Shown piece after piece: positions 1 through 64,000 of a DNA stretch of 64,000 bases. The translations under genes and the position numbers were made by a program. The stretch comes from Tabrizicola sp. TH137 (lineage in GTDB: Bacteria > Pseudomonadota > Alphaproteobacteria > Rhodobacterales > Rhodobacteraceae). Position 1 is the first letter of the stretch; each line of letters starts with the position of its first letter. The notes beneath the pieces are model-generated. The model was given only the letters and a program-made list of their open reading frames with translations. It had not been told where the DNA came from and ran no database searches. The stretch is from assembly GCF_002855575.1 (NCBI RefSeq), contig NZ_PKRQ01000002.1:868001-932000 (forward strand). Reading direction: 5' to 3'.

Positions 1-805
1 GCTCCGCGCAGGACCGGATCGCCGCCAGCGGATTGCGCAGCCCATGCGCCACCGCCGAGGCCATCTCGCCCACCACGGCCAGCCGCTCCGTCTCGACGAT
101 CCGCGCCTCCTGCCGCTGAAGGACGCGGCTGGCATAGGCCACCACCACCGCCAGCCCGCCAAACAGCGCGCAGCCCGCCGCAAGCGCGCCCAGCCAGGCC
201 AGCTTGCGGATCTCGGTCATCGAGGCAAGCAGGCTTTCCGGTGCCTTGTAAACCTCCACCGCCCCCACGATCTCGCCGGTGATCTCGCGGCGGATCGGGA
301 TGTAATATTCGATGAACCGGTCCACCCCATCGGGGAAGCCGACATGTTCATCCTTGTCGCCCCGGCTGACAACGCTCAGTTCCGGCTCCAGCCGGCCATC
401 CATAGCGTGTTCCAGTTCCTCGTTGTCCTCGAACCTCTTGCCCACCATCTGCGGATCGCTCGACCACAGGATGTGCCCATCAAAGGCATAGACATTGGCC
501 CGGAACACATCCGGCAGCCGCGACACATGCGACACGAATTCCTGCACGTCGGGCGGCGTGGGCGCATCGGTGATGCCCATGAAATAGGGCGCCGCCTGCT
601 CGACATGGACGATGGAATTCAGGAACTCCGTCGAAACCATCGCATCGCGCATCATCATCTGATGAATAATGTAGCGCGACAACGCCGTCGAAAGGATCGC
701 GGCAGTCGAAAAGATGGCCAGAAAGCTGATGACGAAAAAGATCGTCAGCATCCGCAGATGATGCGGTGAATCGCGCAGGCTGGTCGCGCCGATCAGAAGG
801 CTCAT
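1..805 (-). CDS. Sensor histidine kinase, C-terminus cut by window edge
   Basis: Reading the minus strand from the ATG at 805 gives about 268 residues before the edge. Membrane segments lie near residues 19-41 and 212-235, with a periplasmic sensor domain of about 170 residues between them. After the second helix comes a short signalling helix and the H-box, with motif VAHGLRNPLAAIR; the phosphoacceptor His codon is complementary to 42-44. The ATPase domain must lie to the left of the window. It is divergent from a gene that begins with a receiver domain, so the two probably form a phosphorelay pair (inference). The periplasmic ligand is unknown. Confidence 0.88.
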   Translation of the reverse strand, partial: MSLLIGATSLRDSPHHLRMLTIFFVISFLAIFSTAAILSTALSRYIIHQMMMRDAMVSTEFLNSIVHVEQAAPYFMGITDAPTPPDVQEFVSHVSRLPDVFRANVYAFDGHILWSSDPQMVGKRFEDNEELEHAMDGRLEPELSVVSRGDKDEHVGFPDGVDRFIEYYIPIRREITGEIVGAVEVYKAPESLLASMTEIRKLAWLGALAAGCALFGGLAVVVAYASRVLQRQEARIVETERLAVVGEMASAVAHGLRNPLAAIRSCAE

Positions 806-889
806 GCCATCCTCCGCCGGTTTCGGTCTCTGCACAGCAAACCACATCTCGCGCGCGGCGCAAATCATGCTGCGCAGGCCCGGGGGGCC

Positions 890-936
890 GTTCTGGGGCA
901 TTTCCCCCAAATTGCCCCCGCCATTTGCCCCAGAAC
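890..936. promoter_or_regulatory. 11-bp inverted repeat between the kinase and receiver-glycosyltransferase genes
   Basis: GTTCTGGGGCA at 890-900 and TGCCCCAGAAC at 926-936 are exact reverse complements, separated by 25 bp. The repeat lies in the only non-coding gap between the divergent kinase and glycan genes, where both promoters must be. It could be an operator or a transcript hairpin. Neither flanking protein shows a DNA-binding domain, so any binding regulator is encoded elsewhere. Confidence 0.45.
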
Positions 937-1012
937 CGCCCCGCGGCCGGGGCGAAAGGAGGCACCCCCTCCCCTAGGATGGCGGACAGGACCATTGCCA
1001 ATGGGGGCCAGA

Positions 1013-2611
1013 ATGCCGGATATCCTTCTGATCGAAGACGAGCCGATCATCGCCCGCAATATCGGGATCGCGCTGGGGCGTGCCGGGCATCGCGTCACCC
1101 ATGCCGCCTCCGCGACAGAGGCGCGCCGGGTTCTGGCAGCGGGTCTGGCCTCGGGGACGCATCCCGATCTGGTGATCGCCGACATCTCGCTGGGCGACGG
1201 CGATGGGATCGAGGTGCTCTCGGCCCATGGCCCGCAGCTCAGGGACTGCCCCGTCATCATCATGAGCGGCCAGGACAGCACCGCCAACCGGCTGCGCGCG
1301 GAAGGGATTTCCGTCGCGGCCTTCCTTGCCAAGCCCTTCGCAATGGCGCGGCTCTGCGAACTCGCGGCGGCCCTTCTGGCCGAAAGCCTGCCCGAACAGC
1401 AGCGCAAGCCCGGCCCGTCGGTGATGATGTATTCGCATGATACGATCGGCCTCGGCCATATGCGCCGCAACAGCGCCATCGCCGAGGAACTGGTCGCCCG
1501 CGTGCCGGGCCTGTCCGTCCTGATGCTGGTCGGTTGCCCGGCGGGTATGATGTTCGCCCCCCGTCCGGGGATCGACTACATCAAGCTGCCCTCTCTGGCC
1601 AAGCTTGGCCGCGACCGCTGGCAATCGGGCAGCCTGCGGATCGACGCGGAAACGGCCCGCGCGCTGCGGGCGGGCATCCTCGAACGGGTGGCCGAAACCT
1701 TCAAGCCCGATGTCTTCCTCGTCGATCACGAACCGACCGGGGTCTGGAACGAACTCGTCGCCCCCCTGCGCCGCCTGCGCGAAAGCTGCGGCACGCGCAC
1801 GATCCTTGGCCTGCGCGACATTCTCGATGATCCCGACCGGACCTGTGGCCGCTGGGCCGAAACGGGCACCGACAAGGTGATATCCACCCTCTATGACGAT
1901 GTCCTGATCTACGGGAATGCCGATTTCTACCCCTCCAGCCGCGCCTATGGGCTGGATCGTCTCCGCCCGGATGGGGTGCAGTATTGCGGTGCCGTGACCA
2001 CGGTCCGCGCCCGCCGGTCGGCGCGGCGCGAAAAGGGTCCGCGCCGGGTGCTGGTCTCGGGCGGCGGCGGGCGGGATGCCTTCCTCCTGCTGGCCACCGC
2101 ACTCGAGGCGCAGGCCCTGCTGCCCCGCCGCCAGCGCCCCGACCTGCAACTGATCGCCGGCCCGCTGATGGATACGGAATTGCGCGAAAGGCTGCATCTG
2201 CGGGCCGCCGAACTGGACGTGACCTTCCATGACCAGGTCAGCGACATGCCCGCCCGCCTTGCAGCAAGCGATCTCTTCGTGACGATGGGCGGCTACAACT
2301 CGGTGACCGAGGCGCTGGCCATCGGCGTTCCCGCCCTTGTGGTGCCGCGCGTCGGCCCCTCCAGCGAACAGCGCATCCGGGCGGATCGCCTGCGCCATCT
2401 GGGCCTGGCCGAGGTCATCGAACGGCCGGACCTGACGCCGCAGTCCCTGGCCCCACACCTCTCCGGCGCGGCGACGCGCCAACCTGTCGTTTCGGCCCGC
2501 CTGCCGCTCGATTTCGATGGTGCGGCACGGGCGGCCTCTCATATCGCGGCCTGCCTCGGCGTCTTGACCGCCGACCGGCCCGCGCCGCTCCGGCAGGTGT
2601 CCCATGGCTGA
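1013..2611 (+). CDS. Receiver domain fused to GT-B glycosyltransferase (MurG-like)
   Basis: The 532-aa protein starts at the ATG at 1013, where receiver domains normally begin; a TTG at 995 and an ATG at 1001 are in frame but less likely. Residues 1-120 are a CheY-like receiver with acidic pocket E8/D9, phosphoacceptor D57, S85 and K107 all present. Residues 136-510 are a GT28/MurG-like GT-B enzyme: an N-terminal motif SHDTIGLGHMRRN near 141 and a C-terminal donor-site motif GGYNSVTEALAIGVPALVVP. No DNA-binding output domain is present, so phosphorylation would act directly on a sugar transferase. It overlaps the next gene by 8 bp. Fold assignment is from motifs; donor and acceptor are unknown. 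Confidence 0.87.
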   Translation: MPDILLIEDEPIIARNIGIALGRAGHRVTHAASATEARRVLAAGLASGTHPDLVIADISLGDGDGIEVLSAHGPQLRDCPVIIMSGQDSTANRLRAEGISVAAFLAKPFAMARLCELAAALLAESLPEQQRKPGPSVMMYSHDTIGLGHMRRNSAIAEELVARVPGLSVLMLVGCPAGMMFAPRPGIDYIKLPSLAKLGRDRWQSGSLRIDAETARALRAGILERVAETFKPDVFLVDHEPTGVWNELVAPLRRLRESCGTRTILGLRDILDDPDRTCGRWAETGTDKVISTLYDDVLIYGNADFYPSSRAYGLDRLRPDGVQYCGAVTTVRARRSARREKGPRRVLVSGGGGRDAFLLLATALEAQALLPRRQRPDLQLIAGPLMDTELRERLHLRAAELDVTFHDQVSDMPARLAASDLFVTMGGYNSVTEALAIGVPALVVPRVGPSSEQRIRADRLRHLGLAEVIERPDLTPQSLAPHLSGAATRQPVVSARLPLDFDGAARAASHIAACLGVLTADRPAPLRQVSHG

Positions 2612-3818
2612 TACTCCCCTGCGCATCGGTTATGTCGTGAAGCGCTTTCCCCGCTTCTCGGAAACCTTCATCCTGAACGAGGTTCTGGCGCTGGAAGCGC
2701 AAGGGATTTCGGTCGAGGTCTTCTCGCTCCTCGACCCGCCCGACGAACCCCGCCATGCCCGCCTTGCCGACCTGCGGGCGCCGGTCACGCGGCTGGCCGA
2801 CACGCCCGCGCCGCCTGTCCTTCCCGCAACCGGCGATGCGGCGCTCTTTGCCGGCACGCCCCCCCTCGCGGCAGCGCGCCTGATGGCCAAGGCCGGACGG
2901 GTGGCCGAGGCGGCACAGGCGCGCGGCTTGCACCACCTTCATGCCCATTTCGCCTCGGATGCGGCCAGCGTGGCCCTTCTGGCGGGGCGCGCCGCGGGGC
3001 TGACCTTCTCCATGACGGCCCATGCCCGCGACATCTATCACGATTACATCGACCCCCAGACCGATGCCGCCAAGCGCCGGGCCAAGCTCATGGCGGCGGA
3101 TTTCACCGTCACCGTCTCCGACTTCAACCTGCGCCACATGCGCACGCTCTGCCCCGAAGCCGCGCCGCGCATCCACCGGCTCTACAACGGCATCGACCTC
3201 GCGGCCTTCCACCCCGCCCCGGTGCAGCGGGCAGTGCCCGGCCGCATCCTCGCCATCGGCCGGCTGGTCGAGAAGAAGGGCTTCGCCGACCTGATCGCGG
3301 CCTGCGCCCTGCTTCAGGCGCAAGGCAGGGCCTTCGACTGCCGGATCATCGGCGACGGCCCCCTGCGCGCCCCCCTCACCGATCAGATCGCCGCGCTCGG
3401 CCTGCAAGGCAAGGTGCAGCTTCTCGGCCCGATGCCGCAGGAACATCTCGCCGCCGCGCTGGAGGAAGCCAGCCTCGTCACCCTCCCCTGCATCATCACC
3501 CCCGACGGCGACCGCGACGGATTGCCCACCGTCCTGCTCGAAGCCATGGCCAAGGCCCTGCCCGTCGTCACCACCACCGTCACCGGCGGACCCGAGATCG
3601 TGGCCGACGGCATCACCGGCCTTCTCGTCCCGCCCGGCTCCCCCGCCGCCCTCGCCACCGCCCTCGGCAGCCTGATCGACGATCCCGCCCGGGCGCAGCG
3701 GATGGGCCGCCTCGGCCGCCAGCGCGCCGAAAGCCTCTTCGACCTGCGGGCAAGCAGCGCCACCCTCGCCGGCCTCTTCGCCAAGGCGGCACGCCACCCC
3801 CTGAAAGGAGCCGCCTGA
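2604..3818 (+). CDS. GT4-family glycosyltransferase
   Basis: This 404-aa GT-B enzyme resembles exopolysaccharide and capsule glycosyltransferases. The N-terminal domain begins with IGYVVKRFPRFSETFILNE. A histidine-rich segment HLHAHFASDAA is near residue 111, and SMTAHARDIY follows near 138. The C-terminal Rossmann domain has GRLVEKKGF and the E-x7-E type donor motif DGLPTVLLEAM near residue 305. No signal peptide or transmembrane helix is seen, so it is probably cytosolic or peripheral. It overlaps the gene before it, and its stop overlaps the next start by one base, implying translational coupling. Sugar specificity cannot be read from the sequence. Confidence 0.9.
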   Translation: MADTPLRIGYVVKRFPRFSETFILNEVLALEAQGISVEVFSLLDPPDEPRHARLADLRAPVTRLADTPAPPVLPATGDAALFAGTPPLAAARLMAKAGRVAEAAQARGLHHLHAHFASDAASVALLAGRAAGLTFSMTAHARDIYHDYIDPQTDAAKRRAKLMAADFTVTVSDFNLRHMRTLCPEAAPRIHRLYNGIDLAAFHPAPVQRAVPGRILAIGRLVEKKGFADLIAACALLQAQGRAFDCRIIGDGPLRAPLTDQIAALGLQGKVQLLGPMPQEHLAAALEEASLVTLPCIITPDGDRDGLPTVLLEAMAKALPVVTTTVTGGPEIVADGITGLLVPPGSPAALATALGSLIDDPARAQRMGRLGRQRAESLFDLRASSATLAGLFAKAARHPLKGAA

Positions 3819-4984
3819 TGCGCATCGCCTATCTCTGCCCCGATGGCGGCATCCCGGTCTTCGGCGACAAGGGCGGTTCGGTCCATGTCCGCGCCATGAT
3901 CCGCGCCTTCCGCGCCGAAGGCCATGAGGTGGAGGTGTTCTGCGCCGAAACCGGCGATGGCCCCGCCGATTTCGCCGTCACCGCCCTCGGACCCGACTTC
4001 CCCCCCGCCGAGGGCCGCGAGGCGAAGGAGCGCCGCCTCCTCGCCCTTGCCGACGCGCTTCAGGCACGGCTGGAACAGCAGCACCGCCACCGCCCCTTCG
4101 ATCTGATCTACGAACGCTATGGCCTCTGGTCCGCCGCCGGGGTGCGCGCCGGTCGCCGCCTCGGCATCCCCGCCGTGATCGAAGTCAACGCCCCCCTGGT
4201 AGAAGAACAGGCCGCCTTCCGCAAATTCGTCCTCCAGGACGCCGCCCGCGCCATCGAGGCCGAGGTCTTCTCCACCGCTGATGCGCTGGCCGTCGTCTCG
4301 CGCGAATTGGCGGTCTATGTCGCCTCGCGCGGCGCAGGGCCCGAGGCCATCCATGTCATCGGCAATGCAGTCGATTGCGCGGCCTTCCATCCCGCAATCC
4401 CGGCGGCCGAGGTTCCGGGCCTGCCCGATACCGCTTTCACCATCGGCTTCACCGGCTCGCTCAAGGCCTGGCACGGGACCGACCTGCTTGTCGAGGCGCT
4501 GGCCCGGCTGCGCCCCGCCATCGACGCCCGCCTCCTGATCGTGGGCGACGGGCCGGAACGCGGCGCCCTGCTGGATCACGCGGCGCGGCACGGGCTTTCC
4601 CATGCCGTCACCATCACGGGCTGGGTGCCGCATCACCGCCTGCCGGGCCTCATCGCCCGGATGGATGCCGCCGTTGCCCCCTATCCGGCCATGGCGAACC
4701 ATTACTTCTCCCCCTTGAAGCTCTTCGAATATCTCGCCATGGGCCGCGCCATCGTGGCCAGCCGGATCGGCCAGACCGCCGACCTGCTCGGTCCCGATGG
4801 CAGCGGCCTTCTCGTGCCGCCCGGCGATGCCGTGGCCCTCGCCGATGCCCTGCACCGGATCGCGACCGATGCGCCGCTTGCCGCAAGGCTGCGCCAACGC
4901 GCCGCGATGCAGGCCCGGCACCATGACTGGCGGGCCAATGCCCGCCGCATCGTCGATCTCATCCCCAGGGCGAAGGCCGCATGA
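3818..4984 (+). CDS. GT4-family glycosyltransferase
   Basis: This is a 388-aa GT-B enzyme. The N-terminus has the glycine-rich GGIPVFGDKGGSVHVR loop seen in GT4 enzymes. The C-terminal half contains IGFTGSLKAWHG, the nucleotide-sugar region LIVGDGPERGAL and the acidic motif LKLFEYLAMGRAIVAS near residue 299. It resembles the preceding gene only at fold level, so it is a separate transferase and not a recent duplicate. The stop overlaps the ABC exporter start by 4 bp (ATGA). It probably adds a second sugar to the same product (inference). Confidence 0.9.
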   Translation: MRIAYLCPDGGIPVFGDKGGSVHVRAMIRAFRAEGHEVEVFCAETGDGPADFAVTALGPDFPPAEGREAKERRLLALADALQARLEQQHRHRPFDLIYERYGLWSAAGVRAGRRLGIPAVIEVNAPLVEEQAAFRKFVLQDAARAIEAEVFSTADALAVVSRELAVYVASRGAGPEAIHVIGNAVDCAAFHPAIPAAEVPGLPDTAFTIGFTGSLKAWHGTDLLVEALARLRPAIDARLLIVGDGPERGALLDHAARHGLSHAVTITGWVPHHRLPGLIARMDAAVAPYPAMANHYFSPLKLFEYLAMGRAIVASRIGQTADLLGPDGSGLLVPPGDAVALADALHRIATDAPLAARLRQRAAMQARHHDWRANARRIVDLIPRAKAA

Positions 4985-6750
4985 CACATCGCCGCCGCAT
5001 CCATCCCACGACCCTCTGGCATCTGCTGCGCCGCCTCGCGCCCCATGCGCGCCCCTATCGCGGCAAGCTTGCCCTCGGCTTTGCCGCCATGACCCTCGCC
5101 GCCCTGGCCGAGGTGATCCGCCCCTGGCCGGTGAAGGTGGTGTTCGATGGCATCCTCATCCCGCAGGCCGATCCCGATCCGGTGATGGCGACGGTGCTTT
5201 CCTGGGTCGGCACGGGCGACCGGCTGCTCTGGACCTGCTGCCTTGCGATCCTCTCAATCGCAGTCCTCGGCGGGGCGGCGGCCTATGTGCAGTCAACCCT
5301 CGTTTCCGGCGTGGGCCAAAGGGTCGTGGCCGATATCCGGCTGGAACTCTACCGCCATGTCCAGCGCCTGTCGCATTCCTTCCATGACAGCGTCTCCACC
5401 GCCGACATCGTCTCGCGCCTGACGGGCGACGTCCGGATGATGCGCGACCTGCTGATCGAGGCCGGCGTCCTCTTTGCCGCCCGCAGCCTCGTCATGGCCG
5501 GAACCATAATCGTCATGGCATTGATGGACTGGCGCCTGACCCTCGCCGCCCTCGCCATCCTGCCCGCACTGGTCTTCCTGACCAACCGCTATGGCCGCCG
5601 CATCAAGGACGCCGCCCGCCATCAGCGCAAGGGCGAAGGCCGTATCGCCGTGGTGATGACCGAAGGCATTTCGGCGATATCGCTGGTCAAGGGCTTTGCC
5701 AACGAAGCCCATGAAGAGGCCCGCTTCTCCGAACAGAACCTCTCCTCGGCCGAAGCCGGCGTCACATCAACCCGCGTCTCGGCCGAGATGGACAGGCTCG
5801 TTCAGGTTGTTCTGGCTGCCGGAACCTGCCTTGTCATGTGGTATGGCGTGACGCGGGTCCAGGCTGGGGCCATCAGCCCCGGCGACCTGCTGGTCTTCAC
5901 CGCCTATCTCGCCACCCTGCACAAGCCGATCCGCCGGATGAGCAGCATGTCCGCCCGCGTCGCCAAGGCCACCGCCAGCGGCGAACGCCTCCTCGAAGTG
6001 CTCGACCTGCGCCCGGAAATCGCCGATCGCCCCGGCGCACGCAAGGCCCCCTATCTCCGCCGCTGGATCAGTTTCATCGACGTGACCTTTGCCTATCCCG
6101 GCGGCAATCCGGTCCTCCAGAATGCCACGCTCACCCTGCGCGCGGGCGAAACCGTCGCGCTGGTCGGGCAGAGCGGGATGGGCAAATCCTCCGTCGCCAA
6201 ACTCCTGATGCGCTTCTATGAACCGCAATCGGGCCGCATCCTGATGGATGGCACCGATATCCGCGACCTGACGCTCGACTCGCTTCGGGAACAGATTTCC
6301 GTCGTCCTTCAGGATTCGCCCCTCTTCGCCGCCACGATCCGCGACAACATCGCCTATGGCCGCCTGGACGCGACCGATGACGACATCGCCGCCGCGGCCC
6401 GCGCGGCCGGGGCGGACCGCTTCATCCGCCGCATGCCCAAGGGCTATGACACCGTGCTGGGTGAGAGGGGCGAAACCCTTTCGGGGGGGCAGCGCCAGCG
6501 CATCGCCATCGCCCGCGCCCTGCTGCGCGACGCGCCGATCCTGATCCTCGACGAACCGCTGACCGGCCTCGACCGCACCACGGCCGAAGAACTGGTCCAG
6601 ACCCTCAAGATGATCAGCCGCGACCGGACGACCCTGCTGATCGCCCATGACGACCTCACGCTCAGCATGGCTGACCGCATCGTCCGCCTGACCGATCGCC
6701 GCTTTGCCGAAGACGGCTTTCCCCCCCTGATCCTGGAGCGCAAGGCATGA
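4981..6750 (+). CDS. ABC exporter, fused membrane and ATPase domains (MsbA-like)
   Basis: This 589-aa half-transporter would act as a homodimer in the inner membrane. Six hydrophobic segments fill residues 30-310. The nucleotide-binding domain has Walker A GQSGMGKS at 396-403, Q-loop near 444, signature LSGGQ at 500-504 and Walker B ILILDEP at 520-526, so it should be catalytically competent. Family members flip lipid-linked sugars, lipid A or peptides. Lying between glycosyltransferases, it most likely exports the lipid-linked product of this cluster (inference). It overlaps both neighbours by 4 bp. Confidence 0.92.
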   Translation: MTHRRRIHPTTLWHLLRRLAPHARPYRGKLALGFAAMTLAALAEVIRPWPVKVVFDGILIPQADPDPVMATVLSWVGTGDRLLWTCCLAILSIAVLGGAAAYVQSTLVSGVGQRVVADIRLELYRHVQRLSHSFHDSVSTADIVSRLTGDVRMMRDLLIEAGVLFAARSLVMAGTIIVMALMDWRLTLAALAILPALVFLTNRYGRRIKDAARHQRKGEGRIAVVMTEGISAISLVKGFANEAHEEARFSEQNLSSAEAGVTSTRVSAEMDRLVQVVLAAGTCLVMWYGVTRVQAGAISPGDLLVFTAYLATLHKPIRRMSSMSARVAKATASGERLLEVLDLRPEIADRPGARKAPYLRRWISFIDVTFAYPGGNPVLQNATLTLRAGETVALVGQSGMGKSSVAKLLMRFYEPQSGRILMDGTDIRDLTLDSLREQISVVLQDSPLFAATIRDNIAYGRLDATDDDIAAAARAAGADRFIRRMPKGYDTVLGERGETLSGGQRQRIAIARALLRDAPILILDEPLTGLDRTTAEELVQTLKMISRDRTTLLIAHDDLTLSMADRIVRLTDRRFAEDGFPPLILERKA

Positions 6751-7928
6751 CCCAGCATATGCCCGACCCGATACCGACCCTGCCCCCGGCGGATCTGATC
6801 CACGCCCTGATCCGGGGCGACCTGCCCTCGCTGGGCCGGTTGCATCTGGCACGGATGCATTTCCCCTCGGGCCGCGCGCCCAATGCCGCGATCAGTCTCG
6901 ACGGCCAGGACTGGATCGCCGAATGGACCGGCCCGGAAGGTGCCGAGCGCGCGCATGCCGAGGCCGACCGTCTGCACCGCGCCGGTCAGGTGGCAGAGCT
7001 TCGCTTCGACCCCGCCTCGGGCCTGCTGCTGCGGCGGCCCGGATCGGATGCGAAACTGCCCGGACTGCGGCTTCTGGCAGACCCCGGCCTTGCTGCCGAC
7101 ACACTGGCTGGGCTCGGCCTCGCGGGCCCGTTCCGGATCGACCTCGTCGCGCATCGCCTGGGCCGTCGCGCCGTGCTGCGCATCCGGCATTCCAAAGGTC
7201 TGGCCTATGCCCGGCTGCGCTCTCCCACCGCCAGCGCTGGCCGGGCGGCTGTGGCGCATCATCGGTCGCTCTGGCAGGCGCTGCCCGCCGGCGCTGCCCT
7301 GCGCCTGCCCGCCCCCCTTGGCGAAGACCGCGCGCTTGGCCTTGCGCTCTATGCCGCGCTTCCCGGCCATCCCCTGCACCTCCGCGGCCTGCGCGGCTTT
7401 GCCGGGATCGAGGCCACGGCGCGGGCGCTTTCCGATCTCCAGCAGATCGCGACGGATGCCCCGCTCTGGACCGCCGAAGACGAGATCGCCCTGCTTGGCC
7501 GCTGGCTGGATCGGATCGCCGCGATCTTTCCCGAACTGTGGCCACACTTGTCTGCACAGTTTGCGGCACAGAAGGCTGACTTCCGCAAACTGCCCCCCAT
7601 GGCCCCCGTCACCTGCCACCGCGACCTTCACGAAGGGCAGATCCTGCACTTCCGCGGGCGGGCGGGCATACTGGATTTCGACACGCTCTCGCGCGGCGAT
7701 CCGGCACAGGACCTGGGCAATCTGCAAGCCCATCTCGACCTTGCCGGGTTGCGGCAAGGTCGCAGCCTCGCCGCCTATGCCACTGCGATGGAACGGAATT
7801 TTCCGCATCTCCCACTGTCCCGCATCGCCGTCTGGCGGCGCGCCGCACGGCTGCGGCTGGCGATGATCTGGGCCTTCAGCGCCGAACCGCGCGCCCATCT
7901 TCTGGCGCTGGCAGGAGATGTGGCATGA
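6747..7928 (+). CDS. Phosphotransferase, APH/choline-kinase fold (1 of 3)
   Basis: This 393-aa protein has the catalytic loop CHRDLHEGQ near residue 290 and the metal-binding DFD shortly after (ILDFDTL), which are hallmarks of aminoglycoside/choline/homoserine kinase-like enzymes. The usual loop Asn (HxDxxxxN) is Gln here. The family phosphorylates small hydroxylated molecules with ATP or GTP. In an operon of glycosyltransferases and an exporter, a sugar or lipid-headgroup substrate is more likely than an antibiotic (inference). It is coupled by 4-bp overlaps to both neighbours. Confidence 0.82.
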   Translation: MTQHMPDPIPTLPPADLIHALIRGDLPSLGRLHLARMHFPSGRAPNAAISLDGQDWIAEWTGPEGAERAHAEADRLHRAGQVAELRFDPASGLLLRRPGSDAKLPGLRLLADPGLAADTLAGLGLAGPFRIDLVAHRLGRRAVLRIRHSKGLAYARLRSPTASAGRAAVAHHRSLWQALPAGAALRLPAPLGEDRALGLALYAALPGHPLHLRGLRGFAGIEATARALSDLQQIATDAPLWTAEDEIALLGRWLDRIAAIFPELWPHLSAQFAAQKADFRKLPPMAPVTCHRDLHEGQILHFRGRAGILDFDTLSRGDPAQDLGNLQAHLDLAGLRQGRSLAAYATAMERNFPHLPLSRIAVWRRAARLRLAMIWAFSAEPRAHLLALAGDVA

Positions 7929-9085
7929 GAACCGTCCTTCCCTCCGATCCCGCCCTTCCCGGCTTGCACCAGCTCTCCGAAACCGACCTCGCCCGCATCA
8001 CCGGCACCCCCCTCACCGAAATCCTCCGCCTCCGCCACCACCCCGGCCTCCGCGCCGCCCTGCACGTGGCCTGGGGTACCGGAAAGGGGCGTCAGGAGGG
8101 CGTTATCTGGTTCCTTCGCCCGGCAAAGCTGTCACATCTTGTGGAAACCCGCCCTCATCTCCGTTTCGACAAGGCGACTGCGACTGCCTTCGAAACCTTC
8201 CCGATGGATCACCGCCTGCCGGAACTCGCAGCCTTTTTCCGCAACAGCGCGGCACTCGCCCCCCGCCTTATCGGTGGGTCTGCCGCGTCCCGACCGCAGC
8301 TTGTGCGCTATCGCCCCGGCCTTTCAGCCACCTTCCGCTGGTTGTCCGACGCGGGCCTGTCGCATTTCGTCAAGGTCGAGAGGAAGGCCGACACGCAGAA
8401 CCACGCAGACCTCCAGAACGACATCAAGTGCCAGACCGAAGGCAGCCTGCTTGCCCTCCCCGCCGTCACCGGCTGCCTCGCCGAGCGCGGTGTCATCGCC
8501 TATGCCGCCGCGCAGGGGGAAAGTCTGGAAGAGGTGCTGGCAAGGGGAGACGAGGCAGAGACGATCCGCGCCGTCACCCTCATGCAAGAAGCGTTACAGG
8601 TTCTCTGGTCCTGCGCGGCGCCAACCCTGCGGGCGATGACGCTCGACGACTACCTTCGCCCTGCCCGCCGCGCCGCCGACCTGATTGCCGAGGCGGATGC
8701 GCAGGCCGGATCGGCGGCCCGCGCCATCATTGCCGCGGCAGCAGTCACACCACCGCACTTGCGGCAGGTGCCGATCCACGCCGACCTGAAGCCGGATCAT
8801 GTCTTCCTTGAACCAAGCCGCGTCACGTTGATCGACACGGAAAGCATGAAATGCGGCGATCCGGACTTCGACCTCGCGCTACTGGAAGCGAGGCTCGACC
8901 TCGGCCCCCGGACCGGGGCTTTCCCAGCCCGCGCGGTACAAGCGGCCCGCGCCGCCATGCGCCCGGCGGCAGGACCGAATTTCGAGTGGTTCCATAGGCT
9001 TGCCCGCATCCACGCGGCCAAGTTCCTTGCCCAGCACCGGGGTTCATGCGCGGCGACCGATCTGCGTGAGGTTCTTTCGGCATGA
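7925..9085 (+). CDS. Phosphotransferase, APH/choline-kinase fold (2 of 3)
   Basis: A 386-aa member of the same fold as the gene before it. The catalytic loop is IHADLKPDH near residue 284 and the metal site is LIDTES, so the second Asp is kept while the loop Asn is His. The N-terminal lobe contains a kinase-like FVKVERKAD segment that could supply the ATP-binding Lys. Sequence similarity to its two neighbours is limited to the kinase motifs, suggesting old divergence or different substrates. It overlaps both neighbours by 4 bp. The substrate is unknown. Confidence 0.78.
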   Translation: MRTVLPSDPALPGLHQLSETDLARITGTPLTEILRLRHHPGLRAALHVAWGTGKGRQEGVIWFLRPAKLSHLVETRPHLRFDKATATAFETFPMDHRLPELAAFFRNSAALAPRLIGGSAASRPQLVRYRPGLSATFRWLSDAGLSHFVKVERKADTQNHADLQNDIKCQTEGSLLALPAVTGCLAERGVIAYAAAQGESLEEVLARGDEAETIRAVTLMQEALQVLWSCAAPTLRAMTLDDYLRPARRAADLIAEADAQAGSAARAIIAAAAVTPPHLRQVPIHADLKPDHVFLEPSRVTLIDTESMKCGDPDFDLALLEARLDLGPRTGAFPARAVQAARAAMRPAAGPNFEWFHRLARIHAAKFLAQHRGSCAATDLREVLSA

Positions 9086-10194
9086 CCCTGCTTACACCCT
9101 TTCCCCTTGTGAAGCGCTATGCCTTGCTGGGCCATTGCGAAGGTGCTGCGCTGCTGGCCGAAGCGGATGCACGCATCGCGTCCGACCCGGCCGCACAGCG
9201 GCTTTTGGCCCGACCTGGGGCAAGAGTGACGTCCGATCTACAGACGCGGCTGCGAGAGGGTCGTCTGAGGATCAAGTCCGTTCTGTGGACGGTGCAGGTT
9301 CCGCAGCGCCCATCACCCGGGCTTGCCGCGCGAAGCCTGTCCGTCGCACCCGATGCGGCGCAGTGGTTCAATCTTGAGGACGATCCGGCCCTGCCCTTCG
9401 GTCAGATGCTTCGCCAACCCGAAACGCATGTCCTGCGCTATGTGCCAGGCCGCAGGGCCACGCTGCGCCTGCTTCGCGACGGCCTGCCCATCATCCAAAA
9501 GATCAAGAAAAAGGAACGGCTTGCCGAAGCACGTTCACGTCATCTTCTGGTCGAGGCAGCGGTCGAGAACGCATCCCTTCCGATCCCCGGGATGCTGATG
9601 CCAGGCACGGATTACTGCCTTCGCTGCTGTCCCGGAGTCCCGATGGAGGCCGCCACGACAACGGCCGACCGCCTTGCCGAACTGGGCCGGATCGTCGCGC
9701 GCCTCCATGGCTGCGCGATGCCCGGTCTGCCGCCTGCCGACCTGCCCGAGGATCCCCTGCCCTGGCTGGCGACGGCGCTGCCCGGCCTTGCAGCCCGGTG
9801 GCAACACCTCGGCGAAGCCCTTGCGGGCGAGGCGCATCGCCCTGATGCCCTCTGCCATGGTGACCTATGCCTTTCCCAAGTCCTGCTTCATCAGGACGGG
9901 ACGGCGGATCATCTGACGCTTCTCGACTTCGATCGCGCCGGAGCGGGCAGCGCCGCCGCCGATCTGGCGACCCTGCTTTGCAGTCTGCCCGACCTGGGAC
10001 CTGACCGCCACTTCGCTGCGGAAGCCGCTGTTCTTGAGGGATATTCCTCCATCAGGGCAGTTCCCTCTGGACTGGGCGCAGCATGCGCCCGGGCGGAAAT
10101 GGACCTGCTCCGCCACCACATCCGCAAGGGAACGGCGCCCACGCGGCAGATCATGGCCGGGCTTTCGCGGGCCGAAGCGGCCCTGGTCGCATGA
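9082..10194 (+). CDS. Phosphotransferase, APH/choline-kinase fold (3 of 3)
   Basis: This 370-aa protein has the catalytic loop CHGDLCLSQ near residue 257 and the metal motif LLDFDRAG about 17 residues later. As in the first paralogue, Gln replaces the usual loop Asn. IIQKIKKKERLAEA near residue 138 probably holds the nucleotide-binding Lys. The stop overlaps the following glycosyltransferase start by 4 bp. Three consecutive kinase-fold genes of this type in one operon are unusual. They may phosphorylate successive intermediates, or one may act as a scaffold. Confidence 0.8.
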   Translation: MTLLTPFPLVKRYALLGHCEGAALLAEADARIASDPAAQRLLARPGARVTSDLQTRLREGRLRIKSVLWTVQVPQRPSPGLAARSLSVAPDAAQWFNLEDDPALPFGQMLRQPETHVLRYVPGRRATLRLLRDGLPIIQKIKKKERLAEARSRHLLVEAAVENASLPIPGMLMPGTDYCLRCCPGVPMEAATTTADRLAELGRIVARLHGCAMPGLPPADLPEDPLPWLATALPGLAARWQHLGEALAGEAHRPDALCHGDLCLSQVLLHQDGTADHLTLLDFDRAGAGSAAADLATLLCSLPDLGPDRHFAAEAAVLEGYSSIRAVPSGLGAACARAEMDLLRHHIRKGTAPTRQIMAGLSRAEAALVA

Positions 10195-11318
10195 CGTCCC
10201 GGGTGGCCCATATCCTGAACTCCCTCGGCACTGGCGGGGTTCCCGAGGCGGTGCTGGGCCTTGTCCGGCATGGCGACACCAAGGCCCATGCACCGCTCGT
10301 CTACTGCCTGAAACCTGCGATGGAACCGGAGGCAGCCCAGGACCTGCGCCGACGGTTCGAGGCGGCAGGGGCGGAGGTGCATGTCGCGCCGGGTGCCGAC
10401 AAGATCGACGGCGTGGCGCATCTGGCCGAATGGTTGGCGGGGCAGCGCATCGACTTGCTCCACAGCCATTCCTACCGGCCGAACCTCTATGGTCGCATGG
10501 CCGGTTTTCTTATCCGGTCCAATGGCTTGCGGATCGTTTCGCACTATCACAACCAGTATGACGACAAATGGCTTCCGGGGTCTTCGGCGCTGATGCTGGA
10601 ACGGCGGATGGCGGCGGGGACGGATGCGATGGTGGCGGTCTCTGGCATGGTGCAGAAGCATGTGGCCGCGCTGCTTGATGTGCCGCGCAGCCGGATCGAG
10701 GTGATCCCGAACGGGATCGCGGAAGACAAGACCGCGCCGCGGGAGCGCGAAGAGGCGCGGCGGGCGCTGGGGCTGGACCCATCGGCCGAGGTGATCGGCT
10801 GTGTCGGGCGCATTTGCCGACAGAAGGGGCAGGACCTCTTTGTCGCAGCCGCGCTGGCCTTGCTGGCGCAGGGGCATGGCGGAACCTTCGCGCTGATCGG
10901 GGCGGAGGAGGATGCCGTGATGGCCGCCCGCCTGCGCGCCTCCATCGCTGCGGCGGGGATGGCGGATCGCGTGATTTTTCTGGGCCATGTCAAGGACATG
11001 GCAAACGTCTATGCGGCGCTGGACCTGCTGGTCGCGCCGTCCCGGTGGGAGGGATTTGGCCTGATGCTGGTAGAGGCGATGGCCGCGGGCTGTCCGGTGA
11101 TTGCCAGCGAGGCGGGGGCGATCCCGGAAGTGGCGGGTGGCGCGGCGCGGCTGGTGGGGGTGGAGGCGGTCGAGGAACTGGCAGAGGCGATAGGGTCGCT
11201 GGATGGTGCGGCGCGGCGGAACATGGCGGCGGTGGGGCGTCTGCGGGCGGCGGAGTTTGGCTGGCCGCGGGCGGCGGCGCAGGTGGGGGAACTGTATGAT
11301 CGGGTGCTAAGGTGTTGA
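10191..11318 (+). CDS. GT4-family glycosyltransferase
   Basis: The longest open frame starts at 10083, but the ATG at 10191 overlaps the upstream stop by 4 bp and gives a normal GT4 N-terminus (VAHILNSLGTGGVPEAVLGL). The 375-aa protein has VIPNGIAEDK near residue 172, VGRICRQKGQDLF near 206 and the E-x7-E motif EGFGLMLVEAM near 286. It is the fourth glycosyltransferase of the cluster, counting the receiver fusion. From within this gene onward the third codon position shifts from C-rich to G-rich compared with the genes upstream. Confidence 0.88.
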   Translation: MTSRVAHILNSLGTGGVPEAVLGLVRHGDTKAHAPLVYCLKPAMEPEAAQDLRRRFEAAGAEVHVAPGADKIDGVAHLAEWLAGQRIDLLHSHSYRPNLYGRMAGFLIRSNGLRIVSHYHNQYDDKWLPGSSALMLERRMAAGTDAMVAVSGMVQKHVAALLDVPRSRIEVIPNGIAEDKTAPREREEARRALGLDPSAEVIGCVGRICRQKGQDLFVAAALALLAQGHGGTFALIGAEEDAVMAARLRASIAAAGMADRVIFLGHVKDMANVYAALDLLVAPSRWEGFGLMLVEAMAAGCPVIASEAGAIPEVAGGAARLVGVEAVEELAEAIGSLDGAARRNMAAVGRLRAAEFGWPRAAAQVGELYDRVLRC

Positions 11319-11836
11319 TTCACTTGGTTCGTCACGGCGAAACGGCAGGCAATGGCCAATGTTATGTGGGGCGGCGGGACTTGCCGTTGACGGCGCGGGG
11401 ATGGGCGGAGGCGGAGGGGGTGGCGCGGCTGCTGGCGGGACGGCGGCTGGGGCGCATCTATGCCAGTCCTTTGCAAAGGGCGGTGCAGACGGCAGTGCCG
11501 CTGGCCCGGGCGGAGGGCCTGCCGATCCGGACGGATGCGCGGCTGATGGAGATCGACTTCGGCCTGCTGGAAGGCAAAGCGAAGAGTCAGCAATCCCTCA
11601 GCTTGCGGAAGGCCCATGCCACGACCCCCATCCCTGGGGGTGAAAGCCTGGCGCAGGTGACGGCGCGGGTGACGGATTTCCTGCGCGATCTGCGCCCCGA
11701 GACCGGCGAGGAGATCGTGATCCTGGGCCATTACTGGGCAAACCGGATGCTGTTCGGGGTGATCGGCGACGGGCGGGACTATCGGCCCCAGACCGGGTCG
11801 GTGATCAGTTTCAGCCCGGTCACAGCCGTACCGTGA
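11312..11836 (+). CDS. Histidine phosphatase family protein (phosphoglycerate-mutase-like)
   Basis: A 174-aa protein starting at GTG 11312, overlapping the upstream stop by 7 bp; TTG 11315 is an alternative. The catalytic signature LVRHGETAGNGQ lies at residues 5-16, the second-half Arg/Glu segment at about 50-85, and the second catalytic His in ILGHYWANR. The family removes phosphate from sugars, nucleotides or alpha-ribazole. As the last gene of a cluster with three kinase-like proteins, it may remove a phosphate from the same pathway (inference). No export signal is seen. Confidence 0.85.
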   Translation: MLIHLVRHGETAGNGQCYVGRRDLPLTARGWAEAEGVARLLAGRRLGRIYASPLQRAVQTAVPLARAEGLPIRTDARLMEIDFGLLEGKAKSQQSLSLRKAHATTPIPGGESLAQVTARVTDFLRDLRPETGEEIVILGHYWANRMLFGVIGDGRDYRPQTGSVISFSPVTAVP

Positions 11837-11960
11837 ACCGTGCCGCATTCTGTGCCGCAAACTGTGGCCACGCAGCGAACGGCGAAGGCGCAGCCGCGCA
11901 ACGGGTTGAGACGATCCGTCAACTGGTATAATGAGTTGGCAAGTTGCGGCGGAGGGACCG

Positions 11961-13610
11961 ATGCGCACCATCACGCTGGGGCCGGTCCGGCTTGCCCTTC
12001 TTGACGGCGATCTGAGGGCCATCCGTCTTGACGGGGTGGAGGTGCTGCGGCGCCTGTCCTATCCGGTGCGCGATCCGTATTGGGGGACCCATCCGACAGA
12101 GACCCTTGGCGAAATCCTGGAGGAAGGGCCGGACCGGTTCCTGTATGAGCACCGCTTTGCCGGGCGGGGCGTCGCCTTCACCGGCTGTTTCCGCGCCGAG
12201 GTCACGCTGCTGGACGGCGGGGCGCGGCTGTCTGCCGAAGTTGCACTGGATGCGCCGGCCGATCTGGCGGTGAACCGGGCGGGGTTCACCCTGCTGCACC
12301 CGCTGCGGGGCGTGTCGGGCGCGCCCTTGCGGGTGCGCCATGCCGATGGGCGGGAGGAGGAGACCGTCTGGCCCGCGCTGATTTCGCCCGGCCAGCCGGT
12401 CTTCGACATCGCGGGTCTGGCGCATGAGGTGGAGGGGGTGGCGGTCGAGATCGCGCTGCGGGGCGAGGTCTTCGAGATGGAGGATCAGCGCAACTGGTCG
12501 GATGCGAGTTTCAAGACCTATTGCCGCCCGCTGCGTCTGCCTCTGCCCTTCAGCCTTGGCCCTTCGGCCCCGGTGCGGCAGGCGGTGGAGATCACGATGC
12601 AGGGGCAGGCGCGGCGGGCAGCGGCGCGGGCCGCGCCGGCCCGCATCCCCCTGCCGCAGGTGATGGTGGCGGTGGAGCCGGGGCTGACCACCCTGCCCCA
12701 CCATCCTGCCCTGCCCGATCTGCCGCGCAGCATCCGCCTGACACCGGAGGTGCCGGATGCCGTTCTGGCAGGCTTGGGCGGCGGCAGGGCGGATGCGCTG
12801 GAAATCATCCTGCCGGAGGGGGCCGATCCCGGATCAGTCCTGCCGGCGCTGGCCGCCCGTCTGGCGAGGGCGGGCCTGGCCCCGGCGCGGGTCATGGCCC
12901 TGCCGGCGCCCTATCTGAAAAGCCATCAGCCCGAGGGGCCCTGGCCGGAGGGACCGCGCCCGATGGAGCTGATCGCGCCCCTGCGCGCGGCCTTTCCGGG
13001 CGTGGCGCTGGGGGGCGGGATGCTGACCAATTTCACCGAATTCAACCGCTGCCGCCCCGACCCGACGGTGGTGGATTACGTCACCTGGGGCGGCACGGCC
13101 ATCGTGCATGCCGCCGATGACCTGAGCGTGCTGGAAACGCTTGAGGCGCTGCCGGAAATCTTTGCCTCGGGCCGCGCCCTGGCCGGGGGCAAGCCGTTGC
13201 ATCTGGGCCTCTTCAGCATCGGGATGCGATCAAACCCCTATGCGCCCGACTGCCTGCCCAATCCGGGGCGGGAACGGCTGGCCATGGTGCGGGACGATCC
13301 CCGGCAGGGAACGGGGTTCGATGCGGCCTTTGCGGTGGGGGTTCTGGCCGGGGCCGCGGTGGAGGGTGTGGCCTCGCTGGCGCTGGGGATGACGGACGGG
13401 CCTTTGGGGGCGCGCGGTGATCTGGCACGGGTGATGGCCTGGGCGGCCGCCCGGGCGGGCGAGGCGGTGGAGGTCGATCTTGGCCCGGTGGTGGCGATCA
13501 GGTCGGCCCGGGGCCGGCTGATCGCCAATGCGACGCTGGAGGCGCGGGAGACCCCTTTCGGCGGGGGTGTGCTGGCCCCGGCCAGCGTCGTGATTGAGGG
13601 CGAAGGATGA
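11961..13610 (+). CDS. apnL: Probable D-apionate lactonase
   Basis: I chose the ATG at 11961 because GGAGGG at 11951-11956 precedes it; an in-frame ATG at 11931 lacks such a site. The 549-aa protein has an N-terminal beta-rich part with VEVLRRLSYPVRDPYWGTHP, a central barrel with GGGMLTNFTEFNR and HAADDLSVLETLEALPE, and a beta C-terminus. These match my memory of the ApnL family, which opens the apionolactone ring in D-apiose catabolism. The next gene resembles D-apiose dehydrogenase, which supports this. The later steps of the pathway are not in the window. The assignment rests on motif recall and was not searched. Confidence 0.68.
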   Translation: MRTITLGPVRLALLDGDLRAIRLDGVEVLRRLSYPVRDPYWGTHPTETLGEILEEGPDRFLYEHRFAGRGVAFTGCFRAEVTLLDGGARLSAEVALDAPADLAVNRAGFTLLHPLRGVSGAPLRVRHADGREEETVWPALISPGQPVFDIAGLAHEVEGVAVEIALRGEVFEMEDQRNWSDASFKTYCRPLRLPLPFSLGPSAPVRQAVEITMQGQARRAAARAAPARIPLPQVMVAVEPGLTTLPHHPALPDLPRSIRLTPEVPDAVLAGLGGGRADALEIILPEGADPGSVLPALAARLARAGLAPARVMALPAPYLKSHQPEGPWPEGPRPMELIAPLRAAFPGVALGGGMLTNFTEFNRCRPDPTVVDYVTWGGTAIVHAADDLSVLETLEALPEIFASGRALAGGKPLHLGLFSIGMRSNPYAPDCLPNPGRERLAMVRDDPRQGTGFDAAFAVGVLAGAAVEGVASLALGMTDGPLGARGDLARVMAWAAARAGEAVEVDLGPVVAIRSARGRLIANATLEARETPFGGGVLAPASVVIEGEG

Positions 13611-13707
13611 GCGGCCCTGCGGCCGCAGCCGTGACCGATCCGGGCGGTCAGCCGGCCTCTGGCCGACCTGACCGCCCTGACGGGAGGATGGACAGGAGGG
13701 ATGGTGG

Positions 13708-14724
13708 ATGGTGTTTCGCGGGGTGCTGATCGGCTGCGGCTTCTTTGCCCGCAACCACATGGCGGCTTGGGCCGAGATACCGGGGGTGGAGATCGTGGCG
13801 GTCTGCGACCGGGATGCCGCGAAGGCCCGCGCCTATGCGCGCGAGTTCGGCATCCCGCGCTGGGGGGTGGAGGCGGAGGCGCTGCTGGCCGAGGTCGCCC
13901 CGGATTTCGTGGATATCGCCACCACGGTCGGGTCGCATCGCGCCTTGGTGGAACTGGCGGCGCGACATGCGCGGCTGGTGATCTGTCAGAAACCCTTTGC
14001 CGAGACGATGGAAGATGCGAGCGCGATGGTGGCGGCCTGTGCGGCCACGGGCGCGATGCTGGCGGTGCATGAAAATTTCCGCTGGCAGCGGCCGATCCGC
14101 GAGGTGAAAGCCCTGCTGGAGGAAGGGGCCATCGGGGTGCCGCGCTGGCTGCGCCTGTCCTTCCGGCATGGCTATGACATCTATGCCAACCAGCCCTATC
14201 TGGCCGAGGTGCGCGATCTGGCGCTGACGGATATCGGGCTGCACCTCTTCGACATGGTGCGGCATCTGATGGGGGATGTGACGCGGCTGTCCTGCGAGGT
14301 GCAGCGGCGCAATCCGCGCGTGGCGGGGTTCGATGCCTTTCAGGCGCTGCTGCGGCACGGGTCGGGGGCGGTGAGTTCGGTGGAATGTTCCTTTCATTCG
14401 CAGCTTGCGCCGGACCCCTTTCCGCAAAGCCTGATGGTGGTGGAAGGGGATGGCGGGACGATCGAGCTGCTGGAGGGGTTCCGCCTGCGCCTGCATCGCG
14501 GCGGCGCGGTGGAGGAGCGGGGGGTGGAGCCGGATTGCCCCGCCTGGGGGGCGCGGCCCTGGCATCTGATCCAGGAGTCGGTTCTGGAATTCCAGCGGCA
14601 GGCGGTGGCGGCGCTGGAGGGGCGGGGCATGGTGGAGCCGTCGGGGGCGCATAACCTCGGGACGCTTGCCATGGTGCTGGCGGCGATCCGGGCGGCGGAT
14701 GAGGGCGTGTTGGTGGCGCTTTAG
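13708..14724 (+). CDS. apsD: Gfo/Idh/MocA oxidoreductase, probable D-apiose dehydrogenase
   Basis: This 338-aa NAD(P)-dependent dehydrogenase starts at ATG 13708, with AGGAGGG at 13694-13700. The Rossmann motif LIGCGFFARNH is at residues 7-17. The family's EKP motif appears as CQKPFAE near residue 93 (Lys kept), and the catalytic-region motif DIGLHLFDMVRHL is near 174. The opening and the QKPFAETMEDA region resemble D-apiose dehydrogenase (ApsD). With the upstream lactonase-like gene it could convert D-apiose to D-apionate. The stop codon lies inside a GCTTTA repeat shared with the convergent gene. Confidence 0.68.
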   Translation: MVFRGVLIGCGFFARNHMAAWAEIPGVEIVAVCDRDAAKARAYAREFGIPRWGVEAEALLAEVAPDFVDIATTVGSHRALVELAARHARLVICQKPFAETMEDASAMVAACAATGAMLAVHENFRWQRPIREVKALLEEGAIGVPRWLRLSFRHGYDIYANQPYLAEVRDLALTDIGLHLFDMVRHLMGDVTRLSCEVQRRNPRVAGFDAFQALLRHGSGAVSSVECSFHSQLAPDPFPQSLMVVEGDGGTIELLEGFRLRLHRGGAVEERGVEPDCPAWGARPWHLIQESVLEFQRQAVAALEGRGMVEPSGAHNLGTLAMVLAAIRAADEGVLVAL

Positions 14725-14743
14725 CTTTAGCTTTAGCTTTAGC
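14718..14743. repeat. (GCTTTA)x4 tandem repeat across two convergent stop codons
   Basis: Four exact copies of GCTTTA run from 14718 to 14741 with GC following. The stop of the + gene (TAG, 14722-14724) and that of the minus gene (TAA, 14741-14739) both fall inside it. Slippage by one unit keeps the reading frame, so copy number could vary with only a small effect on the C-termini. Confidence 0.85.
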
Positions 14744-15515
14744 GCCAGCCGTCGCCGGTCTTTTCCCAGGCGACCGTGGCGTCGGGGTGGAAGCGGCCAT
14801 CGGTGCCTGCCCGGTGATGGGCGATGGCTGCGCCCGTGGCGGTCAGGTCGATCAGGGTGAAGGCATTGCCGTCGCCCCGGATGCGGGTGGAGAGGCAGGT
14901 GCCCGCCTGACAGGCGAGGATGCCGGGGGCCTGACGCAGCGGCGCGACATGGGTGAAGTGGAGATGGCCGGAGAGCACCATCTCGACCCCTGCCTGTTGC
15001 AGCGTGGCGATGGTTTCGGCGGCCTGGTCGAGCGAGGGGGGTTCCCCTGCGGGCGGTTCGGGCGGGTGGTGGAGGGCGACAAGGCGGCGGCGAGGGCCTG
15101 CGACGGCGAAGCGGGCGGTGATGTGGTCAAGCTGCGCGCGGGTGAGGCGGCCGTCTTTCCAGACCCTCGGGTTGGCGGAGTTCAGGGCGAGGAGGAGGGT
15201 GGTGTCGGTCTGCCATTCCCCTTCCAGCGGCTGGGCAAGGCCGCGATGCCAGTCGCGCCAGGGGTTCGTCAGGCGGAGCGGCAGGTTCCAGAGCGGCGCG
15301 TCATGGTTGCCGGGGATGAGGAGTGTGGGCGCCGAGAGAGCGGCGACGAAGCGGGCGGCGGTGGCGTATTGCGCGGGACGCGCGCGCTGGGTGAGATCGC
15401 CGGAGATGAGGATGAGGTCGGGCTGGAGGGTGGCCAGATGGCGGGCGAGCGCATCGGGCAGGCCCGGCTGTTCGGTCCCGAAATGGGGATCGGAGAGATG
15501 GGCGATGCGGGTCAT
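14739..15515 (-). CDS. Calcineurin-like metallophosphoesterase
   Basis: A 258-aa phosphoesterase with the full dinuclear metal set: D9 and H11 in SDPHFG, D40 in ISGDLT, GNHD at 69-72, and SGHLHFTH in the C-terminal half. It resembles CpdA-like cyclic-nucleotide phosphodiesterases and other small cytosolic phosphoesterases; the exact substrate cannot be told. It lies downstream of and overlaps by 4 bp a diacylglycerol-kinase-like gene, so the two are probably co-transcribed and may act on related phospholipid or nucleotide substrates (inference). Confidence 0.87.
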   Translation of the reverse strand: MTRIAHLSDPHFGTEQPGLPDALARHLATLQPDLILISGDLTQRARPAQYATAARFVAALSAPTLLIPGNHDAPLWNLPLRLTNPWRDWHRGLAQPLEGEWQTDTTLLLALNSANPRVWKDGRLTRAQLDHITARFAVAGPRRRLVALHHPPEPPAGEPPSLDQAAETIATLQQAGVEMVLSGHLHFTHVAPLRQAPGILACQAGTCLSTRIRGDGNAFTLIDLTATGAAIAHHRAGTDGRFHPDATVAWEKTGDGWR

Positions 15516-16429
15516 GCGCCGGTCTTGTCGGCTGCGTCGGGGATGATGATCGAGAGGGCGTCGTCGCGGATCTCGAAGGTCAGGGGGGCGAGCATGCGGC
15601 GTTTCTCGCCATCGAAGGCCACTTTCGGGCGGCGGCGGGGGGTGCGGATGGTGATCTTGCGGGCCGAGAAGAGTTCGACATCCGTGCCGGGGGCCAGGCG
15701 GCGGGTGGCGAGGTGGAGGGCGAGCTTGATGAGGTGCCAGCGGCTTTCGCGCAGCGCCACGAAGACGGCGAAGCGGTCGTCGGAGATGATGTCCTGCGCG
15801 GAAAGGCCGAAGCGGTCGAGCTGATAGGCGGAGCGGGCGATGAAGACGAGGGGGGTGCGGAGACTGCGGCTGCCGGTTTCGGTTTCGATGGTGAGGCGCG
15901 GGGCGCGCTGGGCGCGGATGAGGGTGGCGAGCACGGTCCAGTAGGCCAGCAGGCGGAAGCGGCCGTAGCGGGCATAGGCGGCCTCGCGTTCGGCGAGGAT
16001 GCGGGGGTAGAGGCCGATGGAGACGTTGTTGAGGAAGACCTGACCATTGACCGCACCGACGGAGATGCGGTGCGGGTGGCCTGCAAGGATCGCGCGGGCG
16101 GCGGCGGCAGGGTCTTCGGGCAGGCCGAGGCCGCGAGAGACGAAGTTGAAGGTGCCAAGGGGCAGGATGCCGAGGCTGGCGTCACGGCCTGCGAGGGCAT
16201 GGGCGATGGCGGTGACGGTGCCGTCGCCCCCGGCGGCGACGAGGGTCGTGTAGCCATCGGCGAGGGCCTGCTCCACGGCATGGTCGAAGGTTTCGCCATC
16301 GGTCAGGCGGCGGAGGGGGACATCGGGCCCGAAGACGGCCATGGCGGCGGTGAGCGCCGAGCCATCCCGGCTGGCAAGACCCGCGCCGGGATTGGCAAGG
16401 ACGCAGATCGTGTCGGGGTTGACGGGCAT
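15512..16429 (-). CDS. Diacylglycerol kinase-family lipid kinase (YegS-like)
   Basis: A 305-aa DAGK_cat protein. The nucleotide-binding motif GGDGT is at residues 67-71, followed by LGILPLGTFNFVSRGLGLP, the conserved GT-N segment. The C-terminal beta domain has NNVSIGLYP. These soluble kinases phosphorylate diacylglycerol, sphingosine or phosphatidylglycerol. It is the first gene of a two-gene minus-strand unit with the phosphoesterase. Confidence 0.88.
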   Translation of the reverse strand: MPVNPDTICVLANPGAGLASRDGSALTAAMAVFGPDVPLRRLTDGETFDHAVEQALADGYTTLVAAGGDGTVTAIAHALAGRDASLGILPLGTFNFVSRGLGLPEDPAAAARAILAGHPHRISVGAVNGQVFLNNVSIGLYPRILAEREAAYARYGRFRLLAYWTVLATLIRAQRAPRLTIETETGSRSLRTPLVFIARSAYQLDRFGLSAQDIISDDRFAVFVALRESRWHLIKLALHLATRRLAPGTDVELFSARKITIRTPRRRPKVAFDGEKRRMLAPLTFEIRDDALSIIIPDAADKTGA

Positions 16430-16631
16430 GGGTGGGAGATAGGGAAGATGGGCGGGGATGGAAAGGGGGCATCGGGTGCCCGGCTTGGGCAGGGCGGCCC
16501 CTCGGTCGTGGCCGGGGTGGGCCCCGGCCTATGGGGGGGGGCGACAGGAGGGCGGGTGTGAGGTTGCAGGCGGTGTGGCGGGGTGAACCCTGCCCTCCGC
16601 CCAAGCGGGGATCGGTTGGCGCAGTCCTGTA

Positions 16632-16651
16632 GGGCGGGGGTCTACCCGCCC
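16632..16651. terminator. GC-rich hairpin downstream of the DAK-type kinase gene
   Basis: GGGCGGG (16632-16638) and CCCGCCC (16645-16651) form a perfect 7-bp stem with a 6-base loop. It lies 37 bp past the stop of the minus-strand kinase gene, the last of the transport operon. No T run follows on either strand, so intrinsic termination is uncertain. Confidence 0.35.
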
Positions 16652-16688
16652 CGCGATGGCAGGACAGCAATTGCGGACGGTTCGAACC

Positions 16689-18311
16689 TCAGCCCTTCGC
16701 CAAGGTCTCGAAGAGACGCGCCACGCCTTCGGCGCCGGGGTCGTTGAAGCCGGCGAGCTTGTCGGCGGTGAGGTAGGAGGCGCGGCCTGCCTTGGCGCGT
16801 GTCATCCCTGCGGTGGCATCGGCCCCGGCACGGGCGGCGGTGGCGGCGGCGGATATGCCCTGCGGCAGGGCGGCCAGCGCCGGGGCCAGCGCGTCGATCA
16901 TCGTGCGGTGGCCGGGAGCGGCGCCCCCCACCTGCATCACCCGGTCAAGCCCCGCCGAGAGCGCGCCGATCCAGTCGCGCCCGCTGGCCGAGGCATCGCC
17001 TGCTGCTGCAAAGAAGATCGCCAGCAGCACGCCGGAGGAGCCACCCATCGTCTGCGACAGTTCCACCCCGATGGCGCGGTAAAGCTGCGTCGCATCGGCA
17101 AGCGGCAGCCGGTCCAGCGCCGATTGCAGGGCGCGGGCGGCCCCGGCGAGGGTTGACCCGGTGTCACCATCGCCCGATTTCGCATCCAGCGCGTTCAGAT
17201 CCTTTTCGCAGGCGATAAGCGCGGCGCAGCAGCGGTCCAGCAGCGCGCGATGGCCGGGATGGGCCGAAGGGACGGGCTGGATGGGTGCCAGACCATCGGG
17301 CAAGGGACGCAGCGCCACGGGGGCGAGTGTCGAGAGGCCCGGCCATGCGGGCGGGGCAACGGGGGCGGCGAGATGCGCGACCTCTTCGGCCGTGACGGGG
17401 AGGAGGGAGACGGAAAAGCCGTGCATGTCGAGCGAGGTCATCAGCGGTGCCGGGCCGATCAGCCATTTGACCCGGTCGCCCAAGGGAGAGCGGGCGAGTT
17501 CCTCGGCCAGAACCGACATCTCCAAAGGTGTGGTGGCGCCGAGATTGTTCAGGAGGGCGGCATGGTCCCCTGCCCCGACATGCGGAAGAAGGCGGTCCAC
17601 CACCATCGCCATCGCGGCGCGGGCACCGGAGAAATCGACCTGCTCCACCCCCGCCTCGCCATGGATGCCGAGGCCAAGCTCGGCCTTGCCCTTGCCGATG
17701 CGGTCTTCCTTGGGCGATCCGGGGACAGTGCAGGTATCCAGCGACATGCCGATGGAGATGGCCCCGTCGATGATGCGATGGGCGGCGGCGGTGATCGCGT
17801 CGAGATCGGCCCCGGCCTCGGCCATCGCGCCTGCGATCTTGTGCACGAAAAGGGTTCCGGCCACGCCACGCGCCTGCGGCAGATCGGGCAGCGCCACGTC
17901 GTCATCGACGATGACCATGGAGACCTTCAACCCGAAGGCGCGGGCGCGTTCGGCGGCGAGGCCGAAATTCAGCCGGTCGCCGGTGTAGTTCTTGACGATC
18001 AGGAGGCAGCCTGCCTTGCCCGTGACGGCCAGTATCCCCGCCAGCACGGCATCAACGGAGGGCGAGGCGAAGACATCGCCGCAAACCGCCGCCGTCAGCA
18101 TCCCCTGCCCCACAAAGCCCGCATGGCTGGGCTCATGCCCCGATCCGCCGCCCGAGACGAGCGCGACCTTGGACCGATCCCAATCGGCGCGGATGGCGAC
18201 CTTGATATGCGGATAGCCGTCGAGACGCGCGAGGCGGCCGTTGGAGGCGCGGATCAGGCCATCCAGCGCCTCGGTGACCAGCGTTTCCTTGCTGTTCATG
18301 AACTGCTTCAT
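16689..18311 (-). CDS. Fused DhaK-DhaL dihydroxyacetone-kinase family enzyme
   Basis: This 540-aa protein starts at ATG 18311 behind AAGGAG. The DhaK half has SGGGSGHEPSHAG near residues 53-65 and H217 in GLGIHGEAG, the residue that binds the substrate carbonyl covalently. The DhaL half has the Mg-ADP motif DAKSGDGDTGSTL and GGSSGVLLAIFF. This fused form uses ATP. Family members act on dihydroxyacetone, glyceraldehyde or tetruloses such as erythrulose, so the product is a sugar phosphate. It is the last gene of the ABC transport operon and probably activates the imported sugar or a derivative of it. Confidence 0.87.
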   Translation of the reverse strand: MKQFMNSKETLVTEALDGLIRASNGRLARLDGYPHIKVAIRADWDRSKVALVSGGGSGHEPSHAGFVGQGMLTAAVCGDVFASPSVDAVLAGILAVTGKAGCLLIVKNYTGDRLNFGLAAERARAFGLKVSMVIVDDDVALPDLPQARGVAGTLFVHKIAGAMAEAGADLDAITAAAHRIIDGAISIGMSLDTCTVPGSPKEDRIGKGKAELGLGIHGEAGVEQVDFSGARAAMAMVVDRLLPHVGAGDHAALLNNLGATTPLEMSVLAEELARSPLGDRVKWLIGPAPLMTSLDMHGFSVSLLPVTAEEVAHLAAPVAPPAWPGLSTLAPVALRPLPDGLAPIQPVPSAHPGHRALLDRCCAALIACEKDLNALDAKSGDGDTGSTLAGAARALQSALDRLPLADATQLYRAIGVELSQTMGGSSGVLLAIFFAAAGDASASGRDWIGALSAGLDRVMQVGGAAPGHRTMIDALAPALAALPQGISAAATAARAGADATAGMTRAKAGRASYLTADKLAGFNDPGAEGVARLFETLAKG

Positions 18312-18326
18312 CGCGGGCTCCTTCCG

Positions 18327-19319
18327 TCAGATGCGGTTGCCGCTGGCATCGAACCAGAGCGGGGTTTCGGGGCGGATCGCCACGGCATCGCCGGGGGCGA
18401 GGGTGGTGTGGGGATCGGCCAGCGTGACGATCTCATGCGTCCCCATCGTCAGATGGAGGCGGGTCTGGTCGCCCAGATGTTCCACCCGCCGGACGGTGGC
18501 GGGCTGGCCTTCGCCGAGGATGACATGTTCGGGCCTGAGGCCGATCTGGGCCGCGCCGGGTTTGGCCGCCCCGAAGGCATCGGCGGGGAGGAGGTTGATG
18601 CGGGGCTGGCCCAGGCGGCTGGCGACATAGGTGGAGACGGGGTTTTCATAGATCTCGCGCGGGGTGCCGAATTGCACGAGTTTCCCCTGATCGAGGACGC
18701 CGACATGGGAGGCCATGGTCATCGCCTCGATCTGGTCATGGGTGACATAGAGGAAGGTTGCGCCGAGTTCGGCATGGATGCGTTTGAGTTCGATCCGCAG
18801 GTCGGCGCGGAGTTTGGCGTCGAGCGAGGAGAGGGGTTCATCCATCAGGTAGATGCGCGGGCTGCGGACGAGGGCGCGACCGATGGAGACGCGCTGCATC
18901 TCGCCCCCCGAAAGCTGGGTCGCCTTGTTGTCGAGCTTGTGGGAGATGCGGAGGACTTCGGCCACTTCGCCGATCTTGCGGGCGATGTCGGGTTCCGGCC
19001 AGTTGAGGACGGGCGAGCGGAGGGGGAAGGCGAGGTTCTCGCGCACCGTCAGGTGAGGGTAGAGCGAGTATTGCTGGAAGACCATCGCCACGTCGCGTTG
19101 GGCGGGCGTGTCGGAAAGGACGGAACGGCCGTCGATGCTTATGTCGCCCTTGTCGGGGCGGTCGAGGCCCGCGATGAGGCGGAGCGTGGTGGTCTTGCCC
19201 GCGCCGGTGGGGCCGAGAAGGACGACGAAGGAGCCATCGGCGATGGTCATCGTCATGTCGGACAGCGCGCGGGTGGCGCCGAAGGATTTGGTCAGGCCGG
19301 AGAGTTGGACGTCAGCCAT
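18327..19319 (-). CDS. Sugar ABC transporter ATP-binding protein (MalK/UgpC-like), second copy
   Basis: The frame is open to 19466, but the ATG at 19319 gives the normal start MADVQLSGLTKSFG. The 330-aa ATPase has Walker A GPTGAGKT at 36-43, signature LSGGEMQR, Walker B YLMDEPLSSLDA and a C-terminal TOBE region. It overlaps the other ATPase gene by 8 bp. Two different ATPases in one operon suggest a heterodimeric motor, as in glycerol-type (GlpST) importers. Confidence 0.88.
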   Translation of the reverse strand: MADVQLSGLTKSFGATRALSDMTMTIADGSFVVLLGPTGAGKTTTLRLIAGLDRPDKGDISIDGRSVLSDTPAQRDVAMVFQQYSLYPHLTVRENLAFPLRSPVLNWPEPDIARKIGEVAEVLRISHKLDNKATQLSGGEMQRVSIGRALVRSPRIYLMDEPLSSLDAKLRADLRIELKRIHAELGATFLYVTHDQIEAMTMASHVGVLDQGKLVQFGTPREIYENPVSTYVASRLGQPRINLLPADAFGAAKPGAAQIGLRPEHVILGEGQPATVRRVEHLGDQTRLHLTMGTHEIVTLADPHTTLAPGDAVAIRPETPLWFDASGNRI

Positions 19320-20409
19320 GATGCACCCCCGCATTGGCGGCCGTGCGGAAGGCGCGGCCCGTGGCGGCATCGAAGAGCGAGAGGCTGCGCGCCGTGAAGG
19401 AGAGGCCGACGGTTTCGCCCGTGCGGGCGACATGGCCGGAGGGGATGCGCGCCTTGACCATCCCATGGGGGGTGGAGAGCGTCACGATCTGGGTGGTGCC
19501 GAGGTATTCCGACGCCTCGACCCTTGCGCGATAGGGGCTGTCATCGGTGAGGGTGACATGTTCGGGGCGCACGCCGAGGACGAGGGGGCGCGGCGCGGCC
19601 TCGGCCTGCAATTCGGGCGTGGCGATGGGGATGCCGTCGAGCGAGACGGAGGTGTCGCCCGCGCGGAAGGACCCTTCGAAGCGCAGGAAGTTCATCGCGG
19701 GGCTGCCGATGAAATCGGCGACGAAGAGCGTGGCGGGGTGGTCGTAGATATCCTGCGGCGTGCCGAACTGTTCCACCACGCCGTGGTTCATCACGACGAT
19801 CTTGTCGCCCATCTGCATCGCCTCCAGCTGGTCATGGGTGACATAGACGGTGGTGGCCCCCATCCGGTCATGCAGGGCGCGAAGCTCTTCGGCCATCAAT
19901 TCGCGGAATTCGGCGTCGAGCGCGCCGAGGGGTTCGTCCATCATGAAGGCCTTGGGGCGGCGGACGATGGCGCGGCCCAGGGCCACGCGCTGGCGGTCGC
20001 CGCCGGACAGGCCCCCTACCCCTTTGTCGAGGAGATGTTCGATGCGCAGGATGCGGGCGACCTCTTCCACGCGCCGCTTCACCTCGTCCTTCGCGACGCC
20101 CTGGCTGACCAGCGGATAGGCGATGTTCTTCCTCACATTCAGATGCGGGTAGAGGGCGAACATCTGGAAGACCATGGCGATGTCGCGCTGCGAGGCGGGT
20201 TTCTGGCTGACATCTTCGCCGTCGATCAGGATCTGGCCGGAGGTGGGGAGTTCGAGGCCGGCGATCATGCGCAGCGTCGTGGTCTTGCCGCAGCCGGAGG
20301 GGCCGAGCAGCATGAAGAATTCGCCATCGGCGATGGTGAAGGAGGATTGCTGGACGGCGGTGAAGGCGCCGAATTCCTTGCGCAGGTTGCGGATGACGAT
20401 CTCAGCCAA
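19312..20409 (-). CDS. Sugar ABC transporter ATP-binding protein, first copy
   Basis: A 365-aa MalK-type ATPase: Walker A GPSGCGKT at 36-43, Walker B AFMMDEPLGALDA, and a C-terminal regulatory TOBE domain from about residue 240. The signature is LSGGDRQR, with Asp where Gln or Glu is usual. It pairs with the following ATPase, and its start overlaps the VOC gene by 8 bp. It energises the two permeases of the operon on the cytoplasmic face. Confidence 0.88.
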   Translation of the reverse strand: MAEIVIRNLRKEFGAFTAVQQSSFTIADGEFFMLLGPSGCGKTTTLRMIAGLELPTSGQILIDGEDVSQKPASQRDIAMVFQMFALYPHLNVRKNIAYPLVSQGVAKDEVKRRVEEVARILRIEHLLDKGVGGLSGGDRQRVALGRAIVRRPKAFMMDEPLGALDAEFRELMAEELRALHDRMGATTVYVTHDQLEAMQMGDKIVVMNHGVVEQFGTPQDIYDHPATLFVADFIGSPAMNFLRFEGSFRAGDTSVSLDGIPIATPELQAEAAPRPLVLGVRPEHVTLTDDSPYRARVEASEYLGTTQIVTLSTPHGMVKARIPSGHVARTGETVGLSFTARSLSLFDAATGRAFRTAANAGVHHG

Positions 20410-20767
20410 GGGGAAGCTCCTGTCCGGCGCGGATGAGGCTGCCGTTGGGGTCGATGAGGGCCAGTTCGCGCATGCCCCAGGGTTTGTCTTCGGCGCGCAT
20501 CAGGCGGGGGATGCCCGTGGCGGGCAGGCCGAGGGCGGACCATTCGGCATCGAGCGCATTGACGTCCACGGGGCGGAGATAGGCGCCGTGGTCGTTCTGC
20601 GCGGGGTTGAGCGCGGGGTGGTGGAAGAAATGCACCTCGGCCCCGTCGCGTTTCATCAGGAGGTATTCGTCGTCCTTGTACTCCGTCTCAAATGCGAGGC
20701 GGGACCAGAAGCCTTCGGTCGCGGCGATGTCGCGGGCGGGCAGGATGGGGGAGAGCTTTTCCAGCAT
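20402..20767 (-). CDS. VOC-family protein (glyoxalase/bleomycin-resistance fold)
   Basis: The longer open frame begins at 20839, inside the upstream gene. The ATG at 20767 follows that gene's stop by 5 bp and gives a 121-aa protein, MLEKLSPILPARDI. It shows the paired beta-alpha-beta pattern of the vicinal-oxygen-chelate fold, with FFHHPALNP and a C-terminal ELALIDPNGSLIRAG. It resembles bleomycin-resistance-like members. Its place between permease and ATPase genes is unusual; it may process or bind the transported ligand, but I cannot assign a reaction. Confidence 0.72.
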   Translation of the reverse strand: MLEKLSPILPARDIAATEGFWSRLAFETEYKDDEYLLMKRDGAEVHFFHHPALNPAQNDHGAYLRPVDVNALDAEWSALGLPATGIPRLMRAEDKPWGMRELALIDPNGSLIRAGQELPLG

Positions 20768-20772
20768 CGGGC

Positions 20773-20961
20773 CTAGTCCGGGAAATGCGAGACGATGATG
20801 AACATCACGGTCCCGGTCAGGGTGACGAGGAAGCTCCATGTGAACAGCGCCAGCGCGAAGGGCTGCATCAGCATGAAGACGCCCAGGCCGATCAGGATGG
20901 TGGCGAGCATCTCCCAGGGGCGGCGGCGCAGGCGGAGGAGGCCGGTGAGGAAGGATATCAT
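20773..20961 (-). CDS. Small two-helix membrane protein of the transport operon
   Basis: A 62-aa protein overlapping the MalG-type permease by 4 bp. After a basic stretch (RLRRRPW, residues 10-16) come two hydrophobic segments at about 18-36 and 38-57. Glycerol-type ABC operons carry a small membrane protein at a similar place (GlpU/DUF2160), but the sequence is too short to prove homology. Translational coupling and strong membrane character support a real gene. A role as accessory subunit of the permease complex is inference. Confidence 0.65.
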   Translation of the reverse strand: MISFLTGLLRLRRRPWEMLATILIGLGVFMLMQPFALALFTWSFLVTLTGTVMFIIVSHFPD

Positions 20962-21899
20962 TTGCGGACCGCTCCGAAGGTGATGCCGCGCAGGAGGTGT
21001 TTGCGCAGAAGGATGGTGAAGATCATCACGGGCAGCAGGAAGATCGTGGCCCCGGCGGCAACGGCGGGCCAGTCCTGCCCGCCCACGCCGATGATCGTGG
21101 GGATGAAGGGCGGCGCGGTCTGGGCGGTGCCGGAGGTGAGGAGCACCGCGAAGGCGTATTCGTTCCAGGCGAAGATCAGGCAGAAGATCGCGGTGGAGGC
21201 GATGCCGGTGGCGGCCTGCGGCAGGACGACTTTGCGAAAGGCCTGAAAGCGGGTGTAGCCGTCGATCAGCGCGGCCTCTTCGTATTCGCGGGGAATTTCG
21301 TCGATGAACCCCTTCAGCAGCCAGACGGCAAGGCTGATGTTCACCGCCGTATAGAGCAGGATCATGCCCAGATGCGTGTCGGAAAGCCCCAGTTCGCGAT
21401 ACATGAGGAAGATGGGGATGGCGACGGCGATGGGGGGCATCATCCGGGTGGAGAGGATGAAGAAGAGGAGATCATCCTTCAGCGGCACCTTGAAGCGCGA
21501 GAAGGCATAGGCCGCCAGCGTGCCGAGGAAGATCGACAGGAAGGTGGAGCCGAAGCCGATGATGACGGAGTTGAGGAAGCGTTCGCCAAAGCGGCTTGGC
21601 CCCGCGATGACCATGCCCTGATCGCGGACAATCTCGTCATACCAGGTATCGGGCGGGGGAAGGTTCTGGAATTCCTCCGCCGCGACGCGGGTGCGGGTGG
21701 TGAAGAGGTTCACATAGCCTTCGAGCGAGGGTTCGAACACGATCTTGGGCGGGTAGCTGATGGAATCCGGGCCGGATTTGAAGCCGGTGGAGATGATCCA
21801 GAGCAGCGGCATCAGGGTGATGACCGCGTAGAGCGTCACAAGCAGGCCCGCGACGAGCTTTGACCGGCCGGTGGGTTCGGTGACGGAATAGGCGCTCAT
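20958..21899 (-). CDS. Carbohydrate ABC transporter permease, MalG type
   Basis: A 313-aa inner-membrane protein with six predicted helices. The EAA loop, EEAALIDGYTRFQAFRKVVLP, contacts the ATPase. A periplasmic insertion of about 80 residues sits between the first two helices. It overlaps the MalF-type permease by 4 bp and forms the second half of the translocation channel. Confidence 0.9.
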   Translation of the reverse strand: MSAYSVTEPTGRSKLVAGLLVTLYAVITLMPLLWIISTGFKSGPDSISYPPKIVFEPSLEGYVNLFTTRTRVAAEEFQNLPPPDTWYDEIVRDQGMVIAGPSRFGERFLNSVIIGFGSTFLSIFLGTLAAYAFSRFKVPLKDDLLFFILSTRMMPPIAVAIPIFLMYRELGLSDTHLGMILLYTAVNISLAVWLLKGFIDEIPREYEEAALIDGYTRFQAFRKVVLPQAATGIASTAIFCLIFAWNEYAFAVLLTSGTAQTAPPFIPTIIGVGGQDWPAVAAGATIFLLPVMIFTILLRKHLLRGITFGAVRK

Positions 21900-22840
21900 C
21901 TTTCCTTAACCTTGTTCAGGGCCTTCACGTAGATGGAGGCAAGGCCGAAGACCGTGACGAAGAGGATGATCGCATAGGCCGAGGAATAGCCGGTGCGCCA
22001 TTTCTCGAAGGCCTCACGCTTCAGGTCGATGGAGGCGAGCAGGGTTTCGTTGCCGGGGCCGCCGCCGGTGAGGAGGACCACCATGTCGAACATCTTGAAA
22101 TTCTCGATCCCCCGGAAGAGGACGGCGAGCATCAGGAAGGGCAGCACCATGGGCACCGTGATCGTCCAGAACTGCCGCCATTTGGAGGCGCGGTCGATCT
22201 CTGCCGCCTCGTAGATGTAATCGGGGATGGAGCGCAGCCCCGCGAGGCAGATGAGCATGACGAAGGGCGTCCACATCCATGTGTCCACGATGATGATGGA
22301 CCAGGGCGCATAGCCGCCGGGGCCGAGCATGGAGAAGGACGAGGCGGGGATGCCCGAGACCAGTTCCACCACATAGTTCACGAGACCGATCTGCGGCTGG
22401 TAGAGGAAGGTCCAGAAATTGCCCACCACGGCGGGCGAGAGCATCATGGGCAGCACGATGAGCGTCGTGAGCAGGTCATTGCCCTTGAACTTGCGGTTGA
22501 TGAGCCAGGCGAGGGTGAAGCCGATGACCACCTGGAAGAACAGCGTCCAGAGCAGGAAATGGGCCGTGGTCTGCATATTGGCCCAGATGCCGTCATCGGT
22601 GAGGATGCGTTCGTAATTGCGCAGGCCGACCCATTCCACCTCGCGGTTGGGGCGGTTGGCGGCGTAATTGGTGAAGGAGAGCCGGATCGTCCAGATCAGC
22701 GGGAAGATGTTGATCGCCAGCAGAAGAAAGATGGTGGGCGCAACGAAGAGCCAGGCGATAGCGCGGTCGGACAGGCCGCGGATGCGGCGGGCGACGGGCG
22801 CGGGCGTGGCGCGGGCGGCGGCGGTGATCGGGTCGGTCAT
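21896..22840 (-). CDS. Carbohydrate ABC transporter permease, MalF type
   Basis: A 314-aa permease with six helices and the coupling loop EAAEIDRASKWRQFWTITVPM. The start at 22840 follows a 134-bp gap after the binding-protein gene, and that gap contains a strong hairpin. It pairs with the next permease. The operon order (binding protein, MalF-type, MalG-type) is usual for the CUT1 family. Confidence 0.9.
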   Translation of the reverse strand: MTDPITAAARATPAPVARRIRGLSDRAIAWLFVAPTIFLLLAINIFPLIWTIRLSFTNYAANRPNREVEWVGLRNYERILTDDGIWANMQTTAHFLLWTLFFQVVIGFTLAWLINRKFKGNDLLTTLIVLPMMLSPAVVGNFWTFLYQPQIGLVNYVVELVSGIPASSFSMLGPGGYAPWSIIIVDTWMWTPFVMLICLAGLRSIPDYIYEAAEIDRASKWRQFWTITVPMVLPFLMLAVLFRGIENFKMFDMVVLLTGGGPGNETLLASIDLKREAFEKWRTGYSSAYAIILFVTVFGLASIYVKALNKVKER

Positions 22841-22887
22841 GGCAAGGTCCCAGTGGGGGGTGACGGGGCGAAGGCCCCCTCACCCTG

Positions 22888-22911
22888 CCCCCTCCCCTTG
22901 CAGGGAGGGGG
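22888..22911 (-). terminator. Hairpin between binding-protein and permease genes
   Basis: CCCCCTCCC (22888-22896) and GGGAGGGGG (22903-22911) form a perfect 9-bp stem with a 6-base loop. It lies in the gap after the binding-protein gene. Such hairpins commonly stabilise the binding-protein mRNA or reduce read-through so that this protein exceeds its permeases. No T run is present. Confidence 0.5.
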
Positions 22912-22974
22912 TGGCGATGCGTTCGGATGAGGCCCCGCCCCCGCCTTGTGGCGGGCGCGGGAACCGGGATCGGA

Positions 22975-24291
22975 TCAGAGCTTGCCTTCGTCTTCGAAGA
23001 CTTCGGTCCAATCCGCGATCAGGCCGTCCAGCGCCTCTTGCGCGGTGCCCTGATCGGCGACGACGAAGTTGTGGAGCCGTTCCTGCATGGCCAGCAGAAG
23101 CTGGGCATAGGCCGGTTCCTGCCAGAAGTCCTGCACCCCGCCCATCGCCTGAAGGAAGTCACCGGCGAAGGGCGCGGTGTTGACGAAGTTCGGGTCTTCC
23201 AGCACGGCCTTGTGGCAGGAATAGCCACCCATCGACCACCATTTCTTCTGCACGTCGGGGTTGGCGAACCATTTCACATAGGCCAGCGCGCCATCCATGT
23301 TGTCGGTATTGGCGACGACCGAGATGCCCTGACCGCCCAGCGTGGAGGCCGCGACATTCTGCGCCGGGTTCACGAAGAAGTCGATCTTGTCGCCCCCGGT
23401 ATTGGGATCGGCATAGAGGCCGGGGAAGAAGGCGAACCAGTTCATCGCCATCGCCACCTGACCGGATTTGAAGGCGTCGAGCGACTGTTCCATATAGGCG
23501 TTGTCATAGCCCGGAGGCGTGCCGGTCTTGTAGAGTTCCTTGTAGAATTCCAGCGCCTCGACCGCCTCGGGCGAGTTCACGGCACCTTGCATGTCATAGC
23601 TGCCGGGGGTGTTTTCATACTTGAAACCCCAGGCGTAAAGCGCGCCGGTGGCCCCCATGGTGATGCCTTCGGAGCCACGTTCGGTGAAGATCGAGGCACC
23701 ATAGACCGTCTTGCCGTCGATTTCGCGGCCCTGGAAGAACTGGGCGATTTCGAGCAGTTCCTTCTGGGTCTGCGGTTCGGCGAGGTCGCGGCCGTATTTT
23801 TCCTTGAACTCGGCCTGAATCTCGGGACGGGCGAACCAGTCCTTGCGGTAGAACCAGCCGTTGGCATCGCCCATCGCCGGCAGGGCGTAGTAGTTGGGCG
23901 TGCCCTTGGGCCAGGTGGAATAGGCATAGACGGTGGCGGGGGCGAAGTCGTCCATGCTGATGCCTTCGGCATCGAAGAAGTCGTTCATCTTCACATACCA
24001 GCCATTCTCGGCGGCGCCGCCGATCCACTGGCTATCGCCGATCAGGAGATCGCAAAGCTGGCCGCCGGAGTTCAGCTCGTTCAGCATGCGGTCAGCGAAA
24101 TTCGGCCACGGCACGAATTCGAAGTTCATCTTGATGCCCGACTGGGCCTCGAAATCCTTGGAAAGCTCCACCAGCGCGTTGGCGGGGTCCCAGGCGGCCC
24201 AGCAGAGGGTGAGTTCCCCGCCCTGAGCCTGCGCCATGGTCGCAGCCGACAGCGCGGCCGCCGATACGGCGGCCATAAGTCTGATCTTCAT
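22975..24291 (-). CDS. Extracellular sugar-binding protein of ABC transporter (SBP family 1)
   Basis: This 438-aa protein has a Sec signal peptide of about 22 residues ending AQA. The mature part has the two-lobed family 1 pattern: DFEAQSGIKMNFEFVPW near the N-terminus and GGQGISVVANTDNMDGALAYVKWF in the C-terminal half. It captures the substrate in the periplasm. It is the first gene of the eight-gene operon, and a LacI-type regulator gene lies upstream. The ligand is not identifiable; the DAK-type kinase at the operon end suggests a short-chain ketose, polyol or related compound (inference). Confidence 0.88.
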   Translation of the reverse strand: MKIRLMAAVSAAALSAATMAQAQGGELTLCWAAWDPANALVELSKDFEAQSGIKMNFEFVPWPNFADRMLNELNSGGQLCDLLIGDSQWIGGAAENGWYVKMNDFFDAEGISMDDFAPATVYAYSTWPKGTPNYYALPAMGDANGWFYRKDWFARPEIQAEFKEKYGRDLAEPQTQKELLEIAQFFQGREIDGKTVYGASIFTERGSEGITMGATGALYAWGFKYENTPGSYDMQGAVNSPEAVEALEFYKELYKTGTPPGYDNAYMEQSLDAFKSGQVAMAMNWFAFFPGLYADPNTGGDKIDFFVNPAQNVAASTLGGQGISVVANTDNMDGALAYVKWFANPDVQKKWWSMGGYSCHKAVLEDPNFVNTAPFAGDFLQAMGGVQDFWQEPAYAQLLLAMQERLHNFVVADQGTAQEALDGLIADWTEVFEDEGKL

Positions 24292-24438
24292 CTTCTCTTC
24301 CTCCCGGTTCAGTCGAATGACGTCAGCGTCGCGTCTTCTTGTCCGCGTTCTCTCCGCGTGCCCGTTCGGGCGGACCCCGCCCCCGGACCTTCTGCATCCT
24401 GACGATAGGCGGGGTGGGCGAGTCTGTCCACTGATTTT

Positions 24439-24464
24439 TGAGGTACGTTCCTCATTTCTTGAGG
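24439..24464. promoter_or_regulatory. Operator-like palindrome before the transport operon
   Basis: TGAGGTACGTTCCTCA at 24439-24454 is a near-perfect 16-bp palindrome centred on ACGT, typical of LacI-family sites. A further TGAGG half-site is at 24460-24464. It lies 148 bp upstream of the binding-protein start. The same TGAGGTACGT occurs before the LacI-type gene itself. Confidence 0.62.
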
Positions 24465-24524
24465 GCGGAGGGATAGGCGGGGGACGGAAGAGACCAAACC
24501 CTTGATTTCACGGAGTGAACCCGC

Positions 24525-25589
24525 TCAGGCGAGGCGGTCGGAGCAGCCTTCGGCCGGCTCGGGGGGCAGGTTTTCGCGGATCACCACTTCGATGCGCAGC
24601 CGTTCCTGGCCTTCGTCGATGGGTTGGCGGTCTGCCTTGGCGCGCAGCACGCGCAGGGCCGATCGGGCCAGATGTCCGGGGTTCTGGGCGATCACGGCAT
24701 CGAGGTGGCCCGCCAGAAGGGCCGCGCGGGTATGGGGGGTGAGTTCGTGGCCGATGACCACGAAACGGCCCAGAAGGCCACGGTCGCGCAAAAGCGCGGC
24801 CAGCGCGCGATGGCCGGAGCCGAGAAGGTAGATGCCCACGATATCGGGCGTGGCGGCGAGCCTGTCGCCCGCGAGGCGATGCAGCAGATCGGGGGCGCCG
24901 TGGGTTTCCAGCGTGGGCAGCACGTCGAGGCCGGGAAAGCCGGTCTGGATCACCTCGTCAAAGCCGCGGCGGCGTTCGATGCTGTCGCGCAGGAGCATGG
25001 AATCGGCCAGCACGAGGACGCGGCCCGTCAGGCCCCGGCAGAAGCGGCCCATCAGGACGCCCGCCGTGCGGCCCGCAGCATGGCTGTCGATGCCGACGAA
25101 ATGATCGCGCGCGGTGTTGGGCAGATCGGAGGCGAGGGCCACGACGGGGATGCCGCGGGCATGGAGCGCCTTGACTGCATCGCGCACCACGGGGGTTTCG
25201 GGGGCCATCAGGGCCACGCCGGCCACCTCTTCCGGGTCGAGCGCGGCGAGTTCGGCGGCCAGCACGTGCATGTCTTCGGGCGGATAGCGCAGAAGGCGCA
25301 TTTCGGTGCGGGCGGCGGCGGCGAGGGTCGCGGCCTCGTCCAGCGCGGCGGCGAGGGTGGTGACAAACTGGCTGTCGCTGGCGGGCAGCAGCACGACCAT
25401 GCGGTAGGAGCGGCTGCGCGCCAGATTGGCGGCGGCGAGATCGCGGACATAGCCGAGCCGGGCGATGGCATCGTTGACGGCAGAGATGGTCTTTTCCCGC
25501 ACGCCGGGGCGCGCGTTCAGCACGCGGTCCACCGTGGCGAGGCTGACCCCCGCTTCGCGTGCGATATCGTTCACCGTCGGTCTGGTCAT
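24525..25589 (-). CDS. LacI-family transcriptional regulator
   Basis: The open frame extends to 25661, but the ATG at 25589 starts directly at the helix-turn-helix (TVNDIAREAGVSLATVDRVLN, residues 4-24). The 354-aa protein then has the hinge helix and a periplasmic-binding-protein-like sensor domain (residues 60-340), with GIDSHAAGRTAGVLM typical of the family. It lies upstream of the transport/DAK operon on the same strand and probably controls it and itself through the shared TGAGGTACGT sites. The inducer is unknown. Confidence 0.88.
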   Translation of the reverse strand: MTRPTVNDIAREAGVSLATVDRVLNARPGVREKTISAVNDAIARLGYVRDLAAANLARSRSYRMVVLLPASDSQFVTTLAAALDEAATLAAAARTEMRLLRYPPEDMHVLAAELAALDPEEVAGVALMAPETPVVRDAVKALHARGIPVVALASDLPNTARDHFVGIDSHAAGRTAGVLMGRFCRGLTGRVLVLADSMLLRDSIERRRGFDEVIQTGFPGLDVLPTLETHGAPDLLHRLAGDRLAATPDIVGIYLLGSGHRALAALLRDRGLLGRFVVIGHELTPHTRAALLAGHLDAVIAQNPGHLARSALRVLRAKADRQPIDEGQERLRIEVVIRENLPPEPAEGCSDRLA

Positions 25590-25644
25590 GCCCGCTTTCC
25601 GTGCCCTGCCCTGCGGCGGGGTTCGTTCTTTATCCGGTGCCGGA

Positions 25645-25660
25645 TGAGGTACGTCAATCA
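25645..25660. promoter_or_regulatory. Operator-like site before the LacI-type gene
   Basis: TGAGGTACGTCAATCA repeats the left half (TGAGGTACGT) of the site at 24439 exactly, and its right half keeps TCA. It lies 56 bp upstream of the regulator start, so autoregulation is likely (inference). Confidence 0.5.
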
Positions 25661-25686
25661 ATCCCTGCGGGAGGCGGTTTCGGGAT

Positions 25687-25727
25687 GAAAAAAGGCCCGA
25701 TCACCCTGCTGAAAGGTGACCGGGCCT
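25687..25727 (-). terminator. Intrinsic terminator of the lone receiver gene
   Basis: A 13-bp stem (25693-25705 with 25715-25727, one mismatch) is preceded on the + strand by a run of A, giving a T run at the 3' end of a minus-strand transcript. It lies 20 bp past the stop of the receiver gene that ends at 25747. Confidence 0.82.
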
Positions 25728-25746
25728 GGAGTGTGTCGGCACGCTG

Positions 25747-26190
25747 TCAGGCGTGAGCGCGGGAAGCGCCGTGTCCGACGAGGCAGACGATGCTTTCGAT
25801 TCCGGTAGAGGAGATGGGCTTCGGCAGGAAGCCGTTCATCCCCGCGTCAAAACAGCTACGGCGCGACTCGTCGTCGATATGCCGCGTGAGGGCGACGATG
25901 GGAACCGTGGCGCCGCGGCGCGAGCCGCCGCGCAGGGCACGGGTGGCGGTGAGGCCATCCATGCCGGGCATTTCCAGATCCATCAGGATGAGCCCGATGT
26001 CGGCGGTGGCTGCAAAGGTCTGGATGGCGGCTTCGCCATCCTCGGCTTCCAGCACTTCGTAGCCGCGGGCCTCGATCAGGACGCGGGCGACGAGGCGATT
26101 GATCGCGTCGTCATCCACGACCAGGATCTTGGGCCGATCCGAGGCGGCAGGGCGATAAGCTGTCACGTCGATATCCTGTTGCGTTTGCAT
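25747..26190 (-). CDS. Single-domain response regulator (CheY-like)
   Basis: A 147-aa protein with a receiver domain only: acidic D26-D28 region, phosphoacceptor D71 in LILMDLEMPGMDG, T102 and K124. An unstructured N-terminus of about 20 residues precedes it. The sequence resembles receivers at the end of hybrid kinases, but no kinase or output domain is attached or adjacent. It would act by protein contact or phosphotransfer. It is monocistronic, with its own terminator. Confidence 0.87.
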   Translation of the reverse strand: MQTQQDIDVTAYRPAASDRPKILVVDDDAINRLVARVLIEARGYEVLEAEDGEAAIQTFAATADIGLILMDLEMPGMDGLTATRALRGGSRRGATVPIVALTRHIDDESRRSCFDAGMNGFLPKPISSTGIESIVCLVGHGASRAHA

Positions 26191-26528
26191 CGGGTCCGGT
26201 CTGATCCGGGTGAAAGGGTTAGGCGATCACGGAAGCCCCCTCCAAGAACATGTCACCGCAACCGCCATGTGCATGAACCTGCGGACGTTTTCCGAGTCGG
26301 GCAAGCGGGGGTAAGGCCGGATTCGGGCAGTTTGGGCCGTCTTTGCTAACTGCGTTTATCGTCCGTAAACTTTGGTTTATGCCCTGTTTCGGGCTTCTGC
26401 GAGCCCCTCGCAGAGGGTTGATTTCCACATCGGAACCAGTGCCACCGCAGGGCGCGGATTGCCGCCGATCTGGTGAACAATCCGCGATTCCCGCTTGGCG
26501 GGCCGATTTCGGGGCGAGTCAGGCCGGA
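26191..26528. other. Non-coding gap, 338 bp
   Basis: This gap lies between the receiver gene and the epmA stop and should hold the receiver promoter. A small inverted repeat TAAAC-TTTG-GTTTA is at 26366-26379 in a locally AT-rich patch. I see no gene or clear terminator. Confidence 0.5.
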
Positions 26529-27602
26529 TCAGCCCGCGACCGGCGCCCAGATCACATCGTCGATGCGCGGCGCGGCCGTGGCCAGCATCACCAGCCGGTC
26601 GAAACCCAGCGCGATGCCCGAAGCCGGGGGCATCAGGGCCAGGGCCTGGAGAAACTCTTCGTCCAGCGGATAGCGTTCGCCATAGAGGCGCTGCTTTTCA
26701 TCCATCTCGATGCGGAAGCGGCGGCGCTGTTCATCCGGATTGGTGAGTTCACCGAAGCCGTTGGCGAGTTCCACGCCGCAGGCATAGACCTCGAATCGTT
26801 CCGCCTCGCGCGGGTCATCGGCGCAGGTTCGGGCCAGCGCCGCCTCGGCGGCAGGGTAGCGGTCGAGGACCGTGATCCGGTCGAGACCGAGATGGGGTTC
26901 CACCCGCGCCACGAGCACCTTGGAGAGGAGGTCCGACCATGTGTCGTCGGGCGAGACCTGCATCCCCTGCCCCGCCATCTGCGCGGCCAGCGCGGCGCGA
27001 TCGGTGCTGCCGTCGGGGCGGATCGTGGCGAGGAGGTCGAGGCCCGCGTGGCGGGCGAAGGCCTCGGCCACCGAAAGCCGCTCCCACGGGGCGAAGGGAT
27101 CGCAGGTCCGGTCGCGGAAGCGCAGGAGGGGCGCGCCGGTGGCCCCTGCGGCGAGGCGGAGGAAGGTAACTGTGTCATCCATCAGGACGGTGTAATCCTC
27201 GCCCGCGCGATACCATTCGAGCATGGTGAATTCCGGGCTGTGCAGGGGCCCCCGCTCGCGGTTGCGCCAGACATGAGAGAAGGAGGCGATGCGGGTTTCG
27301 CCCGCCGCGAGCAGTTTCTTCATCGCGAATTCGGGCGAGGTGTGCAGATACATCCGCCGCGCCGTGCCGTCATGCGACAGGGCATCGGTGGCGAAGGCGT
27401 GCAGATGCGCCTCGTTCCCCGGGCTGATCTGGAGCGCGGCGGGATCGACCTCGGTGAATCCTTCGGCGGCGAACCAGCCGCGCAGGGCGTGCTGGATCCG
27501 GTTGCGGGCGAGCAGGAGGGGGCGGCGGTCCTGATGGCGGTCGGGGTGCCACCAGGGCGTCGGGGCGGCGGCGGCATCGGGAGTTTCGGGGCGCGAGGTC
27601 AC
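26529..27602 (-). CDS. epmA: EF-P beta-lysyltransferase EpmA (PoxA/GenX), lysyl-tRNA-synthetase-like
   Basis: A class II synthetase-like catalytic domain without the tRNA anticodon-binding domain. Motif 2 is FSHVWRNRERGPLHSPEFTMLEWYRA and motif 3 is GIALGFDRLVML near the C-terminus. I chose GTG 27602 (357 aa); the frame is open to a TTG at 27659, but that would overlap the probable efp promoter. E. coli EpmA (about 325 aa) attaches beta-lysine to EF-P. The substrate gene efp is divergent next door, which strongly supports the assignment. The aminomutase EpmB is not in the window. Confidence 0.9.
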   Translation of the reverse strand: MTSRPETPDAAAAPTPWWHPDRHQDRRPLLLARNRIQHALRGWFAAEGFTEVDPAALQISPGNEAHLHAFATDALSHDGTARRMYLHTSPEFAMKKLLAAGETRIASFSHVWRNRERGPLHSPEFTMLEWYRAGEDYTVLMDDTVTFLRLAAGATGAPLLRFRDRTCDPFAPWERLSVAEAFARHAGLDLLATIRPDGSTDRAALAAQMAGQGMQVSPDDTWSDLLSKVLVARVEPHLGLDRITVLDRYPAAEAALARTCADDPREAERFEVYACGVELANGFGELTNPDEQRRRFRIEMDEKQRLYGERYPLDEEFLQALALMPPASGIALGFDRLVMLATAAPRIDDVIWAPVAG

Positions 27603-27621
27603 GGGAGATGCCGCTTTCGGT

Positions 27622-27650
27622 TTGAGATTTGGCGAAAGATGCGCTAGGTG
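27622..27650 (+). promoter_or_regulatory. Candidate efp promoter
   Basis: TTGAGA at 27622-27627 matches five of six -35 bases. A 17-bp spacer leads to a weak -10 (TAGGTG, 27645-27650). It lies 59 bp upstream of the efp start and inside the longest possible epmA frame, arguing for the shorter epmA start. Confidence 0.35.
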
Positions 27651-27708
27651 CAGCGCCAATCGCCCGCCGGATTAAGCGGGCCCATCCGAAACCGCAAGGA
27701 AAAGACCC

Positions 27709-28275
27709 GTGAAAGTCATCGCCTCTTCCCTCCGCAAGGGCAATGTCGTCGATATGGACGGCCGGCTTTATGTCGTCCTCAAGGCCGAGAACTTCCATCC
27801 CGGCAAGGGCACGCCCACGACGAGCGTGGACATGCGCCGCATCTCGGACGGGGTGAAGGTCGCGGAACGCTGGCGCACCACCGAGATGGTGGAAAAGGCC
27901 ACGGTGGACGAACGCGAATACGATTTCCTTTACGAGGACAGCGAGGGGTTCCATTTCATGGAGCCGAACACCTATGAGCAGGTGATCGCCGCGCATGACA
28001 TGGTGGGGGATGACAAGGTCTTTCTGACCGACGGGATGAAGGTCTATCTCCAGACCTTCGAGGGCGTGCCGATCGCCATGACGCTGCCGCAGAAGGTGGT
28101 GGTGGAGATCACCGAGACCGAGCCGGTGGTGAAGGGGCAGACGGCATCGTCTTCCTACAAGCCGGCGATGGCGTCGAACGGGCTGCGCGTGATGGTGCCG
28201 CCGCATATCGGGGCGGGGACGCGGATCGTGATCAACACGGCCGACCTGACCTATGTGGAACGCGCGAAGGATTGA
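27709..28275 (+). CDS. efp: Elongation factor P
   Basis: This 188-aa protein starts at GTG 27709, with AAGGA at 27696-27700. It has the three-barrel EF-P layout. The modification loop is HPGKGTPTT, placing the target Lys at residue 33 (Lys34 in E. coli numbering). The C-terminal signature region is [23 protein letters not shown] rescues ribosomes stalled at polyproline. Lysylation rather than rhamnosylation is expected because epmA is adjacent. A strong terminator follows. Confidence 0.97.
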
Positions 28276-28297
28276 TCCTGTCCTGAAGGATTGCGGA

Positions 28298-28324
28298 AAG
28301 GGGCGCCTCGGGGCGCCCCTTTTG
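28298..28324 (+). terminator. Intrinsic terminator of efp
   Basis: AAGGGGCGCC (28298-28307) pairs perfectly with GGCGCCCCTT (28312-28321) around a 4-base loop, followed by T residues. It begins 23 bp after the efp stop. Confidence 0.9.
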
Positions 28325-28568
28325 CGTTTCGGCGGCTTTCCGCAGAGTCGGGCGGGTCGGGGCGCGCGGGTTTCCGCCACGCTGCGGCGCGGCATGACGC
28401 TGCGGAAGGAAATTTCGCTGCACGCGCGAGAAGGCGCGCATGGAAGAATGTCTTCCGGCAGGACGCCGCTCAGAGGGAAAGCGTTCCGGTTCTCCGCCAA
28501 ATTTCAGAACCAGAAACAATGCGTGATGACGTAAGATACAGGGGAATCGACTCGGAGGAGCGCTGCCC

Positions 28569-28739
28569 ATGCCCAAGACCTTGCCGATGCCGCGCCCCGG
28601 CATGTCCCGCCCGTCGAAGGCGGCCCCCGTCGGTGCCATCGCCCTGTTCCTGATCGTCTATCTGGCCCTGCTCGGCGTGCTGTTTGCGCCGGAGGGCTTC
28701 TTCCTCTCTGCCTCGGTTCCGGTGGTGGCGGCGGAGTGA
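28569..28739 (+). CDS. Small single-helix membrane protein
   Basis: A 56-aa frame from ATG 28569, with GGAGGAG at 28554-28560 eight bases upstream. A basic, proline-rich N-terminus (about 20 residues) leads to one hydrophobic helix (VGAIALFLIVYLALLGVLFA) and a short tail ending VVAAE. Ribosome site, membrane-protein pattern and C/G-ending codons support it, but there is no recognised family. It stands alone between efp and surE. Confidence 0.5.
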   Translation: MPKTLPMPRPGMSRPSKAAPVGAIALFLIVYLALLGVLFAPEGFFLSASVPVVAAE

Positions 28740-28882
28740 CCGAAGCGCGGCCTTCGGCGCGGGCCGGGGCCGGATGCAGCATGCAGGCCACGCCCGAACG
28801 CCGTGATGGCGCGGAAGGGTCGCGCAGCCTTGTCGCCCTGCCTGCCCTGATCTAATCAGGGGCAGGCAGACGAAGGCAGAGC

Positions 28883-29668
28883 ATGCGCATCCTGATCACC
28901 AATGACGACGGCATCAACGCCCCGGGGCTTGAGGTGCTGACCGAGATCGCCACGGCCCTTGCGGGACCGGAGGGCGAGGTCTGGACGGTGGCCCCCGCCT
29001 TCGAACAGTCGGGGGTGGGGCATTGCATAAGCTATACGCATCCCACGATGATCGCGAAGCTGGGCCCGCGCCGCTATGCCGCCGAGGGCAGCCCGGCGGA
29101 TTGCGTGCTGGCGGGGATTTACGACGTGTTGCAGGGGGCGCGGCCCGATCTGGTGCTTTCGGGGGTGAACCGGGGGAATAATGCCGCCGAAAACGTGCTG
29201 TATTCCGGCACGATCGGTGGCGCGATGGAGGCGGCGTTGCAGGGCATCCCGTCCATCGCCCTGTCGCAGTTCTTTGGCCCCGAGATGGACGGGCTGGCCG
29301 ATCCTTTCGAGGCGGCGCGGCAGCACGGGCTTTCGGTGGTGAAGGCGCTGCTGGAGCGGGGGATCTGGACGCAGGATGATTACCGCGTCTTCTACAACGT
29401 GAACTTCCCGCCTTTGCCTGCGGCACGGGTGAGGGGCGTGAAAGTGGCGGCGCAGGGGTTCCGGCGCGACACGGCCTTCAGCGCGGAGGCGCAGATCTCG
29501 CCCACCGGGCGGCGCTATCTGTGGATCAAGGGCGGGCCGCAGCAAACGCCCACCCTGCCCGGCACGGATGCGGCGGTGAACCTTGACGGCTATGTCTCGG
29601 TGACGCCGATGCGGGCGGACCTGACGGCGCATGACCTTCTGGCGGAGCTGGAGGCGCGGCTGGCATGA
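28883..29668 (+). CDS. surE: 5'-nucleotidase SurE
   Basis: A 261-aa SurE phosphatase. The metal-binding acidic pair is in [14 protein letters not shown] (D8, D9), with further ligands in QSGVGH and [18 protein letters not shown]. The family dephosphorylates nucleoside monophosphates and short polyphosphate. It is the first gene of the conserved surE-pcm-nlpD order, overlapping pcm by 4 bp. Confidence 0.95.
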
Positions 29669-30333
29669 CGGGGGGTGCGGACTTCGACGAGGACGGGTCC
29701 GCCGCCGAACGCAAGATGCGGTTTCTCTATGCCCTGCGGTCACGCGGCGTGACCGATCAGCGCGTGCTGTCGGCGATGGAGGCCATCGACCGGGGCCTCT
29801 TCGTGCGCGGCCTCTTCGCCGAACGCGCCTATGAGGACATGCCGCTGCCCATCGCCTGCGGCCAGACCATCAGCCAGCCCAGCATCGTGGGGATCATGAC
29901 GCAGGCCCTTGCCGTTCAGCCGCGCGACAAGGTGCTGGAGGTGGGCACGGGGTCGGGCTATCAGGCCGCGATCCTGAGCCACCTCGCGCGGCGCGTCTAT
30001 ACGGTCGACCGGCATCGGCGGCTGGTGCGCGAGGCGGAAGGCATCTTCCGCGCGCTGGACCTGACCAACATCACGGCGATTGCGGGGGATGGCAGTTTCG
30101 GGCTGCCCGATCAGGCTCCCTTTGATCGCATCATCGTTACGGCCGCCGCCGAGGACCCCCCCGGCCCCCTATTGGCGCAATTGAAAACCGGGGGTATCAT
30201 GGTATTGCCCGTCGGGCAGTCGGATGCGGTGCAGAGCCTGATCAAGGTCACGCGCACCGAGACGGGCTTTGACTATGACGAGCTTCGGCAGGTGCGCTTT
30301 GTGCCGCTGGTCGAGGGACTGGGAACGGACTGA
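29665..30333 (+). CDS. pcm: Protein-L-isoaspartate O-methyltransferase
   Basis: A 222-aa SAM-dependent enzyme that repairs isoaspartyl residues. The substrate-region motif is [16 protein letters not shown] and the SAM motif is [29 protein letters not shown] follows, all characteristic of PCMT. It overlaps surE by 4 bp and is followed 52 bp later by the nlpD-like lipoprotein gene, as in many proteobacteria. Confidence 0.95.
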
Positions 30334-30385
30334 AGAGAACGGTTCCGGGACAGCAACCCGGACAGGCAGAGAGGCTAGGCAGAGC

Positions 30386-31624
30386 ATGACATCGGCATCC
30401 CATCGGCTGCGCGCCATAGGACTGACCACCGCGCTTGTGGCGCTTTCGGCCTGCACCGGCGGGCAGACCGGCATGCTGAACGATCTGGACTGGGATTTCC
30501 GGGGCGGTGGCAACACGCTGGACACCACTGCGGCGGCGCAGCAGGCGACCGCCGCGCGGCCAAGCCCCGATGCGAACGGGGTGATCAGCTATCCGGGCTA
30601 TCAGGTCGCCGTGGCGCGGCGCGGCGATACCGTGGGCAGCGTGGCGGCACGGGTCGGGCTGAACCCGGCGGAACTGGCGGGATATAACGCGATCCAGCCC
30701 AACGCGCCGCTGCGCGAGGGCGAGGTGCTGGCCCTGCCCCGGCGTGTGGCGGCTGCGGGCAGCGGCGGCGGTGCGGGCGGCGTGATCGGCGGCGGCACGG
30801 TGGCGGCGGCCCCGATCGCCACGGGCGGGGCGGTCAGCGTGACCTCCATCGCCACCACGGCACTGGACCGGGTGCAGAGCAGCCCGACCGCAGCCGCGGC
30901 CCCAGCGGCGACGGCGCCGAATGACAGCGCGTTGGGGGCGATGGCCCCGACGCGGCATCAGGTGAAGCGCGGCGAGACGGCCTTCTCAATCGCGCGGAGC
31001 TATAATGTATCGGCCAGGGCGCTTGCGGATTGGAACGGGCTCGGCCCCGATCTTGCGGTGCGCGAAGGGCAATATCTGATGATCCCCACGCCTTCGGGCG
31101 CACCGCCGGAACGGCCAGTGGAAGTGGTGACGGCCCCCGGGCAGGGATCACCCACACCGCCGCCGCCTTCTGCGGCCAAGCCCCTGCCGGAGGAAGAGAC
31201 GAAGCCCGCCGCGCAGGCGGCGCAGGATCGCCCCGCCTCGCCCGATCTGGGGCAGCAGCGGACGGCGGCCTCGGCCGCGCAATTCGCCATGCCGGTGGCG
31301 GGGAACATCATCCGGGGCTATCAGCCGCCGCGCAACGAGGGCATCGACATTGCCGCGCCGGCCGGGACGCCGGTGAAGGCGGCGGCGGCAGGCACCGTGG
31401 CGGCGATCACGCAGGATACGGCACAGACCCCGATCATCGTGATCCGGCATGAAGGCGGGTTGCTGACGGTCTATGCCGGGGTGGCCGGGACGACCGTGAA
31501 GAAGGGCGACCGCGTGACCAAGGGGCAGACCATTGCCAATGTGCGGTCGGGCAACCCGTCCTTCCTGCATTTCGAGGTGCGGCGTGGCGCGGCCAGCACG
31601 GACCCGATGCCTTTCCTCAAGTAA
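30386..31624 (+). CDS. nlpD: NlpD-like lipoprotein: two LysM domains and degenerate LytM (M23) domain
   Basis: I chose ATG 30386; the longer frame overlaps pcm. The 412-aa product has a lipobox (LSAC, Cys23), LysM repeats at about residues 68-118 and 190-237, a Pro/Ala-rich linker, and a C-terminal M23 domain. The zinc site is degenerate: NEGIDI replaces the usual H-x-G-x-D motif, VYAGV replaces the HYxH-type segment, and only LHFEVR keeps a His. It is therefore more likely an amidase activator than a hydrolase, acting at the outer membrane during cell separation. Its place after surE-pcm matches nlpD. Confidence 0.9.
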   Translation: MTSASHRLRAIGLTTALVALSACTGGQTGMLNDLDWDFRGGGNTLDTTAAAQQATAARPSPDANGVISYPGYQVAVARRGDTVGSVAARVGLNPAELAGYNAIQPNAPLREGEVLALPRRVAAAGSGGGAGGVIGGGTVAAAPIATGGAVSVTSIATTALDRVQSSPTAAAAPAATAPNDSALGAMAPTRHQVKRGETAFSIARSYNVSARALADWNGLGPDLAVREGQYLMIPTPSGAPPERPVEVVTAPGQGSPTPPPPSAAKPLPEEETKPAAQAAQDRPASPDLGQQRTAASAAQFAMPVAGNIIRGYQPPRNEGIDIAAPAGTPVKAAAAGTVAAITQDTAQTPIIVIRHEGGLLTVYAGVAGTTVKKGDRVTKGQTIANVRSGNPSFLHFEVRRGAASTDPMPFLK

Positions 31625-31665
31625 CCCGTATCTGCTTTCCCTGTCTGCCCGAGAAAGGCATCCCC

Positions 31666-32547
31666 ATGGCAAAGACCGCTGCCAAGACCGCTGCGAAAGG
31701 CGCAGCCCCCGCAGCCAAGGCAGGCAAGGCGAAGCCGGCCGCCAAGGACGTTGCGACGGCGCCCGTGACGGCGGCATCCAAGCTGCCCGTGAAGCCTGCG
31801 GGAAAGGCAGCGAAGGCGCCATCGGCGCAGGTCATGGCGGCGGTGGCCGAGGTGGCCGCCTCGCTTCCTGCCATCGAAATCGTGGCGCGGACGCATGGGA
31901 TCGAGGTGCCGGCCAGCCCGCATCTGGGCCCGAACATGCGCAAGGCGATCGAGGAAGGCCGCTATGAGGCGCGGGAAATCCGCGCCGGGCTGGCGCGCAT
32001 CCCCAAGGGTGCGCGCATCCTGGAACTTGGGGCGGGGGCGGGAATCGTGGGCGCGGTTCTGGCGCGCAACCTTGCCCCGGCTGCCCTGCTGTCGGTCGAG
32101 GCCAATCCGACACTGATCGAGTCGATCCGTGCGCTGCACGCGCATAACGGGCTGGACGGGGTGATCTCGGTCCGGAATTGCGTGGTCCTGTCGGCCCCCG
32201 ATGCGCCCGAGAGCGTGGAGTTCTTCCTGCGGGGGAATTTCCTCGGGTCCTCGCTGACGCCGCTCAAGATAGAGAAGGCGAAGCCCGTCACGGTGCCGGT
32301 GCTGCGCTATGCCGATCTGGCGGCGGAGTTTCCGCATGATGCGATCATGATGGATATCGAAGGGGGCGAGTTGGAATTCCTGCGCCATGCCGACCTGTCG
32401 GCGGTGAAGGTGGTGGTGGGGGAATTCCACCGCGAGATCTATGGCCGCCCCGGCATGCAGGAATGCCGCCGCCTGCTGCGGGCGCAGGGTTTCGAGATGG
32501 ATGAAGAGGAATCGCGCAACGGGGTCTGGGCCTGGGTCCGGCCCTGA
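31666..32547 (+). CDS. FkbM-family methyltransferase with Lys/Ala-rich N-terminal tail
   Basis: A 293-aa protein. Residues 1-55 are almost only Ala, Lys, Pro and Val in short repeats (AKTAAKTAAKGAAPAAKAGK), like histone H1/AlgP tails. From residue 105 comes a Rossmann methyltransferase domain with ILELGAGAGIVGAVLAR, and the FkbM signature DIEGGELEFLRH is near 228. FkbM enzymes O-methylate sugars and other small substrates. The tail may bind nucleic acid or an anionic polymer (inference). No partner gene is adjacent. Confidence 0.8.
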   Translation: MAKTAAKTAAKGAAPAAKAGKAKPAAKDVATAPVTAASKLPVKPAGKAAKAPSAQVMAAVAEVAASLPAIEIVARTHGIEVPASPHLGPNMRKAIEEGRYEAREIRAGLARIPKGARILELGAGAGIVGAVLARNLAPAALLSVEANPTLIESIRALHAHNGLDGVISVRNCVVLSAPDAPESVEFFLRGNFLGSSLTPLKIEKAKPVTVPVLRYADLAAEFPHDAIMMDIEGGELEFLRHADLSAVKVVVGEFHREIYGRPGMQECRRLLRAQGFEMDEEESRNGVWAWVRP

Positions 32548-32562
32548 CGATCCGGGCGCGGA

Positions 32563-33837
32563 TCAGCCAAGGCGGCTGATCAGGACCTTGTCGATGCGGC
32601 GATCGTCGAAGTCCACCACTTCGAAGCGCCAGCCTTCGGCGGCCATGCCCTCGCCCAGGCCGGGCATCCGGCCGAAGAGGTTCAGCACTAGCCCCGCCAC
32701 CGTTTCGTAATCCCCCGCCAGATCGCGCGGCAGACCGATCCGGTCGAGGAATTCGTCGGCGGGCATCCAGCCCGAGACGAGCAGGCTGCCATCCTCGCGT
32801 TCTATCAGGGCGGGTTCCTCGGCGGTCTGGCTGGCGACGGTGCCGGTGATGGCCTCGAGGATGTCGCCCGAGGTGATGATGCCCTCGAAATGCCCGTATT
32901 CGTCATAGACAAGCGCAAGGTGATGGGCGGAGCCCTGCAAAATCTCCATCACATCCAGCGCATCTGTCATGTCGGACACGACCGGCACCTCGCGCAGGAG
33001 GCGCGCGGGGTCGAGTGACTGTTTGCGCGACAGGGCGTCGAAGGCGTCGGAGAGCAGGATGATGCCCAGCACCTCGCCCGTTTCGGGGTTCTGGACGGGC
33101 ATGCGGGGGCGGTTGATGCGGCGGATGGCGGCGACGGTTTCGGCAGGGGTGGCTGTGATGTCGAGCATCTGCACCTCGTGCCGCGGGGTCATCAGGGCGC
33201 GGGCGGAGCGGTCGGCGAGGCGCATGACGCCTGCCAGCATCTCGCGTTCTTCCTGTTCGATGATGCCTTCCTGATGCGCTTCGGTCAGCAGGCTGTGCAC
33301 CTCTTCCTCGGTCACCTTGGCACCGCCGTCGCCACGCGCGCCGATCAGCCAGAGCAGCGCCTTGCCGGAACGGTCGAGGAACCAGACGATGGGGGCCGCG
33401 ATGATGGAGAGGAGGCGCATCGCGGGGGCGACGCGGATCGCCACCGCCTCGGGGTTTCTGAGGGCAAGTTGCTTTGGCACCAGTTCGCCCACGATGAGCG
33501 AGAGATAGGTCAGCGCGATGACCACACCGCCGACGCCGAGGGTGGTGGCAAGTTCCGGGTCCATCCCCCGCCCCGTGAGCCAGCCCGTCAGCCGCGCGCC
33601 CAAGGTGGCACCCGAGAAGGCGCCCGACAGGACGCCGACCATGGTGATCCCGATCTGCACGGTGGACAGGAAGCGACCGGGATCTTCGGCCAGGCGCAGG
33701 GCGGTGGCGGCCCCGCGCGACTTGCCTTCCAGCGGTTTCAGACGGGCCGGACGGGCCGAAACGATGGCGAGTTCGGACATGGCCAGAACGCCGTTTAGGA
33801 CGATGAGGCCGAGAACGATGAGAATTTCGGTGAGCAT
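32563..33837 (-). CDS. CorC/HlyC-family protein: DUF21, two CBS domains, CorC_HlyC domain
   Basis: This 424-aa inner-membrane protein has an N-terminal CNNM/DUF21 region with about four hydrophobic segments (residues 1-160), a CBS pair at about 205-330 (LMTPRHEVQMLDI, LALVYDEYGHFEGIIT) and a C-terminal transporter-associated CorC_HlyC domain. Homologues are linked to magnesium/cobalt efflux; older annotations as hemolysin are unreliable. It stands alone, convergent with the FkbM gene. Confidence 0.88.
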   Translation of the reverse strand: MLTEILIVLGLIVLNGVLAMSELAIVSARPARLKPLEGKSRGAATALRLAEDPGRFLSTVQIGITMVGVLSGAFSGATLGARLTGWLTGRGMDPELATTLGVGGVVIALTYLSLIVGELVPKQLALRNPEAVAIRVAPAMRLLSIIAAPIVWFLDRSGKALLWLIGARGDGGAKVTEEEVHSLLTEAHQEGIIEQEEREMLAGVMRLADRSARALMTPRHEVQMLDITATPAETVAAIRRINRPRMPVQNPETGEVLGIILLSDAFDALSRKQSLDPARLLREVPVVSDMTDALDVMEILQGSAHHLALVYDEYGHFEGIITSGDILEAITGTVASQTAEEPALIEREDGSLLVSGWMPADEFLDRIGLPRDLAGDYETVAGLVLNLFGRMPGLGEGMAAEGWRFEVVDFDDRRIDKVLISRLG

Positions 33838-33912
33838 CTTGCCCTTGGGACCAACCAGAAGTTGCGCAGATAAGGCATCAAGGCCCCGCTTCGCAAGGGG
33901 CTTTGATCGGGA

Positions 33913-34755
33913 TCAGCCGATCCGCACCCCTTCGCGCGCGGCGAGGTCGCAGAAGAACTGCCAGGCAACGCGGCCGGAGCGGGAGCCGCGCGTGGCTTGC
34001 CATTCCACCGCCTCGGCCCGGAGGCGATCTTCGGGGACCCTCACGCCATAGGACGCGCAGTAACCGCGGATCATGTCGAGATAGTCATCCTGCGAACAGG
34101 GATGGAAGCCGAGCCAGAGGCCGAAGCGATCGGAGAGCGAGACCTTTTCCTCTACCGCCTCGGACGGGGTGATGGCGGTGGAGCGTTCGTTTTCGATCAT
34201 GTCGCGGGGCATCAGGTGGCGGCGGTTCGAGGTGGCGTAGAAGAGCACATTCTCGGGTCGCCCTTCGATGCCACCGTCCAGCACGGCCTTGAGGCTTTTG
34301 TAATGCTGGTCGTCATGGCTGAAGGAGAGGTCGTCGCAGAAGAGGACGAAGCGCAGATGGGGCGCCGCGCGCAGATGCGCCAGCAGGCGGGTGACGGAGG
34401 GAAGGTCCTCGCGGCTGAGTTCGACGATCTTCAGATCATGCCCCTCGGCCCGGATGGCGGCATGGACGGATTTGACAAGCGAGGATTTCCCCATCCCCCG
34501 CGCGCCCCAGAGAAGGGCGTTGTTGGCGGGCAGTCCTTGCGCGAAATGGCGGGTGTTTTCCAGGAGCGTGTCGCGCGCGCGGTTCACGCCGACCAAGAGC
34601 GACAGGTCCACGCGGGAGACGCGCGCCACGGGTTCCAGCCGGTCGGGCGTGGTGTGCCAGACGAAGGCCTCGGCCGCGAAATCGGGGGCGGGCATGGGGG
34701 CGGGGGCCATCCGCTCCAGCGCGGCGGCGATGCGGGTCAGGGCATCCTCGGTCAT
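33913..34755 (-). CDS. DUF815-family P-loop ATPase
   Basis: The frame is open to 34794, but ATG 34755 overlaps the tatC stop by 4 bp and is the natural start (280 aa). The Walker A motif is [14 protein letters not shown] near residue 84. [13 protein letters not shown] is the Walker B region, followed by [15 protein letters not shown], a sensor-1-like segment of AAA+ proteins. DUF815 has no settled function. Its coupling to tatABC recurs in related bacteria as far as I recall, so a link to export is possible but unproven. Confidence 0.85.
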
Positions 34756-35615
34756 GCCTTGGTGCTGTCCTCGTCTTCCTCTTCGTCGATCCATGTGCCA
34801 TCCGCCCGCATCTGCGCCTCGCGCTGCTTTTCAATGCGGCGGATCAGCAGGATGGAGACTTCATAGAGCGGGTAGATCGCGCTGAAGAGGATAAGTTGCG
34901 ACATGACGTCGGGTGGCGTCACGAGTGCTGCGACGACGAGGATCAACACGATCGCATAGCGCCGCATCCCGGCCAGGCCGCGCGAGGTGATCAGCCCGGC
35001 CTTGCCCATCAGGGTCAGGAGGACGGGAAGCTGGAAGCAGATGCCGAAGGCCATGACGAAGCTTGTGGTCAGCGACAGGTACTGTTCCATCGAGCCCTGG
35101 AAGACGATGCCCGCCGGGGCATCCTCGCCCACGGTGCCGGTTGTCGGGTCGCCGCCGAAATTCTGCTGGAAGTTCAGGAAGAAATCGAAGGCGATGGGCA
35201 GCACGATGTAATAGGCGAAGGCCGCGCCTGCGATGAACATGGCCGGCGAGGCGAGGATGAAGGGCAGGAAGGCCTGCTTTTCCGACCGGTAGAGCCCAGG
35301 CGCAACGAAGCGCCACATCTGATAGGCGATCACCGGAAAGGCCAGGGCGAAGCCGCCGAGGACCGAGATGCGGACAGCGACGAAGAAGCCTTCCTGAAGC
35401 TTGATCAGGACAAGCCCGCAATCCTGCTGGCGGTCGGCCAACGCTTCGCAGATCGGATGCGTGAGGAAGTTGAAGATCGGGTTCCAGACGGTGAAGCAGA
35501 TCACCATCGCCACCACGAAGGCGCCGAGAGAATAGAGGATGCGCGTCCTGAGTTCCGCCAGATGCTCGATCAGGGGGGCAGAGCTGTCTTCGATATCGTC
35601 CGGGCGGGCGTTCAT
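34752..35615 (-). CDS. tatC: Sec-independent translocase subunit TatC
   Basis: A 287-aa membrane protein with six helices. The N-terminal cytosolic motif [16 protein letters not shown] carries the conserved Glu that recognises the twin-arginine signal. [20 protein letters not shown] is the well conserved first cytoplasmic loop region. It forms the Tat receptor with TatB. It overlaps tatB by 4 bp. Confidence 0.95.
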
Positions 35616-36265
35616 TCGGTCTTGTCCTGGGCCTTGGCCGCGCGTTTGGCAGGGGCCTTGGGCTTTGCGGCGGCGGTCTCGGGCTTGGTGGCGCTGGCGG
35701 GCGCAGCCTGCGGTTCGGCATCCACCGCGCGCAGCTTTTCGGCAGCGTCACGGGCGATGGCGGCCTTCTTGGCCTGTTTTTCGGCAAGTGCCTGTGTCGC
35801 AGGGCCGCGCGGGGCGGCTGGAGCTGCCACAGCCGGAGGCACGGCTTCGGTCGCAGCGGCGGGGGCGGCAGCGGCTGCGGACGGCGCAGACGCGGCCGCA
35901 ACCATGGCCGGTGTCGGCGGCATCGGAGGCGGGGTCGGAATGCGGGTCGGGGCCGGGCTCGTGGGCTTGGCCGCGTTTTTCAGCGGGTCCCATTTCTCAA
36001 ACTTGTCGGCGGCGGATTTCACCGCCTCCAGCCCCATGGCCTTGGGCGAGGTGGCGGTCTTGATGTCCTTCAGGTCCTTGGCGACATCGTCAACGCCCGA
36101 GTCGCGGGCGGCCTGTTCCATCGCCCGCGAAAAGTCCCGCGCCATGGACCGGGCCTTGGCGGTGAAGCGGCCGAGGGTCCGGAACATTTCGGGCAGGTCC
36201 TTGGGACCGATGACGATCAGCGCCACCACCCCGATGACCAGCAGTTCGGCCCAGCCGAAATCCAT
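35612..36265 (-). CDS. tatB: Sec-independent translocase subunit TatB
   Basis: A 217-aa protein with the typical N-terminus: one helix ([14 protein letters not shown]), the [10 protein letters not shown] hinge and a charged amphipathic helix. The long C-terminal tail from about residue 95 is Pro/Ala/Lys-rich and low-complexity. It links TatA to TatC in the Tat complex. It is 33 bp downstream of tatA. Confidence 0.95.
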
Positions 36266-36298
36266 CGCCTCACCCCTTTCCGTTCAAATGCGCGGCGT

Positions 36299-36553
36299 TC
36301 AGGCCCTGTCCTTGTCGGCGGCGGGGGCCGCGGCGGGGGCAGCCGCCGGAGCGGCGGCGGGCGGCGTCACGTCGCGCGCCACTTCGGAGGCATCGGCCTC
36401 CAGTTCGGCCTTGCCATCGTTGACGCCCTTCTTGAAGGCGGTGATGCCTTTGCCCACCTCGCCCATGAGCGAGGAAACCTTGCCGCGCCCGAACAGCACA
36501 AGCACGACGATGGCGATCAGGATAAGGCCCATCGGCCCGATATTGTTGAACAT
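36299..36553 (-). CDS. tatA: Sec-independent translocase subunit TatA
   Basis: I chose ATG 36553, giving [21 protein letters not shown], the normal TatA opening; an in-frame ATG at 36565 is less likely. The 84-aa protein has one helix, the [17 protein letters not shown] amphipathic segment and a tail of AAP repeats. It forms the Tat pore. It is the first gene of the tatABC-DUF815 unit. Confidence 0.93.
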
Positions 36554-36663
36554 GGTCCGCTCCATTCCAAGGGCCGATCCCGGCCCGACCCGTGTCTGAG
36601 GGTGATGAATAGGGCCAGCCGCGGGCGGCATCAAAGGGGAAAGGGGGTTTTCGTGACGCTCTA

Positions 36664-36681
36664 CTGACAGTATTTTGTCAG
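36664..36681. promoter_or_regulatory. Operator-like site CTGACA-N6-TGTCAG, copy 1
   Basis: CTGACA and TGTCAG form a perfect 6-bp inverted repeat with a 6-bp spacer, 22 bp before the short YafY-type gene. An identical layout occurs at 37066-37083, and GTTG or a similar base run follows both. It is the likely binding site of one or both YafY-type regulators. Confidence 0.65.
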
Positions 36682-36702
36682 TTGCCCCTTGGACCTTTCC
36701 CG

Positions 36703-37059
36703 ATGAAACGCGACGACCGCATCTATGACCTGATCCAGATCCTGCGTGACGGGCGGCTGCATACGGCGGCGGAACTGGCGCGGGCGGTGGGGGTATCGAC
36801 CCGAACCATCTGGCGCGACATGGAGATGATGGCGCGCACCGGCCTGCCGGTAGAGGGGGAGCGGGGGCTGGGATACATCCTGCGGTCGCCCCTGATGCTG
36901 CCCCCCACCCTGATGAGCCATGACGAGATGGAGGCGCTGGTGGAAGGGCTGCGCCATGTGGCGGAGGATGACGCCAATCCGCGGGCGCGGGCGGCGCGGA
37001 ACCTGCTGACGAAGGTGGCGACGCTGATGCCCCAGGCGGGGATCGAGCCGGAGGGGTGA
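36703..37059 (+). CDS. Short YafY-type HTH regulator without WYL domain
   Basis: A 118-aa protein (ATG 36703). Residues 1-60 are an HTH_11 domain ([35 protein letters not shown]) closely like the start of the regulator at 37546. The remaining 50 residues are a helical dimerisation segment, and the frame then stops, so the WYL sensor domain of about 100 residues is missing. It may be natural or a truncation. The operator-like repeat just upstream suggests autoregulation. Confidence 0.8.
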
Positions 37060-37065
37060 GGGCTG

Positions 37066-37083
37066 CTGACAGGGTGTTGTCAG
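37066..37083. promoter_or_regulatory. Operator-like site CTGACA-N6-TGTCAG, copy 2
   Basis: A perfect inverted repeat with the same half-sites and spacer as the one at 36664-36681. It starts 7 bp after the stop of the short regulator and 48 bp before the secreted ABM-like gene, so it probably overlaps that gene's promoter. Confidence 0.65.
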
Positions 37084-37130
37084 TTGGACCCTGCCAGACA
37101 GGGCGCACCCTGATTTGTCGAAGGAGAGAC

Positions 37131-37514
37131 ATGATGCGCCCGATCCTGACCCTTGCCCTGGCCTTTGCCTTGGCCCCCAGCCTGGCCCCCGCCGATACGG
37201 CGCGCGGCGCGGCAGCGCCATGCGTCGAGGTGGTGACCTTTCGCCTTGTGCCCGGCACGGACCCTGCCGTTTTCATCACCGCCGCCCGCGCGACGGAGCA
37301 GCCCTTGCGGGGGCAGCCCGGTTTCCTGCGCCGCCGACTGGTGCTGGGGGCGGATGGGCAATGGACCGACTGGGTGGAATGGCGCGATGCGGCCTCGGCC
37401 CAGAGGGCGGCGGAGGCGATGATGGCAGAGCCCGCCTTCGGCCCGTTCATGGCGCTGATTGACGGGGCAAGCGTCGTGATGCGGCATGACGTGCTGAGCT
37501 TCGCGATGGATTGA
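37131..37514 (+). CDS. Secreted protein, antibiotic-monooxygenase (ABM)-like fold
   Basis: A 127-aa protein from ATG 37131 (or 37134), with AAGGAGAG just upstream. A signal peptide of about 24 residues ([17 protein letters not shown]) precedes a ferredoxin-like domain: [21 protein letters not shown], then [18 protein letters not shown] and a C-terminal strand. Such dimeric alpha-beta barrels degrade or bind small aromatic compounds; no catalytic residue can be named. It lies between two YafY-type regulators and is probably their target. Confidence 0.65.
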
Positions 37515-37545
37515 CCTGATCGCCCGGCCCCGCCACCCTGCCCCC

Positions 37546-38226
37546 ATGCGCCGCACAGACCGCCTTTTCGACCTGATCCAGATCCTGCGCGACGGGCGGC
37601 TGCACACCGCCCGCGACATGGCGGAGCGGCTGGAGGTCTCCACCCGCACGCTGTGGCGGGACATGGCGACGCTGATCGCCAGCGGCCTGCCGGTGGAGGG
37701 GGAACGGGGCGTGGGCTATATTCTGCGCGAGCCGATCACCCTGCCGCCCCTGACCCTGACCGAGGATGAGACGGAGGCGCTGGCGCTGGCGCTGCGCCTG
37801 CTGTCGGAAGGGGCTGATCCGGGGATGGCGGGGGCGGCGGCGCGGCTGTCGGGCAAGATCATGGCCGCCCTGCCCGCCTCACGCGCCGGGCGTACCGATC
37901 CGCCGGTCTGGATCTTTCCGGGGGCGGAAGCGCTGGCTGCAGCCCGGCATCTGCCGGACCTGCGGCGCGCGATCCGCCTGGGGGCGGTGCTGGAAATCGC
38001 CTATGCCGATGGCGCAGGCCGCGAGACGGTGCGGGCGGTGCGGCCGCTCGTGCTGGAATTCTGGGGGCGGGTCTGGACGCTGGCCACATGGTGCGAGGCG
38101 CGCGGGGATTTCCGCAGTTTCCGGGTGGATCGGATCGTGGAGATGCGCGACACGGGCCGGGTGGTGCCGCCCGAGGCCGGGCGCGATCTGGCGGCCTGGC
38201 GGGAAAAGGCAGGGATCAGCGGCTGA
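37546..38226 (+). CDS. YafY-type regulator: HTH_11 plus WYL domain
   Basis: A 226-aa full-length family member. The HTH ([33 protein letters not shown]) is nearly the same as in the gene at 36703, indicating duplication. The C-terminal WYL domain, about residues 140-215, contains [29 protein letters not shown]-type sequence; the WYL triad itself is altered. WYL domains sense nucleic acid or small ligands. It is 31 bp downstream of the ABM-like gene, so probably co-transcribed, and it ends 11 bp into the convergent ABC ATPase gene. Confidence 0.87.
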
Positions 38227-39331
38227 CGGGGAAGACGAAGCAACGGTCGCGCCGGATCATCAGCCAGAGCGCGGTGCCCGCCTTGGGCAGGAAGACGCCG
38301 GGGACGGAGGCGGTGAGGATCGACCCGTCATGGTCCATCCGGAATTCGACCAGCGACTCCCGGCCCAGATAGCGGGCGCGCTGCACCACGCCGCGGGCGG
38401 GGGTGCCATCGGCCACGGTGGGGTTCGGCCCGCGCCCGCCGCGATCGAAGTCGATCTTCAGATGCTGGGGACGGATGACGATCTCCACCTCGCCGCCATC
38501 GGCATGGCCGGGGGTGAGGAAGGCACCGAAGGGCGTGTCGGTCAGCGCCCCGCGCGAGGTGCCGCGGATCACGTTGATGTCGGAGAAGAACGCCGCCGCC
38601 GCCTTGTCGGCGGGGGCGTTATAGATGTTGTAGGGCGCGCCGCGCTGGACGATCCGCCCGCCGCGCATCAGCGCGATCTCGTCGGCCATGCGCATCGCCT
38701 CGTCGGGTTCGTGGGTCACCAGCAGGACGGCGGTGCCTTCTTCCTTGAGGAGGTCTAGGGTGGCGTCGCGGATACCGTCGCGCAGGCGGTTGTCGAGGCC
38801 GGAGAAGGGTTCATCCATCAGCATGACGCGCGGCCGGGGGGCAAGCGCGCGGGCAAGGGCCACGCGCTGCTGTTCGCCGCCCGAAAGCTGATGCGGGTGC
38901 TTGTCGCCATAGCCGGCGAGGTTGACCCGTTCCAGCAGTTCGCCCACGCGGGCCGCCTTGGCGGCCTTGTCGCCCGTCAGGCCGAAGGCCACGTTCTGCG
39001 CGACGCTGAGATGAGGGAACAGCGCGAAGTCCTGGAACATCAGTCCGACGGAGCGCGCCTCGGGCGGGAGGGAGAGCGTGGGGCCACAGACCTCTTGCCC
39101 GTCGATGCGGATCGTGCCCCGATCCGGGCGCTCCACCCCCGCGATCATGCGCAGCGTGGTGGATTTGCCGCAGCCTGAGGGGCCGAGGAGGCAGGTCACC
39201 TGCCCTGCCGCCACGGTGAGCGAGACGTCATCCACCACGGGCCGCCCGCCGAAGGCCCGGATCAGACCCGTCACTTCAAGACGGGGAGAGTCCGGTCGGG
39301 GGGGGTGATGGGGGGTCTGGGGGGTGGGCAT
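38216..39331 (-). CDS. ABC transporter ATP-binding protein, FbpC/PotA type, without partner genes
   Basis: The frame is open to 39925, but ATG 39331 gives a normal start. The 371-aa ATPase has Walker A GPSGCGKST at 50-58, signature LSGGEQQRVALARAL, Walker B VMLMDEPFSGLD and a C-terminal TOBE region from about 265. It most resembles ferric-iron or polyamine importer ATPases. No permease or binding-protein gene lies nearby, so it must serve a transporter encoded elsewhere. Its 3' end overlaps the convergent regulator by 11 bp. Confidence 0.82.
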   Translation of the reverse strand: MPTPQTPHHPPRPDSPRLEVTGLIRAFGGRPVVDDVSLTVAAGQVTCLLGPSGCGKSTTLRMIAGVERPDRGTIRIDGQEVCGPTLSLPPEARSVGLMFQDFALFPHLSVAQNVAFGLTGDKAAKAARVGELLERVNLAGYGDKHPHQLSGGEQQRVALARALAPRPRVMLMDEPFSGLDNRLRDGIRDATLDLLKEEGTAVLLVTHEPDEAMRMADEIALMRGGRIVQRGAPYNIYNAPADKAAAAFFSDINVIRGTSRGALTDTPFGAFLTPGHADGGEVEIVIRPQHLKIDFDRGGRGPNPTVADGTPARGVVQRARYLGRESLVEFRMDHDGSILTASVPGVFLPKAGTALWLMIRRDRCFVFPVSR

Positions 39332-39469
39332 GGGTTCCCAAGCAAATTGATCGGGATTGTCCCTAGCAGGCCGGGCGCGGCGGGGCAAGCGGCGCGGGCT
39401 GACCCATTCGTGATCGAAAGGGCGCGGTCTGCGCCCTATCTGGAACGGAGACAGAGAGGGAGGATATCC

Positions 39470-40027
39470 ATGCGTCAAGTCCGGCTTGCCCTGCTGGCCC
39501 TGCTCCTTGCCCTGCCCGCGCGGGCGGAGGGGCCGGGGGCCGTGGCGCTGGCCGAAGGGATCGGCGCGGATGTGATCTTCCTGCGCCATGCGCTGGCCCC
39601 CGGAACGGGCGATCCGGCCGGGTTCCGGCTGGGCGACTGCGCATCGCAGCGGAACCTGTCGGACGAGGGGCGCAGTCAGGCGCGCGGCATCGGGGAGGCC
39701 TTGCGGGACAGCGGGCTGCGGATCGCCGGGGTGATGACCTCGCAATGGTGCCGGGCGCGGGACACGGCGGAGCTGCTCGACCTTGGCGCGGTGGTGGAGG
39801 AGCCGGGGCTGAATTCCTTCTTCGGCAACCCTGACGCCCGCCAGCCCACGCTGGACCTCTTGACCGAACGGCTTGCTACCCTGCCGGAGGGAGCAGAGGC
39901 AGGGCTGACGGTCATGGTGACGCATCAGGTGGTGATCACGGCCGTCACGGGGCAGACCGTCGCCTCGGGCGCGGCGGTGCTTTATGATATCGACACAGGA
40001 AAAGCGGAACCTTTGCCCCTGCCCTGA
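39470..40027 (+). CDS. Periplasmic histidine phosphatase family protein
   Basis: A 185-aa protein from ATG 39470, preceded by GGGAGG. The upstream extension to 39305 lacks a signal sequence. Residues 1-19 are a signal peptide (LALLALLLALPARA). The RHG motif is FLRHALAPGTG (RHA rather than RHG), with LSDEGRSQARGIGEAL and SQWCRARDTAELL following, and the second His in VMVTHQVVITAVTG. It resembles Ais/periplasmic phosphatases acting on sugar phosphates such as heptose in lipopolysaccharide. It is monocistronic. Confidence 0.8.
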   Translation: MRQVRLALLALLLALPARAEGPGAVALAEGIGADVIFLRHALAPGTGDPAGFRLGDCASQRNLSDEGRSQARGIGEALRDSGLRIAGVMTSQWCRARDTAELLDLGAVVEEPGLNSFFGNPDARQPTLDLLTERLATLPEGAEAGLTVMVTHQVVITAVTGQTVASGAAVLYDIDTGKAEPLPLP

Positions 40028-40034
40028 CCCCGGT

Positions 40035-40057
40035 CTTCATCTTGGCGAGAAATACTC
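40035..40057 (+). repeat. Short intergenic element, copy 1
   Basis: CTTCATCTTGGC, three bases, then AAATACTC, 8 bp after the histidine phosphatase stop. A near copy, one base shorter, is at 42441-42462; the two flank tdh-kbl. I believe similar sequences recur between genes in Rhodobacteraceae, but cannot confirm it here. Confidence 0.5.
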
Positions 40058-40081
40058 TCAGGGGGTGAGGCCGAAGGCCGA

Positions 40082-40096
40082 GGGGCGGAACGCCCC
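40082..40096. terminator. Hairpin between convergent phosphatase and tdh genes
   Basis: GGGGCG and CGCCCC pair perfectly around GAA, in the 94-bp gap between converging genes. A second small hairpin (GGCCGAAGGCC) is just before it. There is no T run, so it is a weak bidirectional terminator candidate. Confidence 0.4.
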
Positions 40097-40121
40097 CTGC
40101 GCCGCCTGCCAAAGAGTGCTG

Positions 40122-41159
40122 TCAGGTCCAGTCCAGCACGACCTTGCCGGACAGGCCCGATTTCATCGCCATGAAGCCGTCGCGGAAATCATCCACCTTG
40201 AAGCGATGGGTAATCACCTTGCGGACATCGAGGCCGTTTTCCAGCATGGCGATCATCTTGTACCAGGTCTCGAATATCTCGCGGCCATAGACGCCCTTGA
40301 TGGTGATGGCCTTGAAGACGATCCGGCTCCAGTCCACGGGGCTTTTGCCGGGGGGGATGCCCAGCATGGCGATGCGGCCGCCCATGACCATCGCCTCCAC
40401 CATCTGGTCGAGCGCGGCCTGATTGCCGCTCATCTCCATCCCCACGTCGAAGCCTTCGGTCATCTTCAGCCGCGCCTTGACGTCGGCGAGATGTTCCTTC
40501 GTCACATCGACGGGGGTGACATCGGCCACCTGCGCGGCAAGCTCCAGCCGCGCGGGGTTGACGTCGGTGATGACGACATGGCGCGCGCCCACATGGCGGG
40601 CGACGGCGGCGGCCATGATGCCGATGGGGCCTGCGCCGGTGATCAGCACATCCTCGCCCACCAGATCGAAGGAGAGGGCGGTGTGGACGGCATTGCCGAG
40701 CGGGTCGAGGATCGCGCCGATTTCGTCATCTATCGCGTCCGGCAGGGGGACGACGTTGAAGGCGGGCAGGCGCAGGTATTGGGCGAAGGCGCCCTGTTCG
40801 TTGACGCCGATGCCGCGCGTGGCGGGGTCGAGGTGGAATTTCCCGGCGCGCGACTGGCGCGACTGGCGGCCGATCAAGTGGCCTTCGCCCGAGCAGCGCT
40901 GGCCGATGGTCAGGCCTTCGACATTGCGGCCGATCTCCACGATCTCGCCCGCGAATTCGTGGCCCGTCACGAGGGGGACGGGCACGGTGCGCGCGGCCCA
41001 GTCATCCCAGTTCCAGATATGGATGTCGGTGCCGCAGATGCCGGTCTTGCGGATGCGGATGAGCACGTCATCGGGGCCGATCTCGGGCACGGGGCGGGTT
41101 TCCATCCAGAGACCCGGCTCGGGGCGGGCCTTCACCAGCGCCTTCATTTCATTGGTCAT
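40122..41159 (-). CDS. tdh: L-threonine 3-dehydrogenase
   Basis: A 345-aa zinc-dependent alcohol dehydrogenase-type enzyme that oxidises threonine to 2-amino-3-ketobutyrate with NAD. The catalytic zinc site begins at [17 protein letters not shown] (Cys42), with [12 protein letters not shown] following, and the NAD motif is [18 protein letters not shown]. It lies 1 bp downstream of kbl, whose product cleaves the ketobutyrate, forming the classical threonine-to-glycine route. Confidence 0.95.
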
Positions 41160-41160
41160 G

Positions 41161-42351
41161 TCAGATCACCCCCACGGCGCGACCGGCGGCGGTGAAAGCC
41201 TCCAGCCCGAAATCCAGATCGTCTTGTGTCAGCCGCGCGTTCATCTGCGTGCGGATGCGCGCCTGTCCCTGCGGCACGACGGGGAAGAAGAACCCCGCCA
41301 CATGGACCCCGCGCGTGGCGAGTTCCGCCGCCATGGCTTGGGCCAGTTTCGCCTCGCCCAGCATGACAGGCACGATGGGATGTTCGCCCGGCAGAAGGCG
41401 GAAGCCTGCGGCGGTGAGGCCGGCGCGCCAGTAGGATGCATTGGCGAAGAGTTGCGCGCGCAGGTCATCGGCGCCTTGGACGATGTCGAGCGCGGCGAGG
41501 GCCGCGCCCACCACGGCGGGCGGCAGGGCATTGGAGAAGAGGTAGGGCCGCGCACGCTGGCGGAGGAGGTCGATCACGGGCTGCGGACCCGCGATATAGC
41601 CGCCCAGCGCGCCGCCCAGCGCCTTGCCCAGCGTGCCGGTCAGGATATCCACCTGCACCCCGAAATGGGCGGGTGTCCCCTGCCCTTTCGGGCCCATGAA
41701 GCCCGTGGCGTGGCAATCGTCCACCATCACCAGCGCGCCGTGACGTTCTGCAAGCGCCGTGATTTCCGGCAGTTTCGCGAGGTAGCCATCCATGGAAAAG
41801 ACGCCATCGGTGGCGATCAGGATGAAGCGCGCGCCGTCTTCGCGGGCCTTCACAAGCTGTGCCTCGAGATCGGCCATGTCGGAATTGGCATAGCGGTAGC
41901 GGCGCGCCTTGCAGAGGCGGATGCCGTCGATGATGCTGGCATGGTTCAGCGCGTCAGAGATGACGGCGTCCTCGGGGCCGAGGAGCGGTTCGAACAACCC
42001 GCCATTGGCATCGAAACAGGCCGCGAAGAGGATGCTGTCCTCGGTGCCGAGGAAGCGGGCGAGGCGGGTTTCCAAGGTGCGGTGGATATCCTGCGTGCCG
42101 CAGATGAAGCGGACGCTGGCCATGCCATAGCCGTGATCCTGCATCGCCGCCTCGGCCGCCGCGACAAGGCGCGGGTCATCGGCGAGGCCAAGATAGTTGT
42201 TGGCGCAGAGGTTCAGCATCCGCCGCCCGCCCATGTCCACCCGCGCGCCCTGCGGGCCGGTGATGAGGCGTTCGCGCTTCATCAGCCCGTCGCGGTCAAT
42301 GCCCTGAAGCACCGTGGTCAGGTGGGAAAGAAAGGCCGTTTTGTCCGACAT
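41161..42351 (-). CDS. kbl: Glycine C-acetyltransferase (2-amino-3-ketobutyrate CoA ligase)
   Basis: A 396-aa PLP enzyme of the alpha-oxoamine synthase family. [15 protein letters not shown] and [14 protein letters not shown] are typical of the family, and the PLP Lys is in [14 protein letters not shown]. It converts 2-amino-3-ketobutyrate and CoA to glycine and acetyl-CoA. It is first in the kbl-tdh operon, behind a promoter flanked by paired operator-like sites. Confidence 0.95.
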
Positions 42352-42362
42352 GGCGGATATCC

Positions 42363-42377
42363 TTCCGTTTTGGCGGA
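42363..42377. promoter_or_regulatory. Operator-like site TCCG-N6-CGGA, downstream copy (kbl-tdh)
   Basis: TTCCGTTTTGGCGGA contains TCCG-N6-CGGA. It lies at the expected transcription start of kbl, just after the -10. Its reverse complement matches the site at 42421 in 14 of 15 bases. Confidence 0.6.
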
Positions 42378-42405
42378 TTTACCGCAGGGCGCGCCCCTAT
42401 GTCAA
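42377..42405 (-). promoter_or_regulatory. kbl-tdh promoter
   Basis: On the minus strand a consensus -35 TTGACA (42405-42400), a 17-bp spacer and a -10-like GTAAAT (42382-42377) are found, about 25 bp before the kbl start codon. Both sides carry a TCCG-N6-CGGA site. Confidence 0.65.
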
Positions 42406-42420
42406 TATCACGGAATGATC

Positions 42421-42435
42421 TCCGCGAAAACGGAA
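42421..42435. promoter_or_regulatory. Operator-like site TCCG-N6-CGGA, upstream copy (kbl-tdh)
   Basis: TCCGCGAAAACGGAA lies 15 bp upstream of the -35 of the kbl promoter. With the copy at 42363 it forms a 15-bp inverted repeat whose arms are 43 bp apart, suggesting repression by a dimer pair or a loop. Confidence 0.6.
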
Positions 42436-42440
42436 ACACC

Positions 42441-42462
42441 CTTCATCTTGGCCCAAATACTC
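42441..42462 (+). repeat. Short intergenic element, copy 2
   Basis: CTTCATCTTGGC, two bases, then AAATACTC, near-identical to 40035-40057 and in the same orientation. It lies between the XRE-cupin gene stop and the kbl promoter. Confidence 0.5.
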
Positions 42463-42497
42463 ACCTGCGCCGGTGCCACCCGCGCCACGCCGTCCGG

Positions 42498-43052
42498 TCA
42501 GGACCCCTGCACGATCAGGATCGCCCGCGCCTTGCCGCCTGCGCGAATGGCATGGGGGCGGTCGGCGGCGTAACGGGCGGTATCGCCGGGGCCAAGGTCT
42601 TCGGCATCCTCGCCGGACTGGACGGAGAGCGCGCCCTCCACCACCGTCAGATGTTCGCGGCAGCCCGGGGAGTGGGCGTCGGAGACCAGCGTCGCGCCGG
42701 GTTCGAAGGCGAGGTCATAGACCTCATGTTCCCCCACCGCCTCGGCGGGGGAGAGGATGCGGATGCGCACGCCGGGGCTGCGGGCGATGACAGGGGCGGC
42801 GCTGGCGCGGGTGATTTCGATCCCCGGCGCGGGGCGGCCTTCGAGAAGGCCCGCGAAATCCACCTGAAGCGCCTGCGTCAGGTTCCAGAGCGTGGCAACG
42901 GTGGGCGAGCTTTCGCCGCGTTCGATCTGGCTGACCATCGACCGCGAGACGCCGGAGAGTTTCGCCACCGCATCGAGCGAGAGGCCGCGCGCCTTGCGCG
43001 CCTCGCGCAGCGAAGCGGCCAGACGGTCATGGATGTCGGAACGCGGATTCAT
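42498..43052 (-). CDS. XRE-family regulator with cupin domain
   Basis: Starting at ATG 43052 the protein has 184 aa. The N-terminal HTH (residues 10-65) contains LSLDAVAKLSGVSRSMVSQIERG; the C-terminal cupin (about 105-180) contains HLTVVEGALSV and DTARYAADRPHAI. Such regulators sense a small ligand in the cupin barrel and often control adjacent amino-acid or amine catabolism. Lying directly upstream of kbl-tdh on the same strand, it is the best candidate to bind the TCCG-N6-CGGA pair (inference). Confidence 0.87.
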   Translation of the reverse strand: MNPRSDIHDRLAASLREARKARGLSLDAVAKLSGVSRSMVSQIERGESSPTVATLWNLTQALQVDFAGLLEGRPAPGIEITRASAAPVIARSPGVRIRILSPAEAVGEHEVYDLAFEPGATLVSDAHSPGCREHLTVVEGALSVQSGEDAEDLGPGDTARYAADRPHAIRAGGKARAILIVQGS

Positions 43053-43109
43053 GCCGCAGACGATGGCGCGCAGCGGGGCTTGCGTCAACGTGGCTTTGGT
43101 GCGCGGGGG

Positions 43110-44543
43110 TCAGGTTCCGCAGAAGGTGACGTGAGGGCCGAAGCCCTGGGGGGCGGGCAGCATATAGGCCTCGGCCTCGTCATAGGGGTGGGTTATGGCT
43201 TCCATCAGGGCGTGGAAAGGGGCCATGTCGCCTGCAGTGGCGGCGGCGAGCGCCTCTTCGACCTTGTGGTTGCGCGGGATGACGGCGGGGTTGGCCGCAC
43301 GGATGCGGGCGGCGGCATCGGGGGCAAGGCGCGCCTGCCAGCGGGGCAGCCAATCGTAAAGCTTTGTCGGATTGCCGAAAAGCGGCGCGAGGCTGGTGGC
43401 ATCGCCGCCAACGGCATCGGCGAGACGCCGGAAGGTCAGGGTCCAGTCGGCCCCCTGCCCTTCCATCGCCGCGAGCAAGCCATCGGCCAGCGCGCCGTCG
43501 CCCTCCTCGGCCCCCGCAAGGCCCAGCTTGCCGCGCATCACCGCCACCCATTCGGCGCGGTAGCGCGCGGCGATGCCTTCGAGCGCGATATTGGCCTTGT
43601 CCACGGCGCGATCCTGATCGGGGTCGAAAAGGGGCAGCAGCGCCTCGGCCAGACGGGCAAGGTTCCAGCCGAGGATCAGGGGCTGATTTGCATAGGCGTA
43701 GCGACCGCCATGGTCGATCGAGGAAAAGACGGTGCCGGGGGCGTAACTTTCCATGAAGGCGCAGGGGCCGTAGTCGATGGTTTCGCCCGACAGGGCCATG
43801 TTGTCGGTATTCATCACCCCGTGGATGAAGCCCACACCCATCCATTGCGCGATGAGCCGGGCCTGACGGGCGATGACGGCGTCGAACAAAGCAAGATAGG
43901 GGTTTTCCGCCCCCGCAAGATCGGGGTCGTGGCGGGCGATGGTGTAATCGGCCAGCCGCCTGACCTGCGCATGGTCGCCGCGGGCGGCGAAGAACTGGAA
44001 GCTGCCCACGCGGATGTGGCTGGACGCGACGCGGGCGAGGACGGCACCCGGAAGCTGCGTTTCACGAAGGACCGGGGCGCCGGTCGCGACGACGGCCAGC
44101 GCTCGGGTGGTGGGGATGCCCAGCGCCGCCATCGCCTCGCCCATCAGGTATTCGCGGAGCATCGGGCCGACGGCGGCCTTGCCATCGCCGCCACGCGCGA
44201 AGGGGGTGCGGCCGGAGCCCTTGAGATGGATGTCGAAGCGGCGGCCATCCGGGGCGATCACCTCGCCCAGCAAGAGCGCGCGGCCATCGCCGAGCTGGGG
44301 GGAGAAACCGCCGAACTGGTGGCCCGCATAGGCCTGCGCCACGGGTTCCGCCCCGGCGGGCAGGCGGTTGCCGGAGAAGGTTTCGGCGGCAACGGGTTCC
44401 AGCGCATCGGGATCAAGGCCGAGCATCGCGGCAAGCCCACGGTTGAAGGCCAGAAGGCGCGGCGCAGGGGCGGGCGCAGGCTGCACCGCCAGATAGGTGC
44501 CGGGCAGATCGCGAACCCAGCTATTGTCGAAGGCGATGGTCAT
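43110..44543 (-). CDS. selO: Protein adenylyltransferase SelO (YdiU family)
   Basis: A 477-aa pseudokinase-fold protein starting at ATG 44543. Family signatures are YAGHQFGGFSPQLGDGRA, HLKGSGRTPFARGGDGKA, GEAMAALGIPTTRAL and the catalytic-loop region FIHGVMNTDNMALSGETIDYGP. SelO transfers AMP to Ser/Thr/Tyr of target proteins in redox responses. The C-terminus ends FGPHVTFCGT, with a Cys two residues from the end, as in bacterial members where Cys replaces selenocysteine. Confidence 0.93.
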   Translation of the reverse strand: MTIAFDNSWVRDLPGTYLAVQPAPAPAPRLLAFNRGLAAMLGLDPDALEPVAAETFSGNRLPAGAEPVAQAYAGHQFGGFSPQLGDGRALLLGEVIAPDGRRFDIHLKGSGRTPFARGGDGKAAVGPMLREYLMGEAMAALGIPTTRALAVVATGAPVLRETQLPGAVLARVASSHIRVGSFQFFAARGDHAQVRRLADYTIARHDPDLAGAENPYLALFDAVIARQARLIAQWMGVGFIHGVMNTDNMALSGETIDYGPCAFMESYAPGTVFSSIDHGGRYAYANQPLILGWNLARLAEALLPLFDPDQDRAVDKANIALEGIAARYRAEWVAVMRGKLGLAGAEEGDGALADGLLAAMEGQGADWTLTFRRLADAVGGDATSLAPLFGNPTKLYDWLPRWQARLAPDAAARIRAANPAVIPRNHKVEEALAAATAGDMAPFHALMEAITHPYDEAEAYMLPAPQGFGPHVTFCGT

Positions 44544-44643
44544 TCCGGCCCTTCCGTCGGGCACCCCGGCCCGGCCATGCGCCGGGTCTTTCCCGGCACT
44601 GCAAGGATATGGGCGCAGAGGCGACCGGGGGCAAGCGGCGGGA

Positions 44644-45147
44644 TCAGCGGATCTCCATCCGCTTTACCTGCCAGATGGAGCGGGCATAGATCACCTCGGA
44701 CTGATAATCCGCCTTCAGGTCATAGGGATAGACAACCCAGAGCGGCCCCTTGTCGCGCACGGAGAGCGGTTCGCCGTTCTGGGCGAAGGCGAGGATCGGC
44801 CCATCCGGCACCACGTCGCTGAGCGGGATTTCCACGGTGTAGTCATTCAGGGCAGAGGCCGCGATGACGCTGCCATCGGCGCCCACCTCTTCGATCAGCC
44901 GCGCGAGGGGGATGCCTTCGAAGACCTGAGGCCCTTCGGTCCAGATTGTGGTCGTCTCGATCCGGACGGCGCCCATCGCCTGAAGCATCGCGAGGTCGAA
45001 ATGGGCGGCGTCGGTGCCGTTGGTTTCACCGATGCGGCCGGTGACGGTGAGCACGATGTCGCCTTCCGGCACGGGCAGAGGCCCTGCCTCCGCAGGAACG
45101 GCAAGGAAGAGGGCCCCGGCACAGAGCATTCCGCGAACAAGCTGCAT
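44644..45147 (-). CDS. Secreted small molybdopterin-oxidoreductase-like protein
   Basis: A 167-aa protein with a signal peptide (LCAGALFLAVPAEA). The rest resembles the sulfite-oxidase molybdopterin-binding fold: GDIVLTVTGRIG, then FEGIPLARLIEEVGADG, YTVEIPLSDV and GPLWVVYPYDLKADYQ. The Cys that binds molybdenum in true sulfite-oxidase enzymes is not seen, so it may be a cofactor-free relative. No partner gene is evident. Confidence 0.75.
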   Translation of the reverse strand: MQLVRGMLCAGALFLAVPAEAGPLPVPEGDIVLTVTGRIGETNGTDAAHFDLAMLQAMGAVRIETTTIWTEGPQVFEGIPLARLIEEVGADGSVIAASALNDYTVEIPLSDVVPDGPILAFAQNGEPLSVRDKGPLWVVYPYDLKADYQSEVIYARSIWQVKRMEIR

Positions 45148-45343
45148 CCGTCCCTCCTCCCAAGGTTGCAGATTACGCGACTGACATCCGTCGGCCAGCT
45201 ATCCTTTGGAAGTAGATGCGGCGCAGGCCCGGCTGGAACGAGGCCTCGGGGTTGTCCCGTTTCGCCATGGCGCCTTTCCGGATCATGGCGGCGGATGGCC
45301 GGGCCGCGCGACGGGCCGGGCGGAGGGCGTGCTAGCAGGCCCT

Positions 45344-46666
45344 TCAGCAGAACCGTTCCACCAGAGGGCGCAGCGCCACCCGCGCACCCAGCCGGGCGGC
45401 GAGCAGGTAGATGCCGCCGATCTTGCGGTGCAGGAACATCGTGGCGGGCGGCGGGACATGGGCCAGATCGCGTTCCCCGGCCATGCCCAGCCCCATGTCG
45501 CGCAGGGTCTGCAAGAGGGGCGAGCGGCCGAAATCGAAGGGGGTGGTCTGGCGCAGGGGGACCATCGCCGCTTCGAACATCTGCTGGATCAGATCCTGAT
45601 GGCGCGGAGCCGTGGCAGGATCGAAATAACCGATCTCCAGCAGGGCGGCGCGCGTGGCGGCGGGATCGTCGCCAAGCGCCACCCGCAAGAGCCGCCGGAA
45701 CCTGCGCTGCAACGCGGGGTCGATGGGCATCACCGCGCCGAAATCGAGCAGCACGACCCGGCCCGACTGCGGATCGAAGCGGTAATTGGCCAGGTTCGGA
45801 TCTGTCTGCATCAGGCCGAAGGTGAAGAGCTCGTTCAGGCAGAGGTCGATCAGATCGGCGGCCAGGCGGTCGCGCAGCGCTTGCGGGGCGGTGGCGAGGG
45901 CCTCCATCGGCTGGCTGTCGATATAGGTCATGGCAAGCACATTGGATGTGCTGAGGTCAGGGACGGGTTCGGGCAGGACATAGCGCCCCGAGTCGGCAAG
46001 TAGGCCGCGGAAGGCCTGAAGATTGCGGGCTTCGAGGGCATAATCGGCCTCGTGATGCAACTGACGCCGCGCCTCGGCCAAAAGCGGCGCGAGGTCGAGC
46101 CCGCGCGGCAGAAGGCCCGGCAGGCGCAGAAGGGCGGCGACATTGTCGAGATCGCTGTCAATGCTGGCCCGCACGCCGGGATATTGCACCTTGATCGCCA
46201 GCAGCCGCCCGTCAGGCGCGGTGGCGCGATGCACCTGCCCGATGGAGGCCGCCGCGAAGGGCCGCAGGTCGAAGCGCGGGAAGCGGCCATACCAGCCCTG
46301 CCCCCATTCGGCATTCAGCACGGTCTGTAACTGCTTGGGCGGCATGGGCGGCGCATCGGCGCGCAGGGCGGCCAGAAGCGCGGTCATCTCGTCGGGCAGG
46401 ACAAGGCCGGGGTCCATCGACAGCATCTGCCCCAGTTTCATCGCCGCCCCGCGCATCCGGCCAAGGTCCTGCGCCACCCGCGCCGCGATGGCGGGGGTGA
46501 GGAAGGCCCCGGCGAGGCTGGGCCTCCGGCCGCGCGCCATCTGGCCCAGCCCGGCCGCCGCCGCGCTGCCCAGCACGCCTGTCGTCATGCCGCCCAGACG
46601 CAAGAGGCGGCCGAGACGGCCTTCGGGCACGGGGTGGAACGGGGGGCGCGTGCCGTCCGACATCAC
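45344..46666 (-). CDS. AarF/ABC1/UbiB-family atypical kinase
   Basis: A 440-aa protein with the family-specific KxGQ motif (GAAMKLGQMLSM), the Ala-rich loop AAASIGQVHRA replacing the Gly-rich loop, the ATP-binding Lys in LLAIKVQYPG, and the catalytic region QTDPNLANYRFD with DFGAV as metal site. UbiB members support ubiquinone biosynthesis or lipid trafficking. It overlaps the DUF427 gene by 4 bp and ends a unit that also contains a UbiG-like methyltransferase, consistent with a quinone or lipid role. Confidence 0.88.
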   Translation of the reverse strand: MMSDGTRPPFHPVPEGRLGRLLRLGGMTTGVLGSAAAAGLGQMARGRRPSLAGAFLTPAIAARVAQDLGRMRGAAMKLGQMLSMDPGLVLPDEMTALLAALRADAPPMPPKQLQTVLNAEWGQGWYGRFPRFDLRPFAAASIGQVHRATAPDGRLLAIKVQYPGVRASIDSDLDNVAALLRLPGLLPRGLDLAPLLAEARRQLHHEADYALEARNLQAFRGLLADSGRYVLPEPVPDLSTSNVLAMTYIDSQPMEALATAPQALRDRLAADLIDLCLNELFTFGLMQTDPNLANYRFDPQSGRVVLLDFGAVMPIDPALQRRFRRLLRVALGDDPAATRAALLEIGYFDPATAPRHQDLIQQMFEAAMVPLRQTTPFDFGRSPLLQTLRDMGLGMAGERDLAHVPPPATMFLHRKIGGIYLLAARLGARVALRPLVERFC

Positions 46667-47136
46667 CAGTGCCGCGTGCCGGGGGCACCCTTGATCTGTC
46701 CGTCAAGATTGGGCGTGACCCAGCCGCCGTAGAAATCGCCCGGCTGCGGGGTGACGCGGGTTGTGCCGACCCAGGCCTCGTCCATCCGGCCAGCGTAGAA
46801 GGCGATGTATCCGGCCAGCGCGGCAAAGCGCGGCGTCGGGGCGGGATAGGACCAGGCCGCCTTGCGCAGGACGCGCGACCCCGAGACGATGTCGAAATAG
46901 CGCGCGGCCCCCTTCCATTCGCAGAAGCTGCTGTCGCGGGCGGGTTGCAGAGTGGCATGCACATCTTCGGGCGGGAAGTAGTAGGTCGGGGCGTGATGCG
47001 TTTCCAGCACGCGCAGGCCGCGCTGCGTTTCGGCGATGATGGCGCCGTCCAGCATCACGCGCAGGCGCTGCGGCACCGGCTGAAGGTCCGGCGGTCTGGG
47101 ATAGGATTGCACATTCTCGCGCGGAAGATCGGTCAT
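46663..47136 (-). CDS. DUF427-domain protein
   Basis: A 157-aa protein. The DUF427 signature region is RGLRVLETHHAPTYYFPPEDV, followed by FCEWKGAARYFDI and a C-terminal WVGTTRVTPQPGDFYGGWVTP. The fold is small and beta-rich and the function is unknown; two-domain versions occur elsewhere. It is coupled by 4-bp overlaps to the UbiG-like gene upstream and the AarF/UbiB gene downstream. Confidence 0.85.
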   Translation of the reverse strand: MTDLPRENVQSYPRPPDLQPVPQRLRVMLDGAIIAETQRGLRVLETHHAPTYYFPPEDVHATLQPARDSSFCEWKGAARYFDIVSGSRVLRKAAWSYPAPTPRFAALAGYIAFYAGRMDEAWVGTTRVTPQPGDFYGGWVTPNLDGQIKGAPGTRHW

Positions 47137-47837
47137 GGCGTCACCGGTTTGCGGGCAAGTCCGATGTAGAGGATCAGGGTCAAAGGCAAGGGCCCGAAGG
47201 TCAGGTCGAGGCGCCGGTTCACCCCGCGCGGGCCGAGGCCGGTGATCGGACCGGGCACGAGACCCGCCCCCGCCATGGCGCGGCGCAGTTCGGCCGGGCG
47301 GATGAAGAGGGCCGGATCATGCGTTCCCTTGGGCAGCAGGCGCAGCATGTCTTCGGCGATGATGATGGTGGCCAGACGCGCCAGCGGATTGCGGTTGATC
47401 GTGTCGAAGAGGAACAGGCCGCCCGGCTTGAGGACGCGCGCCACTTCGGCCAGCACCTTTGGCAGATCGGCGACATGTTCCAGAACATCGACGCAGACCA
47501 CCGTATCGAAGGAGGCATCGGCATAGGGCAAGGCCTCACCCACCCCGGTGTCGTAGCGGATTGCCAGACCTTCAGAGGCGGCATGGGCACGAGCGGCGGC
47601 GATGGCGCCTTCTGCCGGGTCTATCCCCGTCACCTCGGCCCCGCGCCGGGCCATCGCCTCGGCCATGAATCCCCCGGCACAGCCAAGGTCGAGCACCGCC
47701 TTGCCGCGCCAGTCGATATGCCGGTCGAACCAGGCAAGGCGGCCGGGGACAAGGTTCTTGAGCGTGCGGACCCAGCGGATGTCATCCGACCACCATTGGG
47801 CAGCGACAGCGTCGTAGATGGTCAGGTCATTGCGCAT
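47133..47837 (-). CDS. UbiG-like SAM-dependent methyltransferase
   Basis: A 234-aa class I methyltransferase. The SAM motif is VLDLGCAGGFMAEAMARRG, with DVLEHV and the post-motif FDTINRNPLARLATIIIAEDMLRLLPKGTHD, the last closely like UbiG, the O-methyltransferase of ubiquinone synthesis. Another UbiG may exist elsewhere, so this could be a paralogue acting on a related phenol. It overlaps the upstream membrane gene by 11 bp and the DUF427 gene by 4 bp. Confidence 0.83.
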   Translation of the reverse strand: MRNDLTIYDAVAAQWWSDDIRWVRTLKNLVPGRLAWFDRHIDWRGKAVLDLGCAGGFMAEAMARRGAEVTGIDPAEGAIAAARAHAASEGLAIRYDTGVGEALPYADASFDTVVCVDVLEHVADLPKVLAEVARVLKPGGLFLFDTINRNPLARLATIIIAEDMLRLLPKGTHDPALFIRPAELRRAMAGAGLVPGPITGLGPRGVNRRLDLTFGPLPLTLILYIGLARKPVTP

Positions 47838-48663
47838 CGGTCCTCCGGTCCGGGGCGTGCTGCCGGGAAGCGGTCAGGCGTGGCAGCATATAGGGCACGT
47901 CCTGCCGATAAGCCGCGAAGCGCGCGCCATAGCGGGCCGCGAAGCGGCGTTCCTTGAGGCGGGGCGCGGCCAGGCAATAAGCCGTGAGCGTGGCGGCGAG
48001 GATGAGCTGATCTGGGGTCCAGACCGGCACCGTCCAGAGCGTGAGCGCGAAGGCCGCATAGATCGGCTGGCGAATGATGCGGAACAGGCCTGCAACCGGC
48101 ATGTCGGGAAAGACCGGGGCCCGCTGAGCCATCAGCGACATCCAACCCAGCGCGCCGGATTGCACCTCGGCCCCCGCATCGAAGCTGGCCTTCATCAGGA
48201 GAAGCCATGAGCCCGCATAGGCAAGGGTAACGACCCAGAGGACGGCCCCTTCGGCCTGCCACCAGATGATGCCGCTGGGTGTCCAGAAGGCGAAAAGGAA
48301 GAGAAGTTGCAGCGAGGCGATGGTCGCATAGGTGGTGGTGGAGAGCGTGCGGCCATACGGGCCGGGCAGGATGCGGGCAAGGAACCTGCCGCCCCGCCCG
48401 GTCAGAAGCATGGAATGCGCCAGAGGAAATTGCAGGAGGAGGCAGAGATTGGCCAAGCCCGCCCAGGGCCAGGGCAGGCGCCCAAGGCTTTGGCTCATGC
48501 CGAAAAACATCGCGAGGATCATCGCCAGCACGGCGGCGGCAAAGATCACATGGCACAAAAGGCCCATGGCCAGTGCCGTGGCGATGCGACCGCCCCCTGG
48601 CGGGGGATGCAGTGCGCAATGCACGAGGTTGACGAGCCGGGCGATGCGCGGATCAAGGGTCAT
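47827..48663 (-). CDS. NnrU/isoprenylcysteine-methyltransferase-like membrane protein
   Basis: The frame is open to 48897, but ATG 48663 gives a normal start; 278 aa. About six hydrophobic helices span residues 28-215. The C-terminus has the ICMT/PEMT-like motif LFRIIRQPIYAAFALTLWTVP and ERRFAARYGARFAAYRQDVPYMLP, a SAM-binding pattern of membrane methyltransferases. It is the first gene of the four-gene unit ending in aarF/ubiB. The substrate is unknown, probably an isoprenoid or lipid. Confidence 0.78.
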   Translation of the reverse strand: MTLDPRIARLVNLVHCALHPPPGGGRIATALAMGLLCHVIFAAAVLAMILAMFFGMSQSLGRLPWPWAGLANLCLLLQFPLAHSMLLTGRGGRFLARILPGPYGRTLSTTTYATIASLQLLFLFAFWTPSGIIWWQAEGAVLWVVTLAYAGSWLLLMKASFDAGAEVQSGALGWMSLMAQRAPVFPDMPVAGLFRIIRQPIYAAFALTLWTVPVWTPDQLILAATLTAYCLAAPRLKERRFAARYGARFAAYRQDVPYMLPRLTASRQHAPDRRTDAQ

Positions 48664-49135
48664 GGGAAGGAGAGCCGTTTCAGGCCTTCCGCTCTGGTCG
48701 TTGCCGTGAAGGGATGCATGTCGCCTGCCTCTCTGCTCCGGCGGGAAAGCTGTGGCACGGCCCTGCTTAATCAACGGCCTGCGGTCAAATGTCCGTGCCG
48801 AAGAAAGTGCGGCGTTTCCGGGTGGGTGGTATGAATGCGGGTTGGTGCCGGGTGGCTGTGGCCACCAGAAGGAAACACCCTGCCCTACCTGCTGCATACT
48901 TGTATCCGAAGGTCGGGAGTGTACGGGATTCGGCGATCACCAGCCATCTCCGTGGCCGATCTGACCTTTGAATGGCAAGGTCCTGCAATGGTCCCCACGC
49001 GCGCAGGCCGCAGGCGTTCCCCCTCGCATGAGGGCCGGAGCCGCCCACCGAGTTCCACCGGTTCTCGGCCAGGGCAGAACCGCCATGCGGTCGACAAAGA
49101 ACCAGACCACGCCGACCGCAGGCTTTGGGCCGGGA
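48664..49135. other. Non-coding gap, 472 bp
   Basis: This gap lies between the LytTR gene stop and the membrane methyltransferase gene, both on the minus strand. It should hold the promoter of the four-gene unit. Short frames exist (for example 48789-48971, +) but lack ribosome sites and family resemblance. I see no terminator with a T run. Confidence 0.5.
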
Positions 49136-50029
49136 TCAGGCGAACTCGCCTTCGGGCGCCAGCATCGGATCGGGCCGCGTCCGCTCCAGCCAGTCGCGGA
49201 TTTCCGGCACGGAACTGCGGCTGATCGAATAGGTCTCGCCATTCCGGTCGGTGATCTGCGGCTGTCCGCGCTGGAAGGCGAGCGCGACCACCTCATCCTT
49301 GCGGATCCAGAGCGAACGGTGACAAAGCCAGCCGGTCTCTGCCGGGACAAGTGACACGGCATCGCGCAAAGAAGTGCGCACCAGGGCTGAGCCGACGTCG
49401 GTCACCACCTCGACATACTGGTTGGCCGCATGGATGCGGCGGATGCGGGCGCGCTTTTCGGGCGGGAGTTTCAGCAGCAAAGGCACCTGCACACTGACAT
49501 TCGACCACCAGATGGGGACAAGTTCAGGAATATAGCCCAACCTTTCCCGCAAGGCGGGGGCAGAGGCGTGGATGGCGACCAATGTGGAGGGAACGGTGAT
49601 GATCGCCTGCCGCAGGATGCGGACCCAGCTCCAGTCCGCCCCGGGAACAAGCAGGAGAGTGGCCGACTGAGAGACCAGCACCGCGACCAGCCACAGGCCG
49701 ATGACCACCAGCACGACACTGAAACCCCGCCGCAGCGCGACCCACATCACATGGCCCAGCAGCGCCCACATGAACAGCCAGAAGGCCCCGACCTTGGCGG
49801 CGGTGAGAAGGTTGCTGACATATTCCGGAAGGCCGAGCGCGGTGAATTCGGGCTTGATCAGCCCGGCGAAGAGCATGGTCAGCGGCAGGCCATAGCCATA
49901 AAGCGTGACGGGATGGGTCATGTAGGCCCGCCCGGCCACCAAGAAATCCCCTCGCGACCGGAAGTTTGCCTGCACCATGCGGCGTGTTTCGGGCGGGCCG
50001 AGAAGCCAGTCGGCAAGGCGGTGGAACAT
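49136..50029 (-). CDS. Membrane-bound LytTR-type transcriptional regulator
   Basis: A 297-aa protein. Four hydrophobic segments span about residues 40-150. From about residue 185 a LytTR DNA-binding domain follows: RIRRIHAANQYVEVVTD, LVRTSLRDAVSLV, GWLCHRSLWIRKDEVV and a final beta-strand pair. Such proteins regulate from the membrane without a separate kinase. It is divergent from the large RTX gene across a 505-bp gap and may control it (inference). Confidence 0.87.
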   Translation of the reverse strand: MFHRLADWLLGPPETRRMVQANFRSRGDFLVAGRAYMTHPVTLYGYGLPLTMLFAGLIKPEFTALGLPEYVSNLLTAAKVGAFWLFMWALLGHVMWVALRRGFSVVLVVIGLWLVAVLVSQSATLLLVPGADWSWVRILRQAIITVPSTLVAIHASAPALRERLGYIPELVPIWWSNVSVQVPLLLKLPPEKRARIRRIHAANQYVEVVTDVGSALVRTSLRDAVSLVPAETGWLCHRSLWIRKDEVVALAFQRGQPQITDRNGETYSISRSSVPEIRDWLERTRPDPMLAPEGEFA

Positions 50030-50534
50030 GCGGGCACCACTTACTTGGACACAGATACAACCAGCGGGCTAGGCGATGCCCCGGCGCACATCCGGGTGCA
50101 GGCGTGCCACGAGCGGGAAAGTGACAGACAGGCTGGCTTCCCGCAATGACATTCGCACCAAAGATGATGACGCTCACAATTCGTGAATTATTTCATGAAG
50201 TTACAGGATTCCCCGCCGACGAGGGATAACCTTCATTTCATTGACAGCTTGGCCCTGCCGCACGTAAATGCCTCCCAACTGATAAAAGAACACCGACAGG
50301 CGTAACACGGGCCGATCTGCCAGAAGGCAACGGGCCGACGGCAATGAAGACACGCCCCTCAGACCGAAGGATTGATCCAGTCCTGCATCTGGCGATGCAG
50401 GCGCATAATGAGACACGACCTGCGCCCGATAGGCGCCTAAGGCGCCCAGCCCTTCGCGGCAACCCGCCCATCGTTGATGGCCCCCAGGGCCGCAGCCTCC
50501 CCGGATAACCAGTTCAACCTTGTACGAGTGACCC
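50030..50534. promoter_or_regulatory. Long intergenic region between LytTR and RTX genes
   Basis: 505 bp without a credible gene. Near the LytTR gene it is AT-rich with a perfect palindrome AATTCGTGAATT at 50178-50189. Further on are a perfect 8-bp hairpin (CCTGCATC/GATGCAGG, 50382-50401) and the palindrome TAGGCGCCTA at 50430-50439. This points to divergent promoters plus a structured 5' leader for the RTX gene. Confidence 0.5.
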
Positions 50535-53500
50535 ATGACGCTTCCGTTCACGCCGACCTTTCCCACCCTCCCCAACCTCATCGGCAACCTTGGCCCCCGG
50601 ACCGTTTCCTTTGGCGAACGGCTTTCTGGCCCGATCACGATCGACAGCGACATCACGCTGCCGACAACCTTCACCTCGGCTTACTCTGCGTCAGGGTCGC
50701 TGAATGGCGTGACGCTGACGGTGTCAGGTGCGCAGTCGGGTGACACGATCAGAGCGGGCGGATCGCTCTGGACCTTCAGTCCCATGCCCGCTTCGCAGAA
50801 TTTTTTCGTGATCCTTGGCGGGACGGTTACCGTGGCAACCTATGACCCGACCACGATGACCTACACCTTCAATTCAAGTACGACGGTCAACCATGTCGAA
50901 ACCTTGCTGGAGTCGATGCGGCTTACGACAAGCAACTTCGACTCCGGCCGCACGATCACCTATGCGATTGACGGGACGACCGACCTGTCGGGGAGCGCGC
51001 AGGTCACCTTCGCCCAGCCGGATGCCACCAATCTGATCCAGGACATGGATGACCAAACCGTGCTGTTCGGCGCGACGGGGGTTCGCCTTGACAGCGCGAT
51101 CACCCTGACGCCAGAGTTCAAGCAAGCCTACGCGAATGGCGGGCTGACGGACGTCGTCCTGACCCTAAGCGGATGGGCAGGCCAGATGCTCAAGCTTGGG
51201 TCGGCTGATCCGACAGTTGAGGTGATCCAAGATGCCGGGACTCTTTTCGACGTTTACGTAGACTCCGTCGCAGTCGCTTCGGGAAGTTACAGCACAGGAG
51301 AGCTGAGACTTCGCGCCACAGCGACGGCCGCCAATGTCGAAAAGATGCTGGAAGCCTTCACCACCGATCCGGGGATCAACGCGCAGACGCCGAGCCGGAC
51401 CATTTCGGTGACCATCGCCTCGCCCGAGTTTCCGCAATACGGTGAGGTGACATTCACCGGGGCGGCGGTGGTTCTTTCGGACCTGCGCCAGACGCTGGAT
51501 GTCAGCTATCTTGATGCCTCGGGCAGGGGCGTCTATTTCGACCCCGACGTGACCCTTGCCGGCGAAGGCCCGTGGAACAACGGCCAGCTTCAGGTGACGG
51601 GGCTTATTGCGGGTGACATTCTCTATGTCCGTCCGCGCGAGGGCGTAGTTAGCTTCGGTTTCAATCAGGAGACCGGTGCGGTCGTTGTGGTGCGAAACCA
51701 GAAGATGATCGACGTCGCCAATGTAACCGCCCGCACCGATACGGGACTGACCTTTACCTTCAACGCCAACACAACGCGGGCGGATATCGAGACGCTGATC
51801 GAGAACCTGTTCTTCACCACGGAAACCTCGGGCACGCGGAACATCCAGATCAGCGTGTCGGATCAAAGCGGGGCGAAGACCGCCGGGTCGATCGCACTGA
51901 ATGTGGGTTATATCCCGACCCTGACCGACATGGTCGATACGCTGAACCTGACGGCGGCAGAGGCGACGACGGGGGCGCTGCTGGATGCCAATGTGACGTT
52001 CAAGGGCGATGCGAGCTTTGACGGTGGCAGCATCAACATCAGCGGTGCGGTGGACGGGGACAGCATCATACTGCGCCGGGGCGGAGAGTCGCCCATCACC
52101 CTTGAGGTCTCGGAAGAAGGAACGAGTATCCTGATCGGCGGCCGGGTGGTCGGGGACTTGTTCGACGACGAAGCCGGGCTTCAGATCGCCTTGAATCACA
52201 ACACGATTGCCGCAGATATCGAGACGATCCTTGAAAATCTGGTGTTCCGCACGACCGGGACGGGTGCGACGCGGGAACTGACCATCCAGATCGCCGACCA
52301 GAATGGCGATTTTGACAAGCAAGTCGTCACGGTGAATCTGCTGCCTGCGGGATCAAAGGAGATGGCTTATCAGATCCTGTCGTTTGAGAATGACATCTGG
52401 GTTCCGGTCGACGGTGCCAGCGGCATCACGGATGATCTGGACCCGTCGGACTTGTTCGGCCAGGGGCAGATGCCGGATGAGTTCCTGGTGGACTATTCGG
52501 GCCTGCTGAATATCGGCGCGGGCGGCGTTGGGGAAAAGACGATCCTGACCTTCCACAATATCGACGATCTGATAACGCTGACCGTGGACGGGGTAACCTA
52601 TGAGGTCCAAGGGCCGAAAGGGCGCCTGATCCTTGACCTGGCTCCGGGCCTGCACAAGATCACCATGTCGGTCTACTATGCGCCCTTTGGCGGGGACCTG
52701 GCCCTGCCGGGTGTGACCATCGGCGCGGCCGTTCCGCCGGTGGATGGTGTTTCCTGGCCCGACTATGCCCAGACGCCGATTTTTGACAATGTCCGGACAG
52801 CGCCGGAAACCCTGTACCGGGTGGAGGCGACGACGAACATCATCGACAACAACTTTTCGGTCCTCTCGACACGGACCGATGTGTTCTACGTGACGTCCCT
52901 GAACGACATCGAGGCGCAACTGGATGCGCTGCGTGCGCAGATCGACATCCCGTCCAACGCGACGGCGGTGCAGGATTACACCACGACCAGGGAAATACTG
53001 GGCGGCACCGGGGCGGACAGGCTGGTCGGGACCCCGGGGAACGATCTGCTGGATGGCGGGGCGGGCGATGACGTCCTGTTGGGCAGCCTTGGTGCCGATA
53101 CGCTGGATGGTGGGGCGGGTGCGAATACGGCATTCTATGAGGGGTCGAATGCCGGGGTGACCGCCGATCTTGCCAAAGGCGTGGGACAGGGCGGCCATGC
53201 CGAAGGGGATGTGCTGAAGAACATCCAGTCCGTAATTGGCTCGGCCCATGGCGACCTGATCATCGGTTCCAGCGGGGACAATGTTCTGGCGGGCGGCTTT
53301 GGTCGTGACACGCTGAATGGCGGCGGCGGCGATGATGTCCTCGACGGCGGGTCGGGCAATGATGCGCTGAACGGCGGAACCGGAAGCGACTCTCTGTATG
53401 GCGGCTGGGGGAATGACCTGCTTGAAGGTGGCGAAGGCGACGACATGCTTTCGGGCGGCCACGGCGATGACAGCCTGTCCGGCGGCGCGGGCAACGATGT

Positions 53501-54680
53501 CCTGCGCGGCGGGCCGGGCGCAGATACGCTGGACGGCGGTGAAGGCGTCAACGGCGTGACCTATAGCCTTGCCAGCACGGGCATAAGCGTCAGCCTGACC
53601 ACCGGCACCGGCACGGCGGGCGAGGCGATGGGAGATGTGCTGACCAATATCTCGGCCATCACGGGGTCGCGCCATGCCGACACGATAGAAGGATCGGCCG
53701 GGGCCGATACGCTTGATGGCGGGTCGGGCAATGATGTGATCGACGGGATGGCGGGCAATGACCAGCTCATCGGGTCCGCAGGAAATGACACGCTCTATGG
53801 CGGCGACGGCGACGATACGTTCATCAGCGGTCTGGGTGCGGACGTCTTCGATGGCGGCGCAGGCAACGATCACCTGACCTACAGCCGATCCACAAGCGGG
53901 GTGATTGTTATCCTCGAGCCCGCGATGGTTTCCGGCGGCCATGCCGAAGGGGACAAGATCAGCGGCATCGAAAGGATCACGGGTTCGGCCTTCGGGGATT
54001 TCCTGGGCGGTGGCAGCGGCAACGACACGTTGCTGGGCGGGGCCGGCAATGACACGATCGGTGGCCTGGGCGGAAATGACTCGCTTATCGGCGGCGCCGG
54101 CGACGACATCATAGGTGGCGGCGCGGGCAATGACGTGATCCGGGGGGGCGCCGGTGCCGACACGATCGACGGCGGCGAAGGCATCAACACGGTGTCGTAT
54201 CAATACTCTGCCGAGCGCGTGATGGTCCATCTTGGCCAGGGGCAAGGCGTCTTCGGCGACGCGCAAGGAGATGTGCTGAGCAACGTGCAGCGACTCATCG
54301 GATCGTCGCATGGCGACTATCTGACCGGCAGTGCAAAGAACGACACGATCTCAGGTGGCGCGGGGAACGACAAGATCCAGGGACTGAACGGCAATGATGT
54401 CCTTACCGGAGGTGCGGGCGAAGACCATTTCATCTTCGTCGAGGATTTCGGAACGGACCGGATCACCGATCTGGCAAAGGGAGACAAGATCGGCATCGTT
54501 GACGATGAGGCGCTGTGGGGCGAAGCAGATATTGGCGATGTCGCAAGGCTGCTTGAGCTTTATGGTCATGAAGTCGGCAATCATGTCGAATTGCGCCTCG
54601 CGAGTTCTGACGTAGTGCGGATAGACAACATCACGCTTGAAGACCTGCTCCTGTCCAATACCATCTATGTGTATGACTGA
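50535..54680 (+). CDS. Large RTX (calcium-binding) exported protein
   Basis: A 1381-aa acidic protein without a Sec signal, as expected for type I secretion. Residues about 35-610 hold four diverged modules of about 120-150 residues, each ending in a pattern like NVETLLESM / ADIETLIENL followed by a short beta segment. A separate region (about 615-770) resembles a carbohydrate-binding beta domain. From about 822 to 1295, GGxGxDxxx nonapeptide repeats occur in four blocks, separated by spacers such as GGHAEGDVLKNIQSVIGSAHGD. The C-terminus (LEDLLLSNTIYVYD) is a plausible secretion signal. The likely role is surface adhesion or matrix formation. No type I secretion genes lie nearby. Confidence 0.87.
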   Translation: MTLPFTPTFPTLPNLIGNLGPRTVSFGERLSGPITIDSDITLPTTFTSAYSASGSLNGVTLTVSGAQSGDTIRAGGSLWTFSPMPASQNFFVILGGTVTVATYDPTTMTYTFNSSTTVNHVETLLESMRLTTSNFDSGRTITYAIDGTTDLSGSAQVTFAQPDATNLIQDMDDQTVLFGATGVRLDSAITLTPEFKQAYANGGLTDVVLTLSGWAGQMLKLGSADPTVEVIQDAGTLFDVYVDSVAVASGSYSTGELRLRATATAANVEKMLEAFTTDPGINAQTPSRTISVTIASPEFPQYGEVTFTGAAVVLSDLRQTLDVSYLDASGRGVYFDPDVTLAGEGPWNNGQLQVTGLIAGDILYVRPREGVVSFGFNQETGAVVVVRNQKMIDVANVTARTDTGLTFTFNANTTRADIETLIENLFFTTETSGTRNIQISVSDQSGAKTAGSIALNVGYIPTLTDMVDTLNLTAAEATTGALLDANVTFKGDASFDGGSINISGAVDGDSIILRRGGESPITLEVSEEGTSILIGGRVVGDLFDDEAGLQIALNHNTIAADIETILENLVFRTTGTGATRELTIQIADQNGDFDKQVVTVNLLPAGSKEMAYQILSFENDIWVPVDGASGITDDLDPSDLFGQGQMPDEFLVDYSGLLNIGAGGVGEKTILTFHNIDDLITLTVDGVTYEVQGPKGRLILDLAPGLHKITMSVYYAPFGGDLALPGVTIGAAVPPVDGVSWPDYAQTPIFDNVRTAPETLYRVEATTNIIDNNFSVLSTRTDVFYVTSLNDIEAQLDALRAQIDIPSNATAVQDYTTTREILGGTGADRLVGTPGNDLLDGGAGDDVLLGSLGADTLDGGAGANTAFYEGSNAGVTADLAKGVGQGGHAEGDVLKNIQSVIGSAHGDLIIGSSGDNVLAGGFGRDTLNGGGGDDVLDGGSGNDALNGGTGSDSLYGGWGNDLLEGGEGDDMLSGGHGDDSLSGGAGNDVLRGGPGADTLDGGEGVNGVTYSLASTGISVSLTTGTGTAGEAMGDVLTNISAITGSRHADTIEGSAGADTLDGGSGNDVIDGMAGNDQLIGSAGNDTLYGGDGDDTFISGLGADVFDGGAGNDHLTYSRSTSGVIVILEPAMVSGGHAEGDKISGIERITGSAFGDFLGGGSGNDTLLGGAGNDTIGGLGGNDSLIGGAGDDIIGGGAGNDVIRGGAGADTIDGGEGINTVSYQYSAERVMVHLGQGQGVFGDAQGDVLSNVQRLIGSSHGDYLTGSAKNDTISGGAGNDKIQGLNGNDVLTGGAGEDHFIFVEDFGTDRITDLAKGDKIGIVDDEALWGEADIGDVARLLELYGHEVGNHVELRLASSDVVRIDNITLEDLLLSNTIYVYD

Positions 54681-54801
54681 GTGGGGGTCCGGGCGGACCG
54701 TCAAGATTAAGGGTGCCATGCGGGCCCGTAACGCGACATGATCTTGGTCGGCTTGTCCGATCATCCCGGGTCACGCCAGGTTCTGCCCGACCGAAAGAAC
54801 C

Positions 54802-54841
54802 AGATGCCGTCGCTGTGTAGAAACAGCGGCGGCATCTTTTT
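54802..54841 (+). terminator. Intrinsic terminator of the RTX gene
   Basis: A 15-bp stem with one mismatch (54802-54816 with 54823-54837), 6-base loop and a run of five T. It lies 122 bp past the RTX stop. Confidence 0.9.
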
Positions 54842-55560
54842 CTGACAACCAGGACCAGCCTCATCGCCATGCATCAGGGCAGTGGCAATTCCAGCCGATG
54901 TCGCAAAGCTGCAATGCAGGCAAAGAGCATCTGCCGATCCTGCGGAGGAGCATCCACAGGGCAGAGACCAGCCGCAGGCAGGGCAAAGTGCAGCGCAGCA
55001 ATGGCAAGAGATGGCGAGGAGGGTAGCAGACCCGCCGAATTCGGGCCGGAAAGTTCCACGAACTTCGAGAGCTTGGGCGTTCCATCAAGATGGTGGACTG
55101 AGGTCGCAAAGACGCGTTCTTGATGCAGCGAAGAGCCGCTCGTTCATCCGGGATGGCAAAGGAGGGAAAGCAAGGAATCTCCTGAGGTTCTAAGCGTGTT
55201 GCCCCCGGGGTGGGTGGCGGCAAAATGAGCGTCTGTTTCCACGCGGTCGGGCAGCCTTAGGTTTAGGCCTGACAGATGGCAGCAATCATCATTTTTGCAG
55301 GAACAGCAGCTCACCCACAGGAAAAGGCACCAAGCAGTTGCCCCGAAGGTGCAACCTTGCTCAATCAAATCATGTGCATATGGCGGACAGTGAGTACTCC
55401 ACATGTTAATCCAGAGCGTACCTAGGACTGCCAAGATGGTTGCGTTATACTTATTATTATCAACAGTTTATTCTGTCTTTCGTCCACGCAGTTCTACGCT
55501 TGACCGAGGAAAGCCAGACCCGTATCGGTATACAATCGGTATACGATACAGGGCTCACAG
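54842..55560. other. Non-coding gap, about 720 bp, at the left border of the integrated element
   Basis: No credible gene, tRNA or terminator was seen. GC content drops toward 55440-55480 (TTATACTTATTATTATC). The core chromosome appears to end after the RTX terminator, so the attachment site of the element may lie here, but I could not identify it by eye. Confidence 0.4.
55524..55544. repeat. Direct repeat ATCGGTATAC x2 before the integrase gene
   Basis: Two exact copies of ATCGGTATAC (55524-55533 and 55535-55544) are separated by one base, a period of one helical turn (11 bp). They end 16 bp before the integrase ATG. They may be arm-type recombinase sites or an operator controlling the integrase. 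Confidence 0.6.
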
Positions 55561-56772
55561 ATGCCACTGACCCACAAAGCGATTGAGGCTCTGGCGCGCC
55601 AGAGGGTCGAGAAACTGACACCAGACGGGACGCCGAACCTATACCTGCACACCCGCGCATCTGGTGCCGCAAACTGGCTGTGCCGCACCACGATTGCTGG
55701 CAAGCGGACACCATTCACGATAGGGCCATGGCCCGAGGTCAGCGCGAGCCAAGCGCGTGCTGTTGCGCCAGTCATCGTCCGCCTTGCGGATCAGGGTCAC
55801 GGCGTACAATCTATCCGAAATGGCCTGAAACTTACTCTAGACCCAGATCGGTTGGCGGCAGTCGTGCGCGGAGAGAAGGTGGCCGGGGATAGGGCTACAC
55901 CGATTTTCGAGGTAGTCGCGCGCGAGTGGTACGAGAACCACCTGAAGGGAGGACTTTCCGAAGGGCCCTATAAACGTCAGGTACTTCAGCAATTGGAGGA
56001 CCACGTCTTTCCTAGGCTTGGACGTAGGCCGATTAACGAGGTTCGTCGCCGCGAGATCGTCGATGCCCTGCACGACCTATGGGTCAACCACAACCCTACC
56101 GCGTCCAAGGTGCGAGGCAATATCGCCCGAGTGTTTGACTACGCGATCGATCATGCGTTGCGCGAGGACAACCCTACCCCACCACCACGCTCAATGCCAA
56201 AGAAGCAGCACCTTGTCGTGCACTTTAGCGCCCTACCCTACGAACGCGCCCCAGAGTTCTGGCAGTGGCTCCACGATAGACCCCGCATGGGCATCCATAC
56301 CCATGTCGGTATAGCGCTTGCGCTACTCCTGGGAAAGCGCACCAGCGAGATCAGAAAGATGACATGGGACCAGATTGACTTTGAACACGCCCTTTGGGTC
56401 ACACCCGCTGAAAACATGAAGAAGCGGAAAGCGCACCGCCAACCCCTATCGCGACAAGCACAGGAAAAGCTGCAGATCCTCCGTGATCTCGGAAATCGGG
56501 AGGGCTTCGTCTTCGACAGCGGGCGTGGCAAGCCCATGTCGGAGAACGCCATGCTCTTTGCCGTGAAACGGTTTGGGGAGATTACTACACACGGGTTCCG
56601 CGCCACGTTGGGGTCATGGTGCGCGGAGACCGGCGTCAACAAGCAGGTATCGGACCTGATCAAGGCCCACCAACCGAAGTATCTTGATGCAGCGTATAAC
56701 CGCGTTGATCTCCTGGAGGAGCGTCGAAAGGTCCTGCAAGACTGGGCGGATTACGTCACAGCCGCAGCGTAG
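55561..56772 (+). CDS. Tyrosine integrase, DUF4102/phage P4 type
   Basis: A 403-aa site-specific recombinase. The N-terminal arm-binding domain (LTHKAIEALARQRVEKLTPDG, GKRTPFTIGPWPEVSASQAR) is typical of DUF4102 integrases of genomic islands. The catalytic domain has Arg in LLLGKRTSEIRKMTWDQID, HGFRATLGSWCAE (H-x-x-R), a later His in KAHQPKYLDAAYNR and the nucleophile Tyr in the same segment. It should be active. It marks the left part of an integrated element. No tRNA gene is adjacent on the left. Confidence 0.92.
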   Translation: MPLTHKAIEALARQRVEKLTPDGTPNLYLHTRASGAANWLCRTTIAGKRTPFTIGPWPEVSASQARAVAPVIVRLADQGHGVQSIRNGLKLTLDPDRLAAVVRGEKVAGDRATPIFEVVAREWYENHLKGGLSEGPYKRQVLQQLEDHVFPRLGRRPINEVRRREIVDALHDLWVNHNPTASKVRGNIARVFDYAIDHALREDNPTPPPRSMPKKQHLVVHFSALPYERAPEFWQWLHDRPRMGIHTHVGIALALLLGKRTSEIRKMTWDQIDFEHALWVTPAENMKKRKAHRQPLSRQAQEKLQILRDLGNREGFVFDSGRGKPMSENAMLFAVKRFGEITTHGFRATLGSWCAETGVNKQVSDLIKAHQPKYLDAAYNRVDLLEERRKVLQDWADYVTAAA

Positions 56773-57018
56773 GCCCTACCGGGTTATTCGTTATATGCTG
56801 CAAGCCATGCATTAGAATTATTGAGCAACGCATCGTGGACCAACCGTGCAGAGCCAAACGGACCAATCCAAGTGGCAGGCCGACAAAAAAAGCTTCGCGT
56901 TTCCTTGCAGCGTCCAAATTCTGGCGACCCATTAGCTTCGCGGGGAATGGCCCTCACGCGCGCTGGCACCCCAGAAGCTACTAGGTGACCCCAGAAATCT
57001 GCCGATTGAGGAGATGCG

Positions 57019-57873
57019 ATGACGGGACCTGAACTGATCGAGAAGATGGGGCTGGATGACCTCGACTCGGCCGGGAGAGAAAGGTCAGACCCGGAATGGC
57101 TTGATCGATGGGATCGGGATTGGGTCAAAGTCAGGGAATGGTGCGTAAACCACCATCTTATGCACGACGACGTGGAGCCACTGCGCCGCGTGCACGACTT
57201 GCTGCGACGGCACGTGCCGTTCGAATGGGTTGAGAACGGGGCAGAACGCCAGCTTGCCGTCGTTCATCCCGATCGTGCGCCCGGCTATCTGAGAGGGGCC
57301 GCAGTTTTACTGCATGACGACGAGTTTGTGGCGATCATCGAGGGGGAGCCTCCCTCGGAGTCCGAGCAATGGCACGTCCTAAAAGCAGAGGTGACGAAGG
57401 AGTTGGCGGAGTTTCTGCGCTCAGCGGAGGTCACTGAGGGCGATCCGCGCCTGTCACTTCACGCGCATGCATCTACGGCCGCGGACTATCTAAAGCAGAT
57501 GGAGTTAAGCGCTCACCTTTATGCCAACCAGCTCGATAACGAAGAGGACCGCGATTGGCTTCTCGAGTGTCTTGACGAATTTGCGTATGCAGCATTCTTG
57601 GCGGGTTACCACGCTCGCGCCGCACAGGTTAAGCTGCTTGAGCCGCACATTATCCGCGGGATGAAGGTCGTGCGGGCTGCTCAGGCCAGTGGTCAGCAGC
57701 TCAAGACCAAGCGGACTCCAACGACCACCGCGGTGCTCAAGGAAATCGAAAAACTTCGCAATGAAGGGAAGAATATCTCGGCAGCAACGCGGCTTGCGTA
57801 CCAGCGAGGTTACGGAAGCTCTGCCGATGCCAATCGGAGGCTCTGGTACGATCATCGCCGAAAAAAGTTGTGA
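57019..57873 (+). CDS. Unrecognised 284-aa protein of the element
   Basis: I do not recognise this gene. The protein is helical and rich in Glu and Leu, without signal or membrane segments. Residues 40-125 are acidic with Trp/His (WCVNHHLMHDDVEPLRRVHDLL); residues 150-215 are a long helical region. The last 60 residues (TTTAVLKEIEKLRNEGKNIS, then AYQRGYGSSADANRRLWYDH) look like a basic helix-turn-helix, suggesting DNA binding. It is isolated by 246 bp from the integrase and 75 bp from the AlpA-like gene. Confidence 0.65.
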   Translation: MTGPELIEKMGLDDLDSAGRERSDPEWLDRWDRDWVKVREWCVNHHLMHDDVEPLRRVHDLLRRHVPFEWVENGAERQLAVVHPDRAPGYLRGAAVLLHDDEFVAIIEGEPPSESEQWHVLKAEVTKELAEFLRSAEVTEGDPRLSLHAHASTAADYLKQMELSAHLYANQLDNEEDRDWLLECLDEFAYAAFLAGYHARAAQVKLLEPHIIRGMKVVRAAQASGQQLKTKRTPTTTAVLKEIEKLRNEGKNISAATRLAYQRGYGSSADANRRLWYDHRRKKL

Positions 57874-57948
57874 GGAGCCCCGCCAACCTCACAACTTCCC
57901 CCTGCTAGCGTTCCTCGCAGAGCCAATACTGACAGAGGAGCACCAACC

Positions 57949-58128
57949 ATGGCCCAGAAGTACCTGCGCCGCCCCGCGGTCGAAGAGATGACCGGCCTGA
58001 GCCGCAGCACCATCTATCTGCTGATGAGCCGCGGTGATTTCCCGCGCCCGGTGAAGCTGACGACCAAAGCCGTCGCTTGGTCGGAGGCCGCTGTCACCGA
58101 GTGGCTCGCCTCCCGCGCCCCCGCGTAA
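57949..58128 (+). CDS. AlpA-family helix-turn-helix regulator
   Basis: A 59-aa protein from ATG 57949, with GAGGAG at 57935-57940. The sequence YLRRPAVEEMTGLSRSTIYL, then MSRGDFPRPVKLTTKAVAWSEAAVTEWLASR, is the classic AlpA/HTH_17 pattern: winged helix, the FPRPV turn and the final Trp-rich helix. AlpA proteins control excision or integrase genes in P4-like islands. It fits the neighbouring DUF4102 integrase. Confidence 0.88.
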   Translation: MAQKYLRRPAVEEMTGLSRSTIYLLMSRGDFPRPVKLTTKAVAWSEAAVTEWLASRAPA

Positions 58129-58152
58129 CGACGCAGCAATCTAGCATCATTG

Positions 58153-58192
58153 AAAAGTCGGCTCATCGGATAGGGCGAGGGTCGACTTTTTT
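58153..58192 (+). terminator. Possible terminator after the AlpA-like gene
   Basis: AAAAGTCG (58153-58160) pairs with CGACTTTT (58183-58190), ending in a run of six T. The 22-base loop is long, so it is a weaker candidate. It begins 25 bp after the AlpA-like stop. Confidence 0.45.
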
Positions 58193-58240
58193 GTGCGCCG
58201 TTCACCGAGCGGCAAGCTTCTAGAGATTTGGAGCGAGCAG

Positions 58241-59386
58241 ATGGCCTCCGGTTTCTTCAAGGTGGATCGCGACATCTGGGTCGATCCTCGGTTTGAGGAA
58301 GAGAAGTACACTCAGAGGGAGGCTTGGATGTGGCTGACCTCCGAGGCAGCCTACAAACCGCGCGAAAAAGTAATGCATAACGTCCGCTATCATCTCGAGC
58401 GCGGCCAACTTGTTGCTTCTGTTCGTTTCTTGGCTAAAGCCTGGAAGTGGCATCCCACGACGGTCTTTCGCTTCCTGGACGACCAAGTCGAAGCAAATGC
58501 GATCACGATTTCCACTGAAACAGGCATATCTGTGATAACTATATGTAACTTCGATATTTTTTCATCGAAGGATGGCTCTGGTGAAACAGCTGAGGAACAC
58601 CGGCGAAACACCGACGAAACGAACTATAAGAAAGAAAGAAATAAAGAAGAATCTGAAGAGACGGCTTGTTTGCCCAAAACCAACTCCGCAAAGCAGGCGC
58701 GGTTGGACGGAGCCGTGGAAGATCAAGCTGGTGACGCGCTAAGGCGTTACAGAGAGCAGCTCTTGGAAGCACTGAAATCCTTTGGAAGTGAAAAGGCAGA
58801 TCGAGCGGTAGCGCACCTTAACCGCGAAGAGGGGATCGCTATCGCAGTGAGTTGGCGAAGCGAACTTGGCCTTTCCTCAGACGAAGTGATTAGCGTAGTC
58901 CGGAGTGTAGCTTCGAAGGCGAAGGCCGGCACAGTAATTGGCAGTTTGTATTACTTTGCCGACGCCATGCGGCGCTATGCTGCAAAAGCAACGAAGCTTC
59001 GTCGAGTTGCTTCGACCGACAATTTGCCAAAGACGAGTTCGAAGCCGGCTAGTTCCAAACGCACGCACTCGACCGCTGAGAAGCAGCCTAAGCGCCGGTC
59101 CAAAGGAGATCGCTACAGCAAGGGTGCAGCGACACAGGAGATCATTGACGCCACTGTAGGCAACCTGTCGACTAATGGATCTCGCCGCAAAGAGTCTGCT
59201 GACTTGCCGGTCACAGACGATCTCTCGACGACCGCTTCACCAAAGATCGTCAGCAGGCTTGAACTCTTGCCGCGTGATCACCCCGAGTGGAAGCTTCTCG
59301 AAGCGGCCCGTAGCCAGAACAAGCTCGTCCAGGAAGCAAGGGCCGATCAGCAACGCCGAGTGGGAAGACACGAGCCTGAAGGCTAA
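58241..59386 (+). CDS. Replication-protein-like DNA-binding protein of the element
   Basis: ATG 58241 follows GGAG by 7 bp and gives 381 aa; the frame opens earlier at GTG 58193. The N-terminus (GFFKVDRDIWVDPRFEEEKYT, then REAWMWLTSEAAYKPREK) and the following winged-helix segment LAKAWKWHPTTVFRFLDDQ resemble N-terminal domains of phage and plasmid replication or replisome-organiser proteins. The middle (about 140-160) is Lys/Glu-rich and the C-terminus is low-complexity and basic. Codons are less GC-rich than in the core genes. The replication role is inferred from the N-terminus only. Confidence 0.6.
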   Translation: MASGFFKVDRDIWVDPRFEEEKYTQREAWMWLTSEAAYKPREKVMHNVRYHLERGQLVASVRFLAKAWKWHPTTVFRFLDDQVEANAITISTETGISVITICNFDIFSSKDGSGETAEEHRRNTDETNYKKERNKEESEETACLPKTNSAKQARLDGAVEDQAGDALRRYREQLLEALKSFGSEKADRAVAHLNREEGIAIAVSWRSELGLSSDEVISVVRSVASKAKAGTVIGSLYYFADAMRRYAAKATKLRRVASTDNLPKTSSKPASSKRTHSTAEKQPKRRSKGDRYSKGAATQEIIDATVGNLSTNGSRRKESADLPVTDDLSTTASPKIVSRLELLPRDHPEWKLLEAARSQNKLVQEARADQQRRVGRHEPEG

Positions 59387-59486
59387 ACTTAGCGGACTTG
59401 AAAGTCGAAATGTCGTGAGAAGACGAGGCTCTAATGTCCATGGGCTCTTAGAAGTCTGCTGATATTTGCTAGGGTTTTTTCTGCCG

Positions 59487-59876
59487 ATGTACTCGTCCAA
59501 AAGAAAGTTCCTGGAAGACCTCTTAGCTCGCATCGCTCTGCAGCGCGCTGATCGAGACGAACCTTCGGATCGCTCATATCGCATCTGTCCTGCGACGATG
59601 CATCTGCATCAAAACTGGCAGCGGGTGTGTGAAAAGTGCGTTGGGACTGTCTGCGCCAAGATGAAAGCGCGTGGCGTCGCGGACGATGGTTCTACACCCC
59701 TTCCTCACAACGATCGGCCCATTTGCGGCGCACGAACGCGCCAAGGCCATCAGTGCAAGAATAAGATCGTCCCCGGGAGAACGAAGTGCAAGTTCCACGG
59801 CGGGTTATCGACTGGACCCAAGACTGCTGATGGAAAAGCGAGGATCGCTGCGGCGCAAAAGGCTCGAAAAAGGTGA
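59487..59876 (+). CDS. HGGxSTG-domain protein
   Basis: ATG 59487 gives 129 aa; a TTG at 59466 is less likely. The C-terminal half has C-x-A-R-T-R-Q-G-x-x-C-K and FHGGLSTGPKTADGKARIA, the HGGxSTG signature seen in phage and island proteins, with Cys pairs that probably bind zinc (CEKCVGTVC and CGARTRQGHQC). The function is unknown; a small DNA-associated protein is plausible. Confidence 0.75.
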   Translation: MYSSKRKFLEDLLARIALQRADRDEPSDRSYRICPATMHLHQNWQRVCEKCVGTVCAKMKARGVADDGSTPLPHNDRPICGARTRQGHQCKNKIVPGRTKCKFHGGLSTGPKTADGKARIAAAQKARKR

Positions 59877-60322
59877 AGTTCGGTTACCTAGAACAGAACT
59901 GCGACTTTCTTCTCCTGGGCGCGATGGGAGAGCTTCACTGCCGCCACTGATGACCTTGGGATGACGCGATCCCCGCTTCGTCAATATCTGAATGCTCAAA
60001 TCCATGAACCTTCGCAGCCTTTAGCAACGCAACGGCTGTTCTCAGCCTGTCTCCAGTTCGTATGGAGCGACTGCTTGGTAGTGTGGTACCTGCGGTCACG
60101 GTCCAGCCAGCTTCATCCATAACGATGCGTAGTCGTATCATAGTCCTGACAGAGCCTTGCGGATCAGTGATTCCTCTCGTAACCGGCCAATAAGCGTGCT
60201 GAGACATGATCCAGTGATCGAGCAAGTGAACGACAAAGCCGTATGGCGAGAGCTGTGACCTTTCACCTGCTTCACGACTTGCCCGCACGAGCGGCAAGTG
60301 CTCATCCCGCCCACGTGGCCGC
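59877..60322. other. Gap of 446 bp, partly decayed
   Basis: This stretch lies between the HGGxSTG gene and the IS66 remnant. It holds one possible minus-strand gene (59935-60207) and otherwise nothing I recognise. The junction with the IS66 fragment near 60300 probably marks an old insertion. Confidence 0.4.
59935..60207 (-). CDS. Possible small protein, perhaps truncated by IS66 insertion
   Basis: From ATG 60207 the frame encodes 90 aa (MSQHAYWPVTRGITDPQG, ending SSQGHQWRQ) with a protein-like composition. The same frame stays open upstream to 60438 but runs there through the antisense of the IS66 fragment, so the true N-terminus may have been replaced. No ribosome site is clear and no family is recognised. 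Confidence 0.28.
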   Translation of the reverse strand: MSQHAYWPVTRGITDPQGSVRTMIRLRIVMDEAGWTVTAGTTLPSSRSIRTGDRLRTAVALLKAAKVHGFEHSDIDEAGIASSQGHQWRQ

Positions 60323-60583
60323 GTCGAGATCGACAACAACACCGTCGAACGCACCATTCGCCCCATCGCTTTGAACCGCAAGAGCGCCCTCTTCGCAGCA
60401 CACGACGCAGGAGCCGAAAACTGGGCCATCATCGCCACGCTGATCGAGACCAGCTAGATGAACGGCGTCGCTCCCCATGCATGCCTGTCAGCCACACTGG
60501 CCGCCATCGTCCAAGGTCACAGGCAAAGCCAGATCAGCGATCTGCTCCCGTGGAACTGGGCGCGCAAGCCCTCGACCGATTGA
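60323..60583 (+). pseudogene. IS66 transposase (TnpC), C-terminal remnant
   Basis: The frame reads VEIDNNTVERTIRPIALNRK, then SALFAAHDAGAENWAIIATLIET, then a TAG at 60455-60457, then MNGVAPHACLSATLAAIVQGH and LLPWNW before TGA. This is the catalytic end and C-terminus of an IS66 transposase with one nonsense codon; the N-terminal 400 or so residues and tnpA/tnpB are missing. It is a dead fragment. Confidence 0.9.
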
Positions 60584-60637
60584 CCTGACCAAAGCAGGCG
60601 GCATAGTCGAAAGCACCATAGCCCCGGAGCGCCGCCG

Positions 60638-60907
60638 ATGATCGAAGACGAACCGAATCTAGTCACCTCCGGTAAGAGCCAGCACGTCATCATCGACGGC
60701 TTCCCCTTCTCCATCGAAATCTACCGCCTTGAACAGGACAATATCTGGACGCTCGAAGTGGTCGATCATGAAGGAACCAGCCACGTGTGGGATGACCAGT
60801 TCGCCTCGGACAAAGACGCTCGCAATACAGCGATCAAAGCCATCGAGGCTGAAGGCGCAATCGCCTTCATGCGAGGCGATAACGTCATCCCATTCCGCAA
60901 GAATTAA
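60638..60907 (+). CDS. Unrecognised 89-aa protein after the IS66 remnant
   Basis: A small acidic protein (IIDGFPFSIEIYRLEQDNIW, then LEVVDHEGTSHVWDDQF, ending NVIPFRKN) with alternating beta-strand pattern and a C-terminal helix. It begins 54 bp past the transposase stop and could be a passenger gene of the former insertion sequence. No family is recognised and the ribosome site is weak. Confidence 0.55.
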   Translation: MIEDEPNLVTSGKSQHVIIDGFPFSIEIYRLEQDNIWTLEVVDHEGTSHVWDDQFASDKDARNTAIKAIEAEGAIAFMRGDNVIPFRKN

Positions 60908-61272
60908 CACCGCATGGGGTCAAAACAGCGCTTACGATGCAGTGTTCCCGGCGGACACTACGCGCAAATTGCGGTCACAGCCATCAGCGCTGCGGTGACG
61001 CGTGGCCGAGGTCCTCGCCACGTGCACTTGGAGCGCACTGGCAGCGCAGTACGTCTATTTCTGTCAATGGCTCAAGGTCGTGACACTACCGATGAAAAGC
61101 TCAGTTGACCCGATCCCGAAAATGGCGAACTGTAGAACTGGCCTTCCTCGCAGGCCGGTGTGCCCGCCACGCGAAGCTTTGCAGCGATCTTGACTTCGAA
61201 CAGCAGACTTCATGCCTTCGGCGGGTCTGATTAGCAGCGGGCACCTAGTCGGATCCAACTTGGACATGGATC
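60908..61272. other. Non-coding gap, 365 bp
   Basis: No credible gene, repeat or terminator was seen. It precedes the 380-aa gene and probably includes its promoter. Confidence 0.4.
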
Positions 61273-62415
61273 ATGACACAGAACGATAAGCTTAAGACTT
61301 TGAAATTTCTGGCAAAGCGTTACGCCAGAGCGACAGGCCAACCACAGCACGCGGCGCTCGACTTTGTTGCTGCTCGACTAGGCTTTCCTCATTGGAACGA
61401 GTTGACCGGCAGCGCAAAGGGAGAGTGGGTTCCCTCCGAGGCACAAGTTGCCACGATTAGGGCGTTTGTGGAACGGATCACTTCCTACGAGGGTACAACC
61501 TTTGACCATATCTTCGGGGGGCCCGATGCCATCACGCGAGGAGAGGTGAAGGGGCGTCCATACGAACTGAAAACAATGCTTGGCGACGTTTGCATGGAAG
61601 GTGACGGGTGGCGGATCGTTCTGCCAGAAAACCCTTTGTCTGCCCCTCGTGTCGAGATCGACATCAAGTATGCCCAGAACAGCCCGATGAATGATCGAGC
61701 GCTGCTTGCTGAGGCAGTCGAAACTGCCAAGGCTTTGATGAAGAGCGTGAAGGCGCGACGATTTGCCGATTGGCCGCGGCGCGCCATGAAACCCGATGCG
61801 GAGGGAAAGGTCCGTCATCCATTCTTGGAGATGGAGGAAGCAAGCCTCTGGTACTGCCTACACTGCAACGCAGAAATCAGCGGCCCTCAGATCGCTGGAA
61901 ACCATTGGCACTGCCCTGGCTGCGGTGCATCACCGATCAACATTTTTCCAGAAGCCTTCTGGCTGGGGCCGAATGAGCAAAAGTCGGCGCCCGTCCAAGC
62001 CCGCGGTGAAGGGCAAGATATTGAGCCCATCGTCTCTATCGTCGATCCACGGCCAAAGCTTGATCTCAACAAGGACCAGGTGACCCATTTGATAAGGTCA
62101 GCCCTGTTCGAGGATGCGACCAATGCCAGTGAGCGCATGGGAGCAAGTTTGGCCGAAATCTGGGTGGATGACGATCTCGACGTCGTTGTCTCCTTCGAGG
62201 ATCACTACTGGCCCGAGGAAAAGGAGCCGACCGCCGCGATCGAAGTGGCTGCAGTGCTTGGGATCGAGATGGAGTTGGAAGTTATGTGGTCGGATACGCT
62301 GTTCGCGTGGCCCGGTTTGGGCACCGTGACACAGAGCACGGCCGAATACACTCGCATGATGCTTGATGCCTATCGCAGCAACGGCATCGTCGAAGAAAGG
62401 TACGGAAACCAGTAG
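61273..62415 (+). CDS. Unrecognised 380-aa protein with a zinc ribbon
   Basis: Residues 1-45 (LKTLKFLAKRYARATGQPQH, then AALDFVAARLGFPHWNELTG) resemble a short helical domain found at the start of some glyoxalase-superfamily and plasmid proteins. A zinc-ribbon pattern CLHCNAEISGPQIAGNHWHC-PGC lies near residues 195-217 (two C-x2-C pairs). The C-terminal part, about 260-370, is acidic with alternating helix and strand. No signal or membrane segment is present. The function is unknown. Confidence 0.65.
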   Translation: MTQNDKLKTLKFLAKRYARATGQPQHAALDFVAARLGFPHWNELTGSAKGEWVPSEAQVATIRAFVERITSYEGTTFDHIFGGPDAITRGEVKGRPYELKTMLGDVCMEGDGWRIVLPENPLSAPRVEIDIKYAQNSPMNDRALLAEAVETAKALMKSVKARRFADWPRRAMKPDAEGKVRHPFLEMEEASLWYCLHCNAEISGPQIAGNHWHCPGCGASPINIFPEAFWLGPNEQKSAPVQARGEGQDIEPIVSIVDPRPKLDLNKDQVTHLIRSALFEDATNASERMGASLAEIWVDDDLDVVVSFEDHYWPEEKEPTAAIEVAAVLGIEMELEVMWSDTLFAWPGLGTVTQSTAEYTRMMLDAYRSNGIVEERYGNQ

Positions 62416-62595
62416 TTGCGCGACTTCGAACAACCGGCACGTCGGGGATCGTCGGTCGAGCGACACCTTTCGTCCGGCGGGTTGGACAAACGCTGCGACA
62501 ACTGATGAGGCCCCTGTTTTTGAAACGAGGTCTCAGCATCGCCGTCTAGGGTGGAGGACTAGGATTCCGCTGGATCCTAGTCCTTCGTTGACTTA

Positions 62596-64000
62596 TCAGG
62601 CAGCTTCCCAGACCTGATTGAGGATCCGTGCCGCAATCTCGGATTTGTCCTGCGGCAGGAACCGGCCGTAATGCTGTGCGACCATGTCTGGCGTATCCTG
62701 AATTGCATAACTCGCCTGCTCGTAGGACCCGGTGCGCTTCAGGATGTGTGTTGCCAGAACATCGCGCACATTATGCGGCCCGTGCGGCAACAGCCCTTCA
62801 ATCGCCCCGCGCTTGGTCCATGGGTTATAGATGCCGTAGCGCTGAATCGACGTCCTCCACGCCTCATAGAATGTGTTCTGGCAGTAACCGGCGTTGGTGC
62901 TCGTCATCTTCGCTGTCTTGACGAAGAACGTTCCCGGGTCAGCCGCCTCGCCGATCAGACGCGCGCGATGGCGCTCGATCCAAGCTTCAATCAGTTCGTA
63001 AAGCCGCCCGAGGTCTGGGAGGATCAGGCGAAATGGCTTGGAACCGAAGAACGAGGAATTGGCATTCTTGAAAGCGACCGACGGGATCAGGATCTCCCAC
63101 CCTTGGTCGCGGCTGCTCCAACGTAGCTCGCCACGTTTCAGGTCCTCCAGCTTGCGCTCCGAGGTCGGCAGGGTCCCAGGCTGGCACAGCATCAGTTCGC
63201 GCAAGTTCTTCTGCCGCAGCCCCGTGTGAAGGCCGATACGCAGCATAAGGAATGCGCGGACTGCCTCTGCGGCCGCGCGGGCATTGTGCCGTTCGTCTGG
63301 CATCCGCCGCAGGATTTCTTCGGTGATCTTGCGGTACTCGCCGACCGGGCTTGGCGATTCAAGTACCGGCAGGATGGGCTCGAACGGGTCGCGATGAACG
63401 CGGGCAACACGGTCGATCTCCTTGATCCGGCGACGGGCGTGTCTGTACATGCGCTCGCAGGCGGTAGGCCAATCCGACTGAACGGCGATGATGTCGGCCT
63501 CGGTAACCAAGCCTTCGATCGGACGAAGGCTGCTGCCCATACGGGGCGATTGGCGCAGCCAACCGGTCTCTTCCCGACAGATCGCCGCAGCAATCGAGAG
63601 CAAGTCGATCTCCCATTTGGTGTAGAAGCCCCGCCGGCGCTCCCGCCAGTGAAGGTACCAATCCCAGACCTGCGGAAAGATCATCATGGCGAAAGTCAGA
63701 AGCTTCGGATCGACGCCGAGTCCCTGCACTTCGCTCTCTGGTGGCGCGACAAACGCACCGAACCACAGCCCGAAATGCTCCACTTTCTGAGACGCTGTCT
63801 CCGTGCCCCAGACCCCATTCCGCTGCATGCCGAAGGCTGCGAAGGTCGACGTTTTGAAGCGAAGGAGTTCGGCCATCTCGTCATTCAGACGTTTGGGTGC
63901 GATGATGATGCCCGACTCCTCCGGTGTCCGCGCGGGTGACGACTTGCGAACCGGCCCTGAGGCACAGCTGAAGCGAACCGCATAGCGCTGGCGAATGGCA
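62596..64000 (-). CDS. Tyrosine recombinase, N-terminus beyond right edge
   Basis: The frame has no stop from 62596 to the window end; the ATG at 63876 is internal to plausible coding sequence (GIIIAPKRLNDEMAELLRFK), so the gene probably starts outside. The catalytic domain shows GLHTGLRQKNLREL (Arg box), LPHGPHNVRDVLATHIL (H-x-x-R) and QDTPDMVAQHYGRF (His and Tyr nucleophile region). It differs from the DUF4102 integrase at 55561 and resembles recombinases that occur in sets of two or three in integrative elements. Confidence 0.83.
   Translation of the reverse strand, partial: AIRQRYAVRFSCASGPVRKSSPARTPEESGIIIAPKRLNDEMAELLRFKTSTFAAFGMQRNGVWGTETASQKVEHFGLWFGAFVAPPESEVQGLGVDPKLLTFAMMIFPQVWDWYLHWRERRRGFYTKWEIDLLSIAAAICREETGWLRQSPRMGSSLRPIEGLVTEADIIAVQSDWPTACERMYRHARRRIKEIDRVARVHRDPFEPILPVLESPSPVGEYRKITEEILRRMPDERHNARAAAEAVRAFLMLRIGLHTGLRQKNLRELMLCQPGTLPTSERKLEDLKRGELRWSSRDQGWEILIPSVAFKNANSSFFGSKPFRLILPDLGRLYELIEAWIERHRARLIGEAADPGTFFVKTAKMTSTNAGYCQNTFYEAWRTSIQRYGIYNPWTKRGAIEGLLPHGPHNVRDVLATHILKRTGSYEQASYAIQDTPDMVAQHYGRFLPQDKSEIAARILNQVWEAA

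Follow-up and report, generated by a model that had tools for sequence, protein, structure and literature searches.

We analysed a window of 64,000 nucleotides from the alphaproteobacterium Tabrizicola sp. TH137 (G000:C22:868001-932000, G000 being the genome that holds the window). Near its start, a receiver domain and a glycosyltransferase (GT) of the GT-B type are encoded in a single reading frame of 532 residues, open from its ATG to its stop codon and divergent from a histidine kinase gene (Table 1). The genes downstream of the fusion overlap or abut, and comprise two GT4 genes, an MsbA-like ABC exporter that scores below the NCBIfam equivalog cut-offs, APH-fold genes, and a closing GT4-like gene for which we chose an internal start within the ORF 10083-11318. 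Three different APH-fold genes thus stand in a row inside this glycan operon.

Table 1. Coordinates of the genes and candidate elements around the receiver-GT fusion, in positions of the window.
Feature	Position	Strand	Basis or remark
Histidine kinase, first 268 codons	2..805	-	two hydrophobic stretches and H-box; gene continues past the window
Palindrome TGGGGCATTTCCCCCA, one mismatch to TGGGGCANNTGCCCCA, candidate operator	894..909		intergenic comparison
Right half-site of the palindrome, 23 bp on	917-932		
CCTAGGAT box, possible promoter element	973..980	+	common to the three closest relatives (alignment of three intergenic regions)
Receiver-GT fusion ORF	1013-2611	+	532 residues; ATG at 1013, stop at 2611
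Receiver domain of the fusion, residues 1-125	1013..1387	+	E8/D9, D57, S85, F104, K107; Pfam
GT-B glycosyltransferase part of the fusion	1409..2611	+	Pfam Glyco_tran_28_C
GT4 glycosyltransferase, second operon gene	2604..3818	+	Pfam
GT4 glycosyltransferase, third operon gene	3818..4984	+	Pfam
MsbA-like ABC exporter	4981..6750	+	Pfam and NCBIfam
Three APH-fold phosphotransferase-like genes	6747..10194 (6747-7928, 7925-9085, 9082-10194)	+	PF01636 above cut-off in each
GT4-like glycosyltransferase, last of the overlapping run	10191..11318	+	family named from sequence

Both parts of the fusion score above their Pfam cut-offs: Response_reg on residues 4-117 (59.2 bits, cut-off 30.2) and Glyco_tran_28_C on residues 347-483 (43.6 bits, cut-off 22). 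The latter match places the C-terminal domain of the GT in PF04101 (GT28), above the curated cut-off. A preliminary description of this DNA, made from the letters alone, had proposed a receiver with its full phosphorylation set joined to an intact GT-B enzyme. This description is accurate: E8, D9, D57, S85 and K107 are all found at these positions, and the GT is apparently intact, with a GLGH loop at residues 146-149, G-Y-N and E at 427-433, and E-Q at 452-453. We take the roles of these motifs to be those that they have in GT28 enzymes. Their residues are invariant among the members of the group that reach them (17-19 out of 20). The fusion therefore combines a complete phosphorylation site and an enzyme domain in the same polypeptide, which are two criteria of enzymatic-output response regulators. 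The GT had also been called MurG-like, and this is right for the fold family and wrong for MurG itself. The two share the GT-B fold family and the C-terminal donor domain, but the fusion GT obtains 35.9 bits with the NCBIfam MurG model, far from the equivalog cut-off of 250.25, and lies in an operon with an exporter. This score rules out a MurG identity, and the protein is a GT28-like GT-B enzyme other than MurG.

The fusion is present at 21 loci: those of G000 and G002, and 19 from named genomes, several of which are the same as loci known under a genome handle (e.g., L061 is G010 and L071 is G371). Seventeen of them have an intact frame across the GT part, and L071, L075, L076 and L078 an interrupted one. 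A sequencing error joining two genes near position 1400, which the preliminary description had raised against its own proposal, is excluded because receiver and GT are joined at all these loci. The junction itself is variable. The AlphaFold model of the fusion, made from six sequences (mean pLDDT 76.2, pTM 0.67), has its interdomain residues 126-132 below 50 pLDDT, and the linker (residues 123-134) has zero invariant residues across the 18 receivers compared. With an unconserved linker and low model confidence, there is no pointer to a rigid coupling between receiver and GT. Two of the interrupted loci are peculiar. L071, from Tropicibacter alexandrii, has a stop at receiver codon 8 and its following GT4 gene is split between two frames, which may reflect either decay or a fault in the assembly. 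In L078 (2511-6289, from a MAG), similarity to the GT stops after the first 53 residues, and we found no downstream genes in the remaining 3.2 kb.

The fusion has a narrow distribution, and its receiver-less relatives are much commoner. It occurs in 4 of the 19 genomes of the genus sample. In the family sample (394 genomes), 96 genomes match the fusion query and six of these also match the receiver (G000, G002, G064, G114, G258 and G371), with stops interrupting the frame in G064 and G371; the best match in the other 90 begins at residue 100 or later. In the class sample, 129 out of 385 genomes match and, judged by alignment start, two alignments run from residue 1 (G000 and G741) and the rest from residue 78 or later. 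The phylum sample has 31 matches in 398 genomes, with the receiver in G000 only, and in the family of G741 the fusion is found in 3 out of 23 genomes. We scanned the named genomes with peptide patterns taken from the GT part: 27 stretches matched a pattern and 19 encode a relative. The alignments of all 19 begin inside the receiver, even if the patterns came from the GT part only. Their hosts, according to the titles of the records, are Rhodobacter and other Rhodobacterales, Pelagibius, Denitrobaculum, an uncultured member of the Kiloniellaceae, two unplaced alphaproteobacterial MAGs, and one MAG of the Rhizobiaceae group.

In a tree of 96 GT rows (midpoint root, some branches being long), a single branch with high support (100/99) sets the 21 fused rows apart from the receiver-less relatives. 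These rows differ from the 21 loci: L080, L127 and L128 are second copies of L073, L068 and L074, and L075, L076 and L078 were too short to be included. The preliminary description had considered that homologues mostly lacking the receiver would speak against its proposal. This is what we observe for the relatives at 31-39% identity and the opposite of what we observe in the closer group (46% or more), where the receiver is present. With regard to the domain-architecture search that it recommended, our sequence comparisons gave the 21 loci above, with D57 in 20 of the 20 readable members and the kinase pair beside the fusion in 20 out of 21. Two other candidates were rejected. G362 has a long frame with no receiver inside, and an unrelated OmpR-type pair upstream (named from sequence). 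Carriage of the fusion by plasmids was discarded since none of the 29 plasmid records matching the fusion query covers over 80% of it; among the matches listed, none reaches the receiver.

The divergent gene had been described as a membrane sensor kinase, and we agree: it encodes a histidine kinase with two hydrophobic stretches, judged by eye, and the full protein matches HisKA and HATPase_c (Pfam), the ATPase domain lying outside the window. On the full contig, also outside the window, the kinase gene overlaps by 8 bases the gene of a response regulator of 411 aa that carries REC, AAA and Fis-HTH domains (Pfam). At 20 of the 21 loci (18 of the 19 named ones, plus G000 and G002), the kinase and regulator genes neighbour the fusion in divergent orientation, and the regulator follows the kinase at all 20, three of which are cut by the contig end. 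The regulator has its REC, AAA and Fis HTH domains in common with NtrC/NtrX-type regulators, but lacks the GAFTGA loop by which NtrC-type sigma-54 activators are recognised: the pattern G[AS]FT[GN]A is found in none of 19 copies, of which 17 count because those of L067 and L075 stop short of the loop. A sigma-54-dependent mode of action is therefore unlikely. Kinase orthologues (E up to 1e-50) are present in 6 of the 394 family genomes, precisely the six bearing the receiver-GT fusion, and in none of the 90 genomes of the sample that have only the receiver-less GT. The link between fusion and kinase suggested in the preliminary description is thus apparent in evolution as this co-occurrence, part of which is accounted for by the fact that the genes travel together in a single cluster.

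The cluster has a recognisable order where contigs extend far enough: GT28b, APH, the divergent regulator and kinase, receiver-GT, GT4, GT4, exporter, and APH genes. Here, GT28b is a second GT28-like gene, located beyond the regulator in opposite orientation together with a short APH-like gene (L009 8401-10196, left of the window). It has no Pfam match and a weak match to the MurG model, and the GT28b/APH pair accompanies the fusion cluster. Variations of this order occur. A GT4 gene follows the fusion at 16 named loci out of 19; it is missing from L078, and in L075 and L076 the contig ends too early. An APH gene stands ahead of the exporter in L073 and L074, and the closing GT4-like gene recurs in G010, G002, G114, L061, L065, L069 and L077, some of which are the same loci. 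The kinase pair and the fusion are separated by ~1.2 kb in L069 and L076 and by ~0.6 kb in L073 and L074. The genes found between them are a nucleotidyltransferase-family gene, GalU-like by sequence, in L065, and an APH-like gene and an alginate-export-family protein in L068. The nucleotidyltransferase and the alginate-export-family protein are in keeping with a UDP-sugar as donor and with export of the glycan. Polyamine-type ABC importer genes (named from sequence) adjoin the cluster in L009 (4016-8306), and two such genes with 92-96% identity occupy the same place in G010 and G002.

The comparison of intergenic regions revealed a palindrome with the consensus TGGGGCA-N2-TGCCCCA. It is found with at most three mismatches in 14 positions, and within 200 bp upstream of the fusion, at all 20 kinase-bearing loci (L066 and L067 being near-identical MAGs). 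In 17 of them it is 86-120 bp before the fusion start. In L064, L072 and L078 the best site is farther off and has three mismatches, and 1.7-2.7% of shuffled regions fit equally (300 letter shuffles each). In L079, which alone is without the kinase pair, the best site upstream of the fusion has five mismatches, a value reached by 24% of the shuffles. The consensus was derived from the regions upstream of the fusion, and the second operon (GT28b) therefore serves as an independent check: a palindrome with three mismatches or fewer precedes GT28b in 10 of the 16 kinase-bearing loci tested and is absent in six. In nine of the 10 it is 93-111 bp before the start used. L079 has no palindrome upstream of GT28b at this threshold, and in G002, which is outside the 16, a separate comparison found the site. 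At the stand-alone GT loci, the same threshold gives 55 matches in 374,445 bases. Genome-wide, with one mismatch or less, there are three sites in G000 (including the one described here) versus 2 for the reversed control, and 16 versus 7 over six genomes. The count in G000 is hardly above that of the control, and these numbers do not demonstrate a larger regulon. The two other copies in G000 were judged to be there by chance: one is located where a cytochrome c'-like ORF begins, next to an ImuB-like gene, and the other falls within a dehydrogenase-like reading frame (all named from sequence). Overall, gene order and the conserved palindrome would fit an orthodox two-component system, with a kinase beside a DNA-binding regulator, if the palindrome is the operator of this regulator.

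The conservation of the fusion receiver bears on whether it can be phosphorylated. We could read it in 20 of the 21 loci, leaving out L071 with its early stop. E8, D57, S/T85 and F104 are kept in all 20, and D9 and K107 in 19. None of the 19 readable members with the kinase has lost D9, D57, S/T85 or K107. The remaining member is L079 (10001-11581), the sole locus without the kinase pair, where the receiver has lost D9 and K107 and all the GT residues that we checked are kept. This contrast is a single case, taken from a MAG. The genome of L079 has 29 kinase matches, all with 22-32% identity and none spanning the whole kinase, the best-scoring one (29%) covering only the transmitter. A search for relatives of its fusion in its family (199 genomes, E up to 1e-60) returned only L079 itself. 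The locus may be regarded as a natural control, as it lacks at once the kinase pair, the palindrome and a part of the receiver site but still has the GT.

We lean, with some reserve, towards interpreting the locus as a forked two-component system in control of a glycan destined for export, in which one kinase would act on a DNA-binding receiver and on a GT-bound receiver. From these comparisons, we infer regulator binding to the palindrome, phosphorylation of both receivers by this kinase, an effect on GT activity together with its sign, and the nature of the glycan. The membrane sensor kinase would pass phosphate to the two receivers. The adjacent Fis-type regulator would then bind the palindrome and activate the fusion operon; in many species it would also activate the second GT28-like/APH operon. 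This transcriptional arm is suggested by gene order and by the conserved palindrome. Phosphorylation of D57 would set the activity of the fused GT, or the way in which it assembles with the GTs that follow and with the exporter. Judging from residue conservation, co-occurrence with the kinase and the contrast with L079, direct phosphorylation of the operon's first GT is probably a means of control. Transcription would set the amount of the enzyme and the receiver its activity, such that one signal may control both and synthesis could stop quickly once the signal ends. A more specific version, in which regulator and receiver form a coherent feed-forward pair (the regulator of the kinase turning on the glycan operon, and direct phosphorylation of the GT receiver gating the activity of the pathway), is plausible, and we put it forward tentatively.

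An alternative that we find rather unlikely is that the fused receiver feeds back on signalling, as a phosphate sink or competitor that tunes the DNA-binding regulator and perhaps reports the amount of enzyme, with no control of the GT. One would expect from it the same co-occurrence and residue conservation, and the same likeness of the two receivers in helix 1 (see below), and the unconserved linker is in line with it. Yet it leaves unexplained why all the loci of the group have the receiver joined to this particular GT. The pattern of conservation among 18 receivers (L079 and L071 set aside) also argues against it: conservation peaks in the loop that follows K107 and around the phosphorylation site, strand 4 and helix 4 come next, and the linker is the least conserved. 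Residues N92, R93, R95, E97 and K107-A110 are invariant. The conservation of helix 4 and of the loop following K107 suggests a contact with another protein surface.

We attribute a comparably low probability to an ordinary transcriptional two-component system in which the receiver of the GT would have a structural or dimerisation role and respond to a different kinase, or to no kinase at all. The adjacent regulator and the conserved palindrome would suffice for a standard system, and the receivers themselves give mixed indications. There are 52 receivers in the genome of the window, of which 51 were aligned, and among these A14-R15-I17 in helix 1 (A-R-x-I) is confined to the receivers of the fusion and of the adjacent regulator. 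Over 22 contact-region positions, the fusion is the best match of the adjacent regulator in the genome. Seen from the fusion, among 50 others, the adjacent regulator is 6th over these positions and 4th by whole-receiver identity, and is therefore not its closest relative. With 1st rank from one side versus 6th or 4th from the other, the ranking of closest receivers gives no clear answer as a test of a shared kinase, and we abandoned it as such. The signature in helix 1 is mostly ARNI in the fusion and ARSI in the regulator. A is replaced by G in both receivers in L073 and L074, and drift affects a single partner elsewhere: G in the regulator of L068, Q for R in the fusion of L064 and L078, K for R in the regulator of L071, and M for I in that of L066, L067 and L077. 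What weakens the idea of a structural receiver is that a purely structural domain would have no need of D9, D57, S/T85 and K107, which are kept in the 19 readable kinase-bearing members, two of them being lost where the kinase is missing. These data are suggestive of the neighbouring kinase serving the fusion receiver. Finally, the proposal of the preliminary description that the output is sugar transfer rather than transcription, with the kinase signalling solely to an apparently intact and divergently encoded receiver-GT, is very improbable, because the kinase gene overlaps at its 3' end with that of the regulator, a regulator follows the kinase at all 20 kinase-bearing loci, and the shared promoter region ahead of the operon contains a conserved palindrome.

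Post-translational control of bacterial glycan synthesis is known mostly via c-di-GMP and tyrosine kinases. If the feed-forward pair exists, bacteria would have a two-component system in which a post-translational valve is built into a GT-B enzyme. The presence in named strains, such as those of Silicimonas algicola and Pelagibius litoralis, of a receiver-GT-B fusion with its candidate kinase, a sister regulator and a candidate operator offers a compact test of the direct control of a GT by phosphorylation. Receiver domains attached to metabolic enzymes are already known, and the relevant sections of PMC5847659 regard such fusions as placing enzymes under environmental control. They include receivers fused to GT2, with a BcsA-like domain (PF13641; MTH_548), in three genera of Methanobacteriaceae. 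As in our case, a receiver is joined to a glycosyltransferase within a narrow range of hosts. Those fusions involve an archaeal GT2 that is cellulose-synthase-like (PMC5847659), whereas the one described here involves a GT-B enzyme, GT28-like and alphaproteobacterial, adjoined by a kinase, a second regulator and a candidate operator. The census of output domains in PMC1183210, in the portion considered here, leaves out other enzymatic ones. We found no receiver-GT28 or receiver-GT-B fusion in the literature searched, which had most subscription papers outside its reach. The novelty is thus the receiver on a GT28-like GT-B enzyme in alphaproteobacteria, the receiver-GT2 fusion of Methanobacteriaceae having been described before.

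Stand-alone GT28-like proteins are found in alphaproteobacterial glycan clusters that resemble the one of the fusion: a homologous GT (31-39% identity) is followed by two GT genes, with an ABC exporter-type gene nearby. They differ from the fusion by the lack of a receiver and, in the 90 family genomes mentioned above, of a kinase orthologue. Some are on plasmids, in similar clusters, in Sulfitobacter, Shinella and Azospirillum (L130, L131 and L132, respectively). These three clusters encode two further GTs, an ABC exporter-type protein, an ABC importer with its substrate-binding protein, and a polysaccharide deacetylase.
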